Source: Elusimicrobiales bacterium (GTDB taxonomy: Bacteria > Elusimicrobiota > Elusimicrobia > Elusimicrobiales > UBA9959). Taken from it: 64,000 bases of DNA. Positions 1-64,000 of this stretch are shown one piece after another. A program made the position numbers and the translations under genes. Every line of letters starts with the position of its first letter. Position 1 is the stretch's first letter. The DNA lies in assembly GCA_028688015.1 (NCBI GenBank), contig JAQTZB010000001.1, positions 1 to 64,000 of the forward strand, read 5' to 3'. The notes below the pieces were generated by a model. It worked only from the letters and a program-made list of their open reading frames with translations. It had not been told where the DNA came from and searched no databases.

Positions 1-262
1 TCTATCCGTCCGCCGATATCAGGACCAACCTGGGCCTTGGCGCGCTGGCTACCGCCGCTTCTGTATCCGGCGGCGCGGGCGGCACCATCACGGACGACAG
101 CGTAATTGACGCCGATATCAAGTCTAATGCCGCGATCGCCATCTCGAAGCTGGCGACGACGGGTACGCTGGGGGCTGATGTGCTGGTTTCGTCAGTTGCC
201 ATAGCAGCGTTCTACCCGTCCGCCGATATCAGGACCAACCTGGGCCTTGGCGCGCTGGCTAC
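1..262 (+). repeat. Direct repeat, 210-bp period, inside the tail-fibre-like gene
   Basis: Bases 1-52 and 211-262 are nearly identical, with one or two differences. They are exactly 210 bp (70 codons) apart, so the frame is kept. The sequence between the copies is not repeated at comparable identity. Confidence 0.85.
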
Positions 263-812
263 TAAAGCCACCGTCGCCACGGCAGACATAGACGCGCTTG
301 CCGTTACGGACGCGAAGATCAATGATGTTGCCGGCTCGAAGATAACTGGGGCTGGCAGCATAGTGGCTGACCGGATTGCCAGCGGCGCGCTGGGCACGAG
401 CGTTATTGTGTCGTCTATTGCTGTGCAGTCTGTCAATACTGCTGACCAGATAGCAGCGGCCACGATAAATAACGAGCACGTGGCCGATGTAGGGATGTCG
501 AAACTGACCCAGGTGCCGCTTGTAACGGCTGCCGCTGCGTATACGCTGACATCGACTGATACCGTGGTGTTCGCAGGCGCTGCAATTACTATCACATTGC
601 CTGCGGTCTCCGCCTCGACTGTCGGTAAGGAATATTACCTGTATAACACCGGAGCCGCTACGAATGTCACTGTGGCACCGGCTACGGGCGAGTTCCTGAA
701 CGGTGTAGCGGACGCGACAAAAGCGACTACCGCCCAGTGGCAGTTCATCAAGGTAATCGGGTTCGATGATGGCACTAATAACGGTTGGGTGGCTACAGTT
801 GTCGGCCCCTAA
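1..812 (+). CDS. Tail-fibre/adhesin-like repetitive protein (5' end outside window)
   Basis: The reading frame is open from base 3 and ends at 812, so only the last ~269 residues are seen. The product is rich in Ala, Thr, Val and Ser and carries a motif common in phage tail-fibre and surface-appendage proteins (TDDSVIDADIKSNAAIAISKL-like, residues ~32-52 of the visible part). A unit starting YPSADIRTNLGLGALAT occurs twice, 70 residues apart. The last ~90 residues have a beta-rich texture (AAITITLPAVSAS, YYLYNTGAATNVTV) like a receptor-binding tip. No catalytic motif is seen. Location is probably extracellular. It could be a prophage remnant or a host adhesin; no other phage gene is present to decide. 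Confidence 0.6.
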   Translation, partial: YPSADIRTNLGLGALATAASVSGGAGGTITDDSVIDADIKSNAAIAISKLATTGTLGADVLVSSVAIAAFYPSADIRTNLGLGALATKATVATADIDALAVTDAKINDVAGSKITGAGSIVADRIASGALGTSVIVSSIAVQSVNTADQIAAATINNEHVADVGMSKLTQVPLVTAAAAYTLTSTDTVVFAGAAITITLPAVSASTVGKEYYLYNTGAATNVTVAPATGEFLNGVADATKATTAQWQFIKVIGFDDGTNNGWVATVVGP

Positions 813-826
813 TTGACGAACAAATC

Positions 827-854
827 GGATGCCGGGATTAGCTTCCCGGCATCC
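827..854 (+). terminator. Hairpin after the tail-fibre-like gene
   Basis: An 11-bp perfect stem (827-837 with 844-854) encloses a 6-nt loop, 15 bases after the stop of the preceding gene. There is no clear T-run, so termination may be weak. An ATG at 829 lies inside this stem, which argues against it as the start of the next gene. Confidence 0.5.
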
Positions 855-900
855 GTTCGGCGTTCAGTTCTGTAAATATATAACGGTCGGACGGCTTTTT

Positions 901-2445
901 ATGAAATATAAAAGCGTGGGGATTGCCACGGCAGCGTTCTTCTTCGGCGCATTGTGCGCCGAGGCGGCTAATACTTTGGAGACGCGGGCCGTTACCAGCG
1001 GCTTCAAGATATCCAACAGCGGCGGCAAGACGCTGGAATCCACGGTGGGGGAAGTTTCCGGCTCCACCATGGCGGCGGCTGGCAAGGGCCTGCGCAGCGG
1101 CCATTCCGGCACCAGCCATAGCCCCGGCGTGGTTTACGACCTCACCGCCTCCACCAACGCCTCCGGCCAGGCCCTCTTCCAGTGGACCAGCGTGGGCCAG
1201 GACGGGCTCTCCGGCCAGGCCGCCTACGTGGAAGTCAAGATCGCCACTTACCCCATCACCTACGCCAATTATTCCACTATCAATTCTTCCTTTACCCTGC
1301 CGGCGCTGGCTCCGGGCAGCGTAGAGCAGGAACTTTACAGCGGCCTCACGGCCGGCAAGACCTATTACACCGCCGTGCGCGTGCGCGACGGCGCCAACAT
1401 GTACGGGCGGCTCTCAGCCAATGCCACCTTCGGCACCGCGCCCGTGCGGCCGCGCGCGCCCGTGGTCTCCGGCGTGGTTTCCGGCGGAAACTTCACCATC
1501 TCGTGGGGCGCCGTCACCTCCAACGTGGCCGGCAGCACCATAACCGTGCAGAACTACGAGGTCTATTACAGCACCGCCCTCAGCGCCCCCGTCTCCGGCC
1601 CGGTGACGCTGTCCAGCTCCACGCTGGCCTACAGCGTGCCCACCACGCCGCTGCGGTGGTACTTCATTAAAGCCCTCGACGGCGACGGCTTCCGCAGCGA
1701 CGCCTCCGTCTGGCTGAATAACTCCGACGAGGTCTCCCGGACCGTGGCCGACGACTCCCGCGCCGTGGTGGACATGAGCCCCTACGTCGAGGACTTCCTC
1801 GCCACCTCCGGCCTGCAGCCGGTGCTGGAGCACAAGCCCGAGTACGAGTCCGGCTCCACGGTGGTCTCCTACAGGTTCTTCTTCCGCGACGCGGCCAACG
1901 CCGAGGTCGTACAGCACCTGGCCGAGGACGTCACGCTGATCCTGCCGCTCTCGCGGACAGGCGCGTTCACCGTCAGCGGTGTCTCGCCGGCGGTATCCTA
2001 CAGCGCCTACGACTACAGCGCCTACTACTACAACGGCGTGGAAGACGTCAAGATAGGCGGCACCGTGAACCCGGCCGACGGTTCCGTGTCCATCCTGACG
2101 CGCAGGTCCGGCCTCTACAAGGTCAAGCAGGTTATCCGCGCCCAGAGCTTCAGCGTCATCCAGACCGAGCCGCGCAAGATCTTCACGCCCAACGGCGACG
2201 GCGTCTGGGACCAGTTCAATATCATCTACGACAACCCCGAGGGGCTGGCCATAACCGACGCCAAGGTCTACGACCTCTCCGGCGCGGAAATAGCCAGCCT
2301 GCGGTCCGGCACCTACGGCGCGCAGGCCTCGCTGGCCTGGGACGGCCGCAGGTCCAACGGCGACAAGGCGGTGTCGGGCATCTACATCTACCAGTTCAAG
2401 GCCGGCAGCAAGTTCTATAACGGCACCATGGTGGTGGCGCGGTAA
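901..2445 (+). CDS. Secreted protein with fibronectin-like region and FlgD-like C-terminal domain
   Basis: The start at 901 is chosen because it opens directly into a signal peptide (MKYKSVGIATAAFFFGALCAEA) and an upstream in-frame ATG sits in a hairpin. The product is 514 residues. The middle (~100-290) looks like fibronectin-III/Ig strands (SGLTAGKTYYTAVRVRDGAN). The C-terminus (~435-514) matches the FlgD Ig-like or gliding-motility type: FTPNGDGVWDQF, then AWDGRRSNGDKAVSGIYIYQ. Such domains often end large exported proteins in didermic non-model phyla. A role in surface structure is inferred; no enzyme motif is seen. A weak -10 box (TATAAC, 879-884) suggests its own promoter with a leader of about 10 nt. 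Confidence 0.75.
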   Translation: MKYKSVGIATAAFFFGALCAEAANTLETRAVTSGFKISNSGGKTLESTVGEVSGSTMAAAGKGLRSGHSGTSHSPGVVYDLTASTNASGQALFQWTSVGQDGLSGQAAYVEVKIATYPITYANYSTINSSFTLPALAPGSVEQELYSGLTAGKTYYTAVRVRDGANMYGRLSANATFGTAPVRPRAPVVSGVVSGGNFTISWGAVTSNVAGSTITVQNYEVYYSTALSAPVSGPVTLSSSTLAYSVPTTPLRWYFIKALDGDGFRSDASVWLNNSDEVSRTVADDSRAVVDMSPYVEDFLATSGLQPVLEHKPEYESGSTVVSYRFFFRDAANAEVVQHLAEDVTLILPLSRTGAFTVSGVSPAVSYSAYDYSAYYYNGVEDVKIGGTVNPADGSVSILTRRSGLYKVKQVIRAQSFSVIQTEPRKIFTPNGDGVWDQFNIIYDNPEGLAITDAKVYDLSGAEIASLRSGTYGAQASLAWDGRRSNGDKAVSGIYIYQFKAGSKFYNGTMVVAR

Positions 2446-2534
2446 GGTAAGGCCCGGACGGCGTAAAAGCGGGCGAGGGTGGCGGCTGGCGGCGGGGGAC
2501 CCCGCCGCACGGCCGTTACATTCAGGTAATATTT

Positions 2535-3986
2535 ATGAAACAGTTAAAATGTAGAATTGTAACTGTGGCGAAAGGATTTATTCTGTTTTTGGCCTTTGCC
2601 GCGGTCACTATGAACGCTAACGCTTCATTTTCAGCCGACTCAGCCTGCGGCGCGCGCGCCTCCGCTATGGCCGGCGCTTTTACCGCGGTGCCCGGTGGCG
2701 CCGAGGCCGCCTGCTCCAACCCTGCCACGCTGACCGAGCTCGGCTCGCCCGAGCTGACCGCGGTTTACGGCCGCCTCTATTCCGGTCTTTCCGACGATTC
2801 CTCAATCGGCCAGGGCTACTTCGGCTTCGCCGCCCCGGTCAGGAAATACCTGCAGGGCAACGCCGCTTTCTCCTGGAGCGACACCCGCCTGAGCGAGGCC
2901 TACTCCGAGAGCGCCTACTCCCTCAGCTACGCCACCTCCGTCTGGCACGGCGTCGGCGCCGGCCTGACGCTCAAGTACCTGCGCCGCGCCTATACGTCGG
3001 ATGCCTACACCGCGCTGGACCCCGTCTTCAGCAGCGGCTATTCCAAAGGCGCCCTCGGCGCCGACCTGGGCTTCTTCTACCGGCCCAAAACCAATTACGC
3101 TTTCGGCCTCTCTTTCCGCAACCTCAACAAGCCCGACCTGGGCCTGGCCTCCTCCGACCCGCTGCCCCTCGAGACCCGCGCCGGCTTCTCTTACCTGACC
3201 CGCGCCACCCTGCTCGACGTGGACGCGGCGTTCGCGGGCCCCGACTACAACCTTTCCGCCGGCGTGGAGCACCTGTTCCAGCGGCGCTTCCTGCTGCGCA
3301 TGGGCCTGGCCACCGGCAACGACTCCCGCCGCAGCGTGAACCTGGGCTTCGGCAGCCGCTTCGGCCTGGCCTCCTTTGATTACGCCTTCAGCCTGCCCAT
3401 CAGCGGCATAGCCGGCACCATCGGCTCCCACCGCCTGGCTTTCTCTTTCAAGTTCGGCGCCGACGCTGCCCTGGCCGAAGACCTGGCCGCCGCGGCCGAC
3501 CTGAAGCGGGCGCAGGAGCGCGCCGTGCTGCAGGAGGAAAAGATCCGCGTGCTGCAGGAGCGCTTGGACGCGGTAGTGCGCCAGAGCGTGGGTATGCCGC
3601 AGCAGGCGGCCCAGCCCGCGGCCGTCCCCGTACAGGCGGCGCAGCCCGCGCAGCAGCCCGTGGTGATAATCCAGCCTTCGCAGTCCGACGCCAAGGCGCA
3701 GGCGGAAATAAGCCGCCAGATAGAGATTTTGAAGACGGAGCTGGAGAAATCCCGCGCCGAGATGGAGACGCTGAAGGCCAGGCCGGCCGCCGCGCCGCAG
3801 CAGGCCAAACCCGCGCAGCAGACAGCGCGCCGCACCTACGTGGTGAAGGACGGCGATACGCTGGAGAGCATAGCGGCCTCGGTCTACGGAGACGCCGACC
3901 GCTGGCCGGAGATCTACCGCGCCAACAGCGGCTCGCTGGGCCGCGGCGGCGAAGTGAAGCCGGGGCAGGTGCTGTCGCTGCCTTAA
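2535..3986 (+). CDS. PorV/OmpP1-like outer-membrane barrel fused to coiled coil and LysM domain
   Basis: 483 residues in four parts. There is an N-terminal signal peptide (to ~32, ending NANA). A barrel region (~33-310) follows, opening ACGARASAMAGAFTAVPGGAEAACSNPA, the usual start of PorV/UPF0164/FadL-like proteins. A coiled-coil and Gln/Ala/Pro-rich linker covers ~315-430. The last ~50 residues are a LysM domain (TYVVKDGDTLESIAASVYGD). LysM binds peptidoglycan glycan, so the protein probably spans from outer membrane to cell wall. It is the first gene of a set that continues into two giant coiled-coil proteins. The barrel-LysM fusion is unusual; the function is inferred from domains only. 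Confidence 0.8.
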   Translation: MKQLKCRIVTVAKGFILFLAFAAVTMNANASFSADSACGARASAMAGAFTAVPGGAEAACSNPATLTELGSPELTAVYGRLYSGLSDDSSIGQGYFGFAAPVRKYLQGNAAFSWSDTRLSEAYSESAYSLSYATSVWHGVGAGLTLKYLRRAYTSDAYTALDPVFSSGYSKGALGADLGFFYRPKTNYAFGLSFRNLNKPDLGLASSDPLPLETRAGFSYLTRATLLDVDAAFAGPDYNLSAGVEHLFQRRFLLRMGLATGNDSRRSVNLGFGSRFGLASFDYAFSLPISGIAGTIGSHRLAFSFKFGADAALAEDLAAAADLKRAQERAVLQEEKIRVLQERLDAVVRQSVGMPQQAAQPAAVPVQAAQPAQQPVVIIQPSQSDAKAQAEISRQIEILKTELEKSRAEMETLKARPAAAPQQAKPAQQTARRTYVVKDGDTLESIAASVYGDADRWPEIYRANSGSLGRGGEVKPGQVLSLP

Positions 3987-4017
3987 CCCGGCGCAGAAGT
4001 TTCGAGAGACTACTACT

Positions 4018-7000
4018 ATGAACGAGAATTTCGACGAATCCTCCCTTAACGAGGCCGCCATTAACGACGTGGAAACGGCCCGCCTGGCTTTGCGCTGGGC
4101 GCTGGACAAGATCCGCGCGCTGCACGAGGAAGACCTCAAGACCCGCCAGAACCTGCAGGAGAAGAACAGTCAGGTGGCGTTCCTCGAGAACCAGCTGAAG
4201 GCCAAGAACACCGAGATCGACCGCTCCGCCCGCGTGCACGAGGAGGAGATGAAGTCCCGCCAGTCGTCGATGGAGTACCAGTTCCGCGCGCGCCTGGAGC
4301 GCCTGACCGAGCGCGAGAAGGAACTGGAAGACAAGATCTCCAAGAACGAGGAGGTGCTCAAGCAGAAGGAGCTCCGCCTCGAGTCCGATTACCAGAAGAA
4401 GGCTGAAGACCTCCGCGGCCGCTGGGCCAGCGTGGAGGGGGAACTCTGGCAGCTGCGGCAGGAGCAGTTGGCCAAGCAGCAGGAGTTCGAGCGCGTCTAC
4501 GGCGCCCGCCTGGAAGAGGAGAAAAAAAGATTCGCCGAGGAGGCCGCCCAGCAGAAAACGATGCTGGAGGAGACCTACCGCAACCGCGTGGAGGAGCTCG
4601 AGAAACGCGAGCGCTCCGTCAGCGACGAGCTGAAGAAGCAGGAGGCCGTGCTGAAGTGGGCCAAGGACAGCTGGCAGAAGGACACCGAGGAGCGCGAGCG
4701 CGTCCTGAAGCAGAAAGACCTGGAAATCGACAAGAAGATCCTGGAGAAGAACCAGGAGATAGACGATTACAAGGTAAAGCTTTCGCTGCTCGAGAAGCAG
4801 CTCAAGGACCTGCCCGAGGCCGTAAGGCGCCGCGACGAGGACCTGAACCGCTACAAGGACGCCATCGGCAGCCTGGAGAGCGTCATCCGCACCCTGGAGA
4901 ACGAGAAGAAGAACCAGCAGGCCGACTACGAAGGCCGCCTCACCAAGGCGGGCGAGGCCGTGGAGCACGAGCGCAGCCGCTTCCGCGAGATGGAAGCCGA
5001 GATCCCGAGGCGCCTGAAGATCGCCGTGGAGCACGAGCGCAACCGCTTCTCCGAGAAGCTGCAGGAGATAGAGCGCGGCTACCGCGAAGACCTGGGCAAG
5101 CGCCAGGACGAGGTGGATTACCTGCAGCGCAACCTGCACACTTTCGAAGAGACCATAAAGACCCTGCAGGCCGAGCGCGAGGCCATGGCGCACAAGGTCG
5201 AGCAGCTGCAGACCCAGTATAACGTGCGGCAGGAGGAGTTCGCTTTCCGCGAGAAGCAGCTGCAGTCCGAATACGACGTGCGCCTCAAGGTGGAGATGGA
5301 GAAGCATACCGCCGCGCTGCGCTCCGAGATAGAGACCGCCGGCCGCATCTACGAGGACAGCCTCCGCCTGAAGGTGGAGGAGATCTCCCACCTGCGCCGC
5401 GACATAGACGAACTTTCCAAGGAAAAGAACGCGGCCAAGGAACAGCAGGCCGAGCTGCGCCGCCAGCTGGAGGCCGCTTCCGAGCGCGCCGTCGCGGAGC
5501 AGGACGCGCTACGGGCCAAGTTTAAAGCCGAGAACGACCAGCGGCTGGCCGAGGCTGCCGCGCACGCCGAGCGGGCCCGCGCCGCTGAGAAACAGAAATT
5601 TGCCGACGAACTGGAAGGCCGCGCCGGAGAGTTCAAGGCCGAGGTCGCCCGCAAGGACGACGAGATCGTGGCCCTGCGCATGGCCGTGCAGAAGGCAGGC
5701 GAAGAGCAGCGCATGCTGCGGCAGAAAGCCGGCGAAGAGCTGAAAGCCGCCGTGCTGGAAGAAAAGAACCGCGCCGCAGCCGAGCTGGAGGACCGGGTCT
5801 CGCGCCTGGCCGCCACCATAAAGATGCGCGACGAGAAGATTGCCGAGCTCTCCTCCGCCCTCGAGGCGGCCAGGATAGAGCGCGAGGAGCTGGTGCTCCT
5901 GGAGCGCGAGCGCCTGCAGCGCATCTACGCCGAGAAGGAGAAGGCCATAGACGAGGAACTGGCCGCCCGCGACGCCGAGCTGCTGCGCGCCCGCGAAGCC
6001 GCCGCCAAGGCCGGCGCCGAGAAGGAGGCCGCGGCCCACGCCGCCGCCGCCGACCGCCGCGGCCTGGAAGAAAAGATCACCGCCCTCACGGTGCGCCTGA
6101 CCGAAGAGGAAGCCGCGGCCGGAGTGAAGCTGGACGCCGCGCTGCGCCGCGAGGCGGACCGCTACGCGGAAATTATCGACCGCAAGAACAAGGAGCTGGA
6201 GGCGGCGGCGCAGGTGCGCCAGTCGCAGGAGGACGCCTACCGCAAGACGCTGGCCGATTTCCGCTCCAGCCTCTCCGAGGCGCTGGGCAAGTTCGAGGCG
6301 CTGAAAGCCACCGCCGAGGAGCGGCAGGCCCAGGTGCTGGCCCTGCAGGCCGAGCTGGCCCAGGAGAAGAAGCAGGCCGGCGACCAGGGGTCCGCGCTCT
6401 CCGCGCGCCTCTCCGAGAAGGAAAAACTTTACCGCGACCTGCGCCTGGAGCACGACGACCTCAAGGAGGCCTTTGAAGAGGAAGTGAAGGCCGCCGAGCG
6501 CCGCTATAACGACGCGCTGCTGAAGCTGCGCGCTACCGAGGAGCAGAAGGCCGCCAGGGACAAGCAGATAGAGGCCCTGAAGCGCGATGGAGAGCTGCTG
6601 CGCGCCGAGAACCAGCGCCGCGAGCACGAGGCGGCCGAGCTGAAATCCTCCGTCTCCAAACAGGTGGAGACCGAGCGCCGCGAGATGCACGCCTCCGGCG
6701 AACGCCGCGCGCACGAGTACGCCCAGAAGGAAAAGTCCCTGCTCTCCGAGATCTCCTCTCTGCGCGATATCGCCAACTCCAAGGACATCCTGCTGGAGAA
6801 GCAGAAAGTGCAGTACGAAGAAGCGCGCAACACCGCCGACCGCCTGAAGGCCGCCCTGGAAGAGGAGCGGGCCAGGCAGACCGAGGCCGAGGCAGACCGC
6901 GCCCTCCAGTACGAAGACTACGACGAGCGCCTGGCCGCCATGGCCGAGCGCGAAAAGGCGCTGTCCGGCGAGCTCCTGGCCTTGAAGAAAACCCTGTCGG

Positions 7001-7521
7001 ATATTACGGCGGAGGCCATGTCGGGCAAGTCCGACACCGAGGCCTTGCGCGGGGCGCTGGAGCGCCTCAAGCAGGCTTTCACCGAAGAGCGCAAGAAGCG
7101 CGCCGACGCCGAGGTGCAGGCCGAAGCGGCTCAGGCCGCCCTGCGCGAGAAGGGCGACCTGTTGGAGAACCGCAGGTCCGAAGCCGAAGGCCTGCGCACT
7201 TCCGCCGAACGCCTCAAGGCCAACCTCGAAGACGAGAAGCGGCGCCGTGCCGAAGCCGAACTGGCGGCCACCACCGCCCGCTCCGAGCTCCACGAAAAGG
7301 CCGAAGACCTCAACGGGCGCCGCGCAGACATAGACGCCCTGCGGCACGCCATCGAGCGCCTGAAGCACGCCTTCGAAGAGGAGCGCGCCAAGCGCGTCGA
7401 GAGCGAGCTGCTGGCCCAGACCGCCCATTCCGCCCTGCGCGAGAAGCAGGAAGAGTTCCTGCGCACGCAGAAGCTTGTCGAACAGCTCAAGGATAAACTC
7501 CGGCTATGGAAGAGCAAGTAA
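4018..7521 (+). CDS. Giant coiled-coil protein (1167 aa)
   Basis: Almost the whole length after residue ~30 is heptad-repeat coiled coil rich in Glu, Lys, Arg, Ala and Leu. No signal peptide, membrane segment or ATPase motif (as in SMC or Rad50) is seen, so it is probably a cytoplasmic structural or scaffold protein. The C-terminal part holds three tandem 49-residue repeats, exactly seven heptads each, beginning LR.A.ERLK (7045-7485). It lies 31 bases after the LysM-barrel gene and overlaps the start of the coiled-coil histidine kinase by 16 bases, which suggests translational coupling. Similarity searches will be dominated by low complexity, so homology to myosin-like proteins means little. 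The function is unknown. Confidence 0.8.
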   Translation: MNENFDESSLNEAAINDVETARLALRWALDKIRALHEEDLKTRQNLQEKNSQVAFLENQLKAKNTEIDRSARVHEEEMKSRQSSMEYQFRARLERLTEREKELEDKISKNEEVLKQKELRLESDYQKKAEDLRGRWASVEGELWQLRQEQLAKQQEFERVYGARLEEEKKRFAEEAAQQKTMLEETYRNRVEELEKRERSVSDELKKQEAVLKWAKDSWQKDTEERERVLKQKDLEIDKKILEKNQEIDDYKVKLSLLEKQLKDLPEAVRRRDEDLNRYKDAIGSLESVIRTLENEKKNQQADYEGRLTKAGEAVEHERSRFREMEAEIPRRLKIAVEHERNRFSEKLQEIERGYREDLGKRQDEVDYLQRNLHTFEETIKTLQAEREAMAHKVEQLQTQYNVRQEEFAFREKQLQSEYDVRLKVEMEKHTAALRSEIETAGRIYEDSLRLKVEEISHLRRDIDELSKEKNAAKEQQAELRRQLEAASERAVAEQDALRAKFKAENDQRLAEAAAHAERARAAEKQKFADELEGRAGEFKAEVARKDDEIVALRMAVQKAGEEQRMLRQKAGEELKAAVLEEKNRAAAELEDRVSRLAATIKMRDEKIAELSSALEAARIEREELVLLERERLQRIYAEKEKAIDEELAARDAELLRAREAAAKAGAEKEAAAHAAAADRRGLEEKITALTVRLTEEEAAAGVKLDAALRREADRYAEIIDRKNKELEAAAQVRQSQEDAYRKTLADFRSSLSEALGKFEALKATAEERQAQVLALQAELAQEKKQAGDQGSALSARLSEKEKLYRDLRLEHDDLKEAFEEEVKAAERRYNDALLKLRATEEQKAARDKQIEALKRDGELLRAENQRREHEAAELKSSVSKQVETERREMHASGERRAHEYAQKEKSLLSEISSLRDIANSKDILLEKQKVQYEEARNTADRLKAALEEERARQTEAEADRALQYEDYDERLAAMAEREKALSGELLALKKTLSDITAEAMSGKSDTEALRGALERLKQAFTEERKKRADAEVQAEAAQAALREKGDLLENRRSEAEGLRTSAERLKANLEDEKRRRAEAELAATTARSELHEKAEDLNGRRADIDALRHAIERLKHAFEEERAKRVESELLAQTAHSALREKQEEFLRTQKLVEQLKDKLRLWKSK
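7045..7485 (+). repeat. Three tandem 147-bp (49-codon) repeats in the coiled-coil gene
   Basis: Units start at 7045, 7192 and 7339. Each encodes LR-x-A/S-x-E-R-L-K followed by E-E/D-x-K/R-x-R-A/V and a near-constant L-R/H-E-K at position 33-36. A length of 49 residues equals seven heptads, so the repeats extend one coiled coil without a phase break. Confidence 0.8.
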
Positions 7522-10500
7522 GCCACATAAGCGACCTGGAAGGTCTCAATTCCGAACTGGATGGTTTTCTCGCCGACCTGCACGGCCGCGAGGAGACCCT
7601 GGCCGCGCGCGTCAAGACGCTCGAAGAAGAGCTGAAGGGCGCCCGGGCCGCGGCCGGCGCGGAACTGGGCCGCCTGGCGCAGAAGGAGGCCGCCCTGTCG
7701 GCCGCCATGGAGGACCTGCGCGCCACGCTCGCGCGCGAGAGCTCCGCGGCGGTTTCGCTAGCCTCCGAGCGCGACGAGTTGCTGCGGCGCCTGGACGTCT
7801 CTTCCCGCCAGCTCGCCGAGGCCAGGTCCGTGCTGGCCGCCAGGGAAGCCGCCCTGCAGGAGACCCGCGAGGCCATGAAGGCCCGCGAAGCCGAGCTTTC
7901 CACAGCCGTCAAGGAGGCCCGCGCCTCGGGCAAGGAGGACGCGGCCAAGCTTTCCGCCGCCGCCGAAGAGGCCCGCGCCGCCCTGGCCAAGGAGAGCGCC
8001 AAACTTTCCGCCGCCATCCTGGACCGCGACGATTTCGCGCGCCGCGCCGAAGCCGCCAACGAGATCCTGAACGAAGCCCGCGCCGCCCTGGCCGAAAAAG
8101 ACGCGCTGCTCAAGGAGACCCGCGCCGCCGCCCGCGAGAAAGCCGCCGAGCTGGCCGCCGGCTTGGACAAGGCCAACACCGCCCTGCACGACGAAGCCGC
8201 GAAGGTTTCAGGGCTGTTGTCGGAGCGGGACGGCCTGCTCCGCCGGCTGGAGGCGCTGGCCGCCGGCCTGGAAGAGGAGAAAAACGGCTCCGCCAAGAAA
8301 GACGCGCAGCTCCGGGAGGCCCGCGCCGCCGCCAAGGACAAAGCCGCGGAACTGGCCGCCGGGCTCGAGCAGGTGCGCGTGGCCCTGCGCGAAGAGAGCG
8401 CCAAGGCGGCCGAACTGGCTTCCGTGCGCGACGCCCTGCTGCGGCAGCTGGCCGAGTCGGCGGACCTGCTGCAGGAAGAGAAAAGATTTTCCGCTAAGAA
8501 GGACGAGGAACTGGCGGGGGCCCGCGCCGCCGCCAAAGATAAAAACTCCGAATTCGCTGCCGCCCTGAAGGGCAAGGACGAAGAGCTGGCCAGGACGCTG
8601 CGCGCCATGGAAGACCTGCGGGCGGACCTCACCCTGGAGCGCGCTAACGTGAAGGACCGCGAGGCGCTGCTGGAGAAAGCCGCCAGGTTGCGCGAAAGCC
8701 TGGAGAAAAAACTCGAGCTCGCGGCCCAGGAGAACTCCCGCTCCGAAGAAGGCTACCTGCTGAAGGTGGAGCTCGTCAAAAAGGAACTGCGCGCCCAGGC
8801 CAAGCGCGCCGAAGAACTTGAGCGCAAGCTGGCAGCGGCAGGCGCGCGCCTGGACGACGCGCTGGAAGAGGCCGCGAAAAAGGAAAAACTGCTTTCCGAG
8901 CTTTCCGCCTCGCTTACCGCCAAGGACGCCCAGTTGAAGGAGGCCGGCGCCAAGCTCAGCGCGCTGACGGCCGACTACGCCAAACTCAAAGACGGCAGCG
9001 GCCACGAGAACGCCGAGCGCGCCAGGCAGCTGGCCGCCTCCATGGCCGCCCGCGTGGAAGAGCTGGAAAACACGCTCGCCCAGGCCGCCGAACGCCACCT
9101 GGAGAAGTACCGCTCGGTACAGGCCGAGTTGAGCGGGGCCAGGGCCGAGATCCGCTCCAGGGAAGAAGAGAACGCCGCGCTCAGGGCGCGGGAAGACACT
9201 ATTTCGAAGGAACTGGGCGACGCCGAAGAAAAATGGAAATTCGCTTCGGCGCAGCTGCATAACTCCGCCTCCAAACTCCGCAACACCGAGAACGAGCTGG
9301 AGATACTTTCCGGGCGGCTGCGGTCGCTCGAGGAGGAGCGCGACAAGTTCCGCGCCGCCGCGATAAAGGCAGAAACGGCCGCCGCCGGCATGGCCGCGCG
9401 CGAATCTAAGGCCCGCGACGGCGAGGCCGCCGGCCTGATGGCCGCGCTGGAGGAGCAGGCCGCCAAGTACACCGACCTGCTGCGCAAGTACGACGACGTA
9501 GCGCTGCTGAACGAGACGCTGGCCCGCGAAAAAGCCGGCCTGAAGGCCGAGGCCGACTCGCTGCGCGGGGCGCTCAGCGCGGCGCAGGCTTCCGCCGACG
9601 CCGAGGCTGGCGAAAAGCGCGGGGTGCAGTCCAGCCTGGCGGAAAGGCTGCGCGCCGCCGAGGCGCAGCTGAAAAAGAAGGATTTCGAGCTGGAGCAGGC
9701 GCGCGCCGCGGCCTCCGCCGCTGAACTGGAGGCGGAGGAACTGCGCGCCAGCCTGGACGAGGCGGAAACTTCCGCCGCTGGCGAGGCCGAAGCCGAAAAG
9801 GCCCGCTACGCCGCGCTGTCGGAACGGGTGCATAACGCCGACGCGCTGCTTAAGAAGAAGGAATTCGAGCTGGAGGAGGCCCGCGGGGCCCTGTCCGGCC
9901 TGGAGCAGGAATGCTCCCTGCTGCGCAGCAGCCGCGCCTCGCTGGGCGAAAAGTACGCGCGCGAGATCCAGGCGGAGAACGAGCTTTTAAAGGAGGCGCA
10001 GGCGAAGATACTTGAAAGGGATTCCCTGATAGTTCGCCTCTCTTCGGCTGAGGAAGCCCTGAAGGGCGAAGCCGAAGCCCTCAAACGCGAACGGCAGGGC
10101 CTGCTCTCGCTGGTGCGCAAGAAGGCCGCCGGCGGGGCGCATTCCGCCAAGGTCTCGGAGGCGGAGCGCCTGCTCAAGGAAAAGGAGAGCAGGCTGGAAA
10201 AGCTGCGCGCCGAGCTGGAAAATACCCGCGCCGAGAAGGCCGAGTTGCAGGGCCGGGAAAAAGAACTGCGTGAAGAACTTAAGGCCAGGCCGTACCGCGC
10301 AATGCTGCGCGAGTCCGAGGAGAAGCTCCTGATAAAGGAGAAGATGCTCGCCGACCTGGGCGCCCGCATGAAGCGCATCGGGCGCGACTTCGAGGAGCTG
10401 AAAGCCCGCGGCCAGAGCGCCGGAGCGCCCGGCTACTTGCCGGAGTTCGAGGAACTGGTAGCCGGTGTGGCGCACCAGGTGGCCAACTCCATCAGCATCA

Positions 10501-11084
10501 TCCGGAGCCACGCGGAATTCTGCTCCGAGGCGCCGGATTCCGAAGGGGCGCGCGAATCGCTGGACGTGATAGTGCGCAACATCGTGAATTTGCAGAAGAA
10601 GATAGACATCATCATGAACTTTTCCAGGCCGGTGATCCCGCAGCGCTCCCCCGAGCGCCTGGCGGCCGTGGTGGCCGAGGCGCTGCAGGGCCTGCGCGCC
10701 TCCGGCAAGCTGGAGAAGATCGACGTTTCCGTGAAAGGCGGCGAGAAATTCAAGCCAGTGGGCCTGGACCGCGTGCGCTTCGCTTCCGCCGTGGAACAGC
10801 TGCTGCTTAACGCGGCCGAGGCCATGCCCTCCGGAGGCGAGCTTTCGGTCTCCGTTTCCGCCAACGCTGGCCGGCAGCGCATCGAGATCTGCGATACCGG
10901 GGCTGGGATAGAAAAGAAGAACCTCGCTTCGGTCTTCCACCCGTTCTTCACCACCAAGCCCGGCAAGATGGGGCTGGGGCTGACGCTGGCCCGCAACGTG
11001 GCCAGAGCGCACGGCGGCGCGCTGGAACTCTTCTCCGAGCCGGGCAAGGGAACGCGCGCCGTGCTGGAATTGCCGGAAAGCTGA
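7506..11084 (+). CDS. Coiled-coil histidine kinase (1192 aa)
   Basis: Residues ~1-960 are coiled coil, related in style to the preceding gene. The last ~215 residues are a histidine kinase core. The H-box is GVAHQVANSISIIRSHAEF with His990; the N-box is LLLNAAEAMPSGG; the G-boxes are DTGAGIEKKN and KMGLGLTLARNVARAHGG; FHPFFTTKPGK is the F-box region. The pattern resembles NtrB-type cytoplasmic kinases, but the residue after His is Gln, as in HQWRQP-type kinases, rather than Glu or Asp. No transmembrane or PAS segment is seen, so input probably comes through the ~950-residue coiled coil. It is followed 7 bases later by a receiver protein, its likely partner. The fusion is the striking feature. 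Confidence 0.85.
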   Translation: MEEQVSHISDLEGLNSELDGFLADLHGREETLAARVKTLEEELKGARAAAGAELGRLAQKEAALSAAMEDLRATLARESSAAVSLASERDELLRRLDVSSRQLAEARSVLAAREAALQETREAMKAREAELSTAVKEARASGKEDAAKLSAAAEEARAALAKESAKLSAAILDRDDFARRAEAANEILNEARAALAEKDALLKETRAAAREKAAELAAGLDKANTALHDEAAKVSGLLSERDGLLRRLEALAAGLEEEKNGSAKKDAQLREARAAAKDKAAELAAGLEQVRVALREESAKAAELASVRDALLRQLAESADLLQEEKRFSAKKDEELAGARAAAKDKNSEFAAALKGKDEELARTLRAMEDLRADLTLERANVKDREALLEKAARLRESLEKKLELAAQENSRSEEGYLLKVELVKKELRAQAKRAEELERKLAAAGARLDDALEEAAKKEKLLSELSASLTAKDAQLKEAGAKLSALTADYAKLKDGSGHENAERARQLAASMAARVEELENTLAQAAERHLEKYRSVQAELSGARAEIRSREEENAALRAREDTISKELGDAEEKWKFASAQLHNSASKLRNTENELEILSGRLRSLEEERDKFRAAAIKAETAAAGMAARESKARDGEAAGLMAALEEQAAKYTDLLRKYDDVALLNETLAREKAGLKAEADSLRGALSAAQASADAEAGEKRGVQSSLAERLRAAEAQLKKKDFELEQARAAASAAELEAEELRASLDEAETSAAGEAEAEKARYAALSERVHNADALLKKKEFELEEARGALSGLEQECSLLRSSRASLGEKYAREIQAENELLKEAQAKILERDSLIVRLSSAEEALKGEAEALKRERQGLLSLVRKKAAGGAHSAKVSEAERLLKEKESRLEKLRAELENTRAEKAELQGREKELREELKARPYRAMLRESEEKLLIKEKMLADLGARMKRIGRDFEELKARGQSAGAPGYLPEFEELVAGVAHQVANSISIIRSHAEFCSEAPDSEGARESLDVIVRNIVNLQKKIDIIMNFSRPVIPQRSPERLAAVVAEALQGLRASGKLEKIDVSVKGGEKFKPVGLDRVRFASAVEQLLLNAAEAMPSGGELSVSVSANAGRQRIEICDTGAGIEKKNLASVFHPFFTTKPGKMGLGLTLARNVARAHGGALELFSEPGKGTRAVLELPES

Positions 11085-11091
11085 GAGGACT

Positions 11092-12309
11092 ATGGCACGA
11101 ATATTGATCGTTGACGACGAGCCCGACATGCGCCTGGCGGTGCGCAATGTGCTCAAGCTGCGCGGCTATGAGATAGCCGAGGCGGGCGACGGCCCCACCG
11201 CGCTGGAACTGGCCAAGGCCAGCCGCCCCGACTTGGTGCTGCTGGACATGCGCCTGCCCGGCATGGACGGCATAGAAGTCCTGTCCGGGCTCAAGAAGAT
11301 AGACGACACCGTCCCCGTGGTCATGATAACCGGCTATGGGCATATCCAGTCCGCGGTGGACGTGATGAAGCTCGGGGCCAGCGAGTATCTGCAGAAACCC
11401 TTTGAGAACGCGCAACTGGTAGAGACGGTCAAGCGCTTCGCTCACCCCGCGGCCCGGCCGGCTTCTGCGCACCCGGCCCCGGTTTCCGTCCCGGTCCGGC
11501 CCGAGCCTGCACCCGCGCCGGCAGTTCAGCCGGCCGCCGAGCCGGCCCTGGCCGCGCCCGTACCCGCGGCTCCGCGCCGCCGCAGTCCCCTGCTTGTCCC
11601 GGCCCTGGCCCTGGCCGCCCTGCTCGCCGGTTTCCTGCTCTACCGGCAGGCCGCCGCCGGCGCCGCCTACTACAAGGAATACCCCGGCGTGGCCGCCAAC
11701 ATCTCCGCGCTGGTCTGGGCGGAGGGGAAACTCTTCGCCGGCGACTGGCTGACGCAGGCGGTTTATGTTTACGCGCCCGGCAAGGATGGCCTGCGCCTGG
11801 AGTCCACCTTCCCGCTGGAGAAGACGCATATCAGCGGCCTCGCCGCCGCCGGCGACACGCTCTACGTGGCGGACTCTTGGAAGAAAACCATAGAGGCCCG
11901 CCGTATCGAGCCAGGCCTGCCCCTCGTCAGGAGTTTTCCGGCGCCCGGCAAGGTCAGCGCGCTCTATTACGACGGGGAATATCTCTGGACCTGCGACAGC
12001 GAGGGTAATGCCGTGCTGCGCCGCCCCGATTCCGAGCTGACGCCGTCGGTCTCTTTCAAGCTGCCGGAGAAGCCGGACCAGATCTTCAAGGATAAGGGCT
12101 ACCTGTGGGCCGCCGTCTCCGCCACCGGCAAACTCTACCGCCACAAGCTCGACGACGGCCTGACGCTGGACGGGGTGTTCACGCTGAAGACCGCGCGCAC
12201 CGGGTATCCCCTGTCGGCTTTCGCCTGGCGCGAGGGCCGGCTGTGGTTCGCCCGGGACGGGCTGGGCGTGGTGTTCGAGTCGGGTAAGGGTGAGCTCGTA
12301 AAGGAGTAG
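11092..12309 (+). CDS. Receiver domain, transmembrane anchor and periplasmic propeller-like domain
   Basis: 405 residues. Residues 1-117 form a canonical receiver with acidic pocket D8/D9, phospho-acceptor D52 (LLDMRLPGMDG), T80 and K102 (LQKPF). A Pro/Ala-rich linker (~118-161) follows, then RRR and a single hydrophobic helix (~166-184). The last ~215 residues show repeated beta-sheet units (WAEGKLFAGDWLTQAVYVY, ALYYDGEYLWTCDSEGNAVL) typical of NHL/WD-like propellers. By the positive-inside rule the receiver is cytoplasmic and the propeller periplasmic. A receiver joined across the membrane to a propeller is not a standard response-regulator output; phosphorylation might control an envelope activity. 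The kinase encoded immediately upstream is the probable partner. Confidence 0.85.
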   Translation: MARILIVDDEPDMRLAVRNVLKLRGYEIAEAGDGPTALELAKASRPDLVLLDMRLPGMDGIEVLSGLKKIDDTVPVVMITGYGHIQSAVDVMKLGASEYLQKPFENAQLVETVKRFAHPAARPASAHPAPVSVPVRPEPAPAPAVQPAAEPALAAPVPAAPRRRSPLLVPALALAALLAGFLLYRQAAAGAAYYKEYPGVAANISALVWAEGKLFAGDWLTQAVYVYAPGKDGLRLESTFPLEKTHISGLAAAGDTLYVADSWKKTIEARRIEPGLPLVRSFPAPGKVSALYYDGEYLWTCDSEGNAVLRRPDSELTPSVSFKLPEKPDQIFKDKGYLWAAVSATGKLYRHKLDDGLTLDGVFTLKTARTGYPLSAFAWREGRLWFARDGLGVVFESGKGELVKE

Positions 12310-12326
12310 CCCCGCCGCCGCCAAAT

Positions 12327-12354
12327 AAAAAACCCCGCCTAGGCGGGGTTTTTT
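12327..12354. terminator. Bidirectional intrinsic terminator
   Basis: A perfect 28-base palindrome (AAAAAACCCCGCCT and its complement) has A/T-runs on both sides. It lies between the convergent propeller and pilin genes and can terminate both. Confidence 0.95.
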
Positions 12355-12370
12355 ATTGTCTGCCTGCTCG

Positions 12371-12820
12371 TTAGTCCAGCAGTTCGTTGAGGACCACGGA
12401 CGGGTTGGCCATCTTGACGGCCGGCGCGTTGGGCACGTTGGTCGTGAGGGCGTAATTGCCGTAGCGGGCGGCCACCGTGGAGTTGGCGGTGTGGCGGGTG
12501 ACGGTCAGCTGGTAGGTGGGGCCGTTGGCGTCGGCGCCGGCCACCGCGGTCGCGCTGAAGAACTTGGTGGTGATGTTGTTGGCGGCCATACCGGGGTAGG
12601 AGATGTCGAGCTGGGTGAAGTTCGAGGTGTAAGAGCCGCCCTTAGCCAGGAAGCGCTCTTCGGCGGACTTTACGGCCGCTATCAGCGACATGGCCTCGGC
12701 GACGCGGGACTTCTCGACGACCTTGAAGTACTGCGGGATGGCGATGGACGCCAGGATACCGATGATGAGCACGACGACGAGCAGCTCTATGAGCGTGAAA
12801 CCTTTTCTGATCTTATTCAT
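12371..12820 (-). CDS. Type IV pilin-like protein (major pilin or pseudopilin)
   Basis: 149 residues with a classic class III prepilin leader, KIRKG|FTLIELLVVVLIIGILASIAIPQY. Prepilin peptidase should cut after Gly, and Glu5 of the mature protein is present. The hydrophobic N-terminal helix is followed by an alpha-spine and a small Gly/Asn/Thr-rich C-terminal domain. It would polymerise into a type IV pilus (or a type II secretion pseudopilus); the PilT-type retraction ATPase at 18530 supports pili. A good ribosome site (AAGGGGG) precedes the ATG, and an extended -10 promoter lies ~50 bases upstream. The gene stands alone, ending at the bidirectional terminator. Confidence 0.9.
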   Translation of the reverse strand: MNKIRKGFTLIELLVVVLIIGILASIAIPQYFKVVEKSRVAEAMSLIAAVKSAEERFLAKGGSYTSNFTQLDISYPGMAANNITTKFFSATAVAGADANGPTYQLTVTRHTANSTVAARYGNYALTTNVPNAPAVKMANPSVVLNELLD

Positions 12821-12870
12821 AATATCTTTCCCCCTTGAGGAATTTGGCTAAACTTTGACTTCTTGTAAAA

Positions 12871-12879
12871 AGTATACCA
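12871..12879 (-). promoter_or_regulatory. Extended -10 promoter of the pilin gene
   Basis: On the minus strand the sequence reads TGG-TATACT (TATACT at 12876-12871), an extended -10 without a good -35. It predicts a leader of about 40 nt containing the Shine-Dalgarno sequence. Confidence 0.55.
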
Positions 12880-12940
12880 TATCGTTCCGGCGGGCCGGAT
12901 GTTTTTTGTGTGATTTTAATGTGAAGATTCCCGCGTACGT

Positions 12941-13645
12941 TCAGTCAGGCGCGGACCACTTGTAGCCCAGGCCTTCCACCGTTACCAGGCAGTCTTCCAT
13001 TTTTCCGAGGGCCTTGCGGAGGTTCTTGATGTGCGTGTCTATCACGCGGCTGGTATTCTCGTACGGCCGTCCCCAGATCCGCTCCATCAAATACTGGCGC
13101 GTCATCACCCGGCCGCTCTTCCTGACCAGCAGGTAGAGGATCTCGAATTCCTTGGGGGAGAGGTCCAGCGCCCGCCCGGCCACGCTGGCCTCGTGGCGCG
13201 AGTAGTTTATGGCCAGGGCGCCGGAGGAGACCGTTTCCTCGGCCCCTTCGCGCTCGCCGGCGGAGAGGCTGCGGCGGATCAGCGCCTTCACGCGCGCGAC
13301 GAACTCCGCGGGGCTGAACGGCTTGGTCATGTAATCGTCGCCGCCCAGCTCCAGCCCCAGCACCTTGTTCACTTCGCTGCGGTCCGTGGTCAGGAAAATT
13401 ATAGGCGTTAGGCGCGAGGCGCCGTCCGAGGCGCGCACCTGGCGGCAGAAGTCGAGGCCGCTCATGCCCGGCAGCCGCAGGTCCACCACCATCAGGTCCG
13501 GCGCGAAGCGGCGCAGAGCCTCCACCGCCTGCTCGGCGCTGTGGCAGGTCAGCACGTTGTAGCCCTCCAGCTCCAGGCGCTCCTTCACTGATTTAAGCAG
13601 CGCCGGTTCGTCGTCGATGACAAGGATGGTCTGTTTGGCGCTCAT
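12941..13645 (-). CDS. OmpR/PhoB-family response regulator
   Basis: 234 residues. The N-terminal receiver has acidic pocket DDE (~11-13), phospho-acceptor in LMVVDLRLPGMSG and Lys in MTKPF. The C-terminal winged-helix domain is of OmpR type (LSPKEFEILYLLVRKSGRVMTR ... GYKW). It binds DNA as a transcription regulator. It begins 3 bases after the stop of the histidine kinase gene, so the two form a cognate pair. Targets are unknown; the pilin gene lies next downstream but has its own promoter. Confidence 0.95.
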   Translation of the reverse strand: MSAKQTILVIDDEPALLKSVKERLELEGYNVLTCHSAEQAVEALRRFAPDLMVVDLRLPGMSGLDFCRQVRASDGASRLTPIIFLTTDRSEVNKVLGLELGGDDYMTKPFSPAEFVARVKALIRRSLSAGEREGAEETVSSGALAINYSRHEASVAGRALDLSPKEFEILYLLVRKSGRVMTRQYLMERIWGRPYENTSRVIDTHIKNLRKALGKMEDCLVTVEGLGYKWSAPD

Positions 13646-13648
13646 GAT

Positions 13649-15061
13649 TCAGGCCTTCGAGGGCAGGAAGACGGTGAAGACGCTCCCCTTGCCCTCCGCG
13701 CTCTCCGCCGCTATGCTGCCGCCGTGCAGTTCAATGATGAACTTGGCGATGAACAGGCCGAGGCCGGTCCCCTGCCGCGCCGACGGATAATCGCGCCGGC
13801 CGGAGCTGATGCGGTAGAACTTGCTGAAGATGTTCTTGAGCTCGCGGGAAGGGATGCCGGGGCCGGTGTCGCAGACGCGCACGCGCTGCCCGCCCGGGGC
13901 CGTCTCCACGAAGACGCTGACGGAGCCGGCTGCCGTGTACTTGACCGCGTTGCCCACGATGTTGGCGAGCACCTGGTAGAGCCGGTCCGGGTCGCCCCTG
14001 GCGCCCGGTATTTCCTCGCCAACTATGAGCTCCAGCTTGAGGCCCTTCTGCGCGGCGTAGGCTTTGAACGCGCGCACGGCCCTGTCGGCCAGGTCTTCCA
14101 GGTTGACGTCCTTGATCTCCAGCTTGATCTTGCCCGATTCGATGCGGGAAATCTCCAGCATAGAGTCGATGAAGCGGTTGAGGCGCTGGGCGTGCTCGTT
14201 GACGGACAGGACCTGTTCCGGGATGCGCTCGTACTCGCGCTTCTCCGCCAGCTTCAGGATGATGTCGGCGCACAACTCGATGCCGGTGACCGGCGAGCGC
14301 AGGTCGTGCGTGATGCTGGAGACGAAGTCGCGGCGGATATCGTCCGACTCCTGCAGTTTGACGGCCATGTCGTTGAGCTCGGAGGCGAGGCGGCCCATCT
14401 CGTCCTTGCCTTTTACCGGGATGCGGTGGCTGAGGCGGCCGGAACCTATCAGGCGGGCGGCCTCGGCCATGGTCTGGATGGGGTCGGCGATGACGCGCGT
14501 GATGATCAGCGTGCCGATGCAGCCGATGGCGAAGGAGAGGGACAGGATGATGAAGAAGCCGGCCGAAGACTCGCGCAGCGAGGCGTCCATCTCCTGGCCT
14601 ATGAGCTGGGTGGAGAAATCCACCCGGGCCGTTATCTCGGCGCCGCGGCTGCGCACCTTGAACGAGGCCTTCAGCACCTCGACGCCGTTGTCGCTGCGCG
14701 TCTCCCAGACGCCGGTGTTCGGGGGGGAAAACCGCCTGAAGCTGAAATTGAACGGGGAGGGCGCGGGCGTGTAGTAGCGCTCCTCCAGCAGGACCCGCCC
14801 TCCGGCGGTCGCGCAGGAGACCTTGATGATCTCCGGAGTCTTAAGGAAAGCCTTAAAATACTTGTAAGCGGCGGAGTTGCCGCCGGAGGCGTGCTGCTCC
14901 TTGCAGACCTCGGCCATGGACATCAGGATCTGCAGGTTCTTGCGCTGGCTGTTTGCGGAAATGGACGACCACTCGTTGTGGATAAAGAGAAAGGCCATTA
15001 GCGCCGAGATCGCCGTCAGGAGGGTCAGGAGGAAAAGGATGAGTTTGGTTCGTATTCCCAT
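13649..15061 (-). CDS. Membrane sensor histidine kinase
   Basis: 470 residues. TM1 (~8-27) is followed by an extracytoplasmic sensor region (~28-165), TM2 (~168-190), a HAMP linker (~192-245), a HisKA domain with H-box SSITHDLRSPVTG, and a HATPase domain with DTGPGIPSRELKN and GTGLGLFIAKFIIELHGG. All catalytic motifs are present. It should phosphorylate the response regulator encoded downstream. The start codon is only 10 bases after the 3' end of tRNA-Lys on the same strand and has no visible Shine-Dalgarno sequence, so tRNA processing probably creates the 5' end of this mRNA. The signal is unknown. Confidence 0.93.
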   Translation of the reverse strand: MGIRTKLILFLLTLLTAISALMAFLFIHNEWSSISANSQRKNLQILMSMAEVCKEQHASGGNSAAYKYFKAFLKTPEIIKVSCATAGGRVLLEERYYTPAPSPFNFSFRRFSPPNTGVWETRSDNGVEVLKASFKVRSRGAEITARVDFSTQLIGQEMDASLRESSAGFFIILSLSFAIGCIGTLIITRVIADPIQTMAEAARLIGSGRLSHRIPVKGKDEMGRLASELNDMAVKLQESDDIRRDFVSSITHDLRSPVTGIELCADIILKLAEKREYERIPEQVLSVNEHAQRLNRFIDSMLEISRIESGKIKLEIKDVNLEDLADRAVRAFKAYAAQKGLKLELIVGEEIPGARGDPDRLYQVLANIVGNAVKYTAAGSVSVFVETAPGGQRVRVCDTGPGIPSRELKNIFSKFYRISSGRRDYPSARQGTGLGLFIAKFIIELHGGSIAAESAEGKGSVFTVFLPSKA

Positions 15062-15071
15062 GGGAAGGGTG

Positions 15072-15143
15072 TGCGCCCGGCGCGATTCGAACGCGCGGCC
15101 ACCCGCTTAAAAGGCGGATGCTCTACCACTGAGCTACGGGCGC
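15072..15143 (-). tRNA. tRNA-Lys (UUU)
   Basis: 72-nt cloverleaf: acceptor stem GCGCCCG/CGGGCGC, D-stem GCTC/GAGC, anticodon loop CTTTTAA (anticodon TTT), T-arm with TTCGAAT, discriminator A. CCA is not encoded. A promoter lies just upstream. Confidence 0.97.
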
Positions 15144-15165
15144 ATAACTTCCAAACTGCCCACCA

Positions 15166-15193
15166 ATTATAGCAAAAATCTCCGGGCGGGCAA
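15166..15193 (-). promoter_or_regulatory. Promoter of tRNA-Lys / histidine kinase / regulator unit
   Basis: On the minus strand: TTGCCC (15193-15188), a 16-bp spacer, and TGC-TATAAT (TATAAT 15171-15166), an extended consensus -10. The predicted start is about 15 bases before the mature tRNA. Confidence 0.75.
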
Positions 15194-15224
15194 GGAAAAA
15201 CGCTTTAAACGACTTCAAATTTCA

Positions 15225-15252
15225 ATGACAAAATCCGGATATTTCATATAAT
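15225..15252 (+). promoter_or_regulatory. Promoter of the fts operon
   Basis: ATGACA (15225-15230), a 16-bp spacer and TATAAT (15247-15252). Only nine bases separate the -10 box from the ATG at 15262, so the transcript is leaderless or has a leader of 2-3 nt. Confidence 0.75.
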
Positions 15253-15261
15253 AGTCGGACG

Positions 15262-16059
15262 ATGCCAGTCAGAAGAAGGATCAAGGTCCGCGTGCGCGGC
15301 AAGGTGCGCAACCAGCTGCTGCGGCGCGGCGGCATGGCCGCCGGTATCACGCTTGGCCTGCTGCTGGGGTCGTGGCTGTTCGGGGCCGCCATTAAGAACT
15401 ACCGCCGCATCCTGGCCGACCGCCTCTCTTTCAAACCGGAACTCTTCGAAGTCAATTGCCCGTCCCCGGAGGCCGCGGAGTCGCTGCGCGCCCTGGCCGC
15501 GGACGCCGCGAAGCGGCCCTTCAGCTCCCGGCGCGCCGGCGAACTGGCCGCCGAGATGCGCCGTCTCCGGCCCGGCCTGGCCTCGGTCAGCATCTCCAGG
15601 AATTTCTTCACCGGCAAGGCCTCGGTGAAGGCCGTGCCGGAGCGGGCCGTGGCCGCGGTGCTGGCCGACGGGGCCACCGCCTACCTGGGCGTCACCGGGC
15701 GCCTGATGCCGGAGAACCTCTCCGGGAGCTCCGGGCTGCCGTTCGCCGTGCAGCTGCGCGGGGCCCCGCGCGAGGCTCCAGGCTTTTCCGCTTTCCTGGC
15801 CGGGCTGGGGCCGCTGGTCCCGCTTTTCTATTCGGCGCCGCGGGCCCTCTCCTGCGAAGCGGCCTCCTGGGACTGCCGGCTGCGCCTGGCCGACGGCTCC
15901 GTGGTGCTCTGGGGCGAATTTGAATTCACCCGCCTAAAAATATTAAGATTGAACGAAGTAATGAACGACGCCCTTCAGAAGTCCGGGGGCCCGCTGCGCG
16001 CGGACCTGCGGTCTTTCAGAGAAGGTAAGATTTTCGTTTCCGCATTAACGCAGCCCTGA
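15262..16059 (+). CDS. ftsQ: FtsQ/DivIB-like division protein
   Basis: 265 residues with a basic cytoplasmic N-terminus (MPVRRRIKVRVRGKVRNQ), one transmembrane helix (~25-45), then a POTRA-like region (FKPELFEVNCPSPEAAESLRAL ... SRNFFTGKASVKAVPERAVAAV) and a beta domain. FtsQ links the FtsBL complex to late divisome proteins in the periplasm. Sequence conservation in this family is low, so the call rests on architecture and on its position directly before ftsA and ftsZ. It is the first gene of the unit and has no Shine-Dalgarno sequence. Confidence 0.8.
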   Translation: MPVRRRIKVRVRGKVRNQLLRRGGMAAGITLGLLLGSWLFGAAIKNYRRILADRLSFKPELFEVNCPSPEAAESLRALAADAAKRPFSSRRAGELAAEMRRLRPGLASVSISRNFFTGKASVKAVPERAVAAVLADGATAYLGVTGRLMPENLSGSSGLPFAVQLRGAPREAPGFSAFLAGLGPLVPLFYSAPRALSCEAASWDCRLRLADGSVVLWGEFEFTRLKILRLNEVMNDALQKSGGPLRADLRSFREGKIFVSALTQP

Positions 16060-16111
16060 AGCCGGCCCCGCCGGCGCCTTTGCTGAGAAGCGGTTTCTTG
16101 CTGGAGCTCAT

Positions 16112-17344
16112 ATGGGAAAATCCGAGATCATCGCCGGGCTTGACATGGGGTCGGGCCGGGTAACCTGCGTAATAGCCGAACGCGACGACGAGCATAACAA
16201 GCTCCGCGTGCTCGCCGGGGCGACCGTGCCCTGCAAGGGCCTCAAGGGCGGCGTGGTCGTCAACATCGAGGAGGCCGCGCGGGCCGTAGAGCACGTGATG
16301 GACGCGGCGGAGAGCAAGGCCAACGAGGTCGTCGGCGAGGTCTACCTCGGCGTGCGCGGCGCGCACATCCAGGCTTTCGACAGCAAGGGCGCCTACAACA
16401 TCGCCCGCACCGACAAGGAGATCACCGGCGAGGACGTCGCCAACGTGATCGAGACAGCCAAGGCCTTCCAGCTCTCCCCGGACCGCGAGATCCTGCACGT
16501 CGTACCGCAGGGTTACTCGCTGGACCGCCAGCGCGGCGTGCCGAACCCGGTGGGCATGGAGGGCGCCCTGCTCGAGGTCGGCGTCCACATCATCACCGCC
16601 GCCAGCCCCGCCATCAGCAACCTGTTCAAGTCCGTCCATAAGGCCGGCTTCCGCGTGGTCGCCCCGGTCTACACGCTGCTCGCCGTCGGCGAGCTGATCG
16701 TCTCCGAGGAGGAGAAGGAACTGGGCTGCATCCTGATCGACGCGGGCGGCCAGACCACCTCCATCGGCATCTACTCCGAAGGCAGCATCCATTTTTCCCG
16801 CGAGATCCCGCTGGGCGGCGACAGTATAACCCGCGACATCGCCTACGGCCTCGGCACCACGATAGCCGCCGCGCAGGAGATAAAGGAAAAGCACGGCGCG
16901 GTGCTCTCCAAGATCATCGAGGAAGAGAGCCCCATCACCATCACCAAGCTCGACGGCCGCACCAAGAAGGAAGTGAAGCCCCGCGAGCTGCTGGACTTCA
17001 TCCAGCCGCGGGCCGAAGAGACTTTCGAGAAGATCAGCCAGGCCATCCAGACTTCCAGCTACCAGGACCTGCCCGGCGGCGCCATCCTGACCGGCGGCGC
17101 GGCGCTGCTGCGGGGCATGCCCGAGGCGGCCGAAGTGATGCTGGACCTCAGCCAGTCGCGCCTGGGCCTGCCCGCGCAGGAGCTGCTGCAGTGCCCGGAA
17201 GAGTACATGACGCAGCCTTACGTGGGCGCGGTAGCGCTGGTCTGCTACCCGTACCTGAAGAACTGGACCGCCGACGTGTCCGTGCCGGCCCGCGGCGGCG
17301 CGATGGAAAAGAAATTCTGGCGCTGGTTCAAGGACCTTTTTTAA
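16112..17344 (+). CDS. ftsA: Cell division protein FtsA
   Basis: 410 residues with an actin-like ATPase fold: phosphate-1 GLDMGSGRVTCVIAE, an SHS2/1C-type insertion, phosphate-2 LIDAGGQTTSIGIY, and adenosine motif GGAILTGGAALLRGM. The C-terminal amphipathic membrane-targeting helix is visible as KKFWRWFKDLF. FtsA tethers FtsZ filaments to the inner face of the membrane. It follows ftsQ by 52 bases with a GGAG ribosome site and precedes ftsZ by 21 bases. It is canonical in length and motifs. Confidence 0.97.
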   Translation: MGKSEIIAGLDMGSGRVTCVIAERDDEHNKLRVLAGATVPCKGLKGGVVVNIEEAARAVEHVMDAAESKANEVVGEVYLGVRGAHIQAFDSKGAYNIARTDKEITGEDVANVIETAKAFQLSPDREILHVVPQGYSLDRQRGVPNPVGMEGALLEVGVHIITAASPAISNLFKSVHKAGFRVVAPVYTLLAVGELIVSEEEKELGCILIDAGGQTTSIGIYSEGSIHFSREIPLGGDSITRDIAYGLGTTIAAAQEIKEKHGAVLSKIIEEESPITITKLDGRTKKEVKPRELLDFIQPRAEETFEKISQAIQTSSYQDLPGGAILTGGAALLRGMPEAAEVMLDLSQSRLGLPAQELLQCPEEYMTQPYVGAVALVCYPYLKNWTADVSVPARGGAMEKKFWRWFKDLF

Positions 17345-17365
17345 CGCGGTCCGGGGGCGCGGTTT

Positions 17366-18508
17366 ATGTCTGAAAACAGGATACGCTACAACAACGATTT
17401 CCGCGACCGCGAGGCCGTGATCAAGGTGATCGGAGTCGGCGGCGGCGGCGGCAACGCCGTGAACCGCATGGTGGACGCCGAGATCCGCCTGGTGGAGTTC
17501 GTCGCGGTCAACACCGACGCGCAGGACCTGCGCCGCAGCAAGGCCCCCAACCGCATCCAGATCGGCGAGACCCTGACCAAAGGCCTCGGCGTCGGCGGCG
17601 ACCCGTCCAAGGGCGCGGCCGCCGCGACCGAGTCCGTGGAACTGCTGCGCGAGGCCGTGGCCGACGCGGACCTGCTGTTCGTGACGGCGGGCATGGGCGG
17701 CGGCACCGGTACCGGCGCCGCGCCGGTAGTGGCCAAGACCGCCAAGGAAACCAATCCCAACGCGCTGGTCATAGGCGTGGTCACGCGCCCCTTCGCCTTC
17801 GAGGGCAAGCAGCGCGCCGAGCAGGCGCAGGCCGGCATCCACGAGCTGAAGACCCACGCCGACTGCCTGCTGGTCATCCCCAACGACCGCATCCTTTCCG
17901 AGGCCAGCCGCACCACCAGCACCGAGGACGGCTACCGCCTGGCCGACGACGTGCTGCGCCAGGCCATCCAGGGCATCTCCGACGTGATCACGCGCGCCGG
18001 CGCCATCAACGTGGACTTCATGGACGTGCGCCGCATCATGAGCAAGTCCGGCGAGGCCCTGATCGGCATCGGCAGCGCCTCCGGCCTGGACCGGCACATA
18101 GAGGCCGCCAAGAAGGCCATCCATTCCCCGATGCTCGAGAGCGCCGTCATAGACGGCGCCAAGGGCATCCTGGTCAATTTCACGGCGTCGCGCGAAGTGA
18201 TGATGGTGGAAGTTCACGAGGCGATGGAGTACATCAGCAAGAACGCCAACCCGGAGGCCCTGATCAAGTACGGCCAGGCCTTCGACGACACGCTGGGCGA
18301 CGAGCTGAAGATCACCGTGATCGCCACCGGCTTCACGGCCAAGCGCCACGACCTCGCGGGCGAGCTGGTGCGCCGGCGCGCGCTGGACCGCAGCGGCAAG
18401 CCGCGGCGGCCCGACGAGGGGGCGCCCCGGCTGGAGCCGGCCGCCGCCGGAGAAGACCTGGAAAAGCCGGCATACCTGCGCCGCGACCGCGCGCGCAGGC
18501 TGCAGTGA
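17366..18508 (+). CDS. ftsZ: Cell division GTPase FtsZ
   Basis: 380 residues. GTP-binding motifs are GGGGGNAVNRM and the tubulin signature GMGGGTGTGAAPVVA. The T7 synergy loop is intact (NVDFMDVRRIMSKSG). A short linker leads to a C-terminal peptide (DLEKPAYLRRDRARR) resembling the conserved FtsA/ZipA-binding tail, followed by basic residues. It polymerises into the Z-ring. It sits between ftsA and pilT in one operon. Confidence 0.98.
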   Translation: MSENRIRYNNDFRDREAVIKVIGVGGGGGNAVNRMVDAEIRLVEFVAVNTDAQDLRRSKAPNRIQIGETLTKGLGVGGDPSKGAAAATESVELLREAVADADLLFVTAGMGGGTGTGAAPVVAKTAKETNPNALVIGVVTRPFAFEGKQRAEQAQAGIHELKTHADCLLVIPNDRILSEASRTTSTEDGYRLADDVLRQAIQGISDVITRAGAINVDFMDVRRIMSKSGEALIGIGSASGLDRHIEAAKKAIHSPMLESAVIDGAKGILVNFTASREVMMVEVHEAMEYISKNANPEALIKYGQAFDDTLGDELKITVIATGFTAKRHDLAGELVRRRALDRSGKPRRPDEGAPRLEPAAAGEDLEKPAYLRRDRARRLQ

Positions 18509-18529
18509 CGGGGTGGGGGTAACACAGTT

Positions 18530-19618
18530 ATGGCGATAAATCTCAACCTGCTGCTGAAAGTGATGGTGCAGAACAAGGCCTCGGATACGCACATCCGCGG
18601 CGACTCGCAGGTGTTCCTGCGCATCCACGGCAACATCACCCCGATCAATTCCTCAAACATGACCGAGAAGGAAGTGCAGGACATGGTGGCGCCCATGCTG
18701 ACGCCCCGCCTGAAGAAGATCTTCGAGGAGAAGCACGAGTGCGACTTTTCCTACGACGGCGGCGAACTGGGCCGCTTCCGCTTCAACGTGTTCCTGCACA
18801 AGGGCCGCACCGGCGTGGCCATCCGCCACATCCCGCTGAAGATCCCCACCTTCGAAGAGCTGCGGATGCCGACGGAATCGATCAAGAAGATCCTGACCAA
18901 CGAGCGCGGCCTGGTGCTGGTGACCGGCATCACCGGCTCCGGCAAGACCTCCACGCTGGCCGCGATGATAGAATACCTCAACTCCACCTGGGACGCGCAC
19001 ATCATCACCATCGAGGACCCGATAGAGTTCTCCTTCACCGAGAAGAAGTGCATCATCAGCCAGCGCGAGATCGGCTCCGACACGACCAACTTCGTGGACG
19101 CCCTGCGCGCCGCCATGCGCCAGGACCCCGACATCATCCTCGTCGGCGAGATGCGCGACCTGGAGACGGTCTCGGCCGCCATTACCGCCGCGGAGACCGG
19201 CCACCTGGTGTTCGGTACCCTGCACACCATGAACGCCGTGCAGACGCTTTCGCGCATCGTGGACCTGTTCCCGCCGCACCAGCAGGTGCAGGTGCGCATG
19301 CAGCTCTCGGAGAGCATGAGGGCCATCATCTCCCAGCGCCTGCTGCCGTGCACCAAGGGCGGCCGCCTGCCGGCCGTGGAGATAATGACGGCCACGCCGC
19401 ACGTGAAGAAGATGATCGCCGAGAACACGCTGGACGCCGTCACGCAGGCCATCGCCAAGGGCGGCTTTTACGGCATGCAGACTTTCAACCAGTCGCTGGT
19501 CAAGATGCACAAGGACGGCCTGGCCAAGCTCGAAGATATCCTGCAGGCGGCGTCGAACCCCGACGACGTGCTGCTGGCCATCAAGGGCATAGAGCAGGAC
19601 ATCAACGCCAAGGCCTAG
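18530..19618 (+). CDS. pilT: Type IV pilus retraction ATPase PilT
   Basis: 362 residues. An N-terminal PAS-like domain (ASDTHIRGDSQVFLRI) precedes a RecA-like ATPase: Walker A GITGSGKTSTLAA, Asp box IEDPIEF, Walker B DPDIILVGEMRD, His box TGHLVFGTLHT. The AIRAG-type C-terminal motif is not obvious, and the N-terminus (SDTHIRGD) differs from SDLHL, so PilU is possible. It hydrolyses ATP to depolymerise pili. It follows ftsZ by 21 bases with a GGGGGT ribosome site, linking pili and division in one transcription unit. Confidence 0.93.
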   Translation: MAINLNLLLKVMVQNKASDTHIRGDSQVFLRIHGNITPINSSNMTEKEVQDMVAPMLTPRLKKIFEEKHECDFSYDGGELGRFRFNVFLHKGRTGVAIRHIPLKIPTFEELRMPTESIKKILTNERGLVLVTGITGSGKTSTLAAMIEYLNSTWDAHIITIEDPIEFSFTEKKCIISQREIGSDTTNFVDALRAAMRQDPDIILVGEMRDLETVSAAITAAETGHLVFGTLHTMNAVQTLSRIVDLFPPHQQVQVRMQLSESMRAIISQRLLPCTKGGRLPAVEIMTATPHVKKMIAENTLDAVTQAIAKGGFYGMQTFNQSLVKMHKDGLAKLEDILQAASNPDDVLLAIKGIEQDINAKA

Positions 19619-19654
19619 GCCTGGCTGGATCTAGAGACAGTTCCCGGAGGGACT

Positions 19655-20374
19655 ATGTTCGCAGAAGGCTATATCGGCATCGCGGGGATCATCGGCGTGG
19701 GCAAGTCCACGCTGACCATGGAGCTGGCCAAGGCGCTCAACTTCGAGCCCGTGCTCGAGGAGGTGGGCGGGAACCCGTACCTCGAGGGCTTCTACGGCGA
19801 CATGAAGCAGTTCGGCACCATCATGCAGATCTGGCTGCTGAACCACCGCTTCCGCCAACACCGCGAGTTCGTCAGCCGCATCAGCCTCGGCAAGATCCGC
19901 GGCGTGGTGCAGGACAGGACGATCTGGGAAGACACCATCTTTGCCCGCATGCTCAACCGCCACCCCGACAAGATCATCTCGGACATGGATTACAACACCT
20001 ACCTGGACCTGTTCGACAACATGGTCCTGCGCGAGATGGTGTTCCCGCAGCTGATGATCTTCCTCGACTGCCGCGTCGAGACCTCCATCGCCCGCATCAA
20101 GTCCCGCGGCCGCAACATGGAGAAGAGCATCGACCCCTATTACCTGAAGAGCCTGCAGGAGAACTACTACGAGTTCATCGAGGAGATGGAGGACGCCGGG
20201 GTGCGCATCCTCCGCCTGAACTGGGAGAGCTACCAGCCCATCAGCGAGGTGGTGCGCCTGGTGCACGAGTATTCCCTGAAGCCCTCCAATTTCACCAAGT
20301 GGGTGCGCCCGCTGCGCAAGATGGGCATGGACAACGCCGCCAACCTGCCCAACAAAGTGGCGGTGGCCCGCTGA
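19655..20374 (+). CDS. Deoxynucleoside kinase family protein
   Basis: 239 residues. The P-loop is GIAGIIGVGKST, the DRS-like motif is QDRTIWEDT, and a lid Arg-rich stretch is IARIKSRGRNMEKS. The family phosphorylates deoxynucleosides such as dA, dG or dT for nucleotide salvage; the substrate cannot be told from sequence. A GGAGGGAC ribosome site precedes the ATG. Its stop overlaps the cmk start by one base (TGATG), so two nucleotide kinases are translated in series. Confidence 0.88.
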   Translation: MFAEGYIGIAGIIGVGKSTLTMELAKALNFEPVLEEVGGNPYLEGFYGDMKQFGTIMQIWLLNHRFRQHREFVSRISLGKIRGVVQDRTIWEDTIFARMLNRHPDKIISDMDYNTYLDLFDNMVLREMVFPQLMIFLDCRVETSIARIKSRGRNMEKSIDPYYLKSLQENYYEFIEEMEDAGVRILRLNWESYQPISEVVRLVHEYSLKPSNFTKWVRPLRKMGMDNAANLPNKVAVAR

Positions 20375-21060
20375 TGAGGCCGGACGGCATCGTCATAGCC
20401 ATAGACGGCCCGGCCGGCGTCGGCAAATCCACCGTCGGCAAGCTGGTGGCCGCGCGCGTGGGGTACCGCTTTATCAGCACCGGCAAGATGTACCGGGCGC
20501 TGGCCTGGCAGGCCCTCGAGCGGAGCCAGGACCTGGAAAGCGACGACGGACTGGTTAAGCTCGCCCTCTCGCTGCGCTGGGACTTTCCCAGGGGCGCCGG
20601 TCCGGAGGCGGACATCTGCCTCGACGGGCGAAAGCTGGAGCTGGAGCTGGTGGAGGAGCGCGTCAGCAAGGCCTCCTCGGCCATCGCGCGCCTGCCCGGC
20701 GTGCGGCTCTTCATGAAGGAGATGCAGCGCCAGGCCGGGCTGCGCGGCGGGGTGGTGATGGAGGGCCGCGACATCGGCACCAACGTTTTTCCCGACGCCG
20801 AACTGAAGATCTACCTTGACGCCTCGGCGGCGGCCCGCGCCAAGCGCCGGGTAGGCCAGTTGCGCGAGCAGGGCCTGCCGGCCGATTACGACGAGATACT
20901 CGATTTCATAAAGAAGCGCGACGCGCAGGATTCAGGCCGGGCGGTCAACCCCCTGAGGAAGGCCGACGACGCGAACTACGTGGATTCCACCGAACTGCCG
21001 CGCGACCGGGTGGTGGCCGCCATCGTCGACCTCTTCAACCTCGCCACCAAGAAATACTGA
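20374..21060 (+). CDS. cmk: Cytidylate kinase
   Basis: 228 residues. P-loop IDGPAGVGKSTVGKLVA, the family motif STGKMYRALAWQ, and GRDIGTNVFPDAELKIYLDAS are all present. Converts CMP/dCMP to the diphosphate. It overlaps the preceding kinase by one base and the following acyltransferase by one base. cmk next to plsC and an S1 gene is a widely conserved neighbourhood. Confidence 0.97.
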   Translation: MRPDGIVIAIDGPAGVGKSTVGKLVAARVGYRFISTGKMYRALAWQALERSQDLESDDGLVKLALSLRWDFPRGAGPEADICLDGRKLELELVEERVSKASSAIARLPGVRLFMKEMQRQAGLRGGVVMEGRDIGTNVFPDAELKIYLDASAAARAKRRVGQLREQGLPADYDEILDFIKKRDAQDSGRAVNPLRKADDANYVDSTELPRDRVVAAIVDLFNLATKKY

Positions 21061-21686
21061 TGCCGGCCGAACCCCATAAAGAACGCCCCCTCCTGCTGCT
21101 GCTGGTCTACCTGTTTTTCAGGACTTTCTTCAGGCTCTTCAACCGCATCAGGGTGGAAGGCCTTGAGAATATCCCGCCCACCGGCCCTCTGATAGTCGCC
21201 TGCAACCATCTTTCCAACGCGGATCCCCCGGCGCTGCTCTCGTACCTGGCCCTGGTCCGCCTGCCCAATATCATCGCCAAGAAGGAGCTGTTCTCCATTT
21301 TCCCGTTGAGCTATTACCTGCCCCGCTGGGGGGCCATCCCCGTCGACCGGGTCAGGGAAGGCGGCGACCTCGGGGCCCTGCGCGGCTGCCTTACCGCGCT
21401 CAAGCGCGGGGGCTGCCTGGTTATCTTCCCGGAGGGGACGCGCGCCAAGGGCCGCAAGCTGAAGCCCAAGCCTGGCGTGGCGCTGATGGCCCACAAAGCG
21501 GGGGTCCCGGTGCTGACCGCCCGCATATTTAACAGCGAAAATTTCTCAAAATTAGGTAAAATAACTATTAAATACGGTTCTATCCGGACTTTCGAGCCGC
21601 CCCCGGACGGGGACCTGAAGGCCGCCTACGCCAGATTTTCAGAAGCTGTGATGTCCGACATCTTTTCGATAACAGAGGAGCAGTAG
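21060..21686 (+). CDS. plsC: 1-acylglycerol-3-phosphate acyltransferase (PlsC family)
   Basis: 208 residues. Catalytic motif NHLSNAD (H-x4-D), substrate motif FPEGTRAKG, and the conserved WGAIPVDR segment are present. An N-terminal hydrophobic segment (~10-22) anchors it to the inner membrane. It acylates lysophosphatidic acid to phosphatidic acid. It is translationally coupled to cmk (TGATG) and followed 4 bases later by the S1-domain gene. Confidence 0.93.
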   Translation: MPAEPHKERPLLLLLVYLFFRTFFRLFNRIRVEGLENIPPTGPLIVACNHLSNADPPALLSYLALVRLPNIIAKKELFSIFPLSYYLPRWGAIPVDRVREGGDLGALRGCLTALKRGGCLVIFPEGTRAKGRKLKPKPGVALMAHKAGVPVLTARIFNSENFSKLGKITIKYGSIRTFEPPPDGDLKAAYARFSEAVMSDIFSITEEQ

Positions 21687-21690
21687 CCAC

Positions 21691-22884
21691 ATGGAAACCA
21701 ACCAGACCCCCAACCCCGACCTGGAGAACGAGCAGAAACCGGAGCCGGGCCACGACGAAGAAATCTCGATGGCGGACCTGCTGAAGGCCGAGGAGAAGGT
21801 CTCCGAGAAGATCCAGTCCCGCGGGATAGTTTCCGTGAAGGTGGTCCAGGTCACGGCGGACCTGGTGCTGGTGGACGTGGGCGAGAAAAAAGAGGGTGCG
21901 ATCCCGCTGATAGAATTCCAGGACGAAAAGACCCCGGTGCCCGGCGACGAAGTGCAGGCCGTGCTCGATAAGAAGGGCGGCGAGGGCCGCTACACGATGC
22001 TGTCCCACCGCCGCGCCCGCGAGCGCGCCGCCTGGGAGCTTACGAAAAAGCTTTTCGAGGCCAAGGAACGGGTGAAGGGCAAGGTCACCGAACTCGTGAA
22101 GGGCGGTTATATCGTGGACATCGCCGGGATGCGCGCGTTCATGCCGCTCTCCCTGTCCGAACTGGGCGGCGCGCACAAGCACTACCTGCCGCCGAACGCC
22201 AAGATCAAGTTCTATATCACCGACTTCAACGAGCGCGACCGCAAGGTCGTGGTCTCCCGCCGGCAGGTGCTGGAGGAGGACGAGAAGCTGCGCCGCGGCG
22301 AAGTGCTGGCCGAAGTGGCCCCCGGCGGTGTGGTGCGCGGCGTGGTCTCCAAGGTGACCGAGGACTCGCTGCTGGTGCGCTTCCAGGGCATAGAGGGCGT
22401 TGTGCGCGCCGAGGACGTGGCCTGGAAGGACCCCAAGGAAGCGCTGAAGACCTACAAGCGCGGCCAGCGCGTCAAGTGCAAGGTGCTCGCCGTGGACAAG
22501 GCCGGCGAGAAGATAGAATTCGGCCTCAAGCAGCTGATGCCCAACCCCGTGGACATGCTGAAGCGCCGCTTCGCCCGCTTCGCGCGCGTGAAGGCCAAGG
22601 TGGTCTCCGTCGCCCCGGAGGGCGCGGTGGTGAAGGTCGGCGAGCACACCGAGGGCTGGGTCTCCGCCGAGGATTATGGCGCCGAGGGCGCGCCCAAGGA
22701 AGGGGCCGAGCTCAACGGCATCGTGGTCGCCATCAATTCCTCCAATTTCCGCCTCGTCCTCTCGGTGCGCAAAGCCGAGGAGCAGGAGGACCGCAAGCGC
22801 ATGGCGCAGTACCTGAAGGGGGCGCCGTCGCTGACGCTCGGGCAGATCCTGCTCGAGAACTCGGAGGACGAAGGTGAGTTATGA
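21691..22884 (+). CDS. rpsA: S1-domain RNA-binding protein (ribosomal protein S1-like)
   Basis: 397 residues with four S1-type OB-fold units, visible from repeated strands such as GIVSVKVVQVTADLVLVDVGEKKEGAIPL, KGKVTELVKGGYIVDIAGMRAFMPLS, GVVRGVVSKVTEDSLLVRFQGIEGVV, and a degenerate last unit KAKVVSVAPEGAVVKVGEHTEGWV. Gamma-proteobacterial S1 has six domains, so this is the shorter form seen in many phyla. It probably helps mRNA binding to the 30S subunit. The GAGGAG ribosome site lies in the 3' end of plsC. Confidence 0.9.
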   Translation: METNQTPNPDLENEQKPEPGHDEEISMADLLKAEEKVSEKIQSRGIVSVKVVQVTADLVLVDVGEKKEGAIPLIEFQDEKTPVPGDEVQAVLDKKGGEGRYTMLSHRRARERAAWELTKKLFEAKERVKGKVTELVKGGYIVDIAGMRAFMPLSLSELGGAHKHYLPPNAKIKFYITDFNERDRKVVVSRRQVLEEDEKLRRGEVLAEVAPGGVVRGVVSKVTEDSLLVRFQGIEGVVRAEDVAWKDPKEALKTYKRGQRVKCKVLAVDKAGEKIEFGLKQLMPNPVDMLKRRFARFARVKAKVVSVAPEGAVVKVGEHTEGWVSAEDYGAEGAPKEGAELNGIVVAINSSNFRLVLSVRKAEEQEDRKRMAQYLKGAPSLTLGQILLENSEDEGEL

Positions 22885-23857
22885 GCAGCGTCCCGTCTTG
22901 AAGGACGCGCTCAAAAAACTGATCAACTCTTACGGAGCGCCGCTCGGCCTGGGTCTTATCATCCTGCTGGCGGCGCTTTACCTTTTACTGGCGCGCGGCC
23001 GGGGGCCGCTGCCGGAGTTCCCCCGCGAGAGGGGGGATTTCATGCAGGCCGCGCGCGCCGAGCGCCGCCTCGCCGAGCTGGCTAAGCAGGTGGCGCAGAA
23101 TCCAGAAGACATCCGGGCCCTGGACGAGTCCGGGCGCCTCAAGTTCCAACTGGGCGCCCCGCGCTACGTGGAGGCCATCGCCGACCTGGAACGCGCCCGC
23201 GCGCTGGGCCTGGCCGATCCCAGGGCTTTCTATTACCTGGGCGTGATGTACCAGGCCGTGGGGCTGTACGATTTCGCGGCGCAGGAATACCGCCGCTTCC
23301 TGAATAATTTTCCCGGCGACGCCGAGGTCCGCATGCTGCTGGCCAAGCTGTACTACAGTTCCGGGGACTATCCCGGCGCCGTGCGGGAATACGAGGCGCT
23401 GCTCCGGGACGGTGCAGGCGACCCGGTGCTGTTGGAGAACCTGGCCCTTGCCCGCTGGAAGAACAAGCAGGACCCCGCCGCCGCGCTCGCCGAGCTGCGC
23501 TCCAAGGGCGCGCCCGGGGCCTTCCTGGCCGATTACGCCGAAGGGCGCATCAAGTACGAACTTAAAGAGTATCCCGCCGCGCAGGCCCTGCTGGCGCGCG
23601 CCGCCTCGGCCGCCCCTGGGGCCGGCGCCTTCGCCGACCAGGCGGCCCTGTACTGGCTGGCCGGGGATGCGGCATACAAGAACAAGGACGCCGCGGCCGC
23701 GCGCGGCTACCTGCTGGAGCTGCTGAAGGCCAGCCCCGGCCACGAGGAAGGTAAGGCCCTGCTGGCGAAGGCGGAGAAGGCCCTCGCCGCCGCCGAGAAG
23801 GCCCGCCTCGCCGCCGAAAAAGCCGCCGCCAAGGCCGCGGCGAAGAAGAAGAAATAG
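22874..23857 (+). CDS. Membrane-anchored TPR protein
   Basis: 327 residues starting at GTG 22874, inside the end of the S1 gene (11-base overlap, with GGAGGAC upstream). One transmembrane helix (~24-41) is followed by TPR-like repeats (~60-290; AFYYLGVMYQAVGLYDFAAQEYRRFLNNFPGD, MLLAKLYYSSGDYPGAVREYEALL). The C-terminus is an Ala/Lys-rich helix ending KKKK. It probably scaffolds an envelope protein assembly; the partner is unknown. Coupling to the S1 gene seems positional rather than functional. Confidence 0.82.
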   Translation: MSYEQRPVLKDALKKLINSYGAPLGLGLIILLAALYLLLARGRGPLPEFPRERGDFMQAARAERRLAELAKQVAQNPEDIRALDESGRLKFQLGAPRYVEAIADLERARALGLADPRAFYYLGVMYQAVGLYDFAAQEYRRFLNNFPGDAEVRMLLAKLYYSSGDYPGAVREYEALLRDGAGDPVLLENLALARWKNKQDPAAALAELRSKGAPGAFLADYAEGRIKYELKEYPAAQALLARAASAAPGAGAFADQAALYWLAGDAAYKNKDAAAARGYLLELLKASPGHEEGKALLAKAEKALAAAEKARLAAEKAAAKAAAKKKK

Positions 23858-23880
23858 CGCCGGGGGCGCCGCCCGCCTCG

Positions 23881-26715
23881 ATGAGAATTCCCTGTCCGCT
23901 GAAATTACTCTCCGCCGCCCTGCTGGCGCTGCTGGCCTGCGCCCCCGCGCGCGCCGCTGACGAGAACAGGGTGATGGTCCGGGACTTCGACTGGAAGGTC
24001 TACGCCACCGAACACTTCGACATCCACTACTACGCCGAGTCCGAGCCGTGGCTGCCCTACGCCTCCGGCGTGCTGGAGGACGCCTACCGCCGCGAGTCGG
24101 CCGACCTGAACCCGGGCCTCGTAAAGCGCATTCCTTTTTTTCTCTACGCCACGCAGAACGACATGCAGCAGACCGCGGTCACGGAAGTCTCAGACGGGGT
24201 GGGCGGCCTGACCGAGCCGTACAAGGACCGCTTCATGGTCTGGTCCGACGGCTCGCGGGGCTGGCTGAAAGACGTGATAGAGCATGAGTTTGCCCACGAG
24301 CTGCAGTTCAGCGTGCTGATAGACGGCTTCTGGAAAAGCGCGCGCATCCTGAAGACCTACATCTACCCGCTGTGGATGATGGAGGGGATCTCCGAATACG
24401 AGACGGGGCTGAGCGACTACGCGGTGGAGAAGCTCTATATCCGCGACGCCGTCCTCTCCGGCGGCCTGCTCCCGCTGGACCGGCTAAACCAGTTCGCGCA
24501 CCTCAAGCCCCACCAGACCACGCTGGCTTACAAGACGGGCGCCCAGGCCATCCGTTTCCTTGCCGAGCAGTACGGGGAGGACAAGCCCCGCAAGATGCTG
24601 GAGCTGTTCCGCAGCCGCTACGACGCAGGTTCGGTCCTGAACCCGCTGATAGGCGCCGACCTGCAGACTTTCCAGGCCAAGTTCGCCGAGTACCTGGAGT
24701 TTAAATACCTGGCCGAGGCCAGGGACGAGCGCCTGCAGGAGCCGGCCACCTACGGCGAGCGGCTCACCAGCGGCAGCGACACTATCCCGGAGTTCAGCGT
24801 CAGCCCCGCGCCGTCCCCGGACGGGAAAAAAGTGGCCTTTCTTTCCACGCGCTCAGGGCATCCGCCTGAGATCCGCGTCAGGGACCTGGCCACCGGCAGG
24901 GAAAAAAAGCTGGCGGCGCTCTCCGCGGGCGCGGAGAATATCCCCTACGGCCGCTTCACCAAGCCGCTGCGGTCGCTGGCCTGGTCTCCCGACGGCAAAT
25001 ACCTGGCCTTCTCCGGGCAGAAGAACCACCGCGAATACCTTTTTCTCTACCAGCAGGCCACCGGCGAAGTCTCGCGCGCCGCCGTGACCGGCTTGGCGGA
25101 GGTGCGCCAGCCGGCCTTCTCTCCCGACGGCGCCAAGGTCGCCTTCGTCGGCATGCAGGGCGCCTTTAACGACCTCTTCGAGCTGCCCGCCGCCCGCCTG
25201 GCCGCCGGGGGAGAGATCCCGCTGGCCGCGGCGGTCCGCCTGACGGACAGCGCGCAGGACGAGGCCTCGCCGGCGTACGCGCCCGACGGGAGCCTGGCTT
25301 ATTCCTGCGAGGTGGCCGGCGCCACCGCGCCGGTGCGGGCCCTGTGCCTGCTGCGCCCGGGCGGCGCGCCCGAGGAGATCCGGTTCCCGGGCGGCAGCGT
25401 GTACGACCCGGTCTTCGCCGCAGACGGCTCCGCGGTATATTTTATTTCCGACGCCGGCTATGACTTCGAACTTTACCGGCGCGAAAAAACCGGCGAAACC
25501 GCCAGACTGACCCGCACCCTGGGCGGCATCTTTACCCCGGCGGTCTCCGGCGGCAAGGTCTATTTCTCCGCCTTCCGGCGCGGCGGCATGGACGTGTACG
25601 CGGCGCCGCCAGAGAATTTCCTCTACGAGGCCGTGCCAGGCTCGGCCGCTGCGCCGGTACCGTCCGAAACTTTCGAGGTGCGCCCGTCCACCGGCGACTT
25701 CAACCCTTACCGGTTCAAGGCCTCCACCGACCTGTTCTTCCCGGCCTTCCTGTTCTCGTCTCCGGGCGGGCTGTTCTGGATGAACTACTGGCAGGCCTCG
25801 GACATGCTGGGGCGCCATAACCTCAGCTTCTTCCTGAACTACAATTCCGGCGCCGAGTTCCTGAGCCTGCAGGCCGCCTACTCCTACGCCCGCTGGCGCA
25901 TGCCGCTGTTCCTGCAGACCACGGCGCTGACCTACAAGGGCGTTACCAACTCCGCCGGGCTGGAGTACGACAAGAGCTACGGCCGGCACGCGGCCGGCAC
26001 GGCCTGGCCGTTCGACCGCCACCACCGCGTGGAAGCTTTCGTGCTGTCCAAGAACGAGAAGAACGTCTACGGGGACATCGGCTACACCGAGCGGCTGCAT
26101 ACCAGGGCCCTGCAGACCTCCTTCATCCGCGATACCGTGGACGGGCTCTACCTCACGGCCGTGCGCGGCTCCCGCTCCGAACTGTCCTGGCTGACGGCGG
26201 GCGAGCGCGCCGGCGGCAATTTAAAGTACGACGTCTACCTGGCGCAGTACCTGAAATATTTCCCGCTGTCCAAGCGCGCCGCCTTCGTCAACCGCTTCAT
26301 CGCCGGACGCAGCACCGGCCGCGACCGCCGGGCGTTCGACTTCGGCGGCCTGGGCGGGGTGCGCGGGTTCTCCAGCACCTCACCGCTCAACGAGAAGCCG
26401 GGCGTCCTGCTTAACAACGCCGAGCTGCGCGTGCCGCTGGTGAAGGACATGAACTATTATATGTGGTTCATGTTCCCGGACTTCTACTTTAAAGGCATCT
26501 ACGGCAAGCTGTTCATGGATTCGGCCTACGGCTGGGAGGACGCCGCCGACCTGCGCGGGTTCGGCGCCTCGCGCATCCGCAACGCTGTCGGGGCCGGCGT
26601 CAACGTGCACACCTTCGTGCTGCAGGCCTTCCAGCTGGTGCTCAGCTTCGATTACGCGGTGCGGACCTCGGATGGCGGGAAGATCTTTTACTTCTATCTG
26701 GGGCCGTTATTTTAA
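23881..26715 (+). CDS. Exported zinc-peptidase-like / TolB-like propeller / outer-membrane barrel fusion
   Basis: 944 residues. A signal peptide (to ~25) is followed by a gluzincin-like domain (~30-270) with HEFAH at 135-139 and downstream Glu in WMMEGISEYETG (E168/E172). A TolB/PD40 propeller (~300-580; SWSPDGKYLAFSG, AFSPDGAKVAFVG, AYAPDGSLAYSC) leads to a C-terminal barrel (~620-944) with a surface-antigen/BamA-like signature (GGLGGVRGF) and a terminal Phe. The HExxH motif suggests zinc proteolysis in the periplasm, anchored by the barrel. Substrates are unknown. TolB-like peptidases with a C-terminal barrel occur in Bacteroidota-type and other didermic genomes. Confidence 0.85.
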   Translation: MRIPCPLKLLSAALLALLACAPARAADENRVMVRDFDWKVYATEHFDIHYYAESEPWLPYASGVLEDAYRRESADLNPGLVKRIPFFLYATQNDMQQTAVTEVSDGVGGLTEPYKDRFMVWSDGSRGWLKDVIEHEFAHELQFSVLIDGFWKSARILKTYIYPLWMMEGISEYETGLSDYAVEKLYIRDAVLSGGLLPLDRLNQFAHLKPHQTTLAYKTGAQAIRFLAEQYGEDKPRKMLELFRSRYDAGSVLNPLIGADLQTFQAKFAEYLEFKYLAEARDERLQEPATYGERLTSGSDTIPEFSVSPAPSPDGKKVAFLSTRSGHPPEIRVRDLATGREKKLAALSAGAENIPYGRFTKPLRSLAWSPDGKYLAFSGQKNHREYLFLYQQATGEVSRAAVTGLAEVRQPAFSPDGAKVAFVGMQGAFNDLFELPAARLAAGGEIPLAAAVRLTDSAQDEASPAYAPDGSLAYSCEVAGATAPVRALCLLRPGGAPEEIRFPGGSVYDPVFAADGSAVYFISDAGYDFELYRREKTGETARLTRTLGGIFTPAVSGGKVYFSAFRRGGMDVYAAPPENFLYEAVPGSAAAPVPSETFEVRPSTGDFNPYRFKASTDLFFPAFLFSSPGGLFWMNYWQASDMLGRHNLSFFLNYNSGAEFLSLQAAYSYARWRMPLFLQTTALTYKGVTNSAGLEYDKSYGRHAAGTAWPFDRHHRVEAFVLSKNEKNVYGDIGYTERLHTRALQTSFIRDTVDGLYLTAVRGSRSELSWLTAGERAGGNLKYDVYLAQYLKYFPLSKRAAFVNRFIAGRSTGRDRRAFDFGGLGGVRGFSSTSPLNEKPGVLLNNAELRVPLVKDMNYYMWFMFPDFYFKGIYGKLFMDSAYGWEDAADLRGFGASRIRNAVGAGVNVHTFVLQAFQLVLSFDYAVRTSDGGKIFYFYLGPLF

Positions 26716-26728
26716 GGGCGTTTTTTGC

Positions 26729-26734
26729 TAAAAT
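26729..26734 (+). promoter_or_regulatory. Extended -10 box before the HEAT-repeat gene
   Basis: TGC-TAAAAT ends six bases before ATG 26741. This predicts a transcript starting at or next to the start codon. Confidence 0.55.
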
Positions 26735-26740
26735 TCCATT

Positions 26741-27850
26741 ATGAAGAACATGAAAAAAGTGTCTTTAGCTGTAACCCTCTTTTTCGCGGCGGCTGCTTTC
26801 GCCGGCGCCCAGACCGCAGTGGATAAATCCACGAAGCCCGCAGTGAAGAAACCCGCCGCCGCTAAACCCGCCGCGAAGCCCGCCGCTAAACCGGCCGTAA
26901 AACCAGCGGCCAAACCCGCCGCCACGGCCCAGCCGGCCAAGCCGGCGGCGCAGCCAGCCCCCGCGGCGGCCGCCCAGCCCGCCGACCCCTTTGAAGACGC
27001 GCTGGCTAAACTTAAATCCAAAGACCCCGCAGAGCGCCGCCAGGCGGCGGCTTACCTGGCCCAGGCCCGCAATCCCAAGGCCGCCCCCGCGCTGCTGGCC
27101 GCCCTTTCAGACGACGCGTCCCAAGTGCGCCAGGCCGCCGCGGACGCGCTGGGCATGCTCAACTGGCGCGAGGCCGCCCCCAAGCTGACGGAGCTGCTGG
27201 CGAAGGACGCCGACCCCGCCGTGCGCCAGCAGGCGGCCATCTCGCTGTCCTACATCATGGACCAGAGCGCCGGACCGGCGCTGGCCAAAGCCCTGAAAGA
27301 TCCGCAGCCGTCGGTCCGCTACGCCGCGCTGCACACGCTGGGCGTGCTCGGCTACAAGGCGGCCGAGGACGAAGTCATAGCGCTGCTCTCTTCGGAAGAC
27401 GCCAACCTGCGCCGCGGTGCCATTGCCGCACTGGGTCAGTTCCAGTCTAAAAAGGCCGCCGGCCCCATAGCCGCAGCTCTTGACGACACGGACCAGTACG
27501 CCAGGATCGAGGCCGTAAAAGCCCTCGGCGCCATCGGGGAAAAGTCCGCCGCGCCTGCGCTGGTAAAGCTGCTGGATAAGGCGGAGCCGGCCCAGGTTCG
27601 CGCCGCGGCGGCCATGGCGCTGGCCCGGATGGAAATGAACGACGGCCTTATGACCGCGTATGAATTTGTGCGCTCCCCGGAGATCAGCCTGCGCAGCCAG
27701 GCGCTCAACGTCATAGCCGCCGTAGGCGATACGCGCAGCCTGCAGTTTATCGAGGAAGCGATCACCGCCGAAACCGATCCGGCTAAAAAGAACATGCTGG
27801 ACTTTACCCGCCAGCGCCTTGCCCTCAAGCTGAAGACGCAGCCGAAGTAG
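26741..27850 (+). CDS. Secreted HEAT-repeat protein
   Basis: 369 residues. A signal peptide (MKNMKKVSLAVTLFFAAAAFAGA) is followed by an Ala/Pro/Lys-rich low-complexity linker (~30-85, PAAKPAAKPAVK-type). About seven HEAT/PBS-lyase-type repeats cover ~90-365 (RRQAAAYLAQARNPKAAPALLAALSDD, VRQAAADALGMLNWREAAPKL). Such repeats bind proteins; no enzyme motif is seen. The linker resembles wall-spanning segments, so it may reach through the periplasm. It starts a new unit, with a -10 box directly in front of the ATG. Confidence 0.82.
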   Translation: MKNMKKVSLAVTLFFAAAAFAGAQTAVDKSTKPAVKKPAAAKPAAKPAAKPAVKPAAKPAATAQPAKPAAQPAPAAAAQPADPFEDALAKLKSKDPAERRQAAAYLAQARNPKAAPALLAALSDDASQVRQAAADALGMLNWREAAPKLTELLAKDADPAVRQQAAISLSYIMDQSAGPALAKALKDPQPSVRYAALHTLGVLGYKAAEDEVIALLSSEDANLRRGAIAALGQFQSKKAAGPIAAALDDTDQYARIEAVKALGAIGEKSAAPALVKLLDKAEPAQVRAAAAMALARMEMNDGLMTAYEFVRSPEISLRSQALNVIAAVGDTRSLQFIEEAITAETDPAKKNMLDFTRQRLALKLKTQPK

Positions 27851-27893
27851 GCTGCGCCGCCGGCGGCCCGGAGCGGGCCGCGGCTGCCGGACA

Positions 27894-28169
27894 ATGGCAA
27901 AGAAAAGCCCTAAAAAAAAGCCAGCCGCAGCTCCGGGGCCGTCCCCGGAAAGCCGGCCCGTGTCCGCTGCCGCGCCTGGGGAGGGGGAAGAGCCGCGCAA
28001 GGCCGCCCCGCTGTGGCTTCTCGCCATAGTTCTTATAATTTCCGGCTACGCCATGCTGCATAAAGTCGACCCGGGCGGCCGAAACGCCTGGGCCGCCGCC
28101 GCGCCCGCCTGCCTGCTGGCCGGCTACCTGCTGATCATTCCCGCGATAGTCTTTACCTACCGCCGCTGA
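27894..28169 (+). CDS. Small membrane protein of unknown function
   Basis: 91 residues. A Lys/Pro-rich N-terminus (MAKKSPKKKPAAAPGPSPE) is followed by two hydrophobic helices (~43-58 and ~68-88: LWLLAIVLIISGYAML and AAPACLLAGYLLIIPAIVF). It follows the HEAT-repeat gene by 43 bases, the same way round. Coding status rests on start, length and helix pattern; no family was recognised. Confidence 0.6.
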   Translation: MAKKSPKKKPAAAPGPSPESRPVSAAAPGEGEEPRKAAPLWLLAIVLIISGYAMLHKVDPGGRNAWAAAAPACLLAGYLLIIPAIVFTYRR

Positions 28170-29372
28170 CCTCTCTGCCGCTTAAAAAGCGCCCGGAGGG
28201 GGGCAAAATAGCGCTAAATACGCTTTATCGCGCTGATTTTCCCGTCTTGGCGGGGGGAATTGCATTTTATCGAGCTTTTGGCGGGTTTACCGGCAGGCAA
28301 GCAGGCTTCAGGCCGGCATTGATTTTGCTTGAAGGGTAAAAAGGCGCCGTTTTGGCTATATTTTGGCTGCGGCGGCTTTGCCGGCGCGCTTTGTATCCGT
28401 AAATAGCCGGTTTTTGCCTGCTTTTTGGGCTTTTAGATCAAGCTTTCCCTCTCTGACCCACCACAGAGGGGAACCTTGGCCGCCCGGCATCTCTTTTTGT
28501 GCTATTTTCCCTCCCCTGTTTTCTCCCCGTAAAATCTTTGTGGTGTTTCGCGGAGTCCCTGCCCCGGTCTTTTTGGGCTTCCCGGGCTCTTCATGGTATT
28601 TTCGGTAGAGGCCCAAAATAGCCTGCCAGCCCCCTTCCTGGGCTCTATCCAGCTTGATGGTGTTTTCCAAAAGCCAAAAATCAGCCTGATTTTCGGCTTA
28701 TTTGCCTCATGGTATTTACAGAAATGGCAAAAACAGGCTGTTTTTCGTGCATTTTTAGGCCCTCCGGGGCCCTTCTATAAGGTATTTATGGGGGGCGGGG
28801 GGATTGCGGCTGCCCTGGCCCTTGATCGCTCCAGGTCCCCTCTCCGGGTTTTTAAAAGTTGGCAACTATTTTGATTTCAGGTTTCCCTGGCTTTTTGGGC
28901 TCCTGATGGTATTCCTGAGCCGGGCCGCTTTTGCTGAATTTTGCCTGTTTCCTGGTTTCGCGTTTTTAAAAAGTTGGCTGATTTTTGAAAATCCGGATCT
29001 GAAGTTGCGTCCTGGCCCGGGTTGCCGGGGAGTGAAAATGCTGCTAGTTAATAAAAACTATAAATGGTGTTGATTAATTGTAAATAATGCTTATAAAACA
29101 ACAACTATTTAATAAATGCTAAGTAAGATTGTTGGTGTGCCCCTATTCTGTGGCGGGATTATTAAGTTAACATAATATATCTTATCGTAAGTTATATCCC
29201 AGGGCGCAAAGATGCGCCATCTTCGTGGTGTTTTTGGCCGTTTTCTGGTGTTTTGGCTGCTGCGCCGCTGTTCTGTCGCGCGGTGCCTGCCGGATCTTGT
29301 GCTCGGTTGGATCTGCTGTCTTGCTGATTGCCTGTCTTGTTGCCTAAAACCGCCTGGCCGCCTAACTGTCTG
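28170..29372. other. 1.2-kb gene-poor region with degenerate short repeats and an AT-rich patch
   Basis: No convincing gene is seen. T-rich on the plus strand. It contains four imperfect copies of a sequence around TGGTATTT (28594, 28709, 28780, 28907), usually preceded by a GGGCTC-like stretch, and two near-copies of GTTTTTAAAAGTTGGC (28848 and 28962). On the minus strand the copies near 28594 and 28907 can be read as KYHEEP/EYHQEP-type peptides, and a 104-codon minus frame runs 28670-28356. This may be a decayed gene array. 29050-29200 is markedly AT-rich. Confidence 0.5.
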
Positions 29373-29870
29373 TCAAGTGTTGAGCTTCCTGGCTTCTATC
29401 CAGGCTATCTCCAGGCCGCGGTCGGTTATCTCGTAAGTCCTGTTTCTCTTGGTTCCGGAGGCCTTGATCAGGCCTTCTTTTAGGGCTTTGGTGAGCACTC
29501 TGTCCAGCCTTTCCGGGGCATAGCCGGAGGCCTTTACGGCCTTGGATAGGCCTATGGCGCTGAGCTCGCGACTGCCGCTTAACTGGTATTCGGCGGCCAG
29601 CAGCAGCAGGGCGGCGGTGCCTGCCTTTACTCCTAAATGCTTATTTTTCAGGGTGGTAAGGCCGTTCTTGGTGTCCGCCAGGGCGGTCCAATCTGGCTCC
29701 CGGCCCTGCTCTTTGGCGTCTCCGGCTGGCCTGCCTGGGTCTTTGCGGGCTGTTTCTCCGGCCGGCAACGCCTTGAGGAAGCCTTCTTTTTCGCTCAATA
29801 TGAACTCCGCGGGGCCTTCGGCCTCGAATTCGGCTCCTGACGGGTGCTTGATCCTGAGTTTATAATTCAT
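29373..29870 (-). CDS. Winged-helix-like protein of unknown function
   Basis: 165 residues. A short beta-rich N-terminus (MNYKLRIKHPSGAEFEAEGP) and a charged linker precede a C-terminal ~80-residue helical region (LSAIGLSKAVKASGYAPERLDRVLTKALKEGLIKASGTKRNRTYEITDRGLEIA). That region reads like a winged-helix domain with a wing (GTKRNRTYEIT). It may be a DNA-binding regulator. A near-perfect sigma-70 promoter with phased ATATGTCAA repeats lies ~75 bases upstream, suggesting controlled, perhaps auto-regulated expression. The gene is isolated, flanked by non-coding DNA. Confidence 0.7.
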   Translation of the reverse strand: MNYKLRIKHPSGAEFEAEGPAEFILSEKEGFLKALPAGETARKDPGRPAGDAKEQGREPDWTALADTKNGLTTLKNKHLGVKAGTAALLLLAAEYQLSGSRELSAIGLSKAVKASGYAPERLDRVLTKALKEGLIKASGTKRNRTYEITDRGLEIAWIEARKLNT

Positions 29871-29932
29871 AAGGGTTCTTCTATTGTGCCTTTATGCCTG
29901 TTTTGGCTTGCCTGACCCTTTTCCTGTTCTTT

Positions 29933-30026
29933 ATATGTCAATAGTATAGCATATAAATTATCATATGTCAATATATGGCAGTTATATGGCGGGCATATGT
30001 CAACATGTGTTGATAACCTGTCAACA
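29933..30026. promoter_or_regulatory. Three ATATGTCAA repeats and an inverted TGTTGA/TCAACA pair (putative operators)
   Basis: ATATGTCAA occurs at 29933-29941, 29963-29971 and 29995-30003, spaced 30 and 32 bp, close to three helical turns. A TGTTGA...TCAACA inverted repeat follows at 30008-30026. One copy covers the -35 box. The pattern suggests a phased operator array; the binding protein is unknown. Confidence 0.55.
29943..29971 (-). promoter_or_regulatory. Strong sigma-70 promoter of the winged-helix gene
   Basis: On the minus strand: TTGACA (29971-29966), a 17-bp spacer ending TGC, and TATACT (29948-29943). The -35 and extended -10 are close to consensus. Confidence 0.85.
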
Positions 30027-30344
30027 ACTTGCCGGCGAATCTGCTCAGACTGCGGCCCCCGGAGCCGGCCAGGCCCGTTAGGCAGTATATGGGCGGCCTG
30101 ATCCCCGTTTTTAAGCTGTTTATCGGCCGGTTTTCTGCGTGATTCTCAGCATTTTATGCCTGCAAAACGGTTTTTGGTGGCAGAGTGACAGGCCGCCGGC
30201 GGCTTTTCGGGCCTTTCTGCGGCCTTTTTTGTGTTTCGGGCGGGGGGAGCAGGGGCAAAAAGGCCGTTCCTCCCCCCACCCGGCTGGCCTGGTTTCCGGG
30301 CTTTTTGTTCCCTCCCCCCTGCTCCGGGGCGTAGCCGGGCGGCA

Positions 30345-30369
30345 AAGAAAAAACCGGCCAGGGGCCGGT
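30345..30369 (-). terminator. Intrinsic terminator (distal) of the 30438-31748 gene
   Basis: Minus-strand stem ACCGGCC/GGCCGGT (30369-30363 with 30359-30353), 3-nt loop, followed by TTTTTTC. Confidence 0.85.
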
Positions 30370-30390
30370 AAAAAGCGCTGTTTTATATGT

Positions 30391-30408
30391 AAAAACCGCT
30401 AGCGCGGT
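30391..30408 (-). terminator. Intrinsic terminator (proximal) of the 30438-31748 gene
   Basis: Minus-strand stem ACCGC/GCGGT with a 4-nt loop followed by TTTTT, about 30 bases after the stop codon. Confidence 0.7.
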
Positions 30409-30437
30409 GAAAAATTAACGAAGCCTTGTCAGTTGCG

Positions 30438-31748
30438 TCAGAATTTGGCCGAGATAGCCCCGTACACGAGTTTCACCGGCCCGCTCTGGGGGTACAGGCC
30501 CAGCGGGGTGAAAACGGCGTAGACGGCGTTTATGTGCAGATTCTCCCCCATCGGGTAGGTGGCCTTCAGGTCCAGCTCGCTGGCTATCTGCAGGGAACCG
30601 TCGGCGGCGTTCTTGGAGGCGCGGAACTTGTAGAGGTCCGCGGAGATGGTCAGCTTCTTGTAGGGCAGGTCGGCGCCGATATTGATGACGTTCAGGCCGG
30701 ACACGCCGGTGGGCAGGCCGTTGAGGGTAGACGAGGTCTTGGCCATGTCGTAAAGGGTGGCCCCGGCTATGGCGCCGTAGCCCTTGCGCTCCAGGCCGCT
30801 GAACTTGCCGCCGAAGGCCGGGAAGAAAGCTTTGTCGGTGGAGGACGCCGCGCCGGGGTTGCCCGAAGAGCGGCCGTAGCCCAGCCGCAGCCGCGACGGC
30901 CCGAAGAAGGCCACGTCCTGGTTCCAGGCGCCTTTGAGCATGAAGGCGTGCGCCTCGTACTTGCCGGTGCCGCCGCCGGCCAGCTTGGCCTCGCCGCGCT
31001 GCACCACGGCCTCGCCGTCGAAGGAAAGCTGCTTCTGGCTGAGGAAGTAGCGCACACCTGTGAACTTCTTGGTCTTGGACAGCGCGTTGAACAGGATGTC
31101 CTGCGAGGCGCCGTCGTCCTTCTCCCAGAAATGGTACACCTGCCACAGGCCCTCGGCCGCCGGGTAGTAGGCCGTGCCGCCGTAAATTTTAAGGAAGCGG
31201 TCCGTAACGAAAGGCCTGAAGACGAACAGGTCCGCCTTGACGCGCTTGTAGGCGTTCTCTATCTCCAGCCGCCCGCCGGAGAGGCCCAGGTCGCCGCCGG
31301 CGAGGGTGATGCCCTGGCCCAGCGTGAAATCCTGCCGCCCGATGGTGGCGGTGATGTTGGGCCGCAGGAATTTGTAGATCCGGACATAGGCCGAATGCAG
31401 GAAGGGCGTGCCGGTGTAGTTGGGCAGGCGCGCGGCGGCTTCGTCGAACTGCGGGGCCAGCGCGGTGCCGGTGGAGGCGCCCAGGCCCACGCTCTGCAGC
31501 ACTATGCCCACGTCCATCGTGGTGTCCTGCGTCTTCTCCAGCTTGATGTTCTTGATGACGAAGCCCAGCGTGGCGTTCTCGGTGAGCAGCGGCTGTGACA
31601 GGCGCTGGTTGCCGTAGATGAGGTGCTGGTAGTTGGCGGCCTTTATCTCAACGTTGGAAGAAAGGTCCAGCTTGGTGGCGCGCGCGGGCGGTACCGCAAA
31701 CAGGGCGGCGGCCGCGGCGGAAAGGGCTATAAGCGCTGGGCGTTTCAC
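30438..31748 (-). CDS. Outer-membrane porin-like beta-barrel protein
   Basis: 436 residues starting at GTG 31748. The signal peptide ends PPARA. The rest is alternating beta-strand sequence (LRPNITATIGRQDFTLGQGITLAGG, LKATYPMGENLHINAVYAVF) ending in Phe (GAISAKF), the usual outer-membrane barrel signature. It resembles alginate-export/OprB-like barrels in the IGRQDFTLG segment. Substrate is unknown. A TATAAT box lies 7 bases before the GTG, so the mRNA is probably leaderless, unlike the neighbouring porin. Confidence 0.82.
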   Translation of the reverse strand: MKRPALIALSAAAAALFAVPPARATKLDLSSNVEIKAANYQHLIYGNQRLSQPLLTENATLGFVIKNIKLEKTQDTTMDVGIVLQSVGLGASTGTALAPQFDEAAARLPNYTGTPFLHSAYVRIYKFLRPNITATIGRQDFTLGQGITLAGGDLGLSGGRLEIENAYKRVKADLFVFRPFVTDRFLKIYGGTAYYPAAEGLWQVYHFWEKDDGASQDILFNALSKTKKFTGVRYFLSQKQLSFDGEAVVQRGEAKLAGGGTGKYEAHAFMLKGAWNQDVAFFGPSRLRLGYGRSSGNPGAASSTDKAFFPAFGGKFSGLERKGYGAIAGATLYDMAKTSSTLNGLPTGVSGLNVINIGADLPYKKLTISADLYKFRASKNAADGSLQIASELDLKATYPMGENLHINAVYAVFTPLGLYPQSGPVKLVYGAISAKF

Positions 31749-31755
31749 GGTTTTA

Positions 31756-31761
31756 ATTATA
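31756..31761 (-). promoter_or_regulatory. Consensus -10 box immediately before the porin-like gene
   Basis: TATAAT on the minus strand, seven bases before the GTG start. No good -35 is seen. Confidence 0.5.
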
Positions 31762-31792
31762 ACAAAAAAGTTTCCCTTACCGGCGGGGCAAA

Positions 31793-31822
31793 TAAAAACC
31801 CCGGGGCTTTGGGGCCCCGGGG
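31793..31822 (-). terminator. Intrinsic terminator of the 31851-33179 porin
   Basis: 9-bp stem CCCCGGGGC with its complement (31799-31807 and 31814-31822), 6-nt loop, then TTTTTATTT on the minus strand. Confidence 0.93.
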
Positions 31823-31850
31823 CTCTTATCGTTCAGTAACTTTTCAGTTA

Positions 31851-33179
31851 TTAGAACTTCACGCTGAGGGCGGCGCCGACCAGGGTGGTCATGTCGTCCT
31901 TGGCGGTGGCCTCGTCAGCGGCGTACTTGGCGTACTTGCTGTCGGGCATGAAGGCGGCGTAGTAGGCCTTCAGGGTCACGTTCTCGTTGTGCTTCCACAT
32001 GGCGCACAGGTCGAGCTCGTTGCCGATGGTGTCGGTCTCCTGCGGGAGGGCGGTGCTGCCCGCGCCGGCGGAGGCGACTTTCTCGGTCATCCCGAAGTGG
32101 TACAGCTTACCGCCGAGGGTCAGCTTCTCGAACATCGGGGTGTTCCACATTGCGCCCAGGTTCCAGGCGGTCAGGTTGCCGATGCCCGCGTTGCCCTTTA
32201 CGCCGTTCCAGATCAGGCTGGGGCGGTAGTCGGAGGCGATTTCCATGAACTGCTCGTTCTTGGAGACGGAGGTCTTGTCGCCGGAGCCACGGGCCATTTC
32301 GCCCATGAATATCCATTTGCCGACCAGCTCTATGTCATACTTCGCGCCGGCCAGGAAGCCGGTGCCGGTGTAGTTCTGGTCGTTGTTGTGGTCGTGGCCG
32401 TAGTTCTTGGCCAGGATACCGTAGTAGTCGAAGCCCATGAACTTGCCGGTGCCCTTGACGCCTACGATGTCCAGCATCTTGTCGGCGGTCTTGGCGCCCG
32501 CGACGTTAGCGGCGTCCTGGTAGTTCTTCTGCTCGTAGATGAAGGCGCTGATCTTCAGCGGCTCCATCAGGTCGTAGCCGCCCACCACGCCGACCAGGTC
32601 CTGGTCAGTGTTGGGGTTGGCCACGCTGTTGGCGGCGTTCTTGGCCGTTATCGCGTGGATGGTCAGCTTGTCCTTCGCATACCAGCCGGTCCAGCCGTCT
32701 ACGCCGATGGCGCCGGTGAACTGGTTGACCGCGAGCACGCCCGCGGTGGTGTCGAAGTTGGACATGCTGGTGCCGTAGCGCACGATCAGGTCGCCCTCTT
32801 CGCCGTAGTACTGGCGGCCGATCTTATGATCGATGCCGAGTACGCCTTTGAGGTTCAGGTAGGCCTGTTCCATGAAGAAGCCATCGGCGGTGCCGGCGGC
32901 CACGGACTCGCCCGCGACGCGGCCGTACTGCTGGTTGCACTTAACCGCGGACACAACGGCGTCCACGTCGTCGGTCAGGTTGAAGCCGGCATTGAGGATG
33001 ACGAAGCTGTCCACGTCGCTCGTTTTGTCGGCGGCGTCGGAGTCTTCGTCCTGATCATTGCTGGTGGCGTAACCGTTGACGATTATTTTGCCATCGTACT
33101 TGAAGTCCTTGAGCAGTTCGGCGTTGGCAACGTTGCCAACAAGCGCGACCAGCGCAAGCATTGCTATTACTTTTTTCAT
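31851..33179 (-). CDS. Major outer-membrane porin-like protein
   Basis: 442 residues with a signal peptide (MKKVIAMLALVALVGNVANA). Long amphipathic beta-strands end in Phe (AALSVKF). An RQYYGEEGDLIVRYG segment resembles alginate-export/OprB-type barrels. Codon use, an AGGAGGAG ribosome site, a near-consensus promoter, a strong terminator and a ~230-nt structured leader point to a highly expressed, post-transcriptionally controlled protein. It is probably a general or carbohydrate-type porin; the substrate is not visible. Confidence 0.85.
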   Translation of the reverse strand: MKKVIAMLALVALVGNVANAELLKDFKYDGKIIVNGYATSNDQDEDSDAADKTSDVDSFVILNAGFNLTDDVDAVVSAVKCNQQYGRVAGESVAAGTADGFFMEQAYLNLKGVLGIDHKIGRQYYGEEGDLIVRYGTSMSNFDTTAGVLAVNQFTGAIGVDGWTGWYAKDKLTIHAITAKNAANSVANPNTDQDLVGVVGGYDLMEPLKISAFIYEQKNYQDAANVAGAKTADKMLDIVGVKGTGKFMGFDYYGILAKNYGHDHNNDQNYTGTGFLAGAKYDIELVGKWIFMGEMARGSGDKTSVSKNEQFMEIASDYRPSLIWNGVKGNAGIGNLTAWNLGAMWNTPMFEKLTLGGKLYHFGMTEKVASAGAGSTALPQETDTIGNELDLCAMWKHNENVTLKAYYAAFMPDSKYAKYAADEATAKDDMTTLVGAALSVKF

Positions 33180-33409
33180 TAACTCTCCTCCTGTTTTGTC
33201 GTAAGCCCGTTTCCGGGGCTTAGTTACCGGGCCTTGCGGCCTGGTTACTTAACTCTCCCCGGAAGGTTTTGAATCTTCCGGGTAGGGCCTGCCCCCTGGG
33301 GGGCCTACGGCCTTTCGGGAGAAGCGCCTTTCTAAATCGGCGCTCCGCTCGCCCTTTTGGGGCCGGGCGGTCTTCCCATTTTAAGCCCGGGAAGCCTCCT
33401 CTACAGAGC
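33180..33409 (-). ncRNA. Long structured 5' leader of the porin mRNA
   Basis: Transcription should start near 33409. At least four hairpins follow: CTTCCC/GGGAAG (33394-33372), CCCGGAAG/CTTCCGGG (33282-33258), AGTAACC...GGCC-GCAA-GGCC...GGTAACT (33249-33222, one mismatch) and TAAGCCC/GGGCTTA (33222-33202). The last lies ~10 bases before the Shine-Dalgarno sequence. No known riboswitch core was recognised. It could be an RNA thermometer, an mRNA-stability element or a ligand sensor. Confidence 0.6.
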
Positions 33410-33415
33410 AAGGTA

Positions 33416-33445
33416 ATTATCACAAAAATCACAATTCGATGTCAA
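33416..33445 (-). promoter_or_regulatory. Sigma-70 promoter of the porin
   Basis: TTGACA (33445-33440), an 18-bp spacer, GATAAT (33421-33416) on the minus strand. The DNA upstream is AT-rich (TATTATATTAATATA), like an UP element. Confidence 0.85.
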
Positions 33446-33478
33446 CTATATTAATATAATAAAGAAAATTATATGCCT

Positions 33479-33502
33479 TATATGTCAAACGCATGACATA
33501 TA
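33479..33502. promoter_or_regulatory. Palindromic operator-like site
   Basis: TATATGTCA, six bases, TGACATATA: 9-bp perfect arms, ~35 bp upstream of the porin -35 box. The arm shares ATATGTCA with the repeats before the gene at 29373-29870. Confidence 0.6.
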
Positions 33503-33517
33503 TCAAACGGAGCCAAT

Positions 33518-33548
33518 AAAAAGCCCGGTCGGTTGACCGGGCTTTTTT
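33518..33548. terminator. Bidirectional intrinsic terminator
   Basis: AAAAAGCCCGGTC and its complement flank a 4-nt loop, with T-runs on both strands. It ends the TPR gene at 33563. Confidence 0.93.
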
Positions 33549-33562
33549 GCGGCTGGTTGTGT

Positions 33563-34225
33563 TTATTTCCTGACGGGCTGAGGGGTCAGCATGGCCTTGG
33601 CCTGCATGGCCCAGGAGGTGTCGGGGTAGAGCAGCACTATCTTTTCGTAGGTGGCCTTGGCCAGGTCTTTAGCGCCGGACATTTCCTGCACGCGGGCCAG
33701 CGAGGCGTGTACCTCGGGGGCTATGAAATGCTCGGGGTACTGGGCCAGGAAGTCCGAGTACTGCGCCATGGCGCCAGGCAGGTCGGCGTCGGCTTCCTTG
33801 CTTTTGCCAAGGCTGTAGGCGGCGAAGGGGCCGAGCTCCTTGTTCTTGGCCACCTTGGCGAACTCCGCCGCGGCTTCCTTGAACTTGCCCTGCGCGAAGA
33901 AGATGTCGCCCTTGGTCAGGGTGGCGTAGGGCGCGGCGCTGGTGCTGCCGAAGGAGGCCGTGATGGTATCCAGCTGCTGCTGGGCCGCGGCTATGTTGCC
34001 GCCGTAGCCGGTCTGCTGCGCCATGAAGAGGTTCTTCCAGGCGGTATCGCGCAGGCCGCGGTAGTGCATGAAGAAATACACCCCGAAGATGGCCGCCGCC
34101 ACCAGGATGACCAGCGAGCCGATGAAGGTCTCGCGGTTCTTGGCGATCCAGCCGAGGGCCAGGTCGAATTTTGTCGGGCCGGTCGCTTCTACTTTACCGC
34201 CGGCTATCCATGTTGTGTCGGGCAT
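33563..34225 (-). CDS. TPR-repeat inner-membrane protein (YfgM-like)
   Basis: 220 residues. One transmembrane helix (~33-54, TFIGSLVILVAAAIFGVYFFMHY) is followed by periplasmic TPR-like repeats (~60-210; ATLTKGDIFFAQGKFKEAAAEFAKVAKN, AQYSDFLAQYPEHFIAPEVHASLARV). The layout matches YfgM/tetratricopeptide proteins that assist envelope protein folding. An AAACGGAGAA ribosome site precedes the ATG. It lies 39 bases after tRNA-Arg on the same strand and ends at a strong terminator. Confidence 0.82.
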   Translation of the reverse strand: MPDTTWIAGGKVEATGPTKFDLALGWIAKNRETFIGSLVILVAAAIFGVYFFMHYRGLRDTAWKNLFMAQQTGYGGNIAAAQQQLDTITASFGSTSAAPYATLTKGDIFFAQGKFKEAAAEFAKVAKNKELGPFAAYSLGKSKEADADLPGAMAQYSDFLAQYPEHFIAPEVHASLARVQEMSGAKDLAKATYEKIVLLYPDTSWAMQAKAMLTPQPVRK

Positions 34226-34264
34226 AATTCTCCGTTTACTGGTTAATTGTTTTCTGAATCCGAG

Positions 34265-34336
34265 TGCCCTCTAGAGGAATCGAACCTCTATTTAGAGTTT
34301 AGGAAACTCCCGTTCTATCCGTTGAACTAAGAGGGC
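34265..34336 (-). tRNA. tRNA-Arg (CCU)
   Basis: 72-nt cloverleaf: acceptor GCCCTCT/AGAGGGC, D-stem GTTC/GAAC, anticodon loop TTCCTAA (CCT), T-loop TTCGATT, discriminator A. CCA is not encoded. Confidence 0.97.
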
Positions 34337-34579
34337 CTACTTACGCACCCCTCGCGCTGCGCGCTCGGGCGAATGACGCCGGGCCTTACAAGGTGCGGGC
34401 CCGGGTGCTCTACAAGGGGAACCTGCGGTTCCCCGTTTCGTCGTCGCTCGGCCTTCGGCCTCGCTGAACCCCTCCCTTCAAGGAGTTCCGACCTTACTTC
34501 ATCATCTCTGGTCGCGCTTGGTCGCTGCGCTGAACCACCCGAAGATGAAGTACTGCAACTTACTTTTTAAAGAACAGAA
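34337..34579. other. Non-coding segment between apt and tRNA-Arg
   Basis: 243 bp with no supported gene. It holds one clear hairpin (GGGGAACC-TGC-GGTTCCCC, 34416-34434). The composition differs from coding DNA nearby. Confidence 0.5.
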
Positions 34580-35119
34580 CTAGTATTTTATCAAAGATAC
34601 GATGTCGCGGTCGCCCAGTTTGGCGCGGCCTTTCAGGAACTCCAGCTCTATCAGCATGGCCACGCCGGCCACTTTGCCGCCCAGTTTCTCCACCAGCTCG
34701 CACACCGCGGCCGCGGTGCCGCCGGTGGCCAGCACGTCGTCCACCACCAGCACCTTCTCGCCGGGTTTCACCGCGTCTGCGTGCATCTCAAGCGTGTCCG
34801 TGCCGTATTCCAGCGCGTACGAGGCCGCCACCGTCTTGTAGGGCAGCTTGCCCTTCTTGCGCACCGGCACCAGGCCCGCGCCCAGCGCCAGGGCTATGGG
34901 CGCCGCCAGCAGGAAGCCGCGGGCTTCGATGCCCAGCACCTTGGTCACGCCGGCGTTCTTGTACGCGGCGGCGAAGGCCTGCACCAGCTCCGTGAATGCG
35001 GCGTGGTCGGCCAGCAGCGGCGTGATGTCCTTGAAGATTATCCCCTTCTTGGGGAAATCCGGCACGTCGCGGATTATAGACTTCAGTTTAACGCTAAGAG
35101 CTTCGGCTGTGACTGACAT
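34580..35119 (-). CDS. apt: Adenine phosphoribosyltransferase
   Basis: 179 residues. PRPP-binding motif VLVVDDVLATGGTAAA; family N-terminal motif IIRDVPDFPKKGIIFKDITPLL; adenine-site segment GIEARGFLLAAPIA. Salvages adenine and PRPP to AMP. A GGGGGAG ribosome site is present. It lies 12 bases after the sigma-factor stop, probably in the same unit. Confidence 0.97.
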   Translation of the reverse strand: MSVTAEALSVKLKSIIRDVPDFPKKGIIFKDITPLLADHAAFTELVQAFAAAYKNAGVTKVLGIEARGFLLAAPIALALGAGLVPVRKKGKLPYKTVAASYALEYGTDTLEMHADAVKPGEKVLVVDDVLATGGTAAAVCELVEKLGGKVAGVAMLIELEFLKGRAKLGDRDIVSLIKY

Positions 35120-35131
35120 AAATCTCCCCCG

Positions 35132-36190
35132 TTATTTTTTTCCTTTCTGCGGCTTGCGCGGCTCGTAGGGCTTGGTCGGTATGGCGTCGCCCAGGATGTC
35201 CGTCTTGACCTTGGGCGCCTGCCAGCCCGGCTGCAGGTTGGTGTGGTCCGGCTTGCGGCCCAGTTCTATCAGGCCCATCTTGGCGGCCACCCTGCGCAGG
35301 CGCAGCAGCGCGCGTTCTTCTATCTGGCGCACGCGCTCGCGGCTGAGGCCAAGCTTCTTGCCTATGTCGTTCAAGGTCATGGGCGTCTGGCCGGTGAGGC
35401 CGTAGCGGTATTCCACTATCATCCGCTCGCGCTCGCCTATCTCCACCAGCGCGTCCTTCAGTTCGTCGTGAAGGCGCAGTATGGAGATCAGGTTGTCGGG
35501 CGTGGAGGACGCGGCGTCCTTCAGCGTGTCGCCCACGGTGTCGTCCATGCCGTCGCCGGAAGACAGCGGCGTTTCAATGGAGGACAGGCCGGTGACGATC
35601 TCGGAAGCGTTGAGTGCGGTGCGCACCTGGTTGGCGTTCCAGTGCATGTGCTTGGCCATCTCGGCCATCGTCGGGTCGCGGCCCAGCTTGCCGTGCATGT
35701 TGTCCCACTGCTTCAGCCACTTGCGCAGCGCGGTCCACGCGTGCGGCGGGATGCGGATGGTCTTGGAATTCTCTTCCACAGAGCGGCGCACGTACTGTTC
35801 CACCCAGTAGGAAGCGTAGGTGGAGAAGCGGTAGCCCTTGCTGGGTTCGAACTTGTCTATGGCGTGCAGCAGGCCCAGGTTGCCCTCTTCCACCAGGTCC
35901 ATCAGGTCGGCGCCCTGGTACAGGAAGCGCTTGGCTATCGGGATCACCAGCTTGAGGTTCAACTCCATGATGCGCTCTTTGGCGCGGCGGTCGCCGCGCT
36001 TCACGCGCTTCCACAGCTCGTGCGATTCCTCGCGCGAGATCTTGTGGTCGATCTGGCTGATCTTGCGGATGTACTGGTTGGTCGAGTCGATGTTGATGTC
36101 GCTCAGCTTTTCCTTGGCCTTCGCGGGCGAGAGCGCCTCTTTGGGGGCCTCTTCCTTTTCGGACTCTTCGTTCTCTTTTTCTTCAGCCAT
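35132..36190 (-). CDS. RNA polymerase sigma-70 family factor (RpoS/RpoD-like)
   Basis: 352 residues. Region 1.2 (STNQYIRKISQIDHKISREESHELW), region 2 (NLKLVIPIAKRFLYQGADLMDLVEEGNLGLLHAIDKFEPSKGYRFSTYASYWVEQYVRRS), region 3 and region 4 with the helix-turn-helix TLNDIGKKLGLSRERVRQIEERALLRLR are all present. A charged acidic N-terminus replaces region 1.1. The C-terminal ~50 residues after region 4 are Pro/Lys-rich and unusual. It resembles group 2 (RpoS-like) factors; the primary sigma factor cannot be excluded. It begins 12 bases after the acylphosphatase stop. Confidence 0.92.
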   Translation of the reverse strand: MAEEKENEESEKEEAPKEALSPAKAKEKLSDINIDSTNQYIRKISQIDHKISREESHELWKRVKRGDRRAKERIMELNLKLVIPIAKRFLYQGADLMDLVEEGNLGLLHAIDKFEPSKGYRFSTYASYWVEQYVRRSVEENSKTIRIPPHAWTALRKWLKQWDNMHGKLGRDPTMAEMAKHMHWNANQVRTALNASEIVTGLSSIETPLSSGDGMDDTVGDTLKDAASSTPDNLISILRLHDELKDALVEIGERERMIVEYRYGLTGQTPMTLNDIGKKLGLSRERVRQIEERALLRLRRVAAKMGLIELGRKPDHTNLQPGWQAPKVKTDILGDAIPTKPYEPRKPQKGKK

Positions 36191-36202
36191 TGGGTTCCTT
36201 CT

Positions 36203-36481
36203 TTAAACGGTAGGTTTGATGTAAAAATCTTTTTCCGCGCCGTCCTGGTCCAGCATCTCCTGCGTCTCGGCCTTGTCCACCCGGGCGAAGGGATGGCCGC
36301 TCTTGAGGTCCTTCAGGAAGCCGTCCAACGCGGGCACGCCGCCCTGCGCCTCCCCCTCCACCGCGCCGTCCGAGGCGTTGCGCACCCAGCCGGTGACCGC
36401 GTGGCGGCCGGCTGTCTCTTTTACGAACCAGCGGTAGCCCACGCCCTGCACGCTGCCGAAGACTCTGAAGCTTAAACGCAT
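36203..36481 (-). CDS. acyP: Acylphosphatase
   Basis: 92 residues. Signature GSVQGVGYRWFVKETA contains the catalytic Arg, and GWVRNASDGAVEGEAQG contains the catalytic Asn. Hydrolyses carboxyl-phosphate bonds such as acetyl-phosphate. It lies directly upstream of the sigma-factor gene on the same strand; a functional link is not evident. Confidence 0.95.
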   Translation of the reverse strand: MRLSFRVFGSVQGVGYRWFVKETAGRHAVTGWVRNASDGAVEGEAQGGVPALDGFLKDLKSGHPFARVDKAETQEMLDQDGAEKDFYIKPTV

Positions 36482-36604
36482 AATAAATTACCCCGCGTCT
36501 ACAATGATACTAAAATGCCTATAGGCTATCAAGGCAGTATTGACAACGCAATCCCCCCCGAAAAGCGAAACCCGCCGGGCGGGCGGGTAGGGCTGAAATT
36601 AGGA

Positions 36605-36678
36605 TCGGGGCGGTGAGATTTGAACTCACGGTCTCTCGCACCCGAAGCGAGCGCTCTAGCCAGCTGAGCCACGCCCCG
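36605..36678 (-). tRNA. tRNA-Pro (CGG)
   Basis: 74-nt cloverleaf: acceptor CGGGGCG/CGCCCCG, anticodon loop TTCGGGT (CGG), T-loop TTCAAAT, discriminator A. Confidence 0.96.
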
Positions 36679-36747
36679 ATAAAGCTCCGGGTACTGCGGG
36701 GAATATGATAGCAGAAATCGGCGCCAAAGTCCACCGCGCGCCGGGCG

Positions 36748-37884
36748 TCAGCCGCCGTTGCCGGTGAGGGTTTCTATTATCTTGGCGGCTATGTCGCGCG
36801 CCGCGTGCGGGCGGGCGTGCTCGGCCAGCGCGCGCGAAGCGTGGGCCAGCGTGGCCGGGCTGTGCAGGTAGCGGCGCACCAGCGGCTCCAGCTCCTCCGG
36901 CGAGCCGGCGGTCTCGGCCAGGCGGTGGCGGTACAGGAAAGCGGTGTTGCGCTCCTCCTGGCCGGGCAGCGGCGAGTAGATGATGAAGGGCCTGGCCAGC
37001 GCCATGGTTTCGGCCAGCGTGACGCCGCCGGGCTTGCCCACCACCAGGTCGGCCGCGCGGTAGTAGTCCGCCGGGTTGTCCGTGAATTCCACGAAGCGCA
37101 TGGAGCGCCGCGAGCCGGAGGCCTTCTCCGCCTGGCGGCACAGGCGGCGGTTGTTGCCGCAGAGCACCACCACCTGCAGCCGGCCGAGCAGGGGCTTGAG
37201 CGCCAGCGCGGCCTGCAGCAAATCGCCCAGCCCGCGGCTGCCGCCGGTGATGAGCACCGTGAACTGGTGCGGCGCCAGGCCCAGGGCCTTGCGGGCCGCG
37301 GCCTTTTCCGGCTGGGGGCCGGTGAATTCCTTGCGCACCGGGATGCCGGTCTGGAAGATGCGGTCGGCCGGGGCGCCTTTTTCTTTAAGCTGGGTCGCGG
37401 CGCCGCGCTCAGGAGCGAAGTACGCCTTGACCCCCTTCGGGGGCCAGTAGGCGTGGGCGCAGAAATCGGTGAGCACGGAAAAGAGCGGCATTTTCGCCAG
37501 CCGGCGGTTCTTGGTTATCAGCAGCGACGAGAACGCCTGCGTAGAGACGGCCGCGCGGATGTTCTTCTTCAGCAGGAGGTCGGCCAGCTTCTGAGACGAG
37601 AACGGCAGGATGGCCTCGCGGAAGGCGGTGGCGGCCAGCGCCACGAAGTCGTTGTCGTAGACGTATTCCCAGAGGGCCGGGGTTTTGCCCAGCAGCTGCA
37701 GGTAGGTGCGCGCCACGAACGGGCCGAAGTCGGGGTAGACCTCGGAAAGGTTTATGAAGACGGGCTCGATGATGCGGGGCGGTAAAAACTCCGCCACGGC
37801 CCGCGCCGCGGCGTAATGCCCCGACGGCGCCGCCCCGTAGATCAGCGCCACTTTTAAAGGATAACCCTGGCCCGCCGTCTCCAT
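36748..37884 (-). CDS. Glycosyltransferase, MGDG synthase/MurG-like (GT28)
   Basis: 378 residues. An N-terminal segment of monogalactosyldiacylglycerol synthase/UgtP type (GAAPSGHYAAARAVAEFL) and a C-terminal nucleotide-sugar-binding half (LITGGSRGLGDLLQAAL, DLVVGKPGGVTLAETMA) are clear. It probably transfers a sugar to diacylglycerol or a related lipid at the cytoplasmic membrane face; MurG itself is less likely because the G-loop near the N-terminus differs (SGHYAAA). A TATAAT box ends 6 bases before the ATG, so the transcript appears leaderless. Confidence 0.85.
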   Translation of the reverse strand: METAGQGYPLKVALIYGAAPSGHYAAARAVAEFLPPRIIEPVFINLSEVYPDFGPFVARTYLQLLGKTPALWEYVYDNDFVALAATAFREAILPFSSQKLADLLLKKNIRAAVSTQAFSSLLITKNRRLAKMPLFSVLTDFCAHAYWPPKGVKAYFAPERGAATQLKEKGAPADRIFQTGIPVRKEFTGPQPEKAAARKALGLAPHQFTVLITGGSRGLGDLLQAALALKPLLGRLQVVVLCGNNRRLCRQAEKASGSRRSMRFVEFTDNPADYYRAADLVVGKPGGVTLAETMALARPFIIYSPLPGQEERNTAFLYRHRLAETAGSPEELEPLVRRYLHSPATLAHASRALAEHARPHAARDIAAKIIETLTGNGG

Positions 37885-37890
37885 GTTTTG

Positions 37891-37896
37891 ATTATA
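37891..37896 (-). promoter_or_regulatory. Consensus -10 box immediately before the glycosyltransferase
   Basis: TATAAT on the minus strand, six bases before ATG 37884. Confidence 0.5.
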
Positions 37897-37978
37897 CTAA
37901 ACGAACAGGCCTGGCACCCGAAGGCGCCAGGCCTGCTGTCTCTCTATCGCTGCGGTTTTCCGCCCCGAAGGGCGAAAG

Positions 37979-38590
37979 CTATTTAAGGGCGTCCGCCACC
38001 TTGCCCACCAGCTTCTCGGAGGGCTTCAGCGTTTTCTCGCCTGGCTTCCACTTGGCCGGGCAAACCTCCGCCGGGTTCTTGTAGGTGTGCACGAAGGCCT
38101 TGAGCTTGCGCTCCAGCTCCGCCATGTCGCGCCCCACGTTGTTCAGGCTGACCTCGGCGCCGGCCAGGACGCCGTCGGGGTTAATGATGAAAGTGCCGCG
38201 GTAGGCCATGCCCGACTTGTAGTCGTAGGCGCCCAGCGTCTGCGCCAAAGCGCCGCGCGCGTCGGAACCCATGCGGTACTTCACGTCCTTGAGCAGCCGC
38301 TCCTGGGCCTGCCAGCCCATGTGGGTGAACTTGGTGTCGGCGCTGACGGACAGCACTTCCGCCCCCAGCTTCTCCAGCTCCGCGTGCTTGTCGGCCAGGT
38401 CGGCCAGTTCGGTAGGGCAGACAAAGGTAAAGTCGGCCGGGTAGAACACCAGCACAGTCCACTTGCCCGCCTTGACCGCGTCCTCCAGGTGGAAGCTGCC
38501 GAACTGCCCGGCCACCGGCTCGAAGGTCTCCAGGTGGAAGGCCGGGACTTTTCCCCCCACGGTTATCACTTCTTTTTTTTCTTCGCACAT
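37979..38590 (-). CDS. ahpC: Peroxiredoxin (AhpC, typical 2-Cys)
   Basis: 203 residues from the ATG at 38590, chosen for the AAGGAG ribosome site 7 bases upstream. Peroxidatic Cys sits in FYPADFTFVCPTEL and the resolving Cys in NPAEVCPAKW. It reduces hydrogen peroxide and organic peroxides. The first codons overlap the end of the Fur/PerR-family gene by 25 bases, so regulator and enzyme are co-transcribed, a common oxidative-stress arrangement. Confidence 0.97.
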   Translation of the reverse strand: MCEEKKEVITVGGKVPAFHLETFEPVAGQFGSFHLEDAVKAGKWTVLVFYPADFTFVCPTELADLADKHAELEKLGAEVLSVSADTKFTHMGWQAQERLLKDVKYRMGSDARGALAQTLGAYDYKSGMAYRGTFIINPDGVLAGAEVSLNNVGRDMAELERKLKAFVHTYKNPAEVCPAKWKPGEKTLKPSEKLVGKVADALK

Positions 38591-39027
38591 GATTTTTTCT
38601 CCTTGCGCCCCGCCGGCTTGCCGCAGGCGGGGCAGACCCCGTAAAATTCCAAGTTGTAATGCAGGATCTTGAAACCGGCCGGCTTGCCCGCGGGAACGGG
38701 CGGTTTGGGCGGCGCTTTCAGGTCCGCTATGCGGCCGCACTTAACGCACATCAGGTGCGCGTGCCCGTCCGTGCAGGGATCGAAGCGGGAGCGCTCGCGG
38801 TCTATGCGGACCTCTGCTATCTCGCCGCGGCCGAGCAGGGATTCCAGGGTATTGTAGACGGTGGCCACGGAGACGCCTGGAAATTTCCTTACGATGCGGC
38901 GGTGCAGCTCCTCCACCGACGGGTGGGACTTATTCCCCTCGAGCGTCCGCAGGATCTCGGCGCGCTGGGGCGTCATCCGGAAAGGAGCCGGGGCCGCGCC
39001 CCTTTTCTTGTTTGGAATAGTTCTCAT
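38566..39027 (-). CDS. Fur/PerR-family metalloregulator
   Basis: 153 residues from the ATG at 39027 (a TTG lies one codon earlier). Helix-turn-helix region RMTPQRAEILRTLEGNKSHPSVEELHRRI and VSVATVYNTLESLLGRGEI. Metal-site HAHLMCVKCGRI and structural zinc Cys pairs CVKC/CPAC are intact. The C-terminus is Lys-rich. Co-transcription with ahpC favours a PerR role (peroxide sensing), though Fur is possible. The -10 box (39040-39035) is 7 bases before the ATG, implying a leaderless message, and its -35 overlaps that of the divergent metal-binding gene. Confidence 0.9.
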   Translation of the reverse strand: MRTIPNKKRGAAPAPFRMTPQRAEILRTLEGNKSHPSVEELHRRIVRKFPGVSVATVYNTLESLLGRGEIAEVRIDRERSRFDPCTDGHAHLMCVKCGRIADLKAPPKPPVPAGKPAGFKILHYNLEFYGVCPACGKPAGRKEKKSCAKKKKK

Positions 39028-39034
39028 CAAGGAA

Positions 39035-39086
39035 ATGATATCACATTGGAATGGTTCTTGTCAAGTGCGGAAGCTCGTGGTATAAT
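39035..39086. promoter_or_regulatory. Divergent promoters sharing one -35 site
   Basis: Minus strand: TTGACA (39064-39059), 18-bp spacer, TATCAT (39040-39035) for the Fur/PerR gene. Plus strand: TTGTCA (39058-39063), 17-bp spacer, TATAAT (39081-39086) for the metal-binding gene. The two -35 hexamers occupy the same seven bases (TTGTCAA), so RNA polymerase cannot occupy both at once. The palindrome TGATATCA lies by the minus -10. Confidence 0.8.
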
Positions 39087-39105
39087 ATCAGGAAAGGAGC
39101 TCTAT

Positions 39106-39309
39106 ATGAAAACCGTGATCAAGATACAGGGCATGAGCTGCGCCGGCTGCCGCGCCGGCGTGGAGAACGCGCTGAAGCGCGTGCCCGGCGTGCTGGCCGT
39201 GGAGGTAAGCCTGGAGCGGGCCGAGGCCGCCGTCGAGCACGACGAAAAAAAGGCCGCCCCCGTTGACCTGAGGGCGGCCGTTGAAAAGGCCGGCTTTAAA
39301 GCCGTTTAG
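39106..39309 (+). CDS. Heavy-metal-associated (HMA) domain protein, copper-chaperone-like
   Basis: 67 residues, one HMA domain. The metal-binding motif is GMSCAGCRAGVENAL (usual consensus GMTCxxC), followed by VPGVLAVEVSLERAEAAVEHD. Likely carries Cu(I), or another soft metal, in the cytoplasm. Start chosen at 39106, with AAAGGAG upstream and its own consensus promoter. It is transcribed divergently from the Fur/PerR-ahpC unit and ends 1 base before the convergent serpin gene. Confidence 0.93.
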   Translation: MKTVIKIQGMSCAGCRAGVENALKRVPGVLAVEVSLERAEAAVEHDEKKAAPVDLRAAVEKAGFKAV

Positions 39310-39310
39310 C

Positions 39311-40489
39311 TCACTTCTTGGATGGATCTTCCATCCTGCCCATGAAGAGCAGCAGCCCGCTCTTCGGGTCCTCTATAAAGAACAGGAACGGCCGGTTGGC
39401 GCGGAAGGTCATTATGCCCATCGGCATGGACTTCAGCCCCATCGCCACCCCGGTGGCCGCCGCGGCCTCTGTCCCCTCCTCGCTCACTTCCACGAAGGCC
39501 TTATGGAAGGCGTTCTGGATATACAAACTCTTGGTGCCGTCCATCCCCGAGAAGTCGGCCTTCTCGGTGAAGGCGGTGGGCATGCCCAGCCCGGCCAGCG
39601 CGGCGTTCAGCTTGAAGCCGGAGCTGAAGCTGAACTTGGGCAGGAACACCCGCACCTTTTCTTTGCCCAGGCTCTTGCGGATCTCGTCCAGCTTGGCGCC
39701 GTCCAGGCCCTTCTCCAGGTCCGCGGGGCTCTTGCCCTCCCGGGGCAGCAGCACCAGCATGGCCAGCCCGCCGCCCTTGTAGGCCAGGCGCACCGCCTGG
39801 AACTCGTCGTTCTCTGTATACTCGGCGTCGCGGGTACCGGGGGCGCTCATCATGCTCACCTTCACCTTCTCGCCGCCGGTCTTGGTAAAGTCGGCCTCGA
39901 AGGTCATATCCTTCTTGAAGGGCGTCTGCCAGGCCCCCTTGAAATAAACGGCGTTCACCAGCACCAGCCGCGTCAGAGCGTCCAGCGAGTCGGCGGGAAA
40001 AAGCTCTTTTATCCTGCCCTTGGTCTTGGCGGCGGTCCAGGAGTTGATGTCCTTGCGGGCGGCCTCGGTGCGGCCCCTGAAGTCGGTGTTCTTGCCTTCG
40101 CCGGAGTAGAACTTTTTAAGCGCCCGCAGGTAGTCGGGCAGGAAGTTGTAGCCCTTCTGCATCCAGAAAGAATTGGCCTGGGTGAACTCGGCGTCCCTGG
40201 CGGCGGCGGCCAGGGCCTTCTTCTGGCGCGCCGCGGCGGCGCGCAGGTCCCCGGCGGCGGCCGGGTAGCCGAAGACGGAAGCTATCTCGGAGGCGGTGTC
40301 GCCCTTGGCCCCTTCGTAGGTCATCGCGAAGGCGGTGTACATGCTGTAGGGCGAAAAGAACACGTTGCCGGGTTTGGCCGCCTCGGCCGCGTAGAACTTG
40401 AAGGCTATCTGGTTGGGGTCCGCGGGCGCGTCAGCCGCGCGCAGGCCGCCGGCGGAAAGCAGGGCAGCCGCGCAAAGAATGTATTTCAT
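39311..40489 (-). CDS. Serpin (secreted serine/cysteine protease inhibitor)
   Basis: 392 residues. The signal peptide ends GLRA. Serpin core motifs are NVFFSPYSMYTAFAMTYEGA, LVLVNAVYFKGAWQTPF and NRPFLFFIEDPKSGLLLFMGRMEDP. The reactive-loop hinge (EEGTEAAAAT) matches inhibitory serpins. Counting from the hinge places Lys-Ser (GLK|SM) at P1-P1', suggesting trypsin-like targets, with a shift of one or two residues possible. An AGGAGG ribosome site is present. It may protect the cell from external or envelope proteases. Confidence 0.95.
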   Translation of the reverse strand: MKYILCAAALLSAGGLRAADAPADPNQIAFKFYAAEAAKPGNVFFSPYSMYTAFAMTYEGAKGDTASEIASVFGYPAAAGDLRAAAARQKKALAAAARDAEFTQANSFWMQKGYNFLPDYLRALKKFYSGEGKNTDFRGRTEAARKDINSWTAAKTKGRIKELFPADSLDALTRLVLVNAVYFKGAWQTPFKKDMTFEADFTKTGGEKVKVSMMSAPGTRDAEYTENDEFQAVRLAYKGGGLAMLVLLPREGKSPADLEKGLDGAKLDEIRKSLGKEKVRVFLPKFSFSSGFKLNAALAGLGMPTAFTEKADFSGMDGTKSLYIQNAFHKAFVEVSEEGTEAAAATGVAMGLKSMPMGIMTFRANRPFLFFIEDPKSGLLLFMGRMEDPSKK

Positions 40490-40540
40490 GTTTCCTCCTA
40501 ATCTCCCGATACCGATATTCTACAACAAACGGTAAATAAA

Positions 40541-40569
40541 AAAGACCGGCGCTGTTAACGCCGGTCTTT
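40541..40569 (-). terminator. Intrinsic terminator of tRNA-Pro
   Basis: 11-bp stem AAAGACCGGCG and complement, 7-nt loop, then TTTTTTATTT on the minus strand, just after the tRNA. Confidence 0.93.
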
Positions 40570-40585
40570 GTTTCAGCCCGCCTCA

Positions 40586-40657
40586 TCGGGGCGCCGGGAA
40601 TTGAACCCGGAGTCTTTCGCACCCCAAGCGAACGCTCTACCATTGAGCCACGCCCCG
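40586..40657 (-). tRNA. tRNA-Pro (GGG)
   Basis: 72-nt cloverleaf: acceptor CGGGGCG/CGCCCCG, anticodon loop TTGGGGT (GGG), T-loop TTCAATT, discriminator A. Confidence 0.96.
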
Positions 40658-40712
40658 GTGGCGCGGGCCGAAACTGAATACTTATTATACCAAAAAATAA
40701 AAGGCGCGCAGG

Positions 40713-41060
40713 TCACAGCTCTTTTATCAGCTGCCGCAGCTCTTTTTTAATCTCGTCGAGCAGGGCGCTTTTGGCGGGGCCCGCGGGCCGCCCCGGCTCG
40801 GGCTTGCCGGCCGCCTTGGCCTGCCGGCGTTTGGCGGCCAGGGCCTTGCGGGCCCCGTCGAGGGAATAGCCTTTAACGAACACCAGGTCCTTTATCTCCA
40901 AGAGCGCGTCTATGTCCGCCTTGGTGTAGCGGCGGTGGCCGCTCGCGAGCCGCAGCGGGCGCACCAGGCGGAACTTGGTCTCCCAGTAGCGGATAGTGTA
41001 TTCCGGCAACTGCGCGGCGCGCGAGACCTCCCGCATGGTGAAGTAGGTCTTCTCGGCCAT
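40713..41060 (-). CDS. MerR-family transcriptional regulator
   Basis: 115 residues. N-terminal MerR helix-turn-helix-wing (YFTMREVSRAAQLPEYTIRYWETKFRLVRPLRLASGHRRYTKADIDAL), then an Ala/Lys/Pro-rich linker and a short C-terminal helix. There is no metal-binding Cys or ligand domain, so the effector is unclear; it resembles the small MerR proteins next to HU/IHF genes. The start overlaps the HU/IHF stop by one base (ATG within TGATG-like context), so the two are translated together. Confidence 0.9.
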   Translation of the reverse strand: MAEKTYFTMREVSRAAQLPEYTIRYWETKFRLVRPLRLASGHRRYTKADIDALLEIKDLVFVKGYSLDGARKALAAKRRQAKAAGKPEPGRPAGPAKSALLDEIKKELRQLIKEL

Positions 41061-41326
41061 TACATCCCGATGGTGAGTTTCTTGGACGGCTTGAAGCGGA
41101 TGCTCTTGCGCGGCCCCACCATCACGCGCGCGTTGGTCTTGGGGTTGCGCATCTGGCGCGGCATGCGCTCCTTCACCTTGAAGGTGCCGAAGTTGGAGAT
41201 GACCACCTTGCGGTTTTCGCGCAGGGCCTCCCCCATGATCTCGAAAGTCTTGCAGACCGCGAGCTTCGCGTCGCGCTCCGTGGTCAGGTGCTTGGTAAGT
41301 TCCCGTATCAGGTCGAGCCTATTCAT
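41060..41326 (-). CDS. HU/IHF-family DNA-bending protein
   Basis: 88 residues from the ATG at 41326 (MNRLDLIRELTKHL). The usual 90-residue length is kept. Motifs are VVISNFGTFKVKERMPRQMRNPKT and a beta-arm with RNPKTNARVMVGPRKSIRFKPSKKL. Sequence is closer to IHF-alpha than to HU in the NPKT arm. It overlaps the bifunctional nuclease gene end by 8 bases and the MerR start by 1. Confidence 0.93.
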   Translation of the reverse strand: MNRLDLIRELTKHLTTERDAKLAVCKTFEIMGEALRENRKVVISNFGTFKVKERMPRQMRNPKTNARVMVGPRKSIRFKPSKKLTIGM

Positions 41327-41912
41327 CGTCCTTTTCCTCCCCCTCTTCCGTCTCCCCGTCCTCTTCTTCCTCGTCGTCCGCCGAAGGCCCCTGCTTGGGC
41401 CCCCCGCCCAGCAGCTGGCCAATGATGTCGTTGGGCTTGAGGTTCTTGAGGTCGTGCTTGAATTTGGTCACTTCGTCCTCGGTGATGGGCTTGCTGAGCA
41501 CCTGCGTCTTGCCGAAGACTTTCTCGTTGATGAAAATGGGGCAGCCGAAGCGCACCGCCAGCGCCACCGCGTCCGACGGGCGCGAGTCCACCAGGCGCAC
41601 GTTGGCGCCGCCGGGCTCGGTCAGGTGCAGGCTGGAATAGTAGGTGTTCTCGACGATGTCGGTGATGCTCACGCGCGACAGCGTGAGGCCGAGCGTCTTA
41701 ATGACGGAGAACAGCAGGTCGTGCGTCATGGGGCGCGGCGACGGGTAGCCGGACAGGCGGATGGCTATGGCCTGGGCCTCCATCGGGCCTATCCAGATGG
41801 GCAGGATGCGCGTGCCCTCTATCTCGTCGAGGAAGATGATGGATTCGGTAAGGCTGGTCGCTATGGAATAGATGCGCACTTCCACGTCGCCGCCGGAGTT
41901 GTCCTGTGTCAT
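41319..41912 (-). CDS. Bifunctional nuclease family protein (DUF151)
   Basis: 197 residues from the ATG at 41912. The DUF151 core covers ~10-140 (LPIWIGPMEAQAIAIRLSGYPSPRPMTHDLL, VDSRPSDAVALAVRFGCPIFINEKVF). The C-terminus is a strongly acidic tail (DDEEEEDGETEEGEEKDDE). Family members show DNase and RNase activity in vitro; the cellular role is unclear. It overlaps the plsY end by 4 bases (ATGA), indicating coupled translation. Confidence 0.9.
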   Translation of the reverse strand: MTQDNSGGDVEVRIYSIATSLTESIIFLDEIEGTRILPIWIGPMEAQAIAIRLSGYPSPRPMTHDLLFSVIKTLGLTLSRVSITDIVENTYYSSLHLTEPGGANVRLVDSRPSDAVALAVRFGCPIFINEKVFGKTQVLSKPITEDEVTKFKHDLKNLKPNDIIGQLLGGGPKQGPSADDEEEEDGETEEGEEKDDE

Positions 41913-42574
41913 TCTTTTTTGGCGCCTTCCGCCGGGTCCGACTCTTTCTTGTGCTGGAAGGAAAGTTCCGCGCCTTTCAGGATGCGCCTGATGTTGGCGA
42001 TGTGCGTGTAGAAGATCAGCGCGCAGACCGCCAGCGCCAGCAGCGTGAACGGCCGCTGGTGGTCCTTTGCCAGGATAAAGCAGAGTATCGGCAGCGCCAC
42101 CGAGGCCGCCATGGACCCCACCGAGATGTGGCTGGTGATCGCCACCGCGATGCCGAACACCACGAAGGCGCCGGCCGTGGGCACGGGCAGCAGCGCCATA
42201 AAGACGCCCGCGGCCGTGGCCACGCCCTTGCCGCCGTGGAAGTTGAGGAAGACGGTCCAGATGTGGCCGGCTATGGCCAGCGCGCCGGCCGTCACAGGTA
42301 TCCACCAGTGGCCCTTGCTGAAGTCCGTGGAACCGGGGATGAAGAAGTACTGCGCCGCCACCCAGGTGGGGCCGTAGCCCTTCAGGAAGTCGAAGAGGAA
42401 GGTGGAGATGCCGGGCACCTTGCCCAGCGTGCGGTAGACGTTGGCCGTGCCCGGGTTGCCCGAGCCGTGCTTGCGGATGTCTATGCCGTGAAGCCGGCCT
42501 ATGAGATAGCCGGAAGGGATGCCGCCCAGGATGTAGCTGGCGATGAAAAGCAGGGCCGTTTCAAAATGGGTCAT
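41909..42574 (-). CDS. plsY: Glycerol-3-phosphate acyltransferase PlsY
   Basis: 221 residues from the ATG at 42574. An upstream in-frame ATG (42595) lies before the -10 box and is rejected. Conserved motifs are GGIPSGYLIGRL, HGSGNPGTANVYRTLGK (motif 1), NFHGGKGVATAAGVF (motif 2) and FYTHIANIRRI (motif 3). At least six membrane helices are visible. It transfers acyl from acyl-phosphate to glycerol-3-phosphate, the first step of phospholipid synthesis. The last residues are charged and longer than usual. Confidence 0.95.
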   Translation of the reverse strand: MTHFETALLFIASYILGGIPSGYLIGRLHGIDIRKHGSGNPGTANVYRTLGKVPGISTFLFDFLKGYGPTWVAAQYFFIPGSTDFSKGHWWIPVTAGALAIAGHIWTVFLNFHGGKGVATAAGVFMALLPVPTAGAFVVFGIAVAITSHISVGSMAASVALPILCFILAKDHQRPFTLLALAVCALIFYTHIANIRRILKGAELSFQHKKESDPAEGAKKE

Positions 42575-42581
42575 TAAAGGA

Positions 42582-42587
42582 ATTATA
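42582..42587 (-). promoter_or_regulatory. -10 box immediately before plsY
   Basis: TATAAT ends 7 bases before the ATG at 42574. A TTGAAC -35 lies 18 bp upstream. It predicts a leaderless plsY-DUF151-HU/IHF-merR transcript. Confidence 0.6.
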
Positions 42588-42662
42588 TTAACCATGAATT
42601 CCGCAGTTCAAGCATTTAATTCGTAAATTAAGCGCTTTTTCGCGGAAGGGGCCGGTTTTGGT

Positions 42663-43907
42663 CTAACTGAGGGCTTTCTTTTTCAGCCGGGCGTAGTTTT
42701 CGGGCGTGGCCTTGAACTTCAGGGTAACGCCGTCCTGTCCGTAGTCGGCCGCCTTTACCAGGCAGCAGGAATAAACTTCCTTTATCAGGCCTTTCGCCCC
42801 GGTGGGAACTACCAGCTCGTAGTCCCCCCAGCGCGCGGCCAGGGCGGCCTCGCAGGCGGCCAGCAGGCGGTCTGCGCCCTTGCCGGTCAGCGCCGACATG
42901 AAGATGGGGCGCATGCGCTCGGGTGCCCAGGCCGACACCGCCGGGTCTTTAACCGCGTCGGCCTTGTTGAAAACGTTGAGCACCGGGATGCCCTTGATCT
43001 CCAGCTCCTCCAGCGTGGCCTTCACGGCCTCGTGCTGGTCCTTGGCGTCGGGCGAGGAGAGGTCGTGCACGTGCAGGATCAGGTCGCTGTAGCGGATCTC
43101 TTCCAGCGTGGCGCGGAAGGCGGCTATCAGGTCGTGCGGCAGCTTCTGGATGAACCCCACGGTGTCGGTGAACAGCGCCCAGCCGCCGCCGGGCAGGCGC
43201 ACCCGCTTGGTGGTGGGGTCCAGCGTGGCGAACAGCTTGTCGTCGGCGTAGACGTGGGAGCTGCCGGTCAGGCAGTTGAGCAGCGTGCTCTTGCCGGCGT
43301 TGGTGTAGCCCACAATGGACACCTGCGGCATGGGCACCGCGTCGCGCTGGGCCCGCTGCGTGTGGCGCTCGCGCCGGATGGAGTCTATCTCTTCTTCCAG
43401 TTCGGAAATTTTTACGCGCAGCTCGCGCTTGTCGTACTCCAGCTTTTTCTCGCCGGAGCCGCGGCCGCCTATCATGCCGCGCTGCTGGTCCATGCTGCCG
43501 CCCTTGCCGCCCAGGCGGGAGAGGGCGTAGTTGAAGCCGGCCAGCCGCGCCTGCAGTTTGCCCTCACGGGTGCGGGCCCGCATGGCGAAAATATCTATGA
43601 TGAGCCGCGGCCGGTCGGCCACGCTGACGCCGAGCGCGCGCTCGAGGTTGCGGCCCTGGCCCGGGGTGAGCTCCTCGTCGAAGATGACCGCCCCGGCGCC
43701 GGTCTCTTTGACCAGCGCTTTCAGCTCTTCCACCTTGCCCGAGCCGATCAGCGTGGCCGGATTCCAGGCCTGCACGCGCACGCTGATCTTCTGCAGGGGT
43801 TCCAGCCCGGCGGTCTCGGCCAGGCGCCACAGCTCGTCCAGAGAGGTGCCGCCGCCGGGGACGCCCCGGCTGCGCTTCAGTTCCGCCGCTATTAAAATTA
43901 CTTTCAT
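42663..43907 (-). CDS. hflX: GTPase HflX
   Basis: 414 residues from the ATG at 43907. An N-terminal HflX domain (LIGSGKVEELKALV, FDEELTPGQGRNLERAL), a GTP-Bdg_M region with coiled coil (LRVKISELEEEIDSIRRERHTQR), then G1 GYTNAGKST, G3 DTVGFIQKLP and G4 NKAD are present. The glycine-rich linker GGKGGSMDQQRGMIGGRGSGEKKLEYD is typical. It splits stalled 70S ribosomes. It overlaps miaA by 4 bases (ATGA), the classical miaA-hflX pairing. Confidence 0.97.
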   Translation of the reverse strand: MKVILIAAELKRSRGVPGGGTSLDELWRLAETAGLEPLQKISVRVQAWNPATLIGSGKVEELKALVKETGAGAVIFDEELTPGQGRNLERALGVSVADRPRLIIDIFAMRARTREGKLQARLAGFNYALSRLGGKGGSMDQQRGMIGGRGSGEKKLEYDKRELRVKISELEEEIDSIRRERHTQRAQRDAVPMPQVSIVGYTNAGKSTLLNCLTGSSHVYADDKLFATLDPTTKRVRLPGGGWALFTDTVGFIQKLPHDLIAAFRATLEEIRYSDLILHVHDLSSPDAKDQHEAVKATLEELEIKGIPVLNVFNKADAVKDPAVSAWAPERMRPIFMSALTGKGADRLLAACEAALAARWGDYELVVPTGAKGLIKEVYSCCLVKAADYGQDGVTLKFKATPENYARLKKKALS

Positions 43908-44866
43908 GCGTTCAGGATCTTCTCCGCCAGCGCGCCCGGGTCGTAATCCTCCGGCTTTTCCAGCTCCAGGCGCAGGGTATTGCGGTAGCGGGCGAACCAG
44001 GTGTTCTGGCGCTTGGCGTAGGCCAAGGAGGCCGACACTATCATGCGGATAGCGTCCGGCTTGCTGACGCGGCCGGCCAGATAATCGAGCATCTGGGGGT
44101 AGCCCAGCGTCTTCAGGCCGGGGCAGTCCTCGGGGTAGCCCTTTTCCAGCAGCGCGCGGGTTTCGGCCTCCCACTCGTCGAAGCGCGCCACCGTGCGGCG
44201 CTTTATGCGCTCGGCCAGCAGCTCCTTGGCCCATCTGATGAAAACGAATTTCCCGTCGTGAGCGGGCAGAGAGTCGAAGAACTTGCCCGTCCACAGCTGC
44301 GAGGCCGGTTTGCCGGCCAGCCGCGTGATCTCTATGGCGCGCATCACGCGCTGCACGTTGCCGGGCGGTATGCGCCGCGCGGCCTCGGGGTCCAGCGCCA
44401 GCAGCTCGGAGTAGAGGGCCATCTTGCCGCCCGTCTCGGCCAGGGCGGTCAGCTGCTGCCGCAGCGTCGGGTCGGCCGGGGGCAGGTCGTCCAGGCCATT
44501 CCAGTAGGCCTGCACGTAGAGGCCTGTGCCGCCGGCCATGATAGGCACTTTGCCGCGCGCCCAGATCTCGGGCAGCAGCTTCTTGGCTTCCTTGACGAAA
44601 GTGCCCGCGTCGCAGGTGGCGCGCGGGTCCAGGGTGTCCACCAGGTGGTAAGGTACGCCCTCCACCAGGTAGAACTTCCCGGCGGGCGTGTCGGTCCACG
44701 CGCCGTGCGGCTTGGCGGTGCCGGCTTCCATCAGCTTGTAGGTCTGCTTGGAATCGGCCGAGACAATCTCGCCGCCCAGGCGGCGCGCCAGCTCCAGCGC
44801 CAGGTCGGTCTTGCCGGAGGCGTTGGCCCCCATCAGTGTTATGGGTTTAAGAGGTGTTAGAGACAT
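43904..44866 (-). CDS. miaA: tRNA dimethylallyltransferase MiaA
   Basis: 320 residues. P-loop MGANASGKTDLALELA (GPTASGKT is more usual), SADSKQTYKLMEAGTAKP, and AGGTGLYVQAYWNGL are conserved. Adds dimethylallyl to A37 of UNN-decoding tRNAs, the substrate later methylthiolated by MiaB, which is encoded at 45410-46702 in the same direction. It is followed by hflX with overlapping codons. Confidence 0.96.
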   Translation of the reverse strand: MSLTPLKPITLMGANASGKTDLALELARRLGGEIVSADSKQTYKLMEAGTAKPHGAWTDTPAGKFYLVEGVPYHLVDTLDPRATCDAGTFVKEAKKLLPEIWARGKVPIMAGGTGLYVQAYWNGLDDLPPADPTLRQQLTALAETGGKMALYSELLALDPEAARRIPPGNVQRVMRAIEITRLAGKPASQLWTGKFFDSLPAHDGKFVFIRWAKELLAERIKRRTVARFDEWEAETRALLEKGYPEDCPGLKTLGYPQMLDYLAGRVSKPDAIRMIVSASLAYAKRQNTWFARYRNTLRLELEKPEDYDPGALAEKILNA

Positions 44867-44930
44867 TCCTGATAATAGAGAGCGGCCAGTGGCTTAGAAG
44901 CCGCCTGGCCGCCTAGGCGTCCGCCTGCCC

Positions 44931-45413
44931 TTACTTCTTCTTGAAGAGCGGCTCGTCCTTCTGCGGCTTGTTGCACAGGCCGTGGGCCCGGCAGGTCTCC
45001 ACGCAGACTTCCGGCAGCTTCAGCTCTGAGCGGGTGTCGCAATCGGTGTAATCCTCGGCCATCTCGTTGATGCGCTTGCGGTCGTCGTGGCTGATGGCGC
45101 TGAAAGAGATGCCGTTCATGAACACGCCGCCCTTGTCTTTTACCCAGGAGATCTTGCCGGTCACCGGCATTTCCTTCACGCCGTTGAGCTTGAGCAGGAT
45201 GTTAAGTTCTTTCGTGTGGGGCGGGGCCATGAAGGTGATCAGGCGCATGCCGCCGGCGGAGAGGTCCGCCAGGATGGCGGGCTGGGGCACGGGCTTGCCG
45301 TGGGCGTCCTCGGTGAAGAACTCTATTTCCACGGGCTCCAGGATGCCGTGCAGGATGGGCAGGCGCACATGCTCGCGCCTTTCTTTAAGTACCTTGCTGA
45401 TTTTTTTGGTCAT
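44931..45413 (-). CDS. PilZ-domain (c-di-GMP-binding) protein with Cys-rich tail
   Basis: 160 residues. The PilZ motifs are present: RREHVRLP (RxxxR) near residue 12 and DLSAGGMRL (D/NxSxxG) near residue 49. The C-terminal ~35 residues hold four Cys (CDTRS..., VCVETCRAHGLCN), a possible metal or disulfide site not typical of simple PilZ proteins. It likely responds to cyclic di-GMP; the partner is unknown, but type IV pili are encoded elsewhere in the window. It overlaps the miaB stop by 4 bases. Confidence 0.88.
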   Translation of the reverse strand: MTKKISKVLKERREHVRLPILHGILEPVEIEFFTEDAHGKPVPQPAILADLSAGGMRLITFMAPPHTKELNILLKLNGVKEMPVTGKISWVKDKGGVFMNGISFSAISHDDRKRINEMAEDYTDCDTRSELKLPEVCVETCRAHGLCNKPQKDEPLFKKK

Positions 45414-46702
45414 TGTATTTTCCCGTTTAAAGTATTTTTTTCGGCCCCGGAGACCAGTACTTCGGCCATCTGCCCGGGCGTCCCGCCGGCCTTTACTCTC
45501 ACGGCGAAATTCCCGGAGGCACGGCCATATGTTTCGGTCTCGAAAAGAACTTCCTCTATTTTACCAATTCTTTCATTTAATACAAGCCGCGAATTTTCCT
45601 TCACCGCGGCCAGCAGTTTTTCCAGGCGGGTCTCCATGACGGTTTCGCTTATGGCGGCGGCCATTTCCGGCTTGTCCGTGCGCGGCGAATACTTGAAACA
45701 GTACGCCAGCGAGAAGCGCCCTTCTTTGACCAGCAACAGCGTGTCTTTGAAATCTTCCTCTGTTTCCCCCGGGTAGCCCACAATGAAGTCCGTGGAGACG
45801 GCCAGCCCCGGCGCGGCCGCGCGCAGGCGCTCCAGCAGGGCAAGGTAACCGGAGCGCGTGTAGCCGCGGCGCATCAGTTTCAGTATCCGGTCGGAGCCGC
45901 TCTGCACCGGCAGGTGCATATGGCGCGCCAGCTTCGGTTCAGCCGCCAGCAGCTGCAGAAAGGCGTCGTCGAAGTAGATCGGGTGCGGGCTCATGAAGCG
46001 CAGCCGCTGCAGCCCCGGCAGCGCGAGGACTTTCCTTAAGAGTTCGGAGAACGTGGTCTTACCGTACTTATAGGAATTAACCGTCTGCCCCAGCAGCACT
46101 ATCTCTTTGGCCCCTGACTTAAGCTTGTCGGCCGCGTCCGCCAGCACCGCATCCGGCGACAGACAGACAGCGGGGCCGCGCACGGCGGGCACTATGCAGT
46201 AGGAGCACTTAAGCGAGCAGCCGCGCATTATTGTAGTGTAGGCGGTCTGCGGCGAGCGGTAGATGTTCTGGTGGGAAGTCTCGGTTTCCGGGGATGGCCC
46301 TAGCTGGGCGATGAGCGAATCTTCGAACTGCTCTATGGCCTTGGCGCCCACCACCTCGTCCACGAAGGGGAATTTCTGCTTGAGGTACTTCCCCCCCAGC
46401 TTCTGTGCCGCGCAGCCCACCACAAAAAGTTTGCCGTCCGGGCGCTTCTCTTTCCACACGCGCAGGCGGCCTATCTGCGAGATGGCCTTGTCTTCGGCCT
46501 TCTGCCGCACGGTGCAGGTGTTTACCACCACGGCATCGGCCTTCTTGATATCTTCGGTGAGCGCATACCCGCGCCGGCGAAAAGCCGCCGCGATGTTCTC
46601 CGAATCTGCCTCGTTCATCTGGCATCCGAAAGTAATGATACAGACCTTCCGATTCGAACCGCTCTGCGGGCCGCAGGCCCGCTGATTTTGCTGTTTCTGC
46701 AT
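45410..46702 (-). CDS. miaB: tRNA-2-methylthio-N6-dimethylallyladenosine synthase MiaB
   Basis: 430 residues. An N-terminal UPF0004 domain carries three cluster Cys (ITFGCQMNEADSE, VVNTCTVRQKAEDK, VVGCAAQ). The radical SAM motif is RGCSLKCSYCIVP, and the TRAM domain is at the C-terminus. Methylthiolates i6A37 in tRNA. The first 26 codons, the ribosome site (GAGGAA) and ~80 upstream bases lie inside a 162-bp repeat that also occurs inverted at 48573-48734. The N-terminal extension MQKQQNQRACGPQSGSNRK is longer than usual. The recombinase reading frame overlaps its start. Confidence 0.96.
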   Translation of the reverse strand: MQKQQNQRACGPQSGSNRKVCIITFGCQMNEADSENIAAAFRRRGYALTEDIKKADAVVVNTCTVRQKAEDKAISQIGRLRVWKEKRPDGKLFVVGCAAQKLGGKYLKQKFPFVDEVVGAKAIEQFEDSLIAQLGPSPETETSHQNIYRSPQTAYTTIMRGCSLKCSYCIVPAVRGPAVCLSPDAVLADAADKLKSGAKEIVLLGQTVNSYKYGKTTFSELLRKVLALPGLQRLRFMSPHPIYFDDAFLQLLAAEPKLARHMHLPVQSGSDRILKLMRRGYTRSGYLALLERLRAAAPGLAVSTDFIVGYPGETEEDFKDTLLLVKEGRFSLAYCFKYSPRTDKPEMAAAISETVMETRLEKLLAAVKENSRLVLNERIGKIEEVLFETETYGRASGNFAVRVKAGGTPGQMAEVLVSGAEKNTLNGKIQ

Positions 46703-48246
46703 TTTTTGTTTTCCTCAAAAAAATAATAATTAAATGGCGCAAAAAATTCTGCATTTCGGAGTTTTTTGCCCGAGATTTTGATGTTACTGAACACCAGGTT
46801 GAGCAGACGCTTGCGCTCGCTGGGACTAAGCTGTTTCTGCCCCGGTGCTACGTCGGAGACGTAGCTACGGGCCATCGCGAGATAGTCCGCGAATTTTTCG
46901 CGGTCTATCTCGCGCAACTCGTAATAAGCGGCGAGTTTTTTCAGCTCCTCGCCCTCCTTCATCAGATCGCGGTTCTTCTCCTCAAAAACTTCCTTGGACA
47001 TGAGGTTTTCTATGTAGGCGTCGGTCAGCTTGCCCTGTCTGGCCAGGTTGGCCTTCAACTTCTCTTTTACCTCGTCCCGGGCCTTTTTTTCGTCCTCCGT
47101 GGGCGGAGGGGCCGGCAAAGTCATGTTCGTCCATTGGCTCTGTATCTTGGGGTTACGGAGCATGGTTTCCAGCAGCTCGGCCACCTGCGGTTCCAGTTCC
47201 TCGGCCTTTGCGTTGGCGTTGCCGCAGGCTTTATAGGCGCTGGACCGCGAGGTACAACGATACCATTTCTTGCTGGCCCCGGTGCGGTGGTTGGAAACGA
47301 TGGTCGCGCCGATATACTTGCGGTGGCACTTCTCGCAATAGAGCACCCCGGACAGAACGTACTTCTCGCTCCTGGCCTTGCGGTGACGCACACCCTTTTC
47401 AGCGAGGATTTTTTGCGCTTGCGCAAAAACCTCCTCGCTGATTATCGGTTTATGCCTGCCCTGCGCCACTATGATCTTGTCCGGCGCGTTCTTAACGTAC
47501 TTGTAGCCCTTGGGAGTCTTTTTGGTCTTGTCGTAGTGGTGGGCGTTCCAGACCAGCTTGCCGATGTATATCCGGTTCCTGAGGATGTCCCCTATAACCT
47601 TTGAACCGAAATAGTTGCCTCTGCGATTCTTTAAGCCTTCCTTGGCTAAGGTGCTGCCTATGCTCCAGGTGCTGTGCCCCTCGTTGTACATGGCGAAGAT
47701 GCGCCGCACAACCTCGGCCTCGCTCTCCACCACCTCAAGCAGCTTGGCCGGCTTGTTGTAGACGTAGCCGTAGGGCGCGAAGCGCGAGCCCTGCCAGTTG
47801 CCCTGCTGAACGCCTTTGACCATGCCGGGGAATACGCGCTCGGCTATGCGGTTGCGCTCGAACTCCGCGAAACTGCCAAGCTGCTGGAACATCAGCTTGC
47901 CGGCCGAGGTTGTGGTATCAAAGGGTTCCCCCGCCGACTTGAAGCCGACCTCATATTTGGATAACTGATCCACCAGGTGTAAAAGGTCTTTGAGGTTGCG
48001 GCTGAACCTGTCCAGCTTGGATACCAATACAAGCCCGAACTTGCCGCCTTTGGCGTCAGCCATAAGTGCGGCAAGCGCGGGCCGGTCGGACGAATAACCG
48101 CTAATGCCGTTGTCTGAGTAAACCTTGTAGACCTCAAGGCCTTCGCGCTTAGCGAAAGCTTCAAGGGTTTCCCGCTGCACCTCAAGGGAATAGCCTTCCC
48201 TGGCCTGGTCTTCCGTCGAGACTCTCAAGTATAGGGCTGTTTTCAT
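46615..48246 (-). CDS. Large serine recombinase
   Basis: 543 residues from the ATG at 48246 (AAGGTAG ribosome site). Resolvase domain: YLRVSTEDQAREGYSLEVQ with catalytic Ser, then LVSKLDRFSRNLKDL. A Recombinase domain (GYVYNKPAKLLEVVESEAEVVRRIFAMY), a zinc-ribbon (LSGVLYCEKCHRKYIG ... CTSRSSAYKACGN), and a C-terminal coiled coil follow. It cuts and rejoins DNA through a phosphoserine link, for integration, excision or inversion. The last ~50 codons lie in the left 162-bp repeat and overlap miaB in another frame. If the enclosed segment inverted, the frame would stay open into a slightly different tail. Confidence 0.93.
   Translation of the reverse strand: MKTALYLRVSTEDQAREGYSLEVQRETLEAFAKREGLEVYKVYSDNGISGYSSDRPALAALMADAKGGKFGLVLVSKLDRFSRNLKDLLHLVDQLSKYEVGFKSAGEPFDTTTSAGKLMFQQLGSFAEFERNRIAERVFPGMVKGVQQGNWQGSRFAPYGYVYNKPAKLLEVVESEAEVVRRIFAMYNEGHSTWSIGSTLAKEGLKNRRGNYFGSKVIGDILRNRIYIGKLVWNAHHYDKTKKTPKGYKYVKNAPDKIIVAQGRHKPIISEEVFAQAQKILAEKGVRHRKARSEKYVLSGVLYCEKCHRKYIGATIVSNHRTGASKKWYRCTSRSSAYKACGNANAKAEELEPQVAELLETMLRNPKIQSQWTNMTLPAPPPTEDEKKARDEVKEKLKANLARQGKLTDAYIENLMSKEVFEEKNRDLMKEGEELKKLAAYYELREIDREKFADYLAMARSYVSDVAPGQKQLSPSERKRLLNLVFSNIKISGKKLRNAEFFAPFNYYFFEENKKCRNSKISGPAARRAVRIGRSVSLLSDAR
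46623..46784 (-). repeat. Left copy of 162-bp perfect inverted repeat
   Basis: Reverse complement identical, base for base, to 48573-48734. It contains the miaB upstream region, ribosome site and codons 1-26, and the recombinase 3' end. Confidence 0.97.
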
Positions 48247-48248
48247 GG

Positions 48249-48422
48249 CTACCTTATGGTTTCCTTCCACTTCTTAAGCTTGCGCATGTCCGCCTCGGTG
48301 AATACCGGGAAGTCTCTGTAATCGCGTCCGGGTTTTGCCCAGCCGCGCTTGATCCAGTTGTAGAGGGTCTGCCGCGTTATGCGCAGCAGTTTGGCGGCCT
48401 CAACCATGTTGTAGCGCTTCAT
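48249..48422 (-). CDS. Small helix-turn-helix (excisionase/MerR-like) protein
   Basis: 57 residues: MKRYNMVEAAKLLRITRQTLYNWIKRGW is a compact HTH_17/excisionase helix-turn-helix, followed by a basic tail (MRKLKKWKETIR). It likely binds recombination sites or regulates the recombinase that starts 2 bases downstream. TATAAT (48434-48429) ends 6 bases before the ATG, so its message is leaderless. Confidence 0.85.
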   Translation of the reverse strand: MKRYNMVEAAKLLRITRQTLYNWIKRGWAKPGRDYRDFPVFTEADMRKLKKWKETIR

Positions 48423-48428
48423 AGGTAA

Positions 48429-48434
48429 ATTATA
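48429..48434 (-). promoter_or_regulatory. -10 box of the helix-turn-helix/recombinase operon
   Basis: TATAAT on the minus strand, six bases before ATG 48422. No clear -35. Confidence 0.6.
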
Positions 48435-48459
48435 CACCATTTTACACCTGTTGGGAGTC

Positions 48460-48560
48460 CGCCGGGGGGCGCGACCAAACATTAACAGAAAAGCCCGCCA
48501 GGGCCGAGCGAATGCGAGGCCGGGGCGGGTTTTTAATAAACCAAGGTGCGCCCCCCGGCG
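48460..48560 (+). terminator. Plus-strand terminator hairpin inside a 13-bp inverted repeat
   Basis: CGCCGGGGGGCGC (48460-48472) and its complement (48548-48560) enclose a GC-rich hairpin (CCCGCC near 48494, GGCGGG near 48526) followed by TTTTT (48530-48534) on the plus strand. It points toward the right 162-bp repeat. Confidence 0.6.
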
Positions 48561-48572
48561 TGGTGTTCGGGG

Positions 48573-48734
48573 ACATCAAAATCTCGGGCAAAAAACTCCG
48601 AAATGCAGAATTTTTTGCGCCATTTAATTATTATTTTTTTGAGGAAAACAAAAAATGCAGAAACAGCAAAATCAGCGGGCCTGCGGCCCGCAGAGCGGTT
48701 CGAATCGGAAGGTCTGTATCATTACTTTCGGATG
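48573..48734 (+). repeat. Right copy of 162-bp perfect inverted repeat
   Basis: Identical to the reverse complement of 46623-46784. Beyond the repeat the flanks differ, except that TGGTGTTC precedes both copies four bases out. It is followed by a 10-bp inverted repeat (TCGGATGAAC, 48728-48737, with 48761-48770). Confidence 0.97.
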
Positions 48735-48735
48735 A
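48655..48735 (+). pseudogene. Truncated inverted copy of the miaB 5' end
   Basis: Within the right repeat the miaB ribosome site, ATG and codons 1-26 are reproduced exactly. TGA then replaces the TGC of the cluster Cys codon, because the repeat ends there. Confidence 0.9.
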
Positions 48736-49249
48736 ACTTTGGCTCCGCTTACATCGCACCGTTCATCCGATCCTGAAAACATTGTACTGCTGATCTTACC
48801 CGCGAGAAGCCGCTCGCGGGCTCGGCACTACGCGCCTTCGCTCCGCTCGCTCGCCGCAGGGTGGCCGCTTGCCGGCCACTATGCGGCTCCCCTGCCGTCT
48901 GGAAGCGGTAGGCCGAGCTTATCCGCGAGATGTCGTCGCAGGCGTGGCCACGCAGCGCGGCCCCGCACTGCTCCTTGCCGCGAGAAGCGGGTTCGCAAGG
49001 CTCGGCACTACGCGCCTTCGCTCTTGCTCCGCCGGTAGGCTGCATCTTATAACAACCTCCTTCTGCGCGGCCAGCCGGCCCCCAAAACCGGGGGCCTTGG
49101 CGGGCCGCTCCCGGGCCGCAACAGCGGCCCGTACAGCGCAGAATTTAATTCTTTTCTTATTTTTAAATTATGGCCACCGATAAGGATTTACCTTATTTCT
49201 GTTTCCCCTCTCCGAGTGGCAATAATTTTTAGGTAGGCTAGTCGGTGTG
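48735..49249. other. Non-coding region with direct repeats and GC-rich hairpins
   Basis: No supported gene. A 25-bp direct repeat (GGCTCGGCACTACGCGCCTT and on) occurs at 48819-48843 and 48999-49023, within ~45-bp related blocks. Hairpins occur at ~49075-49098 (GGCCCCC/GGGGGCC) and ~49100-49128 (GGGCCGCT/AGCGGCCC). Reading rightward, the DNA becomes AT-rich from 49140. Confidence 0.6.
48819..49023 (+). repeat. Pair of 25-bp exact direct repeats
   Basis: Copies at 48819-48843 and 48999-49023, 180 bp apart, each preceded by CCGCGAGAAGC. Confidence 0.9.
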
Positions 49250-49552
49250 TTATGTGTCTATTTCAGATAAAGCGGTCAATACATTCTTCTGTTGTGCGGC
49301 AGTCTTGTTTTGAATCGCTTTGTATAGGAGTGAGAATAATATGTCTTTTGTTAAAAAATCAGGTTCAACGTACCATAGGGGATTGCCTCCCTGGCTCGGA
49401 TAGCCGCATTTGTCTTTATCCCCGTTCCACCTTACGCCGAGGCAACGTTTTTTGTCGCCGTCGTAATTGCCCCAAATGGCAGAGTATTTCCCATCGTCGT
49501 ATAAATCAATTATGTTTGTCCATTTCTTGGGTCTAACAGGCGTGGTTGTCAT
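49250..49552 (-). CDS. Small protein of unknown function next to the methyltransferase
   Basis: 100 residues, rich in Trp, Tyr, Asp and Lys (TNIIDLYDDGKYSAIWGNYDG, LWYVEPDFLTKDILFSLLYKAI). No family was recognised. It starts 22 bases after the methyltransferase stop on the same strand, and its lower GC marks it as part of the accessory island. It could be a partner of a modification or defence system, by position only. Confidence 0.65.
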   Translation of the reverse strand: MTTTPVRPKKWTNIIDLYDDGKYSAIWGNYDGDKKRCLGVRWNGDKDKCGYPSQGGNPLWYVEPDFLTKDILFSLLYKAIQNKTAAQQKNVLTALSEIDT

Positions 49553-49574
49553 AGAAAGCCCCTTCGACTTATGA

Positions 49575-50612
49575 CTACGCAGATTTTAAAATCACAATGC
49601 TTTCGCGCAATTCTTGCGCGGTGTCATGTAAATTCTCATGCTTCCATAGCTGGGCGGAACTCCGTAACCGTCTAATCGTCTGTACTTTTTCAAGTTGCCA
49701 TCCTGTGTTTTCCGCAATATCTGCGATTATTAGGTCCACGGGGACAATAACACCGGCATAAGCGGATGTCGCGACAACAATTTTAAGGGTGGCATTTGTA
49801 TTTGCCTTTGATTTTAAAGCGATTAATAGCCTCTCTAAGTCTTCAAAATACGCCTGTATCATCGCCGGGATGCGATTGCTCCATAAATCGTCTTTCTTCG
49901 CTTCGACTTCTTTTAGTATCTTGGAATATAAAACGCCAAAATCATTACGAGTTGGCCGTTCCCAATTCGCTTGCACATGCGAGCGAAGCGTCTTTAGCCG
50001 GATTTTCATTAGTTCCTGATTATTGGCGACAAAGCCTGAAAGGAAAAGTTCAGGACGATAAACATCGGAGTAATCAAAGGTGTTAAGATATGGCGGGGAC
50101 GTGATGCACAGATCGAATTTTCGTGCGTCCTTGTATTCCGATAGGGTGCGAGAATCCATTCTGACAATCTTAGACAGTCCCTTTTGTATTGGGGCTGCTT
50201 CGAGGTCTTCTTCCATCATATCGCAATATGCCTCAAATTGTGATGTGAGGGATTCGACGTTGAAGCATTTGTAGCTCTTTAGTCTTTTGTATCGCAGGCA
50301 CTTCCCATCTGGGTAAGCATTACAGTTCTCCATTGTTGCGCGCAACAGGGCTAAACGAAACAATGATTGCTGCCCAGAAGTGACTTGTTCTGTGGAGTCC
50401 CATCCACCGGCAAAAGATCTAAACACTGAACGGTTAAAAAGCCATTTATCTTTCCCCTTTCCCTCACAGAAAGTGGAGTAATCCTCTAACGGCGTTTTTA
50501 ATGGATTCTTTAACCCTTTAAGAATTGTTGTGCGATTAGCCGCAAAACTTTTTATGTTTACCTGCTTTAATTTGGTTTGGCCGACTGTTCTGTCTAGTCT
50601 AAACTGAAACAT
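49575..50612 (-). CDS. DNA methyltransferase, probably lacking its N-terminal part
   Basis: 345 residues. The catalytic motif IV is clear (DLCITSPPYLNTFDYSDVYRPELFL, near 170-194), typical of N4-cytosine/N6-adenine methylases of the TSPPY group. A recognisable SAM-binding motif I (DPFxGxGT), expected before motif IV in this order, is not seen. The ATG is 12 bases from the end of an insertion sequence, and a stop codon lies two codons upstream. The likely reading is that the insertion removed the 5' part, leaving a remnant. Low GC compared with core genes. Confidence 0.7.
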   Translation of the reverse strand: MFQFRLDRTVGQTKLKQVNIKSFAANRTTILKGLKNPLKTPLEDYSTFCEGKGKDKWLFNRSVFRSFAGGWDSTEQVTSGQQSLFRLALLRATMENCNAYPDGKCLRYKRLKSYKCFNVESLTSQFEAYCDMMEEDLEAAPIQKGLSKIVRMDSRTLSEYKDARKFDLCITSPPYLNTFDYSDVYRPELFLSGFVANNQELMKIRLKTLRSHVQANWERPTRNDFGVLYSKILKEVEAKKDDLWSNRIPAMIQAYFEDLERLLIALKSKANTNATLKIVVATSAYAGVIVPVDLIIADIAENTGWQLEKVQTIRRLRSSAQLWKHENLHDTAQELRESIVILKSA

Positions 50613-51570
50613 TTTTTAGGCTAGTTCTGTTGACACTTTCAGCCTTTTCTCCTGCTTCCCACTCTTCATACAACCCTAGTCTTTTTAGCATTTCTCGAAC
50701 AGCTTTCCTATGCAGTCTTTCGCCTTTTAGTGGCGCCAGACCGCGTTTTACTTCTTCCAGCATTTTCAACACTTCCTGCCTGTTTATGCGCTCTATCCCG
50801 TTGCACTTGTGATAGACAGTAGCCGAAGTCTTATAACCCAAAACAGCTCTCGGCTTCAAGTTGTTCAGCATCAGCATCCCTTCCCTGAGCTCTTTCTCAA
50901 GTCCGCTGTCTGAAACCTCATCTGCCACCGGGATCAACCAGTTTTTAATCTCGCGGTTGTCACGCTCGGTCCTGCCATTGGTCCATGGCGCCCTACGTTG
51001 CGTGGGATAACCAATTATCCCGTGCCTCTTCAGGAACGCCTGGAACTTCTCGCTCGTGAAGGCTGACCCGTGGTCATACTTCCAAACCAAAGGCGCTCTT
51101 CCCATGCAACTCACCAAGCCTTCCGCGTGCTCTACCACCGCCTCCGCGGTCTCCGGGCAGATGCCCCAGCCAGGCCTATACCGCGAATGCTCGTCTAGCG
51201 TCTTCAGCAACTTTCGCTTGCCGGGCACTTCGGTGAAGTCCGACGACCAGAATACGTCCCGCGCCAGCACCTTCGTTCTGCCCGTGTGCGGCGGCGCTTT
51301 TCTCGTCGGCCTCGGACCCCGCACTTCTGCAAGCACCTTTGCCACACTGCCGTGGCTCACGCCCACGACCGAAGCGATACTGCGTGTGTCCCACGTCGAC
51401 CGGTTCTCCCGGTCTATCTCCAGGATCTTCGCGCGCACCGCCTCCGTGACGCGCCGGGCGCGGCCGACGGCGGCTTTGAACCTGCCGCCGGCCCAGCGCC
51501 AGTGCGTGCTGCGGCTCACTCCCCACAGCCCGGCGAATTCTTTCACCGTCGCCCCGCTCTCTTTTTCCAA
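50599..51570 (-). CDS. IS3-type transposase OrfB (frameshift product of orfAB)
   Basis: The frame shown is 323 residues; a TTG at 51570 is the formal start. DDE core: WSSDFTEVPGKRKLLKTLDEHSRY, YDHGSAFTSEKFQAFLKRHGI and WTNGRTERDNREIKNWL. The frame is open upstream to an A8 run at 51619-51626 within orfA, so a -1 slip would give a ~460-residue OrfAB. Its stop lies 26 bases outside the insertion sequence, and the tail overlaps the methyltransferase start. Confidence 0.85.
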   Translation of the reverse strand: MEKESGATVKEFAGLWGVSRSTHWRWAGGRFKAAVGRARRVTEAVRAKILEIDRENRSTWDTRSIASVVGVSHGSVAKVLAEVRGPRPTRKAPPHTGRTKVLARDVFWSSDFTEVPGKRKLLKTLDEHSRYRPGWGICPETAEAVVEHAEGLVSCMGRAPLVWKYDHGSAFTSEKFQAFLKRHGIIGYPTQRRAPWTNGRTERDNREIKNWLIPVADEVSDSGLEKELREGMLMLNNLKPRAVLGYKTSATVYHKCNGIERINRQEVLKMLEEVKRGLAPLKGERLHRKAVREMLKRLGLYEEWEAGEKAESVNRTSLKNVSV

Positions 51571-51605
51571 AGACCAGTCACTTCGGTACAGTTCCCGCGT
51601 TTCTT

Positions 51606-51986
51606 TCAGCTTTTGCCGTTTTTTTTAATGTCACTGCCCCAGCCGTGGCGCCTGATTATCCGTTTCGCCACTCCCAGCACCAGCTTCAGACGGCTTTTCT
51701 GCTGCCTCAACTGCGCATTCTCCCGGGTCAGCTTCTCCACCTGCTCCGCCAGGCGCTTGGCTTCCTCCGCCGGCTCCCGCGCCGGCTTCGGCCCCGGCTT
51801 GCCCTGCTCCAATGCCATCAGCGACGCCTCCCTTACCTGTCTCATCCATCGGTAAAATAATTCCCGCGACACTCCCACCTGCCGGCACAGCTCCGTCGAT
51901 GGCTCTTCCCTCGCTACCCCCAACAACACCAGCTCCAACCTCTCCACCGGGCTCGCCAACTTCGCCTGTGCCATTCTCACCTCCAA
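51606..51986 (-). CDS. IS3-type OrfA helix-turn-helix protein
   Basis: 126 residues. Helix-turn-helix PSTELCRQVGVSRELFYRWMRQVREASL and a leucine-zipper-like coil (LAEQVEKLTRENAQLRQQKSRLKLVLGVAKRII), the usual OrfA layout. It ends just after the A8 slippery run. It overlaps the 3' part of the other transposase gene by 356 bp in a different frame. Confidence 0.85.
   Translation of the reverse strand: MEVRMAQAKLASPVERLELVLLGVAREEPSTELCRQVGVSRELFYRWMRQVREASLMALEQGKPGPKPAREPAEEAKRLAEQVEKLTRENAQLRQQKSRLKLVLGVAKRIIRRHGWGSDIKKNGKS
51619..51626 (-). other. Programmed -1 frameshift site (A8)
   Basis: AAAAAAAAC on the minus strand, at codons ATT AAA AAA AAC. Slipping back one base joins orfA to orfB in frame with no intervening stop. 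Confidence 0.75.
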
Positions 51987-53067
51987 AACCTGATTCTACC
52001 TTTTCGGCCAGCATCACCTGCGCGTCTTTCGCCACCACACGCAGCTCCCGCCCGCCAATGTTGCCCACCAGGTATGTCGGCGCACTGTAGCCAGGCACAG
52101 GCACCGGCGAAGTCTCCACTTTCTCCGTGTTCGCCGCAATGATCTGCTTTACCTGGTCGCCCACTCTGTAGAACCGGTCCGAAGGAATCAGGTTGCCTAT
52201 CCCCTGATGCGGCCGTTTGAAGTTGTAATACTCGATGTATTCCCCGATCTTTTCTTTAGCCTCCTCAAACGTCGACACCGGCGTCTTCTGCAGGCACTCC
52301 TGTAAAAGGTTGCGCCAGAACGACTCTATCTTGCCCTGTGTCTGCGGGTGGTAGGGACGGCTCCTGATGTGACGGATCCCCAATTTCGTCAGCATGTCGG
52401 TGAACTGGCTCTTGCCGCGCCAACTGTGGTACTGGCGCCCGTTGTCCGACAGCACTTCCTTCGGCATCCCGTGTTTCTCTATGGCCGCACGGAATACCTC
52501 CTGGACGTTGGCCGTGGTTTGGAAGCGATACAGTCCCCAGCCAGTTATAAACCGGCTGTTATCGTCCAGAAAACCTATCACGTAGACCCGGTACTGCCCC
52601 TTCAGCATGAAGGTCATGATGTCCGTTTGCCAAAGATCGTTAGGGTTCGCGCGCTCGAAGGTCCGCGCCCGGCTTGGCCGGTTTTTCCGTCGGAAACGCA
52701 CCTCCTGCGGGCCGTGCCCCTGCCGTCGCAACAGTTTGCGCACCGTTTCGCGGGCCAGGCTTAAAAAGCCATGCCGGAACAGCACCCCCTGTACTTTGCT
52801 TATTCCGGCTTCCGGGTCGGATTTCAAAACTTCCCCGACCACCTGCGCGGCGGCCTGCGCTTTGGCGTTGCGGCTTCTGGTCGTGCTGCCGTTAGGTAAC
52901 GGCTCCAGACCGGCCAGGCCATTTGCCTCATACCGTCTAGTCCAGCGGATTACCGCAACGGGACTCACTTTAAAAAGTTGCGACACTTCTTTTAGTGTGA
53001 GGCCCTTTTGCCGACTTTCCACTACCTGAAGCTTTTCCGATATGGAATACGTTTTGTTGACACTCAT
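51631..53067 (-). CDS. IS481-like DDE transposase with out-of-frame C-terminal extension
   Basis: 478 residues. Helix-turn-helix (ISEKLQVVESRQKGLTLKEVSQLFKVSPVAVIRWTRRYEANG), then DDE core NDLWQTDIMTFM, VLSDNGRQYHS and PYHPQTQGKIESFWRNLLQE with FKRPHQGIGNL. From about residue 360 the sequence becomes Gly/Ala/Glu-rich low complexity because it runs through orfA in another frame; this tail may not be functional. AGGAGG ribosome site. The terminal motif TGTTGACAC also covers its second and third codons. Confidence 0.88.
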   Translation of the reverse strand: MSVNKTYSISEKLQVVESRQKGLTLKEVSQLFKVSPVAVIRWTRRYEANGLAGLEPLPNGSTTRSRNAKAQAAAQVVGEVLKSDPEAGISKVQGVLFRHGFLSLARETVRKLLRRQGHGPQEVRFRRKNRPSRARTFERANPNDLWQTDIMTFMLKGQYRVYVIGFLDDNSRFITGWGLYRFQTTANVQEVFRAAIEKHGMPKEVLSDNGRQYHSWRGKSQFTDMLTKLGIRHIRSRPYHPQTQGKIESFWRNLLQECLQKTPVSTFEEAKEKIGEYIEYYNFKRPHQGIGNLIPSDRFYRVGDQVKQIIAANTEKVETSPVPVPGYSAPTYLVGNIGGRELRVVAKDAQVMLAEKVESGFGGENGTGEVGEPGGEVGAGVVGGSEGRAIDGAVPAGGSVAGIILPMDETGKGGVADGIGAGQAGAEAGAGAGGGSQAPGGAGGEADPGECAVEAAEKPSEAGAGSGETDNQAPRLGQ

Positions 53068-53165
53068 GACTGCCTCCTGTTTGTTTTACTTGGAGGCTGA
53101 AGTGTCAACAGAATTAAACTTTCAAATATGATTCAATTCTACTAGACGGGACACCAATAGTAAAC

Positions 53166-53771
53166 TTAATTGCTTTTTGACGTCCAGAACCCCTCAAATA
53201 TGTAACCGATCTTGAATCCCAGCGCGGACTTCAGCGTCCCCGCCTTCCCACCACCAACGTTATCCAGGTCTATGTCGGTAAGTCGGTAGAAAATATCAAA
53301 AGTCAGCCCTGTAGGGGTGTCGGCGTATTCGTCTGTCGTGTACAGTAACCCTGCGGAAATAACCGGCGCGGCGTAAAGCGTTGTGTCTGCCAGCCCAAGG
53401 TCAGCGAATGCCGACGCTGTGTATCTCAAAGGCTTTCCCTGGACTTTGGGAGTCATATATTCCATGCCAAGCAGGAGTTCCAGGAGATAAAACGTGTTTT
53501 TCCCGGTGCTGTTGCTGTCGACCTTTATGCTCTGGAGTTGCAACCCGCCGGTCCTGGAGAACGTCTCGTTGCCAACCGCCCGCAACCCAAATCCCCAAGG
53601 CTTTACGCTTTCTGTCCCGTCCCCGGAGATGTTAAGGTCCTGCGCCGCAGGCAGGATCATGTAATACTCATTGGCTGAAACCCATTTCCAGATTGGCTTG
53701 CTCTCAGCTGCAAAAAGAAATGGCGGGGTCCCGGCCAGCAAAAGGATTAGGATGGGAAATGATCTCTTCAT
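53166..53771 (-). CDS. Small outer-membrane beta-barrel-like protein
   Basis: 201 residues from the ATG at 53771, which opens into a signal peptide (MKRSFPILILLLAGTPPFLFA). The body alternates in beta-strand fashion (YTASAFADLGLADTTLYAAPVISAGLLY, SALGFKIGYIFEGFW). No family was recognised. Its 3' end lies ~50 bases from the insertion sequence. It follows the 53785-54666 gene by 13 bases and may be co-transcribed. Confidence 0.65.
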   Translation of the reverse strand: MKRSFPILILLLAGTPPFLFAAESKPIWKWVSANEYYMILPAAQDLNISGDGTESVKPWGFGLRAVGNETFSRTGGLQLQSIKVDSNSTGKNTFYLLELLLGMEYMTPKVQGKPLRYTASAFADLGLADTTLYAAPVISAGLLYTTDEYADTPTGLTFDIFYRLTDIDLDNVGGGKAGTLKSALGFKIGYIFEGFWTSKSN

Positions 53772-53784
53772 GGCGTCTCCGTAA

Positions 53785-54666
53785 CTAGTTAAACTTGTAA
53801 ATACACTTCGAGCCGACTTCAAGCACTACGGGAATATTCTTATCATCCAGCATTAGCTTGAATGTCGGCGGATTCGCGTATTTCCTGTCCGGCGGCAAAG
53901 AACTTTGCCAGGTATTGAAATTAGCTTTAACTGCTTTTTCCATGTCCCGGAAGTAATAAGCCCACCTGTCGTGAGCCATAACAACGCGGATATTTGTTCC
54001 ATTAGAGGCCATGCCTCCACCGATGGAGGTGTAAACCTTATTGTCAGACAACTGGACGCAAGCCTGAATGTGGGCTTTCCTGAGTTGCGCGTGTTCTTTC
54101 TCTGTGAACTTCTGGGATAGCCCGACGACACCTTTTAACTCATACGGAGCCAGTAAGTGCGGCCAGTTCTTCAGCATTTCCTCCAACAGCTGCCTGTTGG
54201 TCCATGATCCATGAGGCAGCACGGCAACCATGTAAAACGTGTCAGGCAGAACATGCGCGAATAGAAGCGGACCTGTGCGTTCGGTGAAGCCGGCGCGACC
54301 GACTTTAGTGCTTAGGTGAAGGTGGTGGAGACCCCAATCATTGAGAAGAGAATCGTTGTAGTCTAGATCGAGGAAAAACTTGCTGAGATGTGGTACTAAG
54401 GATTTCCCGGAGGCCGCTTTTCGTTCTATCTCGTCGATGGCTTTTTGATATTTTGCATCGCATGAGAACCCTTTGGCTTTATGCACCTTGCGCGGTTGTG
54501 GCGCGATCTCCCTCAATTTTAGATTGAGGTATTTTACAGCTACTTCAAATTGCGTGTCTTTAGGGTTTGTTTTAAAGCCACCTGCGTGAAGCAAGCCGCG
54601 GAGAATCTCGATCCAGTCGGAATATAGATCGATTTTAATATTTGGTGCTGTATTGCCGGTAGTCAT
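53785..54666 (-). CDS. Cytoplasmic protein of unknown function with HHLHL motif
   Basis: 293 residues, no signal or membrane segment. A conserved-looking motif LNDWGLHHLHLSTKVGRAGFTERTGPLLFAHV lies near residues 108-140, followed by FYMVAVLPHGSWTNRQLLEEML. The His cluster and acidic residues could form a nuclease or metal site, but this is inference. Codon use and GC match the accessory island, so a defence or mobile-element role is possible. A weak ribosome site (GGGGGAAAAG) precedes it. Confidence 0.6.
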   Translation of the reverse strand: MTTGNTAPNIKIDLYSDWIEILRGLLHAGGFKTNPKDTQFEVAVKYLNLKLREIAPQPRKVHKAKGFSCDAKYQKAIDEIERKAASGKSLVPHLSKFFLDLDYNDSLLNDWGLHHLHLSTKVGRAGFTERTGPLLFAHVLPDTFYMVAVLPHGSWTNRQLLEEMLKNWPHLLAPYELKGVVGLSQKFTEKEHAQLRKAHIQACVQLSDNKVYTSIGGGMASNGTNIRVVMAHDRWAYYFRDMEKAVKANFNTWQSSLPPDRKYANPPTFKLMLDDKNIPVVLEVGSKCIYKFN

Positions 54667-54708
54667 CTTTTCCCCCTACGGATATTATGCCCGTTTTTGA
54701 CGGGTTTA

Positions 54709-55131
54709 TTAAGTACGCTTTGCTCTGTATTCCGCAGCTTTTAGCCGGGCGGCGGCGCGCCGGAGCGCGGCGTTGGCTTCGTCCAGGTCCAGGTCCGCCC
54801 CGCGCACGTTGATGCTTTCCTTCGCTTTCTTGTGCGCCTGCCGGGCGCGTTCTTCGTTGACCTCTTCGGCCAGTTCCGCTGCTTCCGCCAGGACCATCAC
54901 TTTGTTGAGATGTATTTCAGCGAATCCTCTAAGGACGGCGAAAACTTCTCGGTGCATTCCGTCGCGGTAACGCAGTATGCCCTCTTTAAGTTGCACCACA
55001 GAGGAGGCGTGCCCAGGCAGTATCCCCATCTCGCCGCCGAAAGCCGGGAGGGTGACCGAGTCCACTGCCTTTGCGTCAAGTGCGGTCTTCTCCGGGGTTA
55101 CTATTGTCAGCAATAAGCGTGATTGGCTCAT
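54709..55131 (-). CDS. atpC: F1Fo ATP synthase epsilon subunit
   Basis: 140 residues. N-terminal beta-sandwich (LLLTIVTPEKTALDAKAVDSVTLPAFGGEMGILPGHAS) and C-terminal two-helix domain (EEVNEERARQAHKKAKESINVRG ... ANAALRRAAARLKAAE). The subunit couples F1 rotation and can inhibit ATPase activity. No other ATP synthase gene lies upstream within 9 kb, so it has been separated from its operon or is a second copy. It overlaps the preceding unknown gene by 4 bases (ATGA), so the two are translated together. Confidence 0.93.
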   Translation of the reverse strand: MSQSRLLLTIVTPEKTALDAKAVDSVTLPAFGGEMGILPGHASSVVQLKEGILRYRDGMHREVFAVLRGFAEIHLNKVMVLAEAAELAEEVNEERARQAHKKAKESINVRGADLDLDEANAALRRAAARLKAAEYRAKRT

Positions 55132-55547
55132 TTTCCCGTGAAAACTATCGCTATGCTTGCCATTGTTTTGAATCCGGCGGCAACGGCTTTATAGGGTCTT
55201 TTGCCTGCATTAATGTGCGCGACTAGTGCCTTGGCTGTTTCCATAGGTGTTTGTCCTGCTGCCAGCGGCAGCATTATGTTCCAGCCTGCCACATGGTCAA
55301 TTGTACCGTCGGGCCGCATATACCGGAAGATAGAGAGCCATATCCCAAGGGTGCCAGCAATGCTGCCGTCGTGCCTGCCGGTAGCTATGCCGGATATTTC
55401 CGCCCTGCCGGGCTTGCCGCCGACCGTAACAATATTGCCCGAAACCTTGATCTTCTGTGTTTTATCGTATGACGAGGCATCAAGTGTTGCTCCCTTTTCA
55501 AGTTCAATTGCCGGATCGTAAACTTTGCTTCTGGTTTTTCTTCTCAT
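55128..55547 (-). CDS. Protein of unknown function coupled to atpC
   Basis: 139 residues from the ATG at 55547 (GGAGGAAGAG upstream). A basic N-terminus (MRRKTRSKVYDPAIELEKG) leads to a mixed domain with VAGWNIMLPLAAGQTPMETAKALVAHINAGKRPYKAVAAGF. The texture is like phage or capsid-type beta proteins, but no family was recognised. The last codon overlaps the atpC start. Confidence 0.65.
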   Translation of the reverse strand: MRRKTRSKVYDPAIELEKGATLDASSYDKTQKIKVSGNIVTVGGKPGRAEISGIATGRHDGSIAGTLGIWLSIFRYMRPDGTIDHVAGWNIMLPLAAGQTPMETAKALVAHINAGKRPYKAVAAGFKTMASIAIVFTGK

Positions 55548-55590
55548 AAACTCTTCCTCCGGGGACCTGTCTTCCAATTTATGCCTGACT

Positions 55591-56223
55591 TTAGAGCGCG
55601 CTTTCAGCTTCTGTGGTCAGCCTGTTTAAGATATTTTCCAGTTCCAGTGCTTTGGCTGCTGCATCGTCCGCAGCGGAAACTATAAAAGGGGCGCCGTATA
55701 CCGCTTCTACGCGGCTGAACGGTAATGGGAACTGATACTTATCCCAACTGCGGATGATCCTTTTCCTCGACAGCGCGCAGGCCGCGGGAATTATCGGCAG
55801 GCCGGACTTTTGCGCCAGAAAGATGACGCCCGGGTGCATCTTATAGATTGGGCCTCGCGGGCCATCCGGTGTGATGACTGCCGAGTGGCCTTGTGCCGTG
55901 GCGCGTAATAGGCCCCGCAGGGCCAAAAGACCGCCATGGCTGCTGGAGCCGCGCACACAGTTAAAACCAAAGAATCCAAGAAGCCGGGCCATGTACTCGC
56001 CGTCCTTGCTTTTGCTGACGAGGCAGCACAGGTTCTTGTCGCGGTGCAGATATATCATCATGGCCTGCTGGCGGTGCCAGAGCGCATAGATTACGGGGCT
56101 AGCGTATCTGTCGCAACCGGTTATATTTACCCGTGCAGTTCTGCCTGCGAGCTGGAGGTAAAGACAGGCCAGGCGGGGCAGCACAGCGTGAGACGGTGAA
56201 GTTTTATATAGCGGTTCGCTCAT
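55591..56223 (-). CDS. DUF374 lysophospholipid acyltransferase-like protein
   Basis: 210 residues. DUF374 motifs: YALWHRQQAMMIYLHRDKNLCCLVSKSKDGEYMARLLGFFGF, RGSSSHGGLLALRGLL, TPDGPRGPIYKMHPGVIFLAQKSGLPIIPAA. Relatives resemble LpxL/PlsC acyltransferases acting on membrane lipids or lipid A-like substrates. Its conserved His (LWH) and Asp-Gly-Pro motif are present. It is followed closely by an unknown gene and atpC. Confidence 0.88.
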   Translation of the reverse strand: MSEPLYKTSPSHAVLPRLACLYLQLAGRTARVNITGCDRYASPVIYALWHRQQAMMIYLHRDKNLCCLVSKSKDGEYMARLLGFFGFNCVRGSSSHGGLLALRGLLRATAQGHSAVITPDGPRGPIYKMHPGVIFLAQKSGLPIIPAACALSRKRIIRSWDKYQFPLPFSRVEAVYGAPFIVSAADDAAAKALELENILNRLTTEAESAL

Positions 56224-56247
56224 GAGATATCAGCCTGGAGGCGGTCC

Positions 56248-56682
56248 TTATTCGCTTTTCTTTTTCACCGGTGGACATGTGTTAAGCAACTTGTGCAAAA
56301 GCGCTGCAAGGTTCAATGCGTCGGCGGGTTGCTGCAGGAAACCTTTGACATTAGGCTCCTGCCTGATCAATTCTTCTGTGGCTCTGTCTATTGGACGGTT
56401 GGCTAGCAGGATTACCGGGATACTGACTGTGTCATCGGTCTGAAGCTCACGCAAGGTTGCATAGCTGTCATGCGGATTCAGGGCAAGAAGTATCAGCGCA
56501 GGGCGGAGTGCCCTGGCTTTGTCCATGGCTTCGCTATGGGAATCCGCCTTTTCTACCGGGAAACCTTCCTTGTGGACTATATAGTACAGCAGCTCCCAGA
56601 GCGTCTCGTCGTCTGAGGCAATGAGAATTATCTTGTCTTGCGGGTTTCCGCGGCCGGCGGCGGCGTTAGAGTTATTTGTCAT
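56248..56682 (-). CDS. Degenerate receiver-domain protein
   Basis: 144 residues. CheY-like layout: IILIASDDETLWELLYYIVHKEGF, then PALILLALNPHDSYATLRELQ, IPVILLANRP and GFLQQPADALNLAALL. The acidic pocket (DD) is kept, but the phospho-acceptor Asp is Ala/Asn (LLALNPHD) and the active-site Lys is Gln (LQQP). It probably cannot be phosphorylated and may act by protein contact. It overlaps the DUF4912 gene by 11 bases. Confidence 0.8.
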   Translation of the reverse strand: MTNNSNAAAGRGNPQDKIILIASDDETLWELLYYIVHKEGFPVEKADSHSEAMDKARALRPALILLALNPHDSYATLRELQTDDTVSIPVILLANRPIDRATEELIRQEPNVKGFLQQPADALNLAALLHKLLNTCPPVKKKSE

Positions 56683-57541
56683 AGGATTTGGTGGTCCTCG
56701 TAACCGTTATTTCTATCTCTCTGGTGTCTGTACCGTTTTTTGAAATCGCTTTTACGGGCAGGTCCATATTCCCGTCCGGCAAAGCGAAGCGCATGGTGAA
56801 AGTCCCGTCAGGGTTTAAGGGCACCTTGCGGCCGCAAACGGTAACTGCGGCGTCCGATTCGGTGGCACCGTAAAGTATCAGTTCGCAATCGGCTGTCAGC
56901 CAGAATTTCTTTTGTGCCGCGCCTTGCTGTGCCTGGGGCGCCATTGAGCCCACACCCCAGGCTGCCGCTTTCGAGAATACGCTGCCCAGCGCCTCCCAGC
57001 GCTGTGCAAGCGAACGCGCCACCTCTCCGGAGCCCTTGCCTATGTATTCCACGCCGGAGAGTTGAAGCACCTTGTCAAAGTCCGGAGTGACCGACAGCCA
57101 CTGCTCGTCTGTCGAGCCGGAGACTTTGCCGCAGGGCAGGTTGACGGCATTGGTTCGTGCCAGGCTTAGAAAGGCGCCTTCGGGTGTGGCTAGTCCGACC
57201 TCGCAGCAATAAGTCCTGCCGCTCTCGGGAACGTTTATATACCAGCTTCTGGCTTCCATCAGCACCGGGTTGTCGAAGTACTGGCGTCCGTCCGTATCCG
57301 CCCCCCCGGCGGCAGTTATGTCATACACCCGGATGACCTGCCGCGCTCTTTCAAAAATATCCGCTCCGTGTTTTGCGCATACCTCGGCTTTGGTCTGCCC
57401 GGTGATCTCCCAGTAAATGAACAGCCAGTTCGGGTCCCTTGGCAGAAGTACGGCCTCGGTGGTCCCGTATCCTTCAGGTAACGCTTTGGGCTCCGGAACC
57501 GGGTCCGTATTTTCTTTGCGTATATGGCTTGATGAGTCCAT
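56672..57541 (-). CDS. DUF4912-domain protein
   Basis: 289 residues. The DUF4912 core is LPEGYGTTEAVLLPRDPNWLFIYWEITGQTKAEV, a carbohydrate-binding-like fold, with SWYINVPESGRTYCCEVGL. The C-terminal half has an Ig-like region (GRKVPLNPDGTFTMRFALPDG). Function is not known for the family; it often neighbours glycogen/glucan genes, but none is here. It pairs with the degenerate receiver gene. Confidence 0.85.
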   Translation of the reverse strand: MDSSSHIRKENTDPVPEPKALPEGYGTTEAVLLPRDPNWLFIYWEITGQTKAEVCAKHGADIFERARQVIRVYDITAAGGADTDGRQYFDNPVLMEARSWYINVPESGRTYCCEVGLATPEGAFLSLARTNAVNLPCGKVSGSTDEQWLSVTPDFDKVLQLSGVEYIGKGSGEVARSLAQRWEALGSVFSKAAAWGVGSMAPQAQQGAAQKKFWLTADCELILYGATESDAAVTVCGRKVPLNPDGTFTMRFALPDGNMDLPVKAISKNGTDTREIEITVTRTTKSYDK

Positions 57542-57582
57542 TGTTCTACCCCCTGCGTCCGTCTAGTAATGTGCTGTTGTTC

Positions 57583-58566
57583 TTACGTCGGTACAGATTT
57601 CCCCTCCGGTTTTTTTACCGAAAATTCCTGCCAGATCTTTCCCAGCGAGTGCCCCATCTGGTAAACAAAGAATACCCCCGCCGCGGTTACCACCAGGTAG
57701 CTCAGCAGGTGCGCGCTTACTGCATACGCCAGGGCCGTCTCACTGCTTATTCCCCAGGCTGTAAGCACTGCGCTTACCCCAAATTCAAAACTGCCAAAAT
57801 AACCGGGAATGCCCGGCGCGGAAGAAGCCGCCGCTCCGGTAAATGAAAGGAGGATGCTTTTCGTTACGGTAACGGAGTTCTGCATGCCGAATGCTAATGA
57901 CAGCCAGTAATAGTTGAGCGAATTTACAAACCACTGAAGCAAGGCAAGCGAGCATACGGAGGTCGCTGCACCAGGCGAGGTGAAAGCCGTAAGGCCAAGC
58001 TTCAGGCCGTTAAAAGTCTTTTGCAGTCTTGTCTGGTTGTTAGGGCGCTTTGAAGTGGCGCTGCCGAAGATAATGACCGCCAACACAACGAAGGCTATTG
58101 TCGCAATCAGAATAAGCGGCCCGCGGCCAGCAAGTGGTAACGCTATCCCGCTTGCGGCAGCTGCCGCTGCGGCTAATGTTAAAAGCGCCGCAAGATCCAG
58201 CGCCTTTTCCGCCAGTATCGTCGAGAGGATGGTTGCCAGGGGTATCTTGAAAAAGTTGGCGGCAAAAGCTGCGCGCACGATCTCCCCCAGCCGCAGGGGC
58301 AGTACGTTGTTGAGGGCCAGGCCGGCGGCTTCAATACGGATTGCATCCCAGGTGCGGGCCGGCCCGGACGGGGCCAGCAGTATCCGCCACTTTACTCCGC
58401 GTATCAGTAATTCAGCGCACACGCCAAGCAGCACCAGCGGCAGCGGCGCAAGTTCAATATGCGCCAGTATTCCCGCCAGCGCGTTAAAATCCACGCGGCG
58501 GCAGGCAAGCCAGAGAAGGGCCGCGCTGACGGCTATGCCCGCTGTTATGGAGAGTTTCTGTTTCAT
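57583..58566 (-). CDS. Lysylphosphatidylglycerol synthase/AglD-type flippase-like membrane protein
   Basis: 327 residues with ~8 membrane helices. Family signature RGVKWRILLAP, NNVLPLRLGEIVRAAFA, and SSAPGIPGYFGSFEFG (UPF0104/LPG_synthase_TM). Relatives move or modify lipids; the soluble lysyl-transferase domain of MprF is absent. It lies divergent to pgpA and close to lipid genes, so a role in lipid transport is likely but unproven. Confidence 0.85.
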   Translation of the reverse strand: MKQKLSITAGIAVSAALLWLACRRVDFNALAGILAHIELAPLPLVLLGVCAELLIRGVKWRILLAPSGPARTWDAIRIEAAGLALNNVLPLRLGEIVRAAFAANFFKIPLATILSTILAEKALDLAALLTLAAAAAAASGIALPLAGRGPLILIATIAFVVLAVIIFGSATSKRPNNQTRLQKTFNGLKLGLTAFTSPGAATSVCSLALLQWFVNSLNYYWLSLAFGMQNSVTVTKSILLSFTGAAASSAPGIPGYFGSFEFGVSAVLTAWGISSETALAYAVSAHLLSYLVVTAAGVFFVYQMGHSLGKIWQEFSVKKPEGKSVPT

Positions 58567-58607
58567 GCTGTCTATCCCGTCGTAAATCTGTTAAAATTTA
58601 TGTGACG

Positions 58608-59099
58608 ATGAGCAAACTCTACTCTAAATTGGCGGCGCTGCTCGCAACCGACTTCTGCCTTGGGTTCTTGCCCGCCAAAGTGAGCGCAAGACCTCGCGCC
58701 AAAGGCGGCGGCACACTTGGCACCCTGCTCGGGTTGTTGTTTGTCCCGCTGCTGCCGGAAGGCCGGATACCATACGCCGTCTTTCTGCTGGTAGTTACCG
58801 TGATAGCAGTACTGGCCTCCGACAAATTCTGCGCTGATACCGGAATGGAGGATGACCAGCGCGTGATCATAGACGAAACCGTGGGTTACTGGGTGGCCGT
58901 AGCCTGGCTGCCGCACAATTTTCTGACTCTGGCGCTGGCCTTCGGGCTCTTCCGCGCTTTTGACGGCCTTAAGCCCTGGCCTATACGCCAGGTGGATAAC
59001 GCAGTCGGCGGCGGCTTCGGCGTGGTTCTCGACGATGTGCTCGCCGGCGTGGCGGCCAACCTGGTTTTGCGCGGCCTGCTGTTCTTCCTGCCGATTTAA
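58608..59099 (+). CDS. pgpA: Phosphatidylglycerophosphatase A
   Basis: 163 residues from ATG 58608; a GTG at 58602 would fall before the transcription start predicted from TAAAAT (58592-58597). PgpA motifs: GGGTLGTLLGL, ASDKFCADTGMEDDQRVIIDETVGYWVA and FRAFDGLKPWPIRQVDNAVGGGFGVVLDDVLAG. Dephosphorylates PGP to phosphatidylglycerol. Divergent from the flippase-like gene, 41 bases apart, and convergent with pldA. Confidence 0.92.
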   Translation: MSKLYSKLAALLATDFCLGFLPAKVSARPRAKGGGTLGTLLGLLFVPLLPEGRIPYAVFLLVVTVIAVLASDKFCADTGMEDDQRVIIDETVGYWVAVAWLPHNFLTLALAFGLFRAFDGLKPWPIRQVDNAVGGGFGVVLDDVLAGVAANLVLRGLLFFLPI

Positions 59100-59101
59100 A
59101 T

Positions 59102-60025
59102 TCATATCCAATCCGTTAACGCCACTCCCAGCCCTATGCGTGTGACCGGCCGGTTATAGTCGATAAGCGTTTCTCCATACCCTGTGAAATACTGCATGTA
59201 GCCCTTAACCTTCTTGTGCAGCGGGAAACTCCAATCTACCTGTAACGCGCCCTTGTTCCCGGCGGAGCGCAGATTGTTGCGCAGCAACACGCTGAAAGAC
59301 CTGTTCCTGCCTGAGCGCATGAAGAGGAGATCGCCGTATCCCAAGTATCTTCCCATGCCGGGATTATCATCGTCCTTGGCGCGCTCTGGCATCCGCGTCC
59401 AGTGCCGGATAAAAAAGTAGTTTTTCCCTTTCTGTATGACCGCCCCGGCCACCACGCGGTTCCAACTGCGCGAAAGCGGTTCTATCTGACCGTTCGATTG
59501 GTGGTTAAAGCCGAGCGTTAGAATATTGAGACGGGCTCCCAATAAATTAATATCGGTGCGATACCCCAGGAAGGCCTCCGGTTCGTAGTTGATCTCCCTG
59601 AAGGGTGCCGAGATGCGGGCATTGTACGCCTGCCACAGCGCCAATTGGGTATAGGCGGCGTAGATGTCAGCTTTCCCGCCCAGCAAACCTTCCCACAGCG
59701 GGATCTTGAAGCTTATCTGGAACTTCGCCTCCATATCTTTCAGGTGGCCGCCGATATCCGGGAAAGAATTGTAGGCCGGGTTATTCGGCGACGAGGTATA
59801 AGTGGCCGGCAGTAAATAGTTGGGCTTGTGCGCCAATAAGGCGAACCGGGAATGCTTTGCGCCGTTCTCCTGAACCATCCTTGCCTCAATAGCCGAGCTT
59901 TCGGAAACTTCAGGCGGCGCTTGTGCCATTATTGGCGCTACTGCGCCCAGGAACACCAGCACTGCGGCCGGGAATACGTAAATATTCCCAGCCGCCTTGC
60001 CCTGTTTCAATTTCAGCGCGGTCAT
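59102..60025 (-). CDS. pldA: Outer-membrane phospholipase A (OMPLA)
   Basis: 307 residues. Signal-like N-terminus, then a PldA barrel with catalytic HQSNGQIEPLSRSWNR (His, Ser, and Asn) and LGYRTDINLLGARLNILTLGFNH. The C-terminus ends in a beta-strand (LGVALTDWI). It hydrolyses phospholipids misplaced in the outer leaflet. It starts 8 bases after the inositol-phosphate synthase stop, last gene of an exporter-phosphatidyltransferase-ino1-pldA operon. Confidence 0.93.
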   Translation of the reverse strand: MTALKLKQGKAAGNIYVFPAAVLVFLGAVAPIMAQAPPEVSESSAIEARMVQENGAKHSRFALLAHKPNYLLPATYTSSPNNPAYNSFPDIGGHLKDMEAKFQISFKIPLWEGLLGGKADIYAAYTQLALWQAYNARISAPFREINYEPEAFLGYRTDINLLGARLNILTLGFNHQSNGQIEPLSRSWNRVVAGAVIQKGKNYFFIRHWTRMPERAKDDDNPGMGRYLGYGDLLFMRSGRNRSFSVLLRNNLRSAGNKGALQVDWSFPLHKKVKGYMQYFTGYGETLIDYNRPVTRIGLGVALTDWI

Positions 60026-60033
60026 AAATCCCT

Positions 60034-61347
<1,314 letters not shown>

Positions 61348-61947
61348 TTAAGTGTCCTCCTGAATTTTATGCCGCAGCATGCGGCGGGTGTAGACTATCC
61401 TCTGCAGAACCGTATAGTGCGACAGCGCCAGCACCACTACGATGCCGGCCGACGGGCAGCCTGCCAGCGTGGTCACGGCGAGAATGACGAGCCGCGGCAG
61501 CCGCGCCCCCACCCCCACGTCGCACTTGCCGTCTATCTCGTTCTCGGCGCGGGAGCGCGCGTAAGAGACCGCCGCCGCGCCTATCAGCGCGAAGACCGTG
61601 ACGCCCGCCATCAGCGGGTTGCCGGCGGCGGCGTAGTAATAGGCGAAAGCCACAAAGACCGCGCCCTCGGTGTAGCGGTCCATCACCGAGTCCAGGAAAC
61701 CGCCGAAGCGGCTGACCTGGCCCGAGTACTTTGCAAGCGCGCCGTCGAGCACGTCGAACAGCCAGGTGAACGCCAGTATAAGAATGCCGGCGCGCAGGCG
61801 CCCGCTGGCCAGCACAGCCGCTCCGACAAAAGAGAGGACTACCCCCAGCATGGTGAGTTGGTTCGGAGTCACGCCGGCTTTGGTCAGCGCCGGGCCCAGC
61901 GGCGCGAAGGCGCGGTCTATCAGCGGGTCAAGCCTTCTGTTGGACAT
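61348..61947 (-). CDS. CDP-alcohol phosphatidyltransferase (likely inositol-phosphate phospholipid synthase)
   Basis: 199 residues with ~6 membrane helices. Catalytic motif D-x2-D-G-x2-A-K-x8-G-x3-D-x3-D: DVLDGALAKYSGQVSRFGGFLDSVMDR, with Lys in place of the usual Arg. Exchange of CMP for an alcohol on CDP-diacylglycerol. The neighbouring ino1 gene suggests the alcohol is inositol phosphate or inositol; PgsA-like activity cannot be excluded. It overlaps the RND exporter by 20 bases. Confidence 0.88.
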   Translation of the reverse strand: MSNRRLDPLIDRAFAPLGPALTKAGVTPNQLTMLGVVLSFVGAAVLASGRLRAGILILAFTWLFDVLDGALAKYSGQVSRFGGFLDSVMDRYTEGAVFVAFAYYYAAAGNPLMAGVTVFALIGAAAVSYARSRAENEIDGKCDVGVGARLPRLVILAVTTLAGCPSAGIVVVLALSHYTVLQRIVYTRRMLRHKIQEDT

Positions 61948-64000
61948 CTTTGTTTCCTGTTTTTAGTTTTTCCGTCATTACTATCAGCGAGGGCAGCAGC
62001 ATTACGGCCGCGCCGAATACGCAGGCAATCCCCACTGCGGCCATCACCCCGATACTTCTGAGTCCGTTATGGGCGGCGAACAGCAGTGCGCCGAAACCTA
62101 TAAAGGTGGTAAGGGCCGACATCGCAACGGCGGGCCCGGTGTGGGTCATTACAAAATGCACCGAGCCGGGCCCTTCTTCTTCGTAACGGCCGTAGACTAT
62201 CTCGGCGTAGTCGTCCCCCAGCCCGAAGATAAGAGGCAGCATTACTACGCTGAAGAAATTGAATTTCATCCCGAACAGCGCCATTATGCCGAAGATCCAC
62301 AGGAAACCGGCGCACAGGGGGACCAGCACCAGTAAGATCGGTTTGGGCCTGCGGTAGGCCGCGATCACCGGCAGTGCGGTCAGCAGCAGCGCCAGCGGTA
62401 GTATCTTCCTGCCGTCGCGCTCTATCATGTTCAGGATGTCGGCGAAGATGATGGATTCGCTGCACGGATGCACTACCCTGCCGGCTATGGGGATGTCTCG
62501 TATCTCGTCGGAAGATTTGCGTACCAATTCGGTGTCGGCCAGGTCTATCTTCGGGAAGATAAGCACGGCCGGACGGCCGCTATCCCCTGAGAACAGCCGC
62601 AGTATTTCTTTTGGCAGGGTGTTCCTGTCGGTCGGCGGCGGCTCCAGCAGTTTCCTGGCTTCCTCCAGCTTCTGCTTCTCCTCGCCTTTCAGCGCGGTCA
62701 GGACGCCTTCATCCAGCATGGCGCGGATGCCGCGCAGCACCGCCCGTTTTTTAGTCTGCTCTTCCGGCAGGAAGGTCAGCAGCGAAGCGTGGCCTGCGAT
62801 AGTGGTGCCTGGCGTCTTTTCTTTCTCCTCCAGCGCGCGGGATACGGCGCGGGCTTCGTCCAGGTCGTTTAGGAGCGCCAGGTCCGGCGTCAGCGACGTG
62901 CCGATGATGGTGTTTACATGTTCGTCCAGTTTGAAAGAAGGGATATTCGAGCCCTGTATCTTGGTGAAATTGTATTCGAACGAAGCGTCCCGGACCTTTG
63001 ACACGGCGTAGACGGTCATAAATGCCGCGACGACCAGCACAGGGATATAGAAAGCCTTGCGTACCGGTTTGAAGTTAAAGCCCATCGACGGGTTTATCTT
63101 CGCCGGCTTTATTTTCTCGAACAACAGTATCAGCGCCGGGAACAGAGTGAAGAAGACCAGCATGTTAAGGAATATCCCGAGGCCCGCGATGAAGCCGAAC
63201 TGCGAGAAGCCTTTGAACTCTGCGAGCGTAAGGCTGAGGAATACCAGCCCGGTGGTGAGCCCGCTCAGGAATATCGGCCCGCAGGTGTTGCGCAGCGTAG
63301 CGGCTACGGCGTAGCCCGGCGTCAGGCCGCGCAGGCGCTCCTCGGTATAGCGGCTGTAGAGCACTATGCCGTAGTCGGCCGAGATGCCCATAAGGATGGA
63401 GACCAGGAACGCGCTGATGATGTTCAGGTACCCCACTGCGGCATAGGCCGCGGCGAAAGTTATAAGCAGGCCGGCGGCCATCGGCAGCAGTATCAGCAGC
63501 AGCGGCCGCACCTGCCTGAAGTACGCCACCAGCAGAAAGATCACCAGCGCCAGCGCGCCGGCGCCGGTATATTTCAGGTCGCGCTGCAATTGGTCGTTAA
63601 GGTCTATCTGTTTCTTGAATCTGCCGGTGTATGAGACTTTAATGGACGGGTCGTAAGTTGCGGGGTTTGCCCTAGCCACGGCGGCCTCGGCCTGGGCCAG
63701 CAGCCGGCGGGAGAAAGCCAGGTTGCCTGCCAGCCCTGAAGGTTTTATCAATAAGATCAGTTCGCGGCCGTCCTTGCTGACGAAATAGTCGCGGAAGATG
63801 TCGGCGCTCTTGTATTTCTTCTCGATATCCGAGAAGTCCAGAGTGTATTCTTCATCGAGCAAGTCTATGAAGAGCGGGTTGGCTTTCTGCTTCTCCAGTT
63901 TTATCTTCCTGCCGATTCTGGCCTTTACCGTCTCCAGGTCGGGCAGGTCCATGTAGAGCAGCTTGCGCGCCTCGAAGTATTCCTTCGGCTGGCGCCAGTT
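61928..64000 (-). CDS. RND/MMPL-superfamily exporter (N-terminus outside window)
   Basis: The frame is open to the window end (691 visible residues), so the N-terminus is missing. Two blocks of membrane helices are visible, each with MMPL/HpnN-type signature: DYGIVLYSRYTEERLRG and DDYAEIVYGRYEEEGPGS. The long periplasmic loop (~320-500 of the visible part) is Lys/Glu-rich. This family exports lipids such as hopanoids or mycolates by proton motive force. Its place before the phosphatidyltransferase and ino1 suggests a lipid substrate. Confidence 0.9.
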   Translation of the reverse strand, partial: NWRQPKEYFEARKLLYMDLPDLETVKARIGRKIKLEKQKANPLFIDLLDEEYTLDFSDIEKKYKSADIFRDYFVSKDGRELILLIKPSGLAGNLAFSRRLLAQAEAAVARANPATYDPSIKVSYTGRFKKQIDLNDQLQRDLKYTGAGALALVIFLLVAYFRQVRPLLLILLPMAAGLLITFAAAYAAVGYLNIISAFLVSILMGISADYGIVLYSRYTEERLRGLTPGYAVAATLRNTCGPIFLSGLTTGLVFLSLTLAEFKGFSQFGFIAGLGIFLNMLVFFTLFPALILLFEKIKPAKINPSMGFNFKPVRKAFYIPVLVVAAFMTVYAVSKVRDASFEYNFTKIQGSNIPSFKLDEHVNTIIGTSLTPDLALLNDLDEARAVSRALEEKEKTPGTTIAGHASLLTFLPEEQTKKRAVLRGIRAMLDEGVLTALKGEEKQKLEEARKLLEPPPTDRNTLPKEILRLFSGDSGRPAVLIFPKIDLADTELVRKSSDEIRDIPIAGRVVHPCSESIIFADILNMIERDGRKILPLALLLTALPVIAAYRRPKPILLVLVPLCAGFLWIFGIMALFGMKFNFFSVVMLPLIFGLGDDYAEIVYGRYEEEGPGSVHFVMTHTGPAVAMSALTTFIGFGALLFAAHNGLRSIGVMAAVGIACVFGAAVMLLPSLIVMTEKLKTGNKDVQQKA

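Follow-up and report, generated by a model that had tools for sequence, protein, structure and literature searches.

Invertible promoters and segments of the Hin and Mpi type carry their own recombinase between inverted repeats by the start of a gene. SCC/SCCmec and the Enterococcus cassette chromosome are mobilised by CcrAB or CcrC and use an attB in rlmH. Islands associated with dusA occupy the beginning of a tRNA-modification gene, whose own 5′ end they shift away and substitute with sequence of the element (PMC4482086). In mycobacteriophage BPs, attP lies inside a coding gene and integration shortens the C-terminus of the encoded protein (PMC4557955).

The locus described here lies in a window of 64 kb, the first part of an 808-kb contig from a 3.34-Mb genome, and compares in part with each of these systems. 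The source is taken to be an Elusimicrobiota bacterium, as deposited Elusimicrobia MAGs are among the genomes of its genus. Like Hin and Mpi, it places a recombinase between inverted repeats adjoining a gene start, but the recombinase is large rather than a small invertase, the arms are long and coding, orientation is strongly biased and there is evidence of chromosomal integration. As in SCC, a large serine recombinase similar to CcrB/CcrC is found, a conserved RNA-modification gene provides the fixed site, cassettes stand in tandem, and the cargo is variable and includes defence-related genes (PMC6222049). It nevertheless differs from SCC in inserting at the 5′ end of miaB rather than the 3′ end of rlmH/orfX, in replacing the N-terminus of its target, in having attP within the recombinase gene and in carrying a second attP-like site in inverted orientation. 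The 5′-end replacement in a tRNA-modification gene recalls the dusA islands, but those use tyrosine integrases in Proteobacteria whereas the protein here is a serine recombinase and not a tyrosine integrase; the available portion of that report describes neither inverted att arms nor a recombinase C-terminus swap (PMC4482086). BPs likewise has an attP in a coding gene and C-terminal shortening upon integration, but there the repressor is split and its long form bears a degradation tag, while here it is the recombinase that is split (PMC4557955). The locus is a variant of SCC- and dusA-type islands with integration-dependent truncation; it is like SCC in how it spreads and like the dusA islands in replacing a 5′ end, but falls outside the defining features of both. 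In the literature searched, we found no combination of an attP in a recombinase gene with an inverted second site. The repeats very probably serve as attachment-site arms for an integrative cassette carrying a Ccr-like large serine recombinase and using miaB as its attB.

The inverted repeats and the recombinase module

The sequence-only reading had described a perfect 162-bp inverted repeat around a recombinase, and direct comparison bears this out: positions 46623-46784 are the exact reverse complement of 48573-48734, an identity for which chance is ruled out. With mismatches allowed, the repeat grows inward to 174 nt at 98% (46623-46796 and 48561-48734). Its outer edge is abrupt, with the very next base differing and zero outward growth. 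The 1788-bp interior holds the recombinase, a small HTH gene and a GC-rich hairpin with a T-run (about 48492-48534), also as that reading had it.

The left arm, read as attL (46623-46796, minus strand), carries the recombinase gene's 3′ end and, in another frame, the beginning of miaB with its ribosome-binding site, start codon and first codons. The miaB gene (45410-46702, minus strand), whose product scores above the TIGR01574 cut-off, takes its first ~26 codons (MQKQQNQRACGPQSGSNRKVCIITFG) from the element and has its native body from CQMN onwards. At the arm/miaB junction stands the core TTTCGGATG (46623-46631, minus strand), which is common to all junctions; judging from these junctions, the crossover point is within or near it. 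The replacement miaB start has a variable stretch (46660-46690 and its equivalents) that in several loci forms a GC-rich palindrome, with fold z values of -3.9 and -2.9 in two and near zero in others. A conserved RNA hairpin in the arm was found in only some loci.

The recombinase (46615-48243, minus strand; 542 aa in its integrated form, ending in SDAR and a stop inside miaB) matches PF00239, PF07508 and PF13408, all above gathering scores, which places it among the large serine recombinases. It also matched the TP901-1, YokA and A118 integrases in phmmer searches. Its best NCBIfam similarity was to CcrB/CcrC (CcrB E 1e-65), but scores of 222.5 bits for CcrB and 168.2 for CcrC against cut-offs of 900 do not make it an equivalog of ccrA, ccrB or ccrC. 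The small HTH or excisionase-like gene (48249-48422, minus strand) matches HTH_17 and falls below the TIGR01764 cut-off; its putative start, MKRYNMVEAAK, was chosen from conservation, and its product is a possible directionality factor. A conserved GC-rich hairpin or terminator with T-runs on both sides (48467-48553) follows; it is present at every element copy, with minus-strand terminator-like matches. The right arm (48561-48734, plus strand) is the inverted copy of the left, and its miaB frame meets a TGA at the repeat edge. It ends in the core TTTCGGATG of an inverted attP-like site (48726-48734, plus strand), the other half of which is a tail of ~455 bp (48735-49190, plus strand). The first codons of this tail encode an alternative recombinase C-terminus, DELWLRLHRTVHPILKTLYC and a stop.

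Junctions at miaB and the tandem array

On the left, the core runs into miaB at codons ITFG^CQMN, and on the right it runs into the tail. The contig holds further copies of the tail (83.3-83.8, 86.8-87.2, 93.5-93.9 and 108.1-108.6 kb), and the core recurs between a tail and other sequence at 83.8, 87.2, 91.4 and 108.6 kb. After three of these cores comes a miaB 5′ end: MQKPEKPQNQGPRNRPNKAVFIITFG at 83.8 kb (S1), PTTKKVHIITFG with a GTG start at 87.2 kb (S2) and KKVHIITFG, also with GTG, at 108.6 kb (S3). After the core at 91.4 kb comes the arm of a second recombinase element (E2, 91.3-93.9 kb). Fused in silico to the miaB body, the S1, S2 and S3 ends all gave intact N-termini, S3 yielding VKKVHIITFGCQMN. 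The core junctions at 46.6, 83.8, 87.2, 91.4 and 108.6 kb have the same orientation and form tandem direct att repeats.

A search of relatives for the empty site, proposed with the sequence-only reading, was successful. The genus yielded 29 miaB loci. Those of G012, G005, G013 and G026 begin with a short native sequence (PTTKKVHIITFG or KKVHIITFG) to which no arm is fused, and many others start MQK... as the element arms do. The attL/attR-like junctions, together with an apparently intact attB in element-free relatives, give the pattern that marks serine-integrase insertion. The distance from miaB to its conserved flank (~124-133 kb here) is about 9-12 kb in G012, G016 and G001 and ~78 kb here, as serial insertion at one site predicts. 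Genome G025 has two tandem elements, of which the outer sits within the inner one's attL.

These observations suggest how the cassette would integrate. Recombination at TTTCGGATG would leave the recombinase gene fused by its 3′ end to miaB at codon ~27. The arm would restore miaB because its second frame holds a ribosome-binding site and a start codon followed by ~26 substitute codons. The gene's original 5′ end would move to the far end of the cassette, and serial insertions at miaB would have built the ~78-kb island. Among the alternatives listed in the sequence-only reading, an insertion that duplicates the start of miaB came closer to this, except that the element appears to bring its own 5′ end and the native one is displaced along the contig. 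Sites, displaced 5′ ends, native sites, tandem array, C-terminus difference and one flipped relative can be read in the assemblies themselves; the integration events behind them (attP × attB) were presumably catalysed by this recombinase. As two native-type displaced 5′ ends (S2 and S3) share one array, at least one must have arrived with an element. The tail at S1 is closer to the tail of E2 than to that of the first element (E1), and the first cassette may be composite; cassette borders within the 46.6-108.6 kb array are putative.

Insertion would also change the recombinase itself. Past the arm and core, its frame ends in SDAR and a stop when it enters miaB, as opposed to DELWxRxxRTxYKFLKTLY and a stop when it enters the tail. 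The same division holds among relatives: miaB-joined recombinases end in S(D/A)(A/V)(R/K) with a stop overlapping miaB, and copies without a miaB junction end in a conserved [DE]LWxRxxRTxYxFLKxLY. The tail peptide is also present in recombinases ~50% identical (DEWVQTYRTTLLFLKGLFQ, DEWLDAYRMTLCFLKELFQ). Across nine distinct tails, differences by codon position numbered 246/140/271 and single-change codons were 131 synonymous and 151 non-synonymous, counts that, from non-independent pairs, suggest moderate constraint on the sequence. In a model of the longer form, residues 540-559 fold as a helix (pLDDT 76-77) and are preceded by a linker of pLDDT 35-39; the model's overall pTM of 0.39 makes domain placement unreliable. 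Insertion would thus trade a tail-coded C-terminal helix for SDAR, a swap that we infer alters recombinase activity.

Orientation of the recombinase module

The second attP-like site (right arm, core and tail) lies inverted upstream of the HTH gene and so allows the ~1.8-kb recombinase module to take either orientation, with a complete miaB 5′ end provided by either arm. Of the repeat-bearing loci in which miaB is attached and both arms could be seen, at least 19 have the recombinase reading into miaB (E1, G025a, G003, G017, G004, G019, G024, G030, G023, G018, G028, G150, G159, G149, L109, L113, L114, L115 and L123), as opposed to one flipped locus. In the latter (L136 in G155) the order is miaB, arm, terminator, HTH gene, recombinase, arm and contig end; its arms are 99% alike, the terminator-side arm joins miaB and the recombinase points away. 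Both module orientations exist between species. The origin of the G155 flip is ambiguous because in-place inversion and integration through a second attP-like site leave the same local junctions, and how the module comes to be flipped is a step that we infer. We sought the far flank of this module, but its contig stops in the arm and the sole other arm in the genome is a decayed remnant. That remnant (L203, G155:C14) is almost directly joined to an OmpW-like gene, with the tail mostly gone.

In the switch put forward by the sequence-only reading as a possibility, the recombinase would flip the module so that miaB is joined alternately to the recombinase promoter or placed behind the terminator, giving phase-variable tRNA methylthiolation. 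That reading had the geometry right, and the flipped form exists in G155. Inverted sites flank a regulatory segment, the sequence layout of a phase-variation switch; the arms are identical, a bidirectional-looking terminator stands at one module end, and zero minus-strand terminator-like matches lie between the recombinase and miaB. The 19 to 1 bias, however, speaks against phase variation of miaB and led us to downgrade a simple switch as the main reading. Serine integrases are described as leaving other pairings, attL with attP for instance, unrecombined unless a factor is present (PMC3783163). Both arms also carry the full miaB start, which means that translation would remain possible either way, and the G155 arrangement could also stem from integration through the second attP-like site. 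An inversion switch on miaB is possible but unlikely. It is more doubtful still that one inversion toggles both the truncated and full-length recombinase and the miaB-promoter link, thereby setting cassette mobility and tRNA A37 methylthiolation.

Alternatively, a circle with two inverted attP-like sites could integrate via either, its orientation being set at that moment with no later flipping. The right arm, core and tail hold every attP part predicted from attL and attR, copy b of G025 has arm-core-tail on both its borders, and G155 would be accounted for. Yet the strong one-way bias would require unequal use of the two sites, and the other flank in G155 is unread where the contig stops inside the arm. 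On this evidence, fixed orientation from dual sites is conceivable though somewhat improbable.

A second arm without function is about as tentative an alternative. Here, likeness between arms would come from RecA-dependent recombination or gene conversion, with inversion a rare accident. In 14 of 15 loci the left and right arms agree at 0.88-1.0, G019 being the exception at 0.76, and arms of loci in different genomes agree at a mean of 0.74, values from a fixed 164-nt window that exceeds the true arm in some loci and from a set in which some close genomes share arms. The simplest reading of these comparisons is that arms travel and homogenise together. Such co-variation within loci fits passive arms, as do the rarity of inversion and the absence of the second arm in several relatives. 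On the other hand, inverted arms near 140-177 nt, several of them 100% alike, recur in distant lineages, which suggests maintenance.

The sequence-only reading had also allowed for an assembly artefact in which one repeat is chimeric. Many relatives' contigs do end at the right arm, but such breaks are expected at multi-copy tails, and the contig studied here runs 760 kb further. Independent assemblies of many species have the same layout with their own arm sequences; we reject a chimera, which is exceedingly improbable.

Distribution and cargo

Recombinase relatives that are 44-84% identical overlap the miaB 5′ end, always at one codon, in members of Elusimicrobiota and Omnitrophota, among the latter the closed genome of Velamenicoccus archaeovorus, and in one Auribacterota MAG. 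A strong recombinase relative is present in 39 of 384 genomes sampled from the phylum to which Velamenicoccus belongs, and it reads into miaB at most inspected loci. Few of the inspected loci in that phylum have an inverted arm, and in most Omnitrophota none was detected in the sequence searched upstream of the recombinase at miaB. The perfect inverted repeat is thus a feature of part of the family, and the second site is not needed for targeting miaB. Our literature search found no report of miaB as a serine-recombinase site in Elusimicrobiota, Omnitrophota or Auribacterota. A phage origin was considered and rejected: no relative was found among viral contigs, and plasmid relatives are only about 30-36% identical.

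If the integrative reading is true, mobile cassettes have repeatedly given miaB a new N-terminus in two or more poorly studied phyla, and the recombinase gene serves both as the attachment site and as a reserve 5′ end for its target. It would provide an attP/attB pair of natural origin for a new large-serine-recombinase group and would allow a test of whether integration edits the recombinase through loss of its C-terminal helix, thereby locking the element in. Element-type miaB starts would also serve as a marker of how islands have moved over time in Elusimicrobiota and Omnitrophota.

An OmpW-like gene with no Pfam match (53166-53822; 13995-14612 in L006) follows the tail in E1, E2, both G025 elements, G026 and G001 and is a conserved companion. 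Between the tail and this gene, a methyltransferase-like ORF is followed by two transposase ORFs (rve) at 49575-53067. The genes of the 49-83 kb stretch may be accessory cargo rather than ordinary core chromosome. The inositol-phosphate synthase there occurs in only 6 of 32 genus genomes, a rarity that favours accessory cargo, but an AtpC-like gene (54709-55131) lies within the island as well. A PD-T4-7-like anti-phage defence gene stands beside the element at 53785-54666 (PADLOC E about 1e-43). The genes near the window's element fit a defence-carrying island, with exact cassette borders uncertain. In L006, a small second cassette has an AAA_14/DUF4143 gene (5277-6497; PADLOC PDC-S01).
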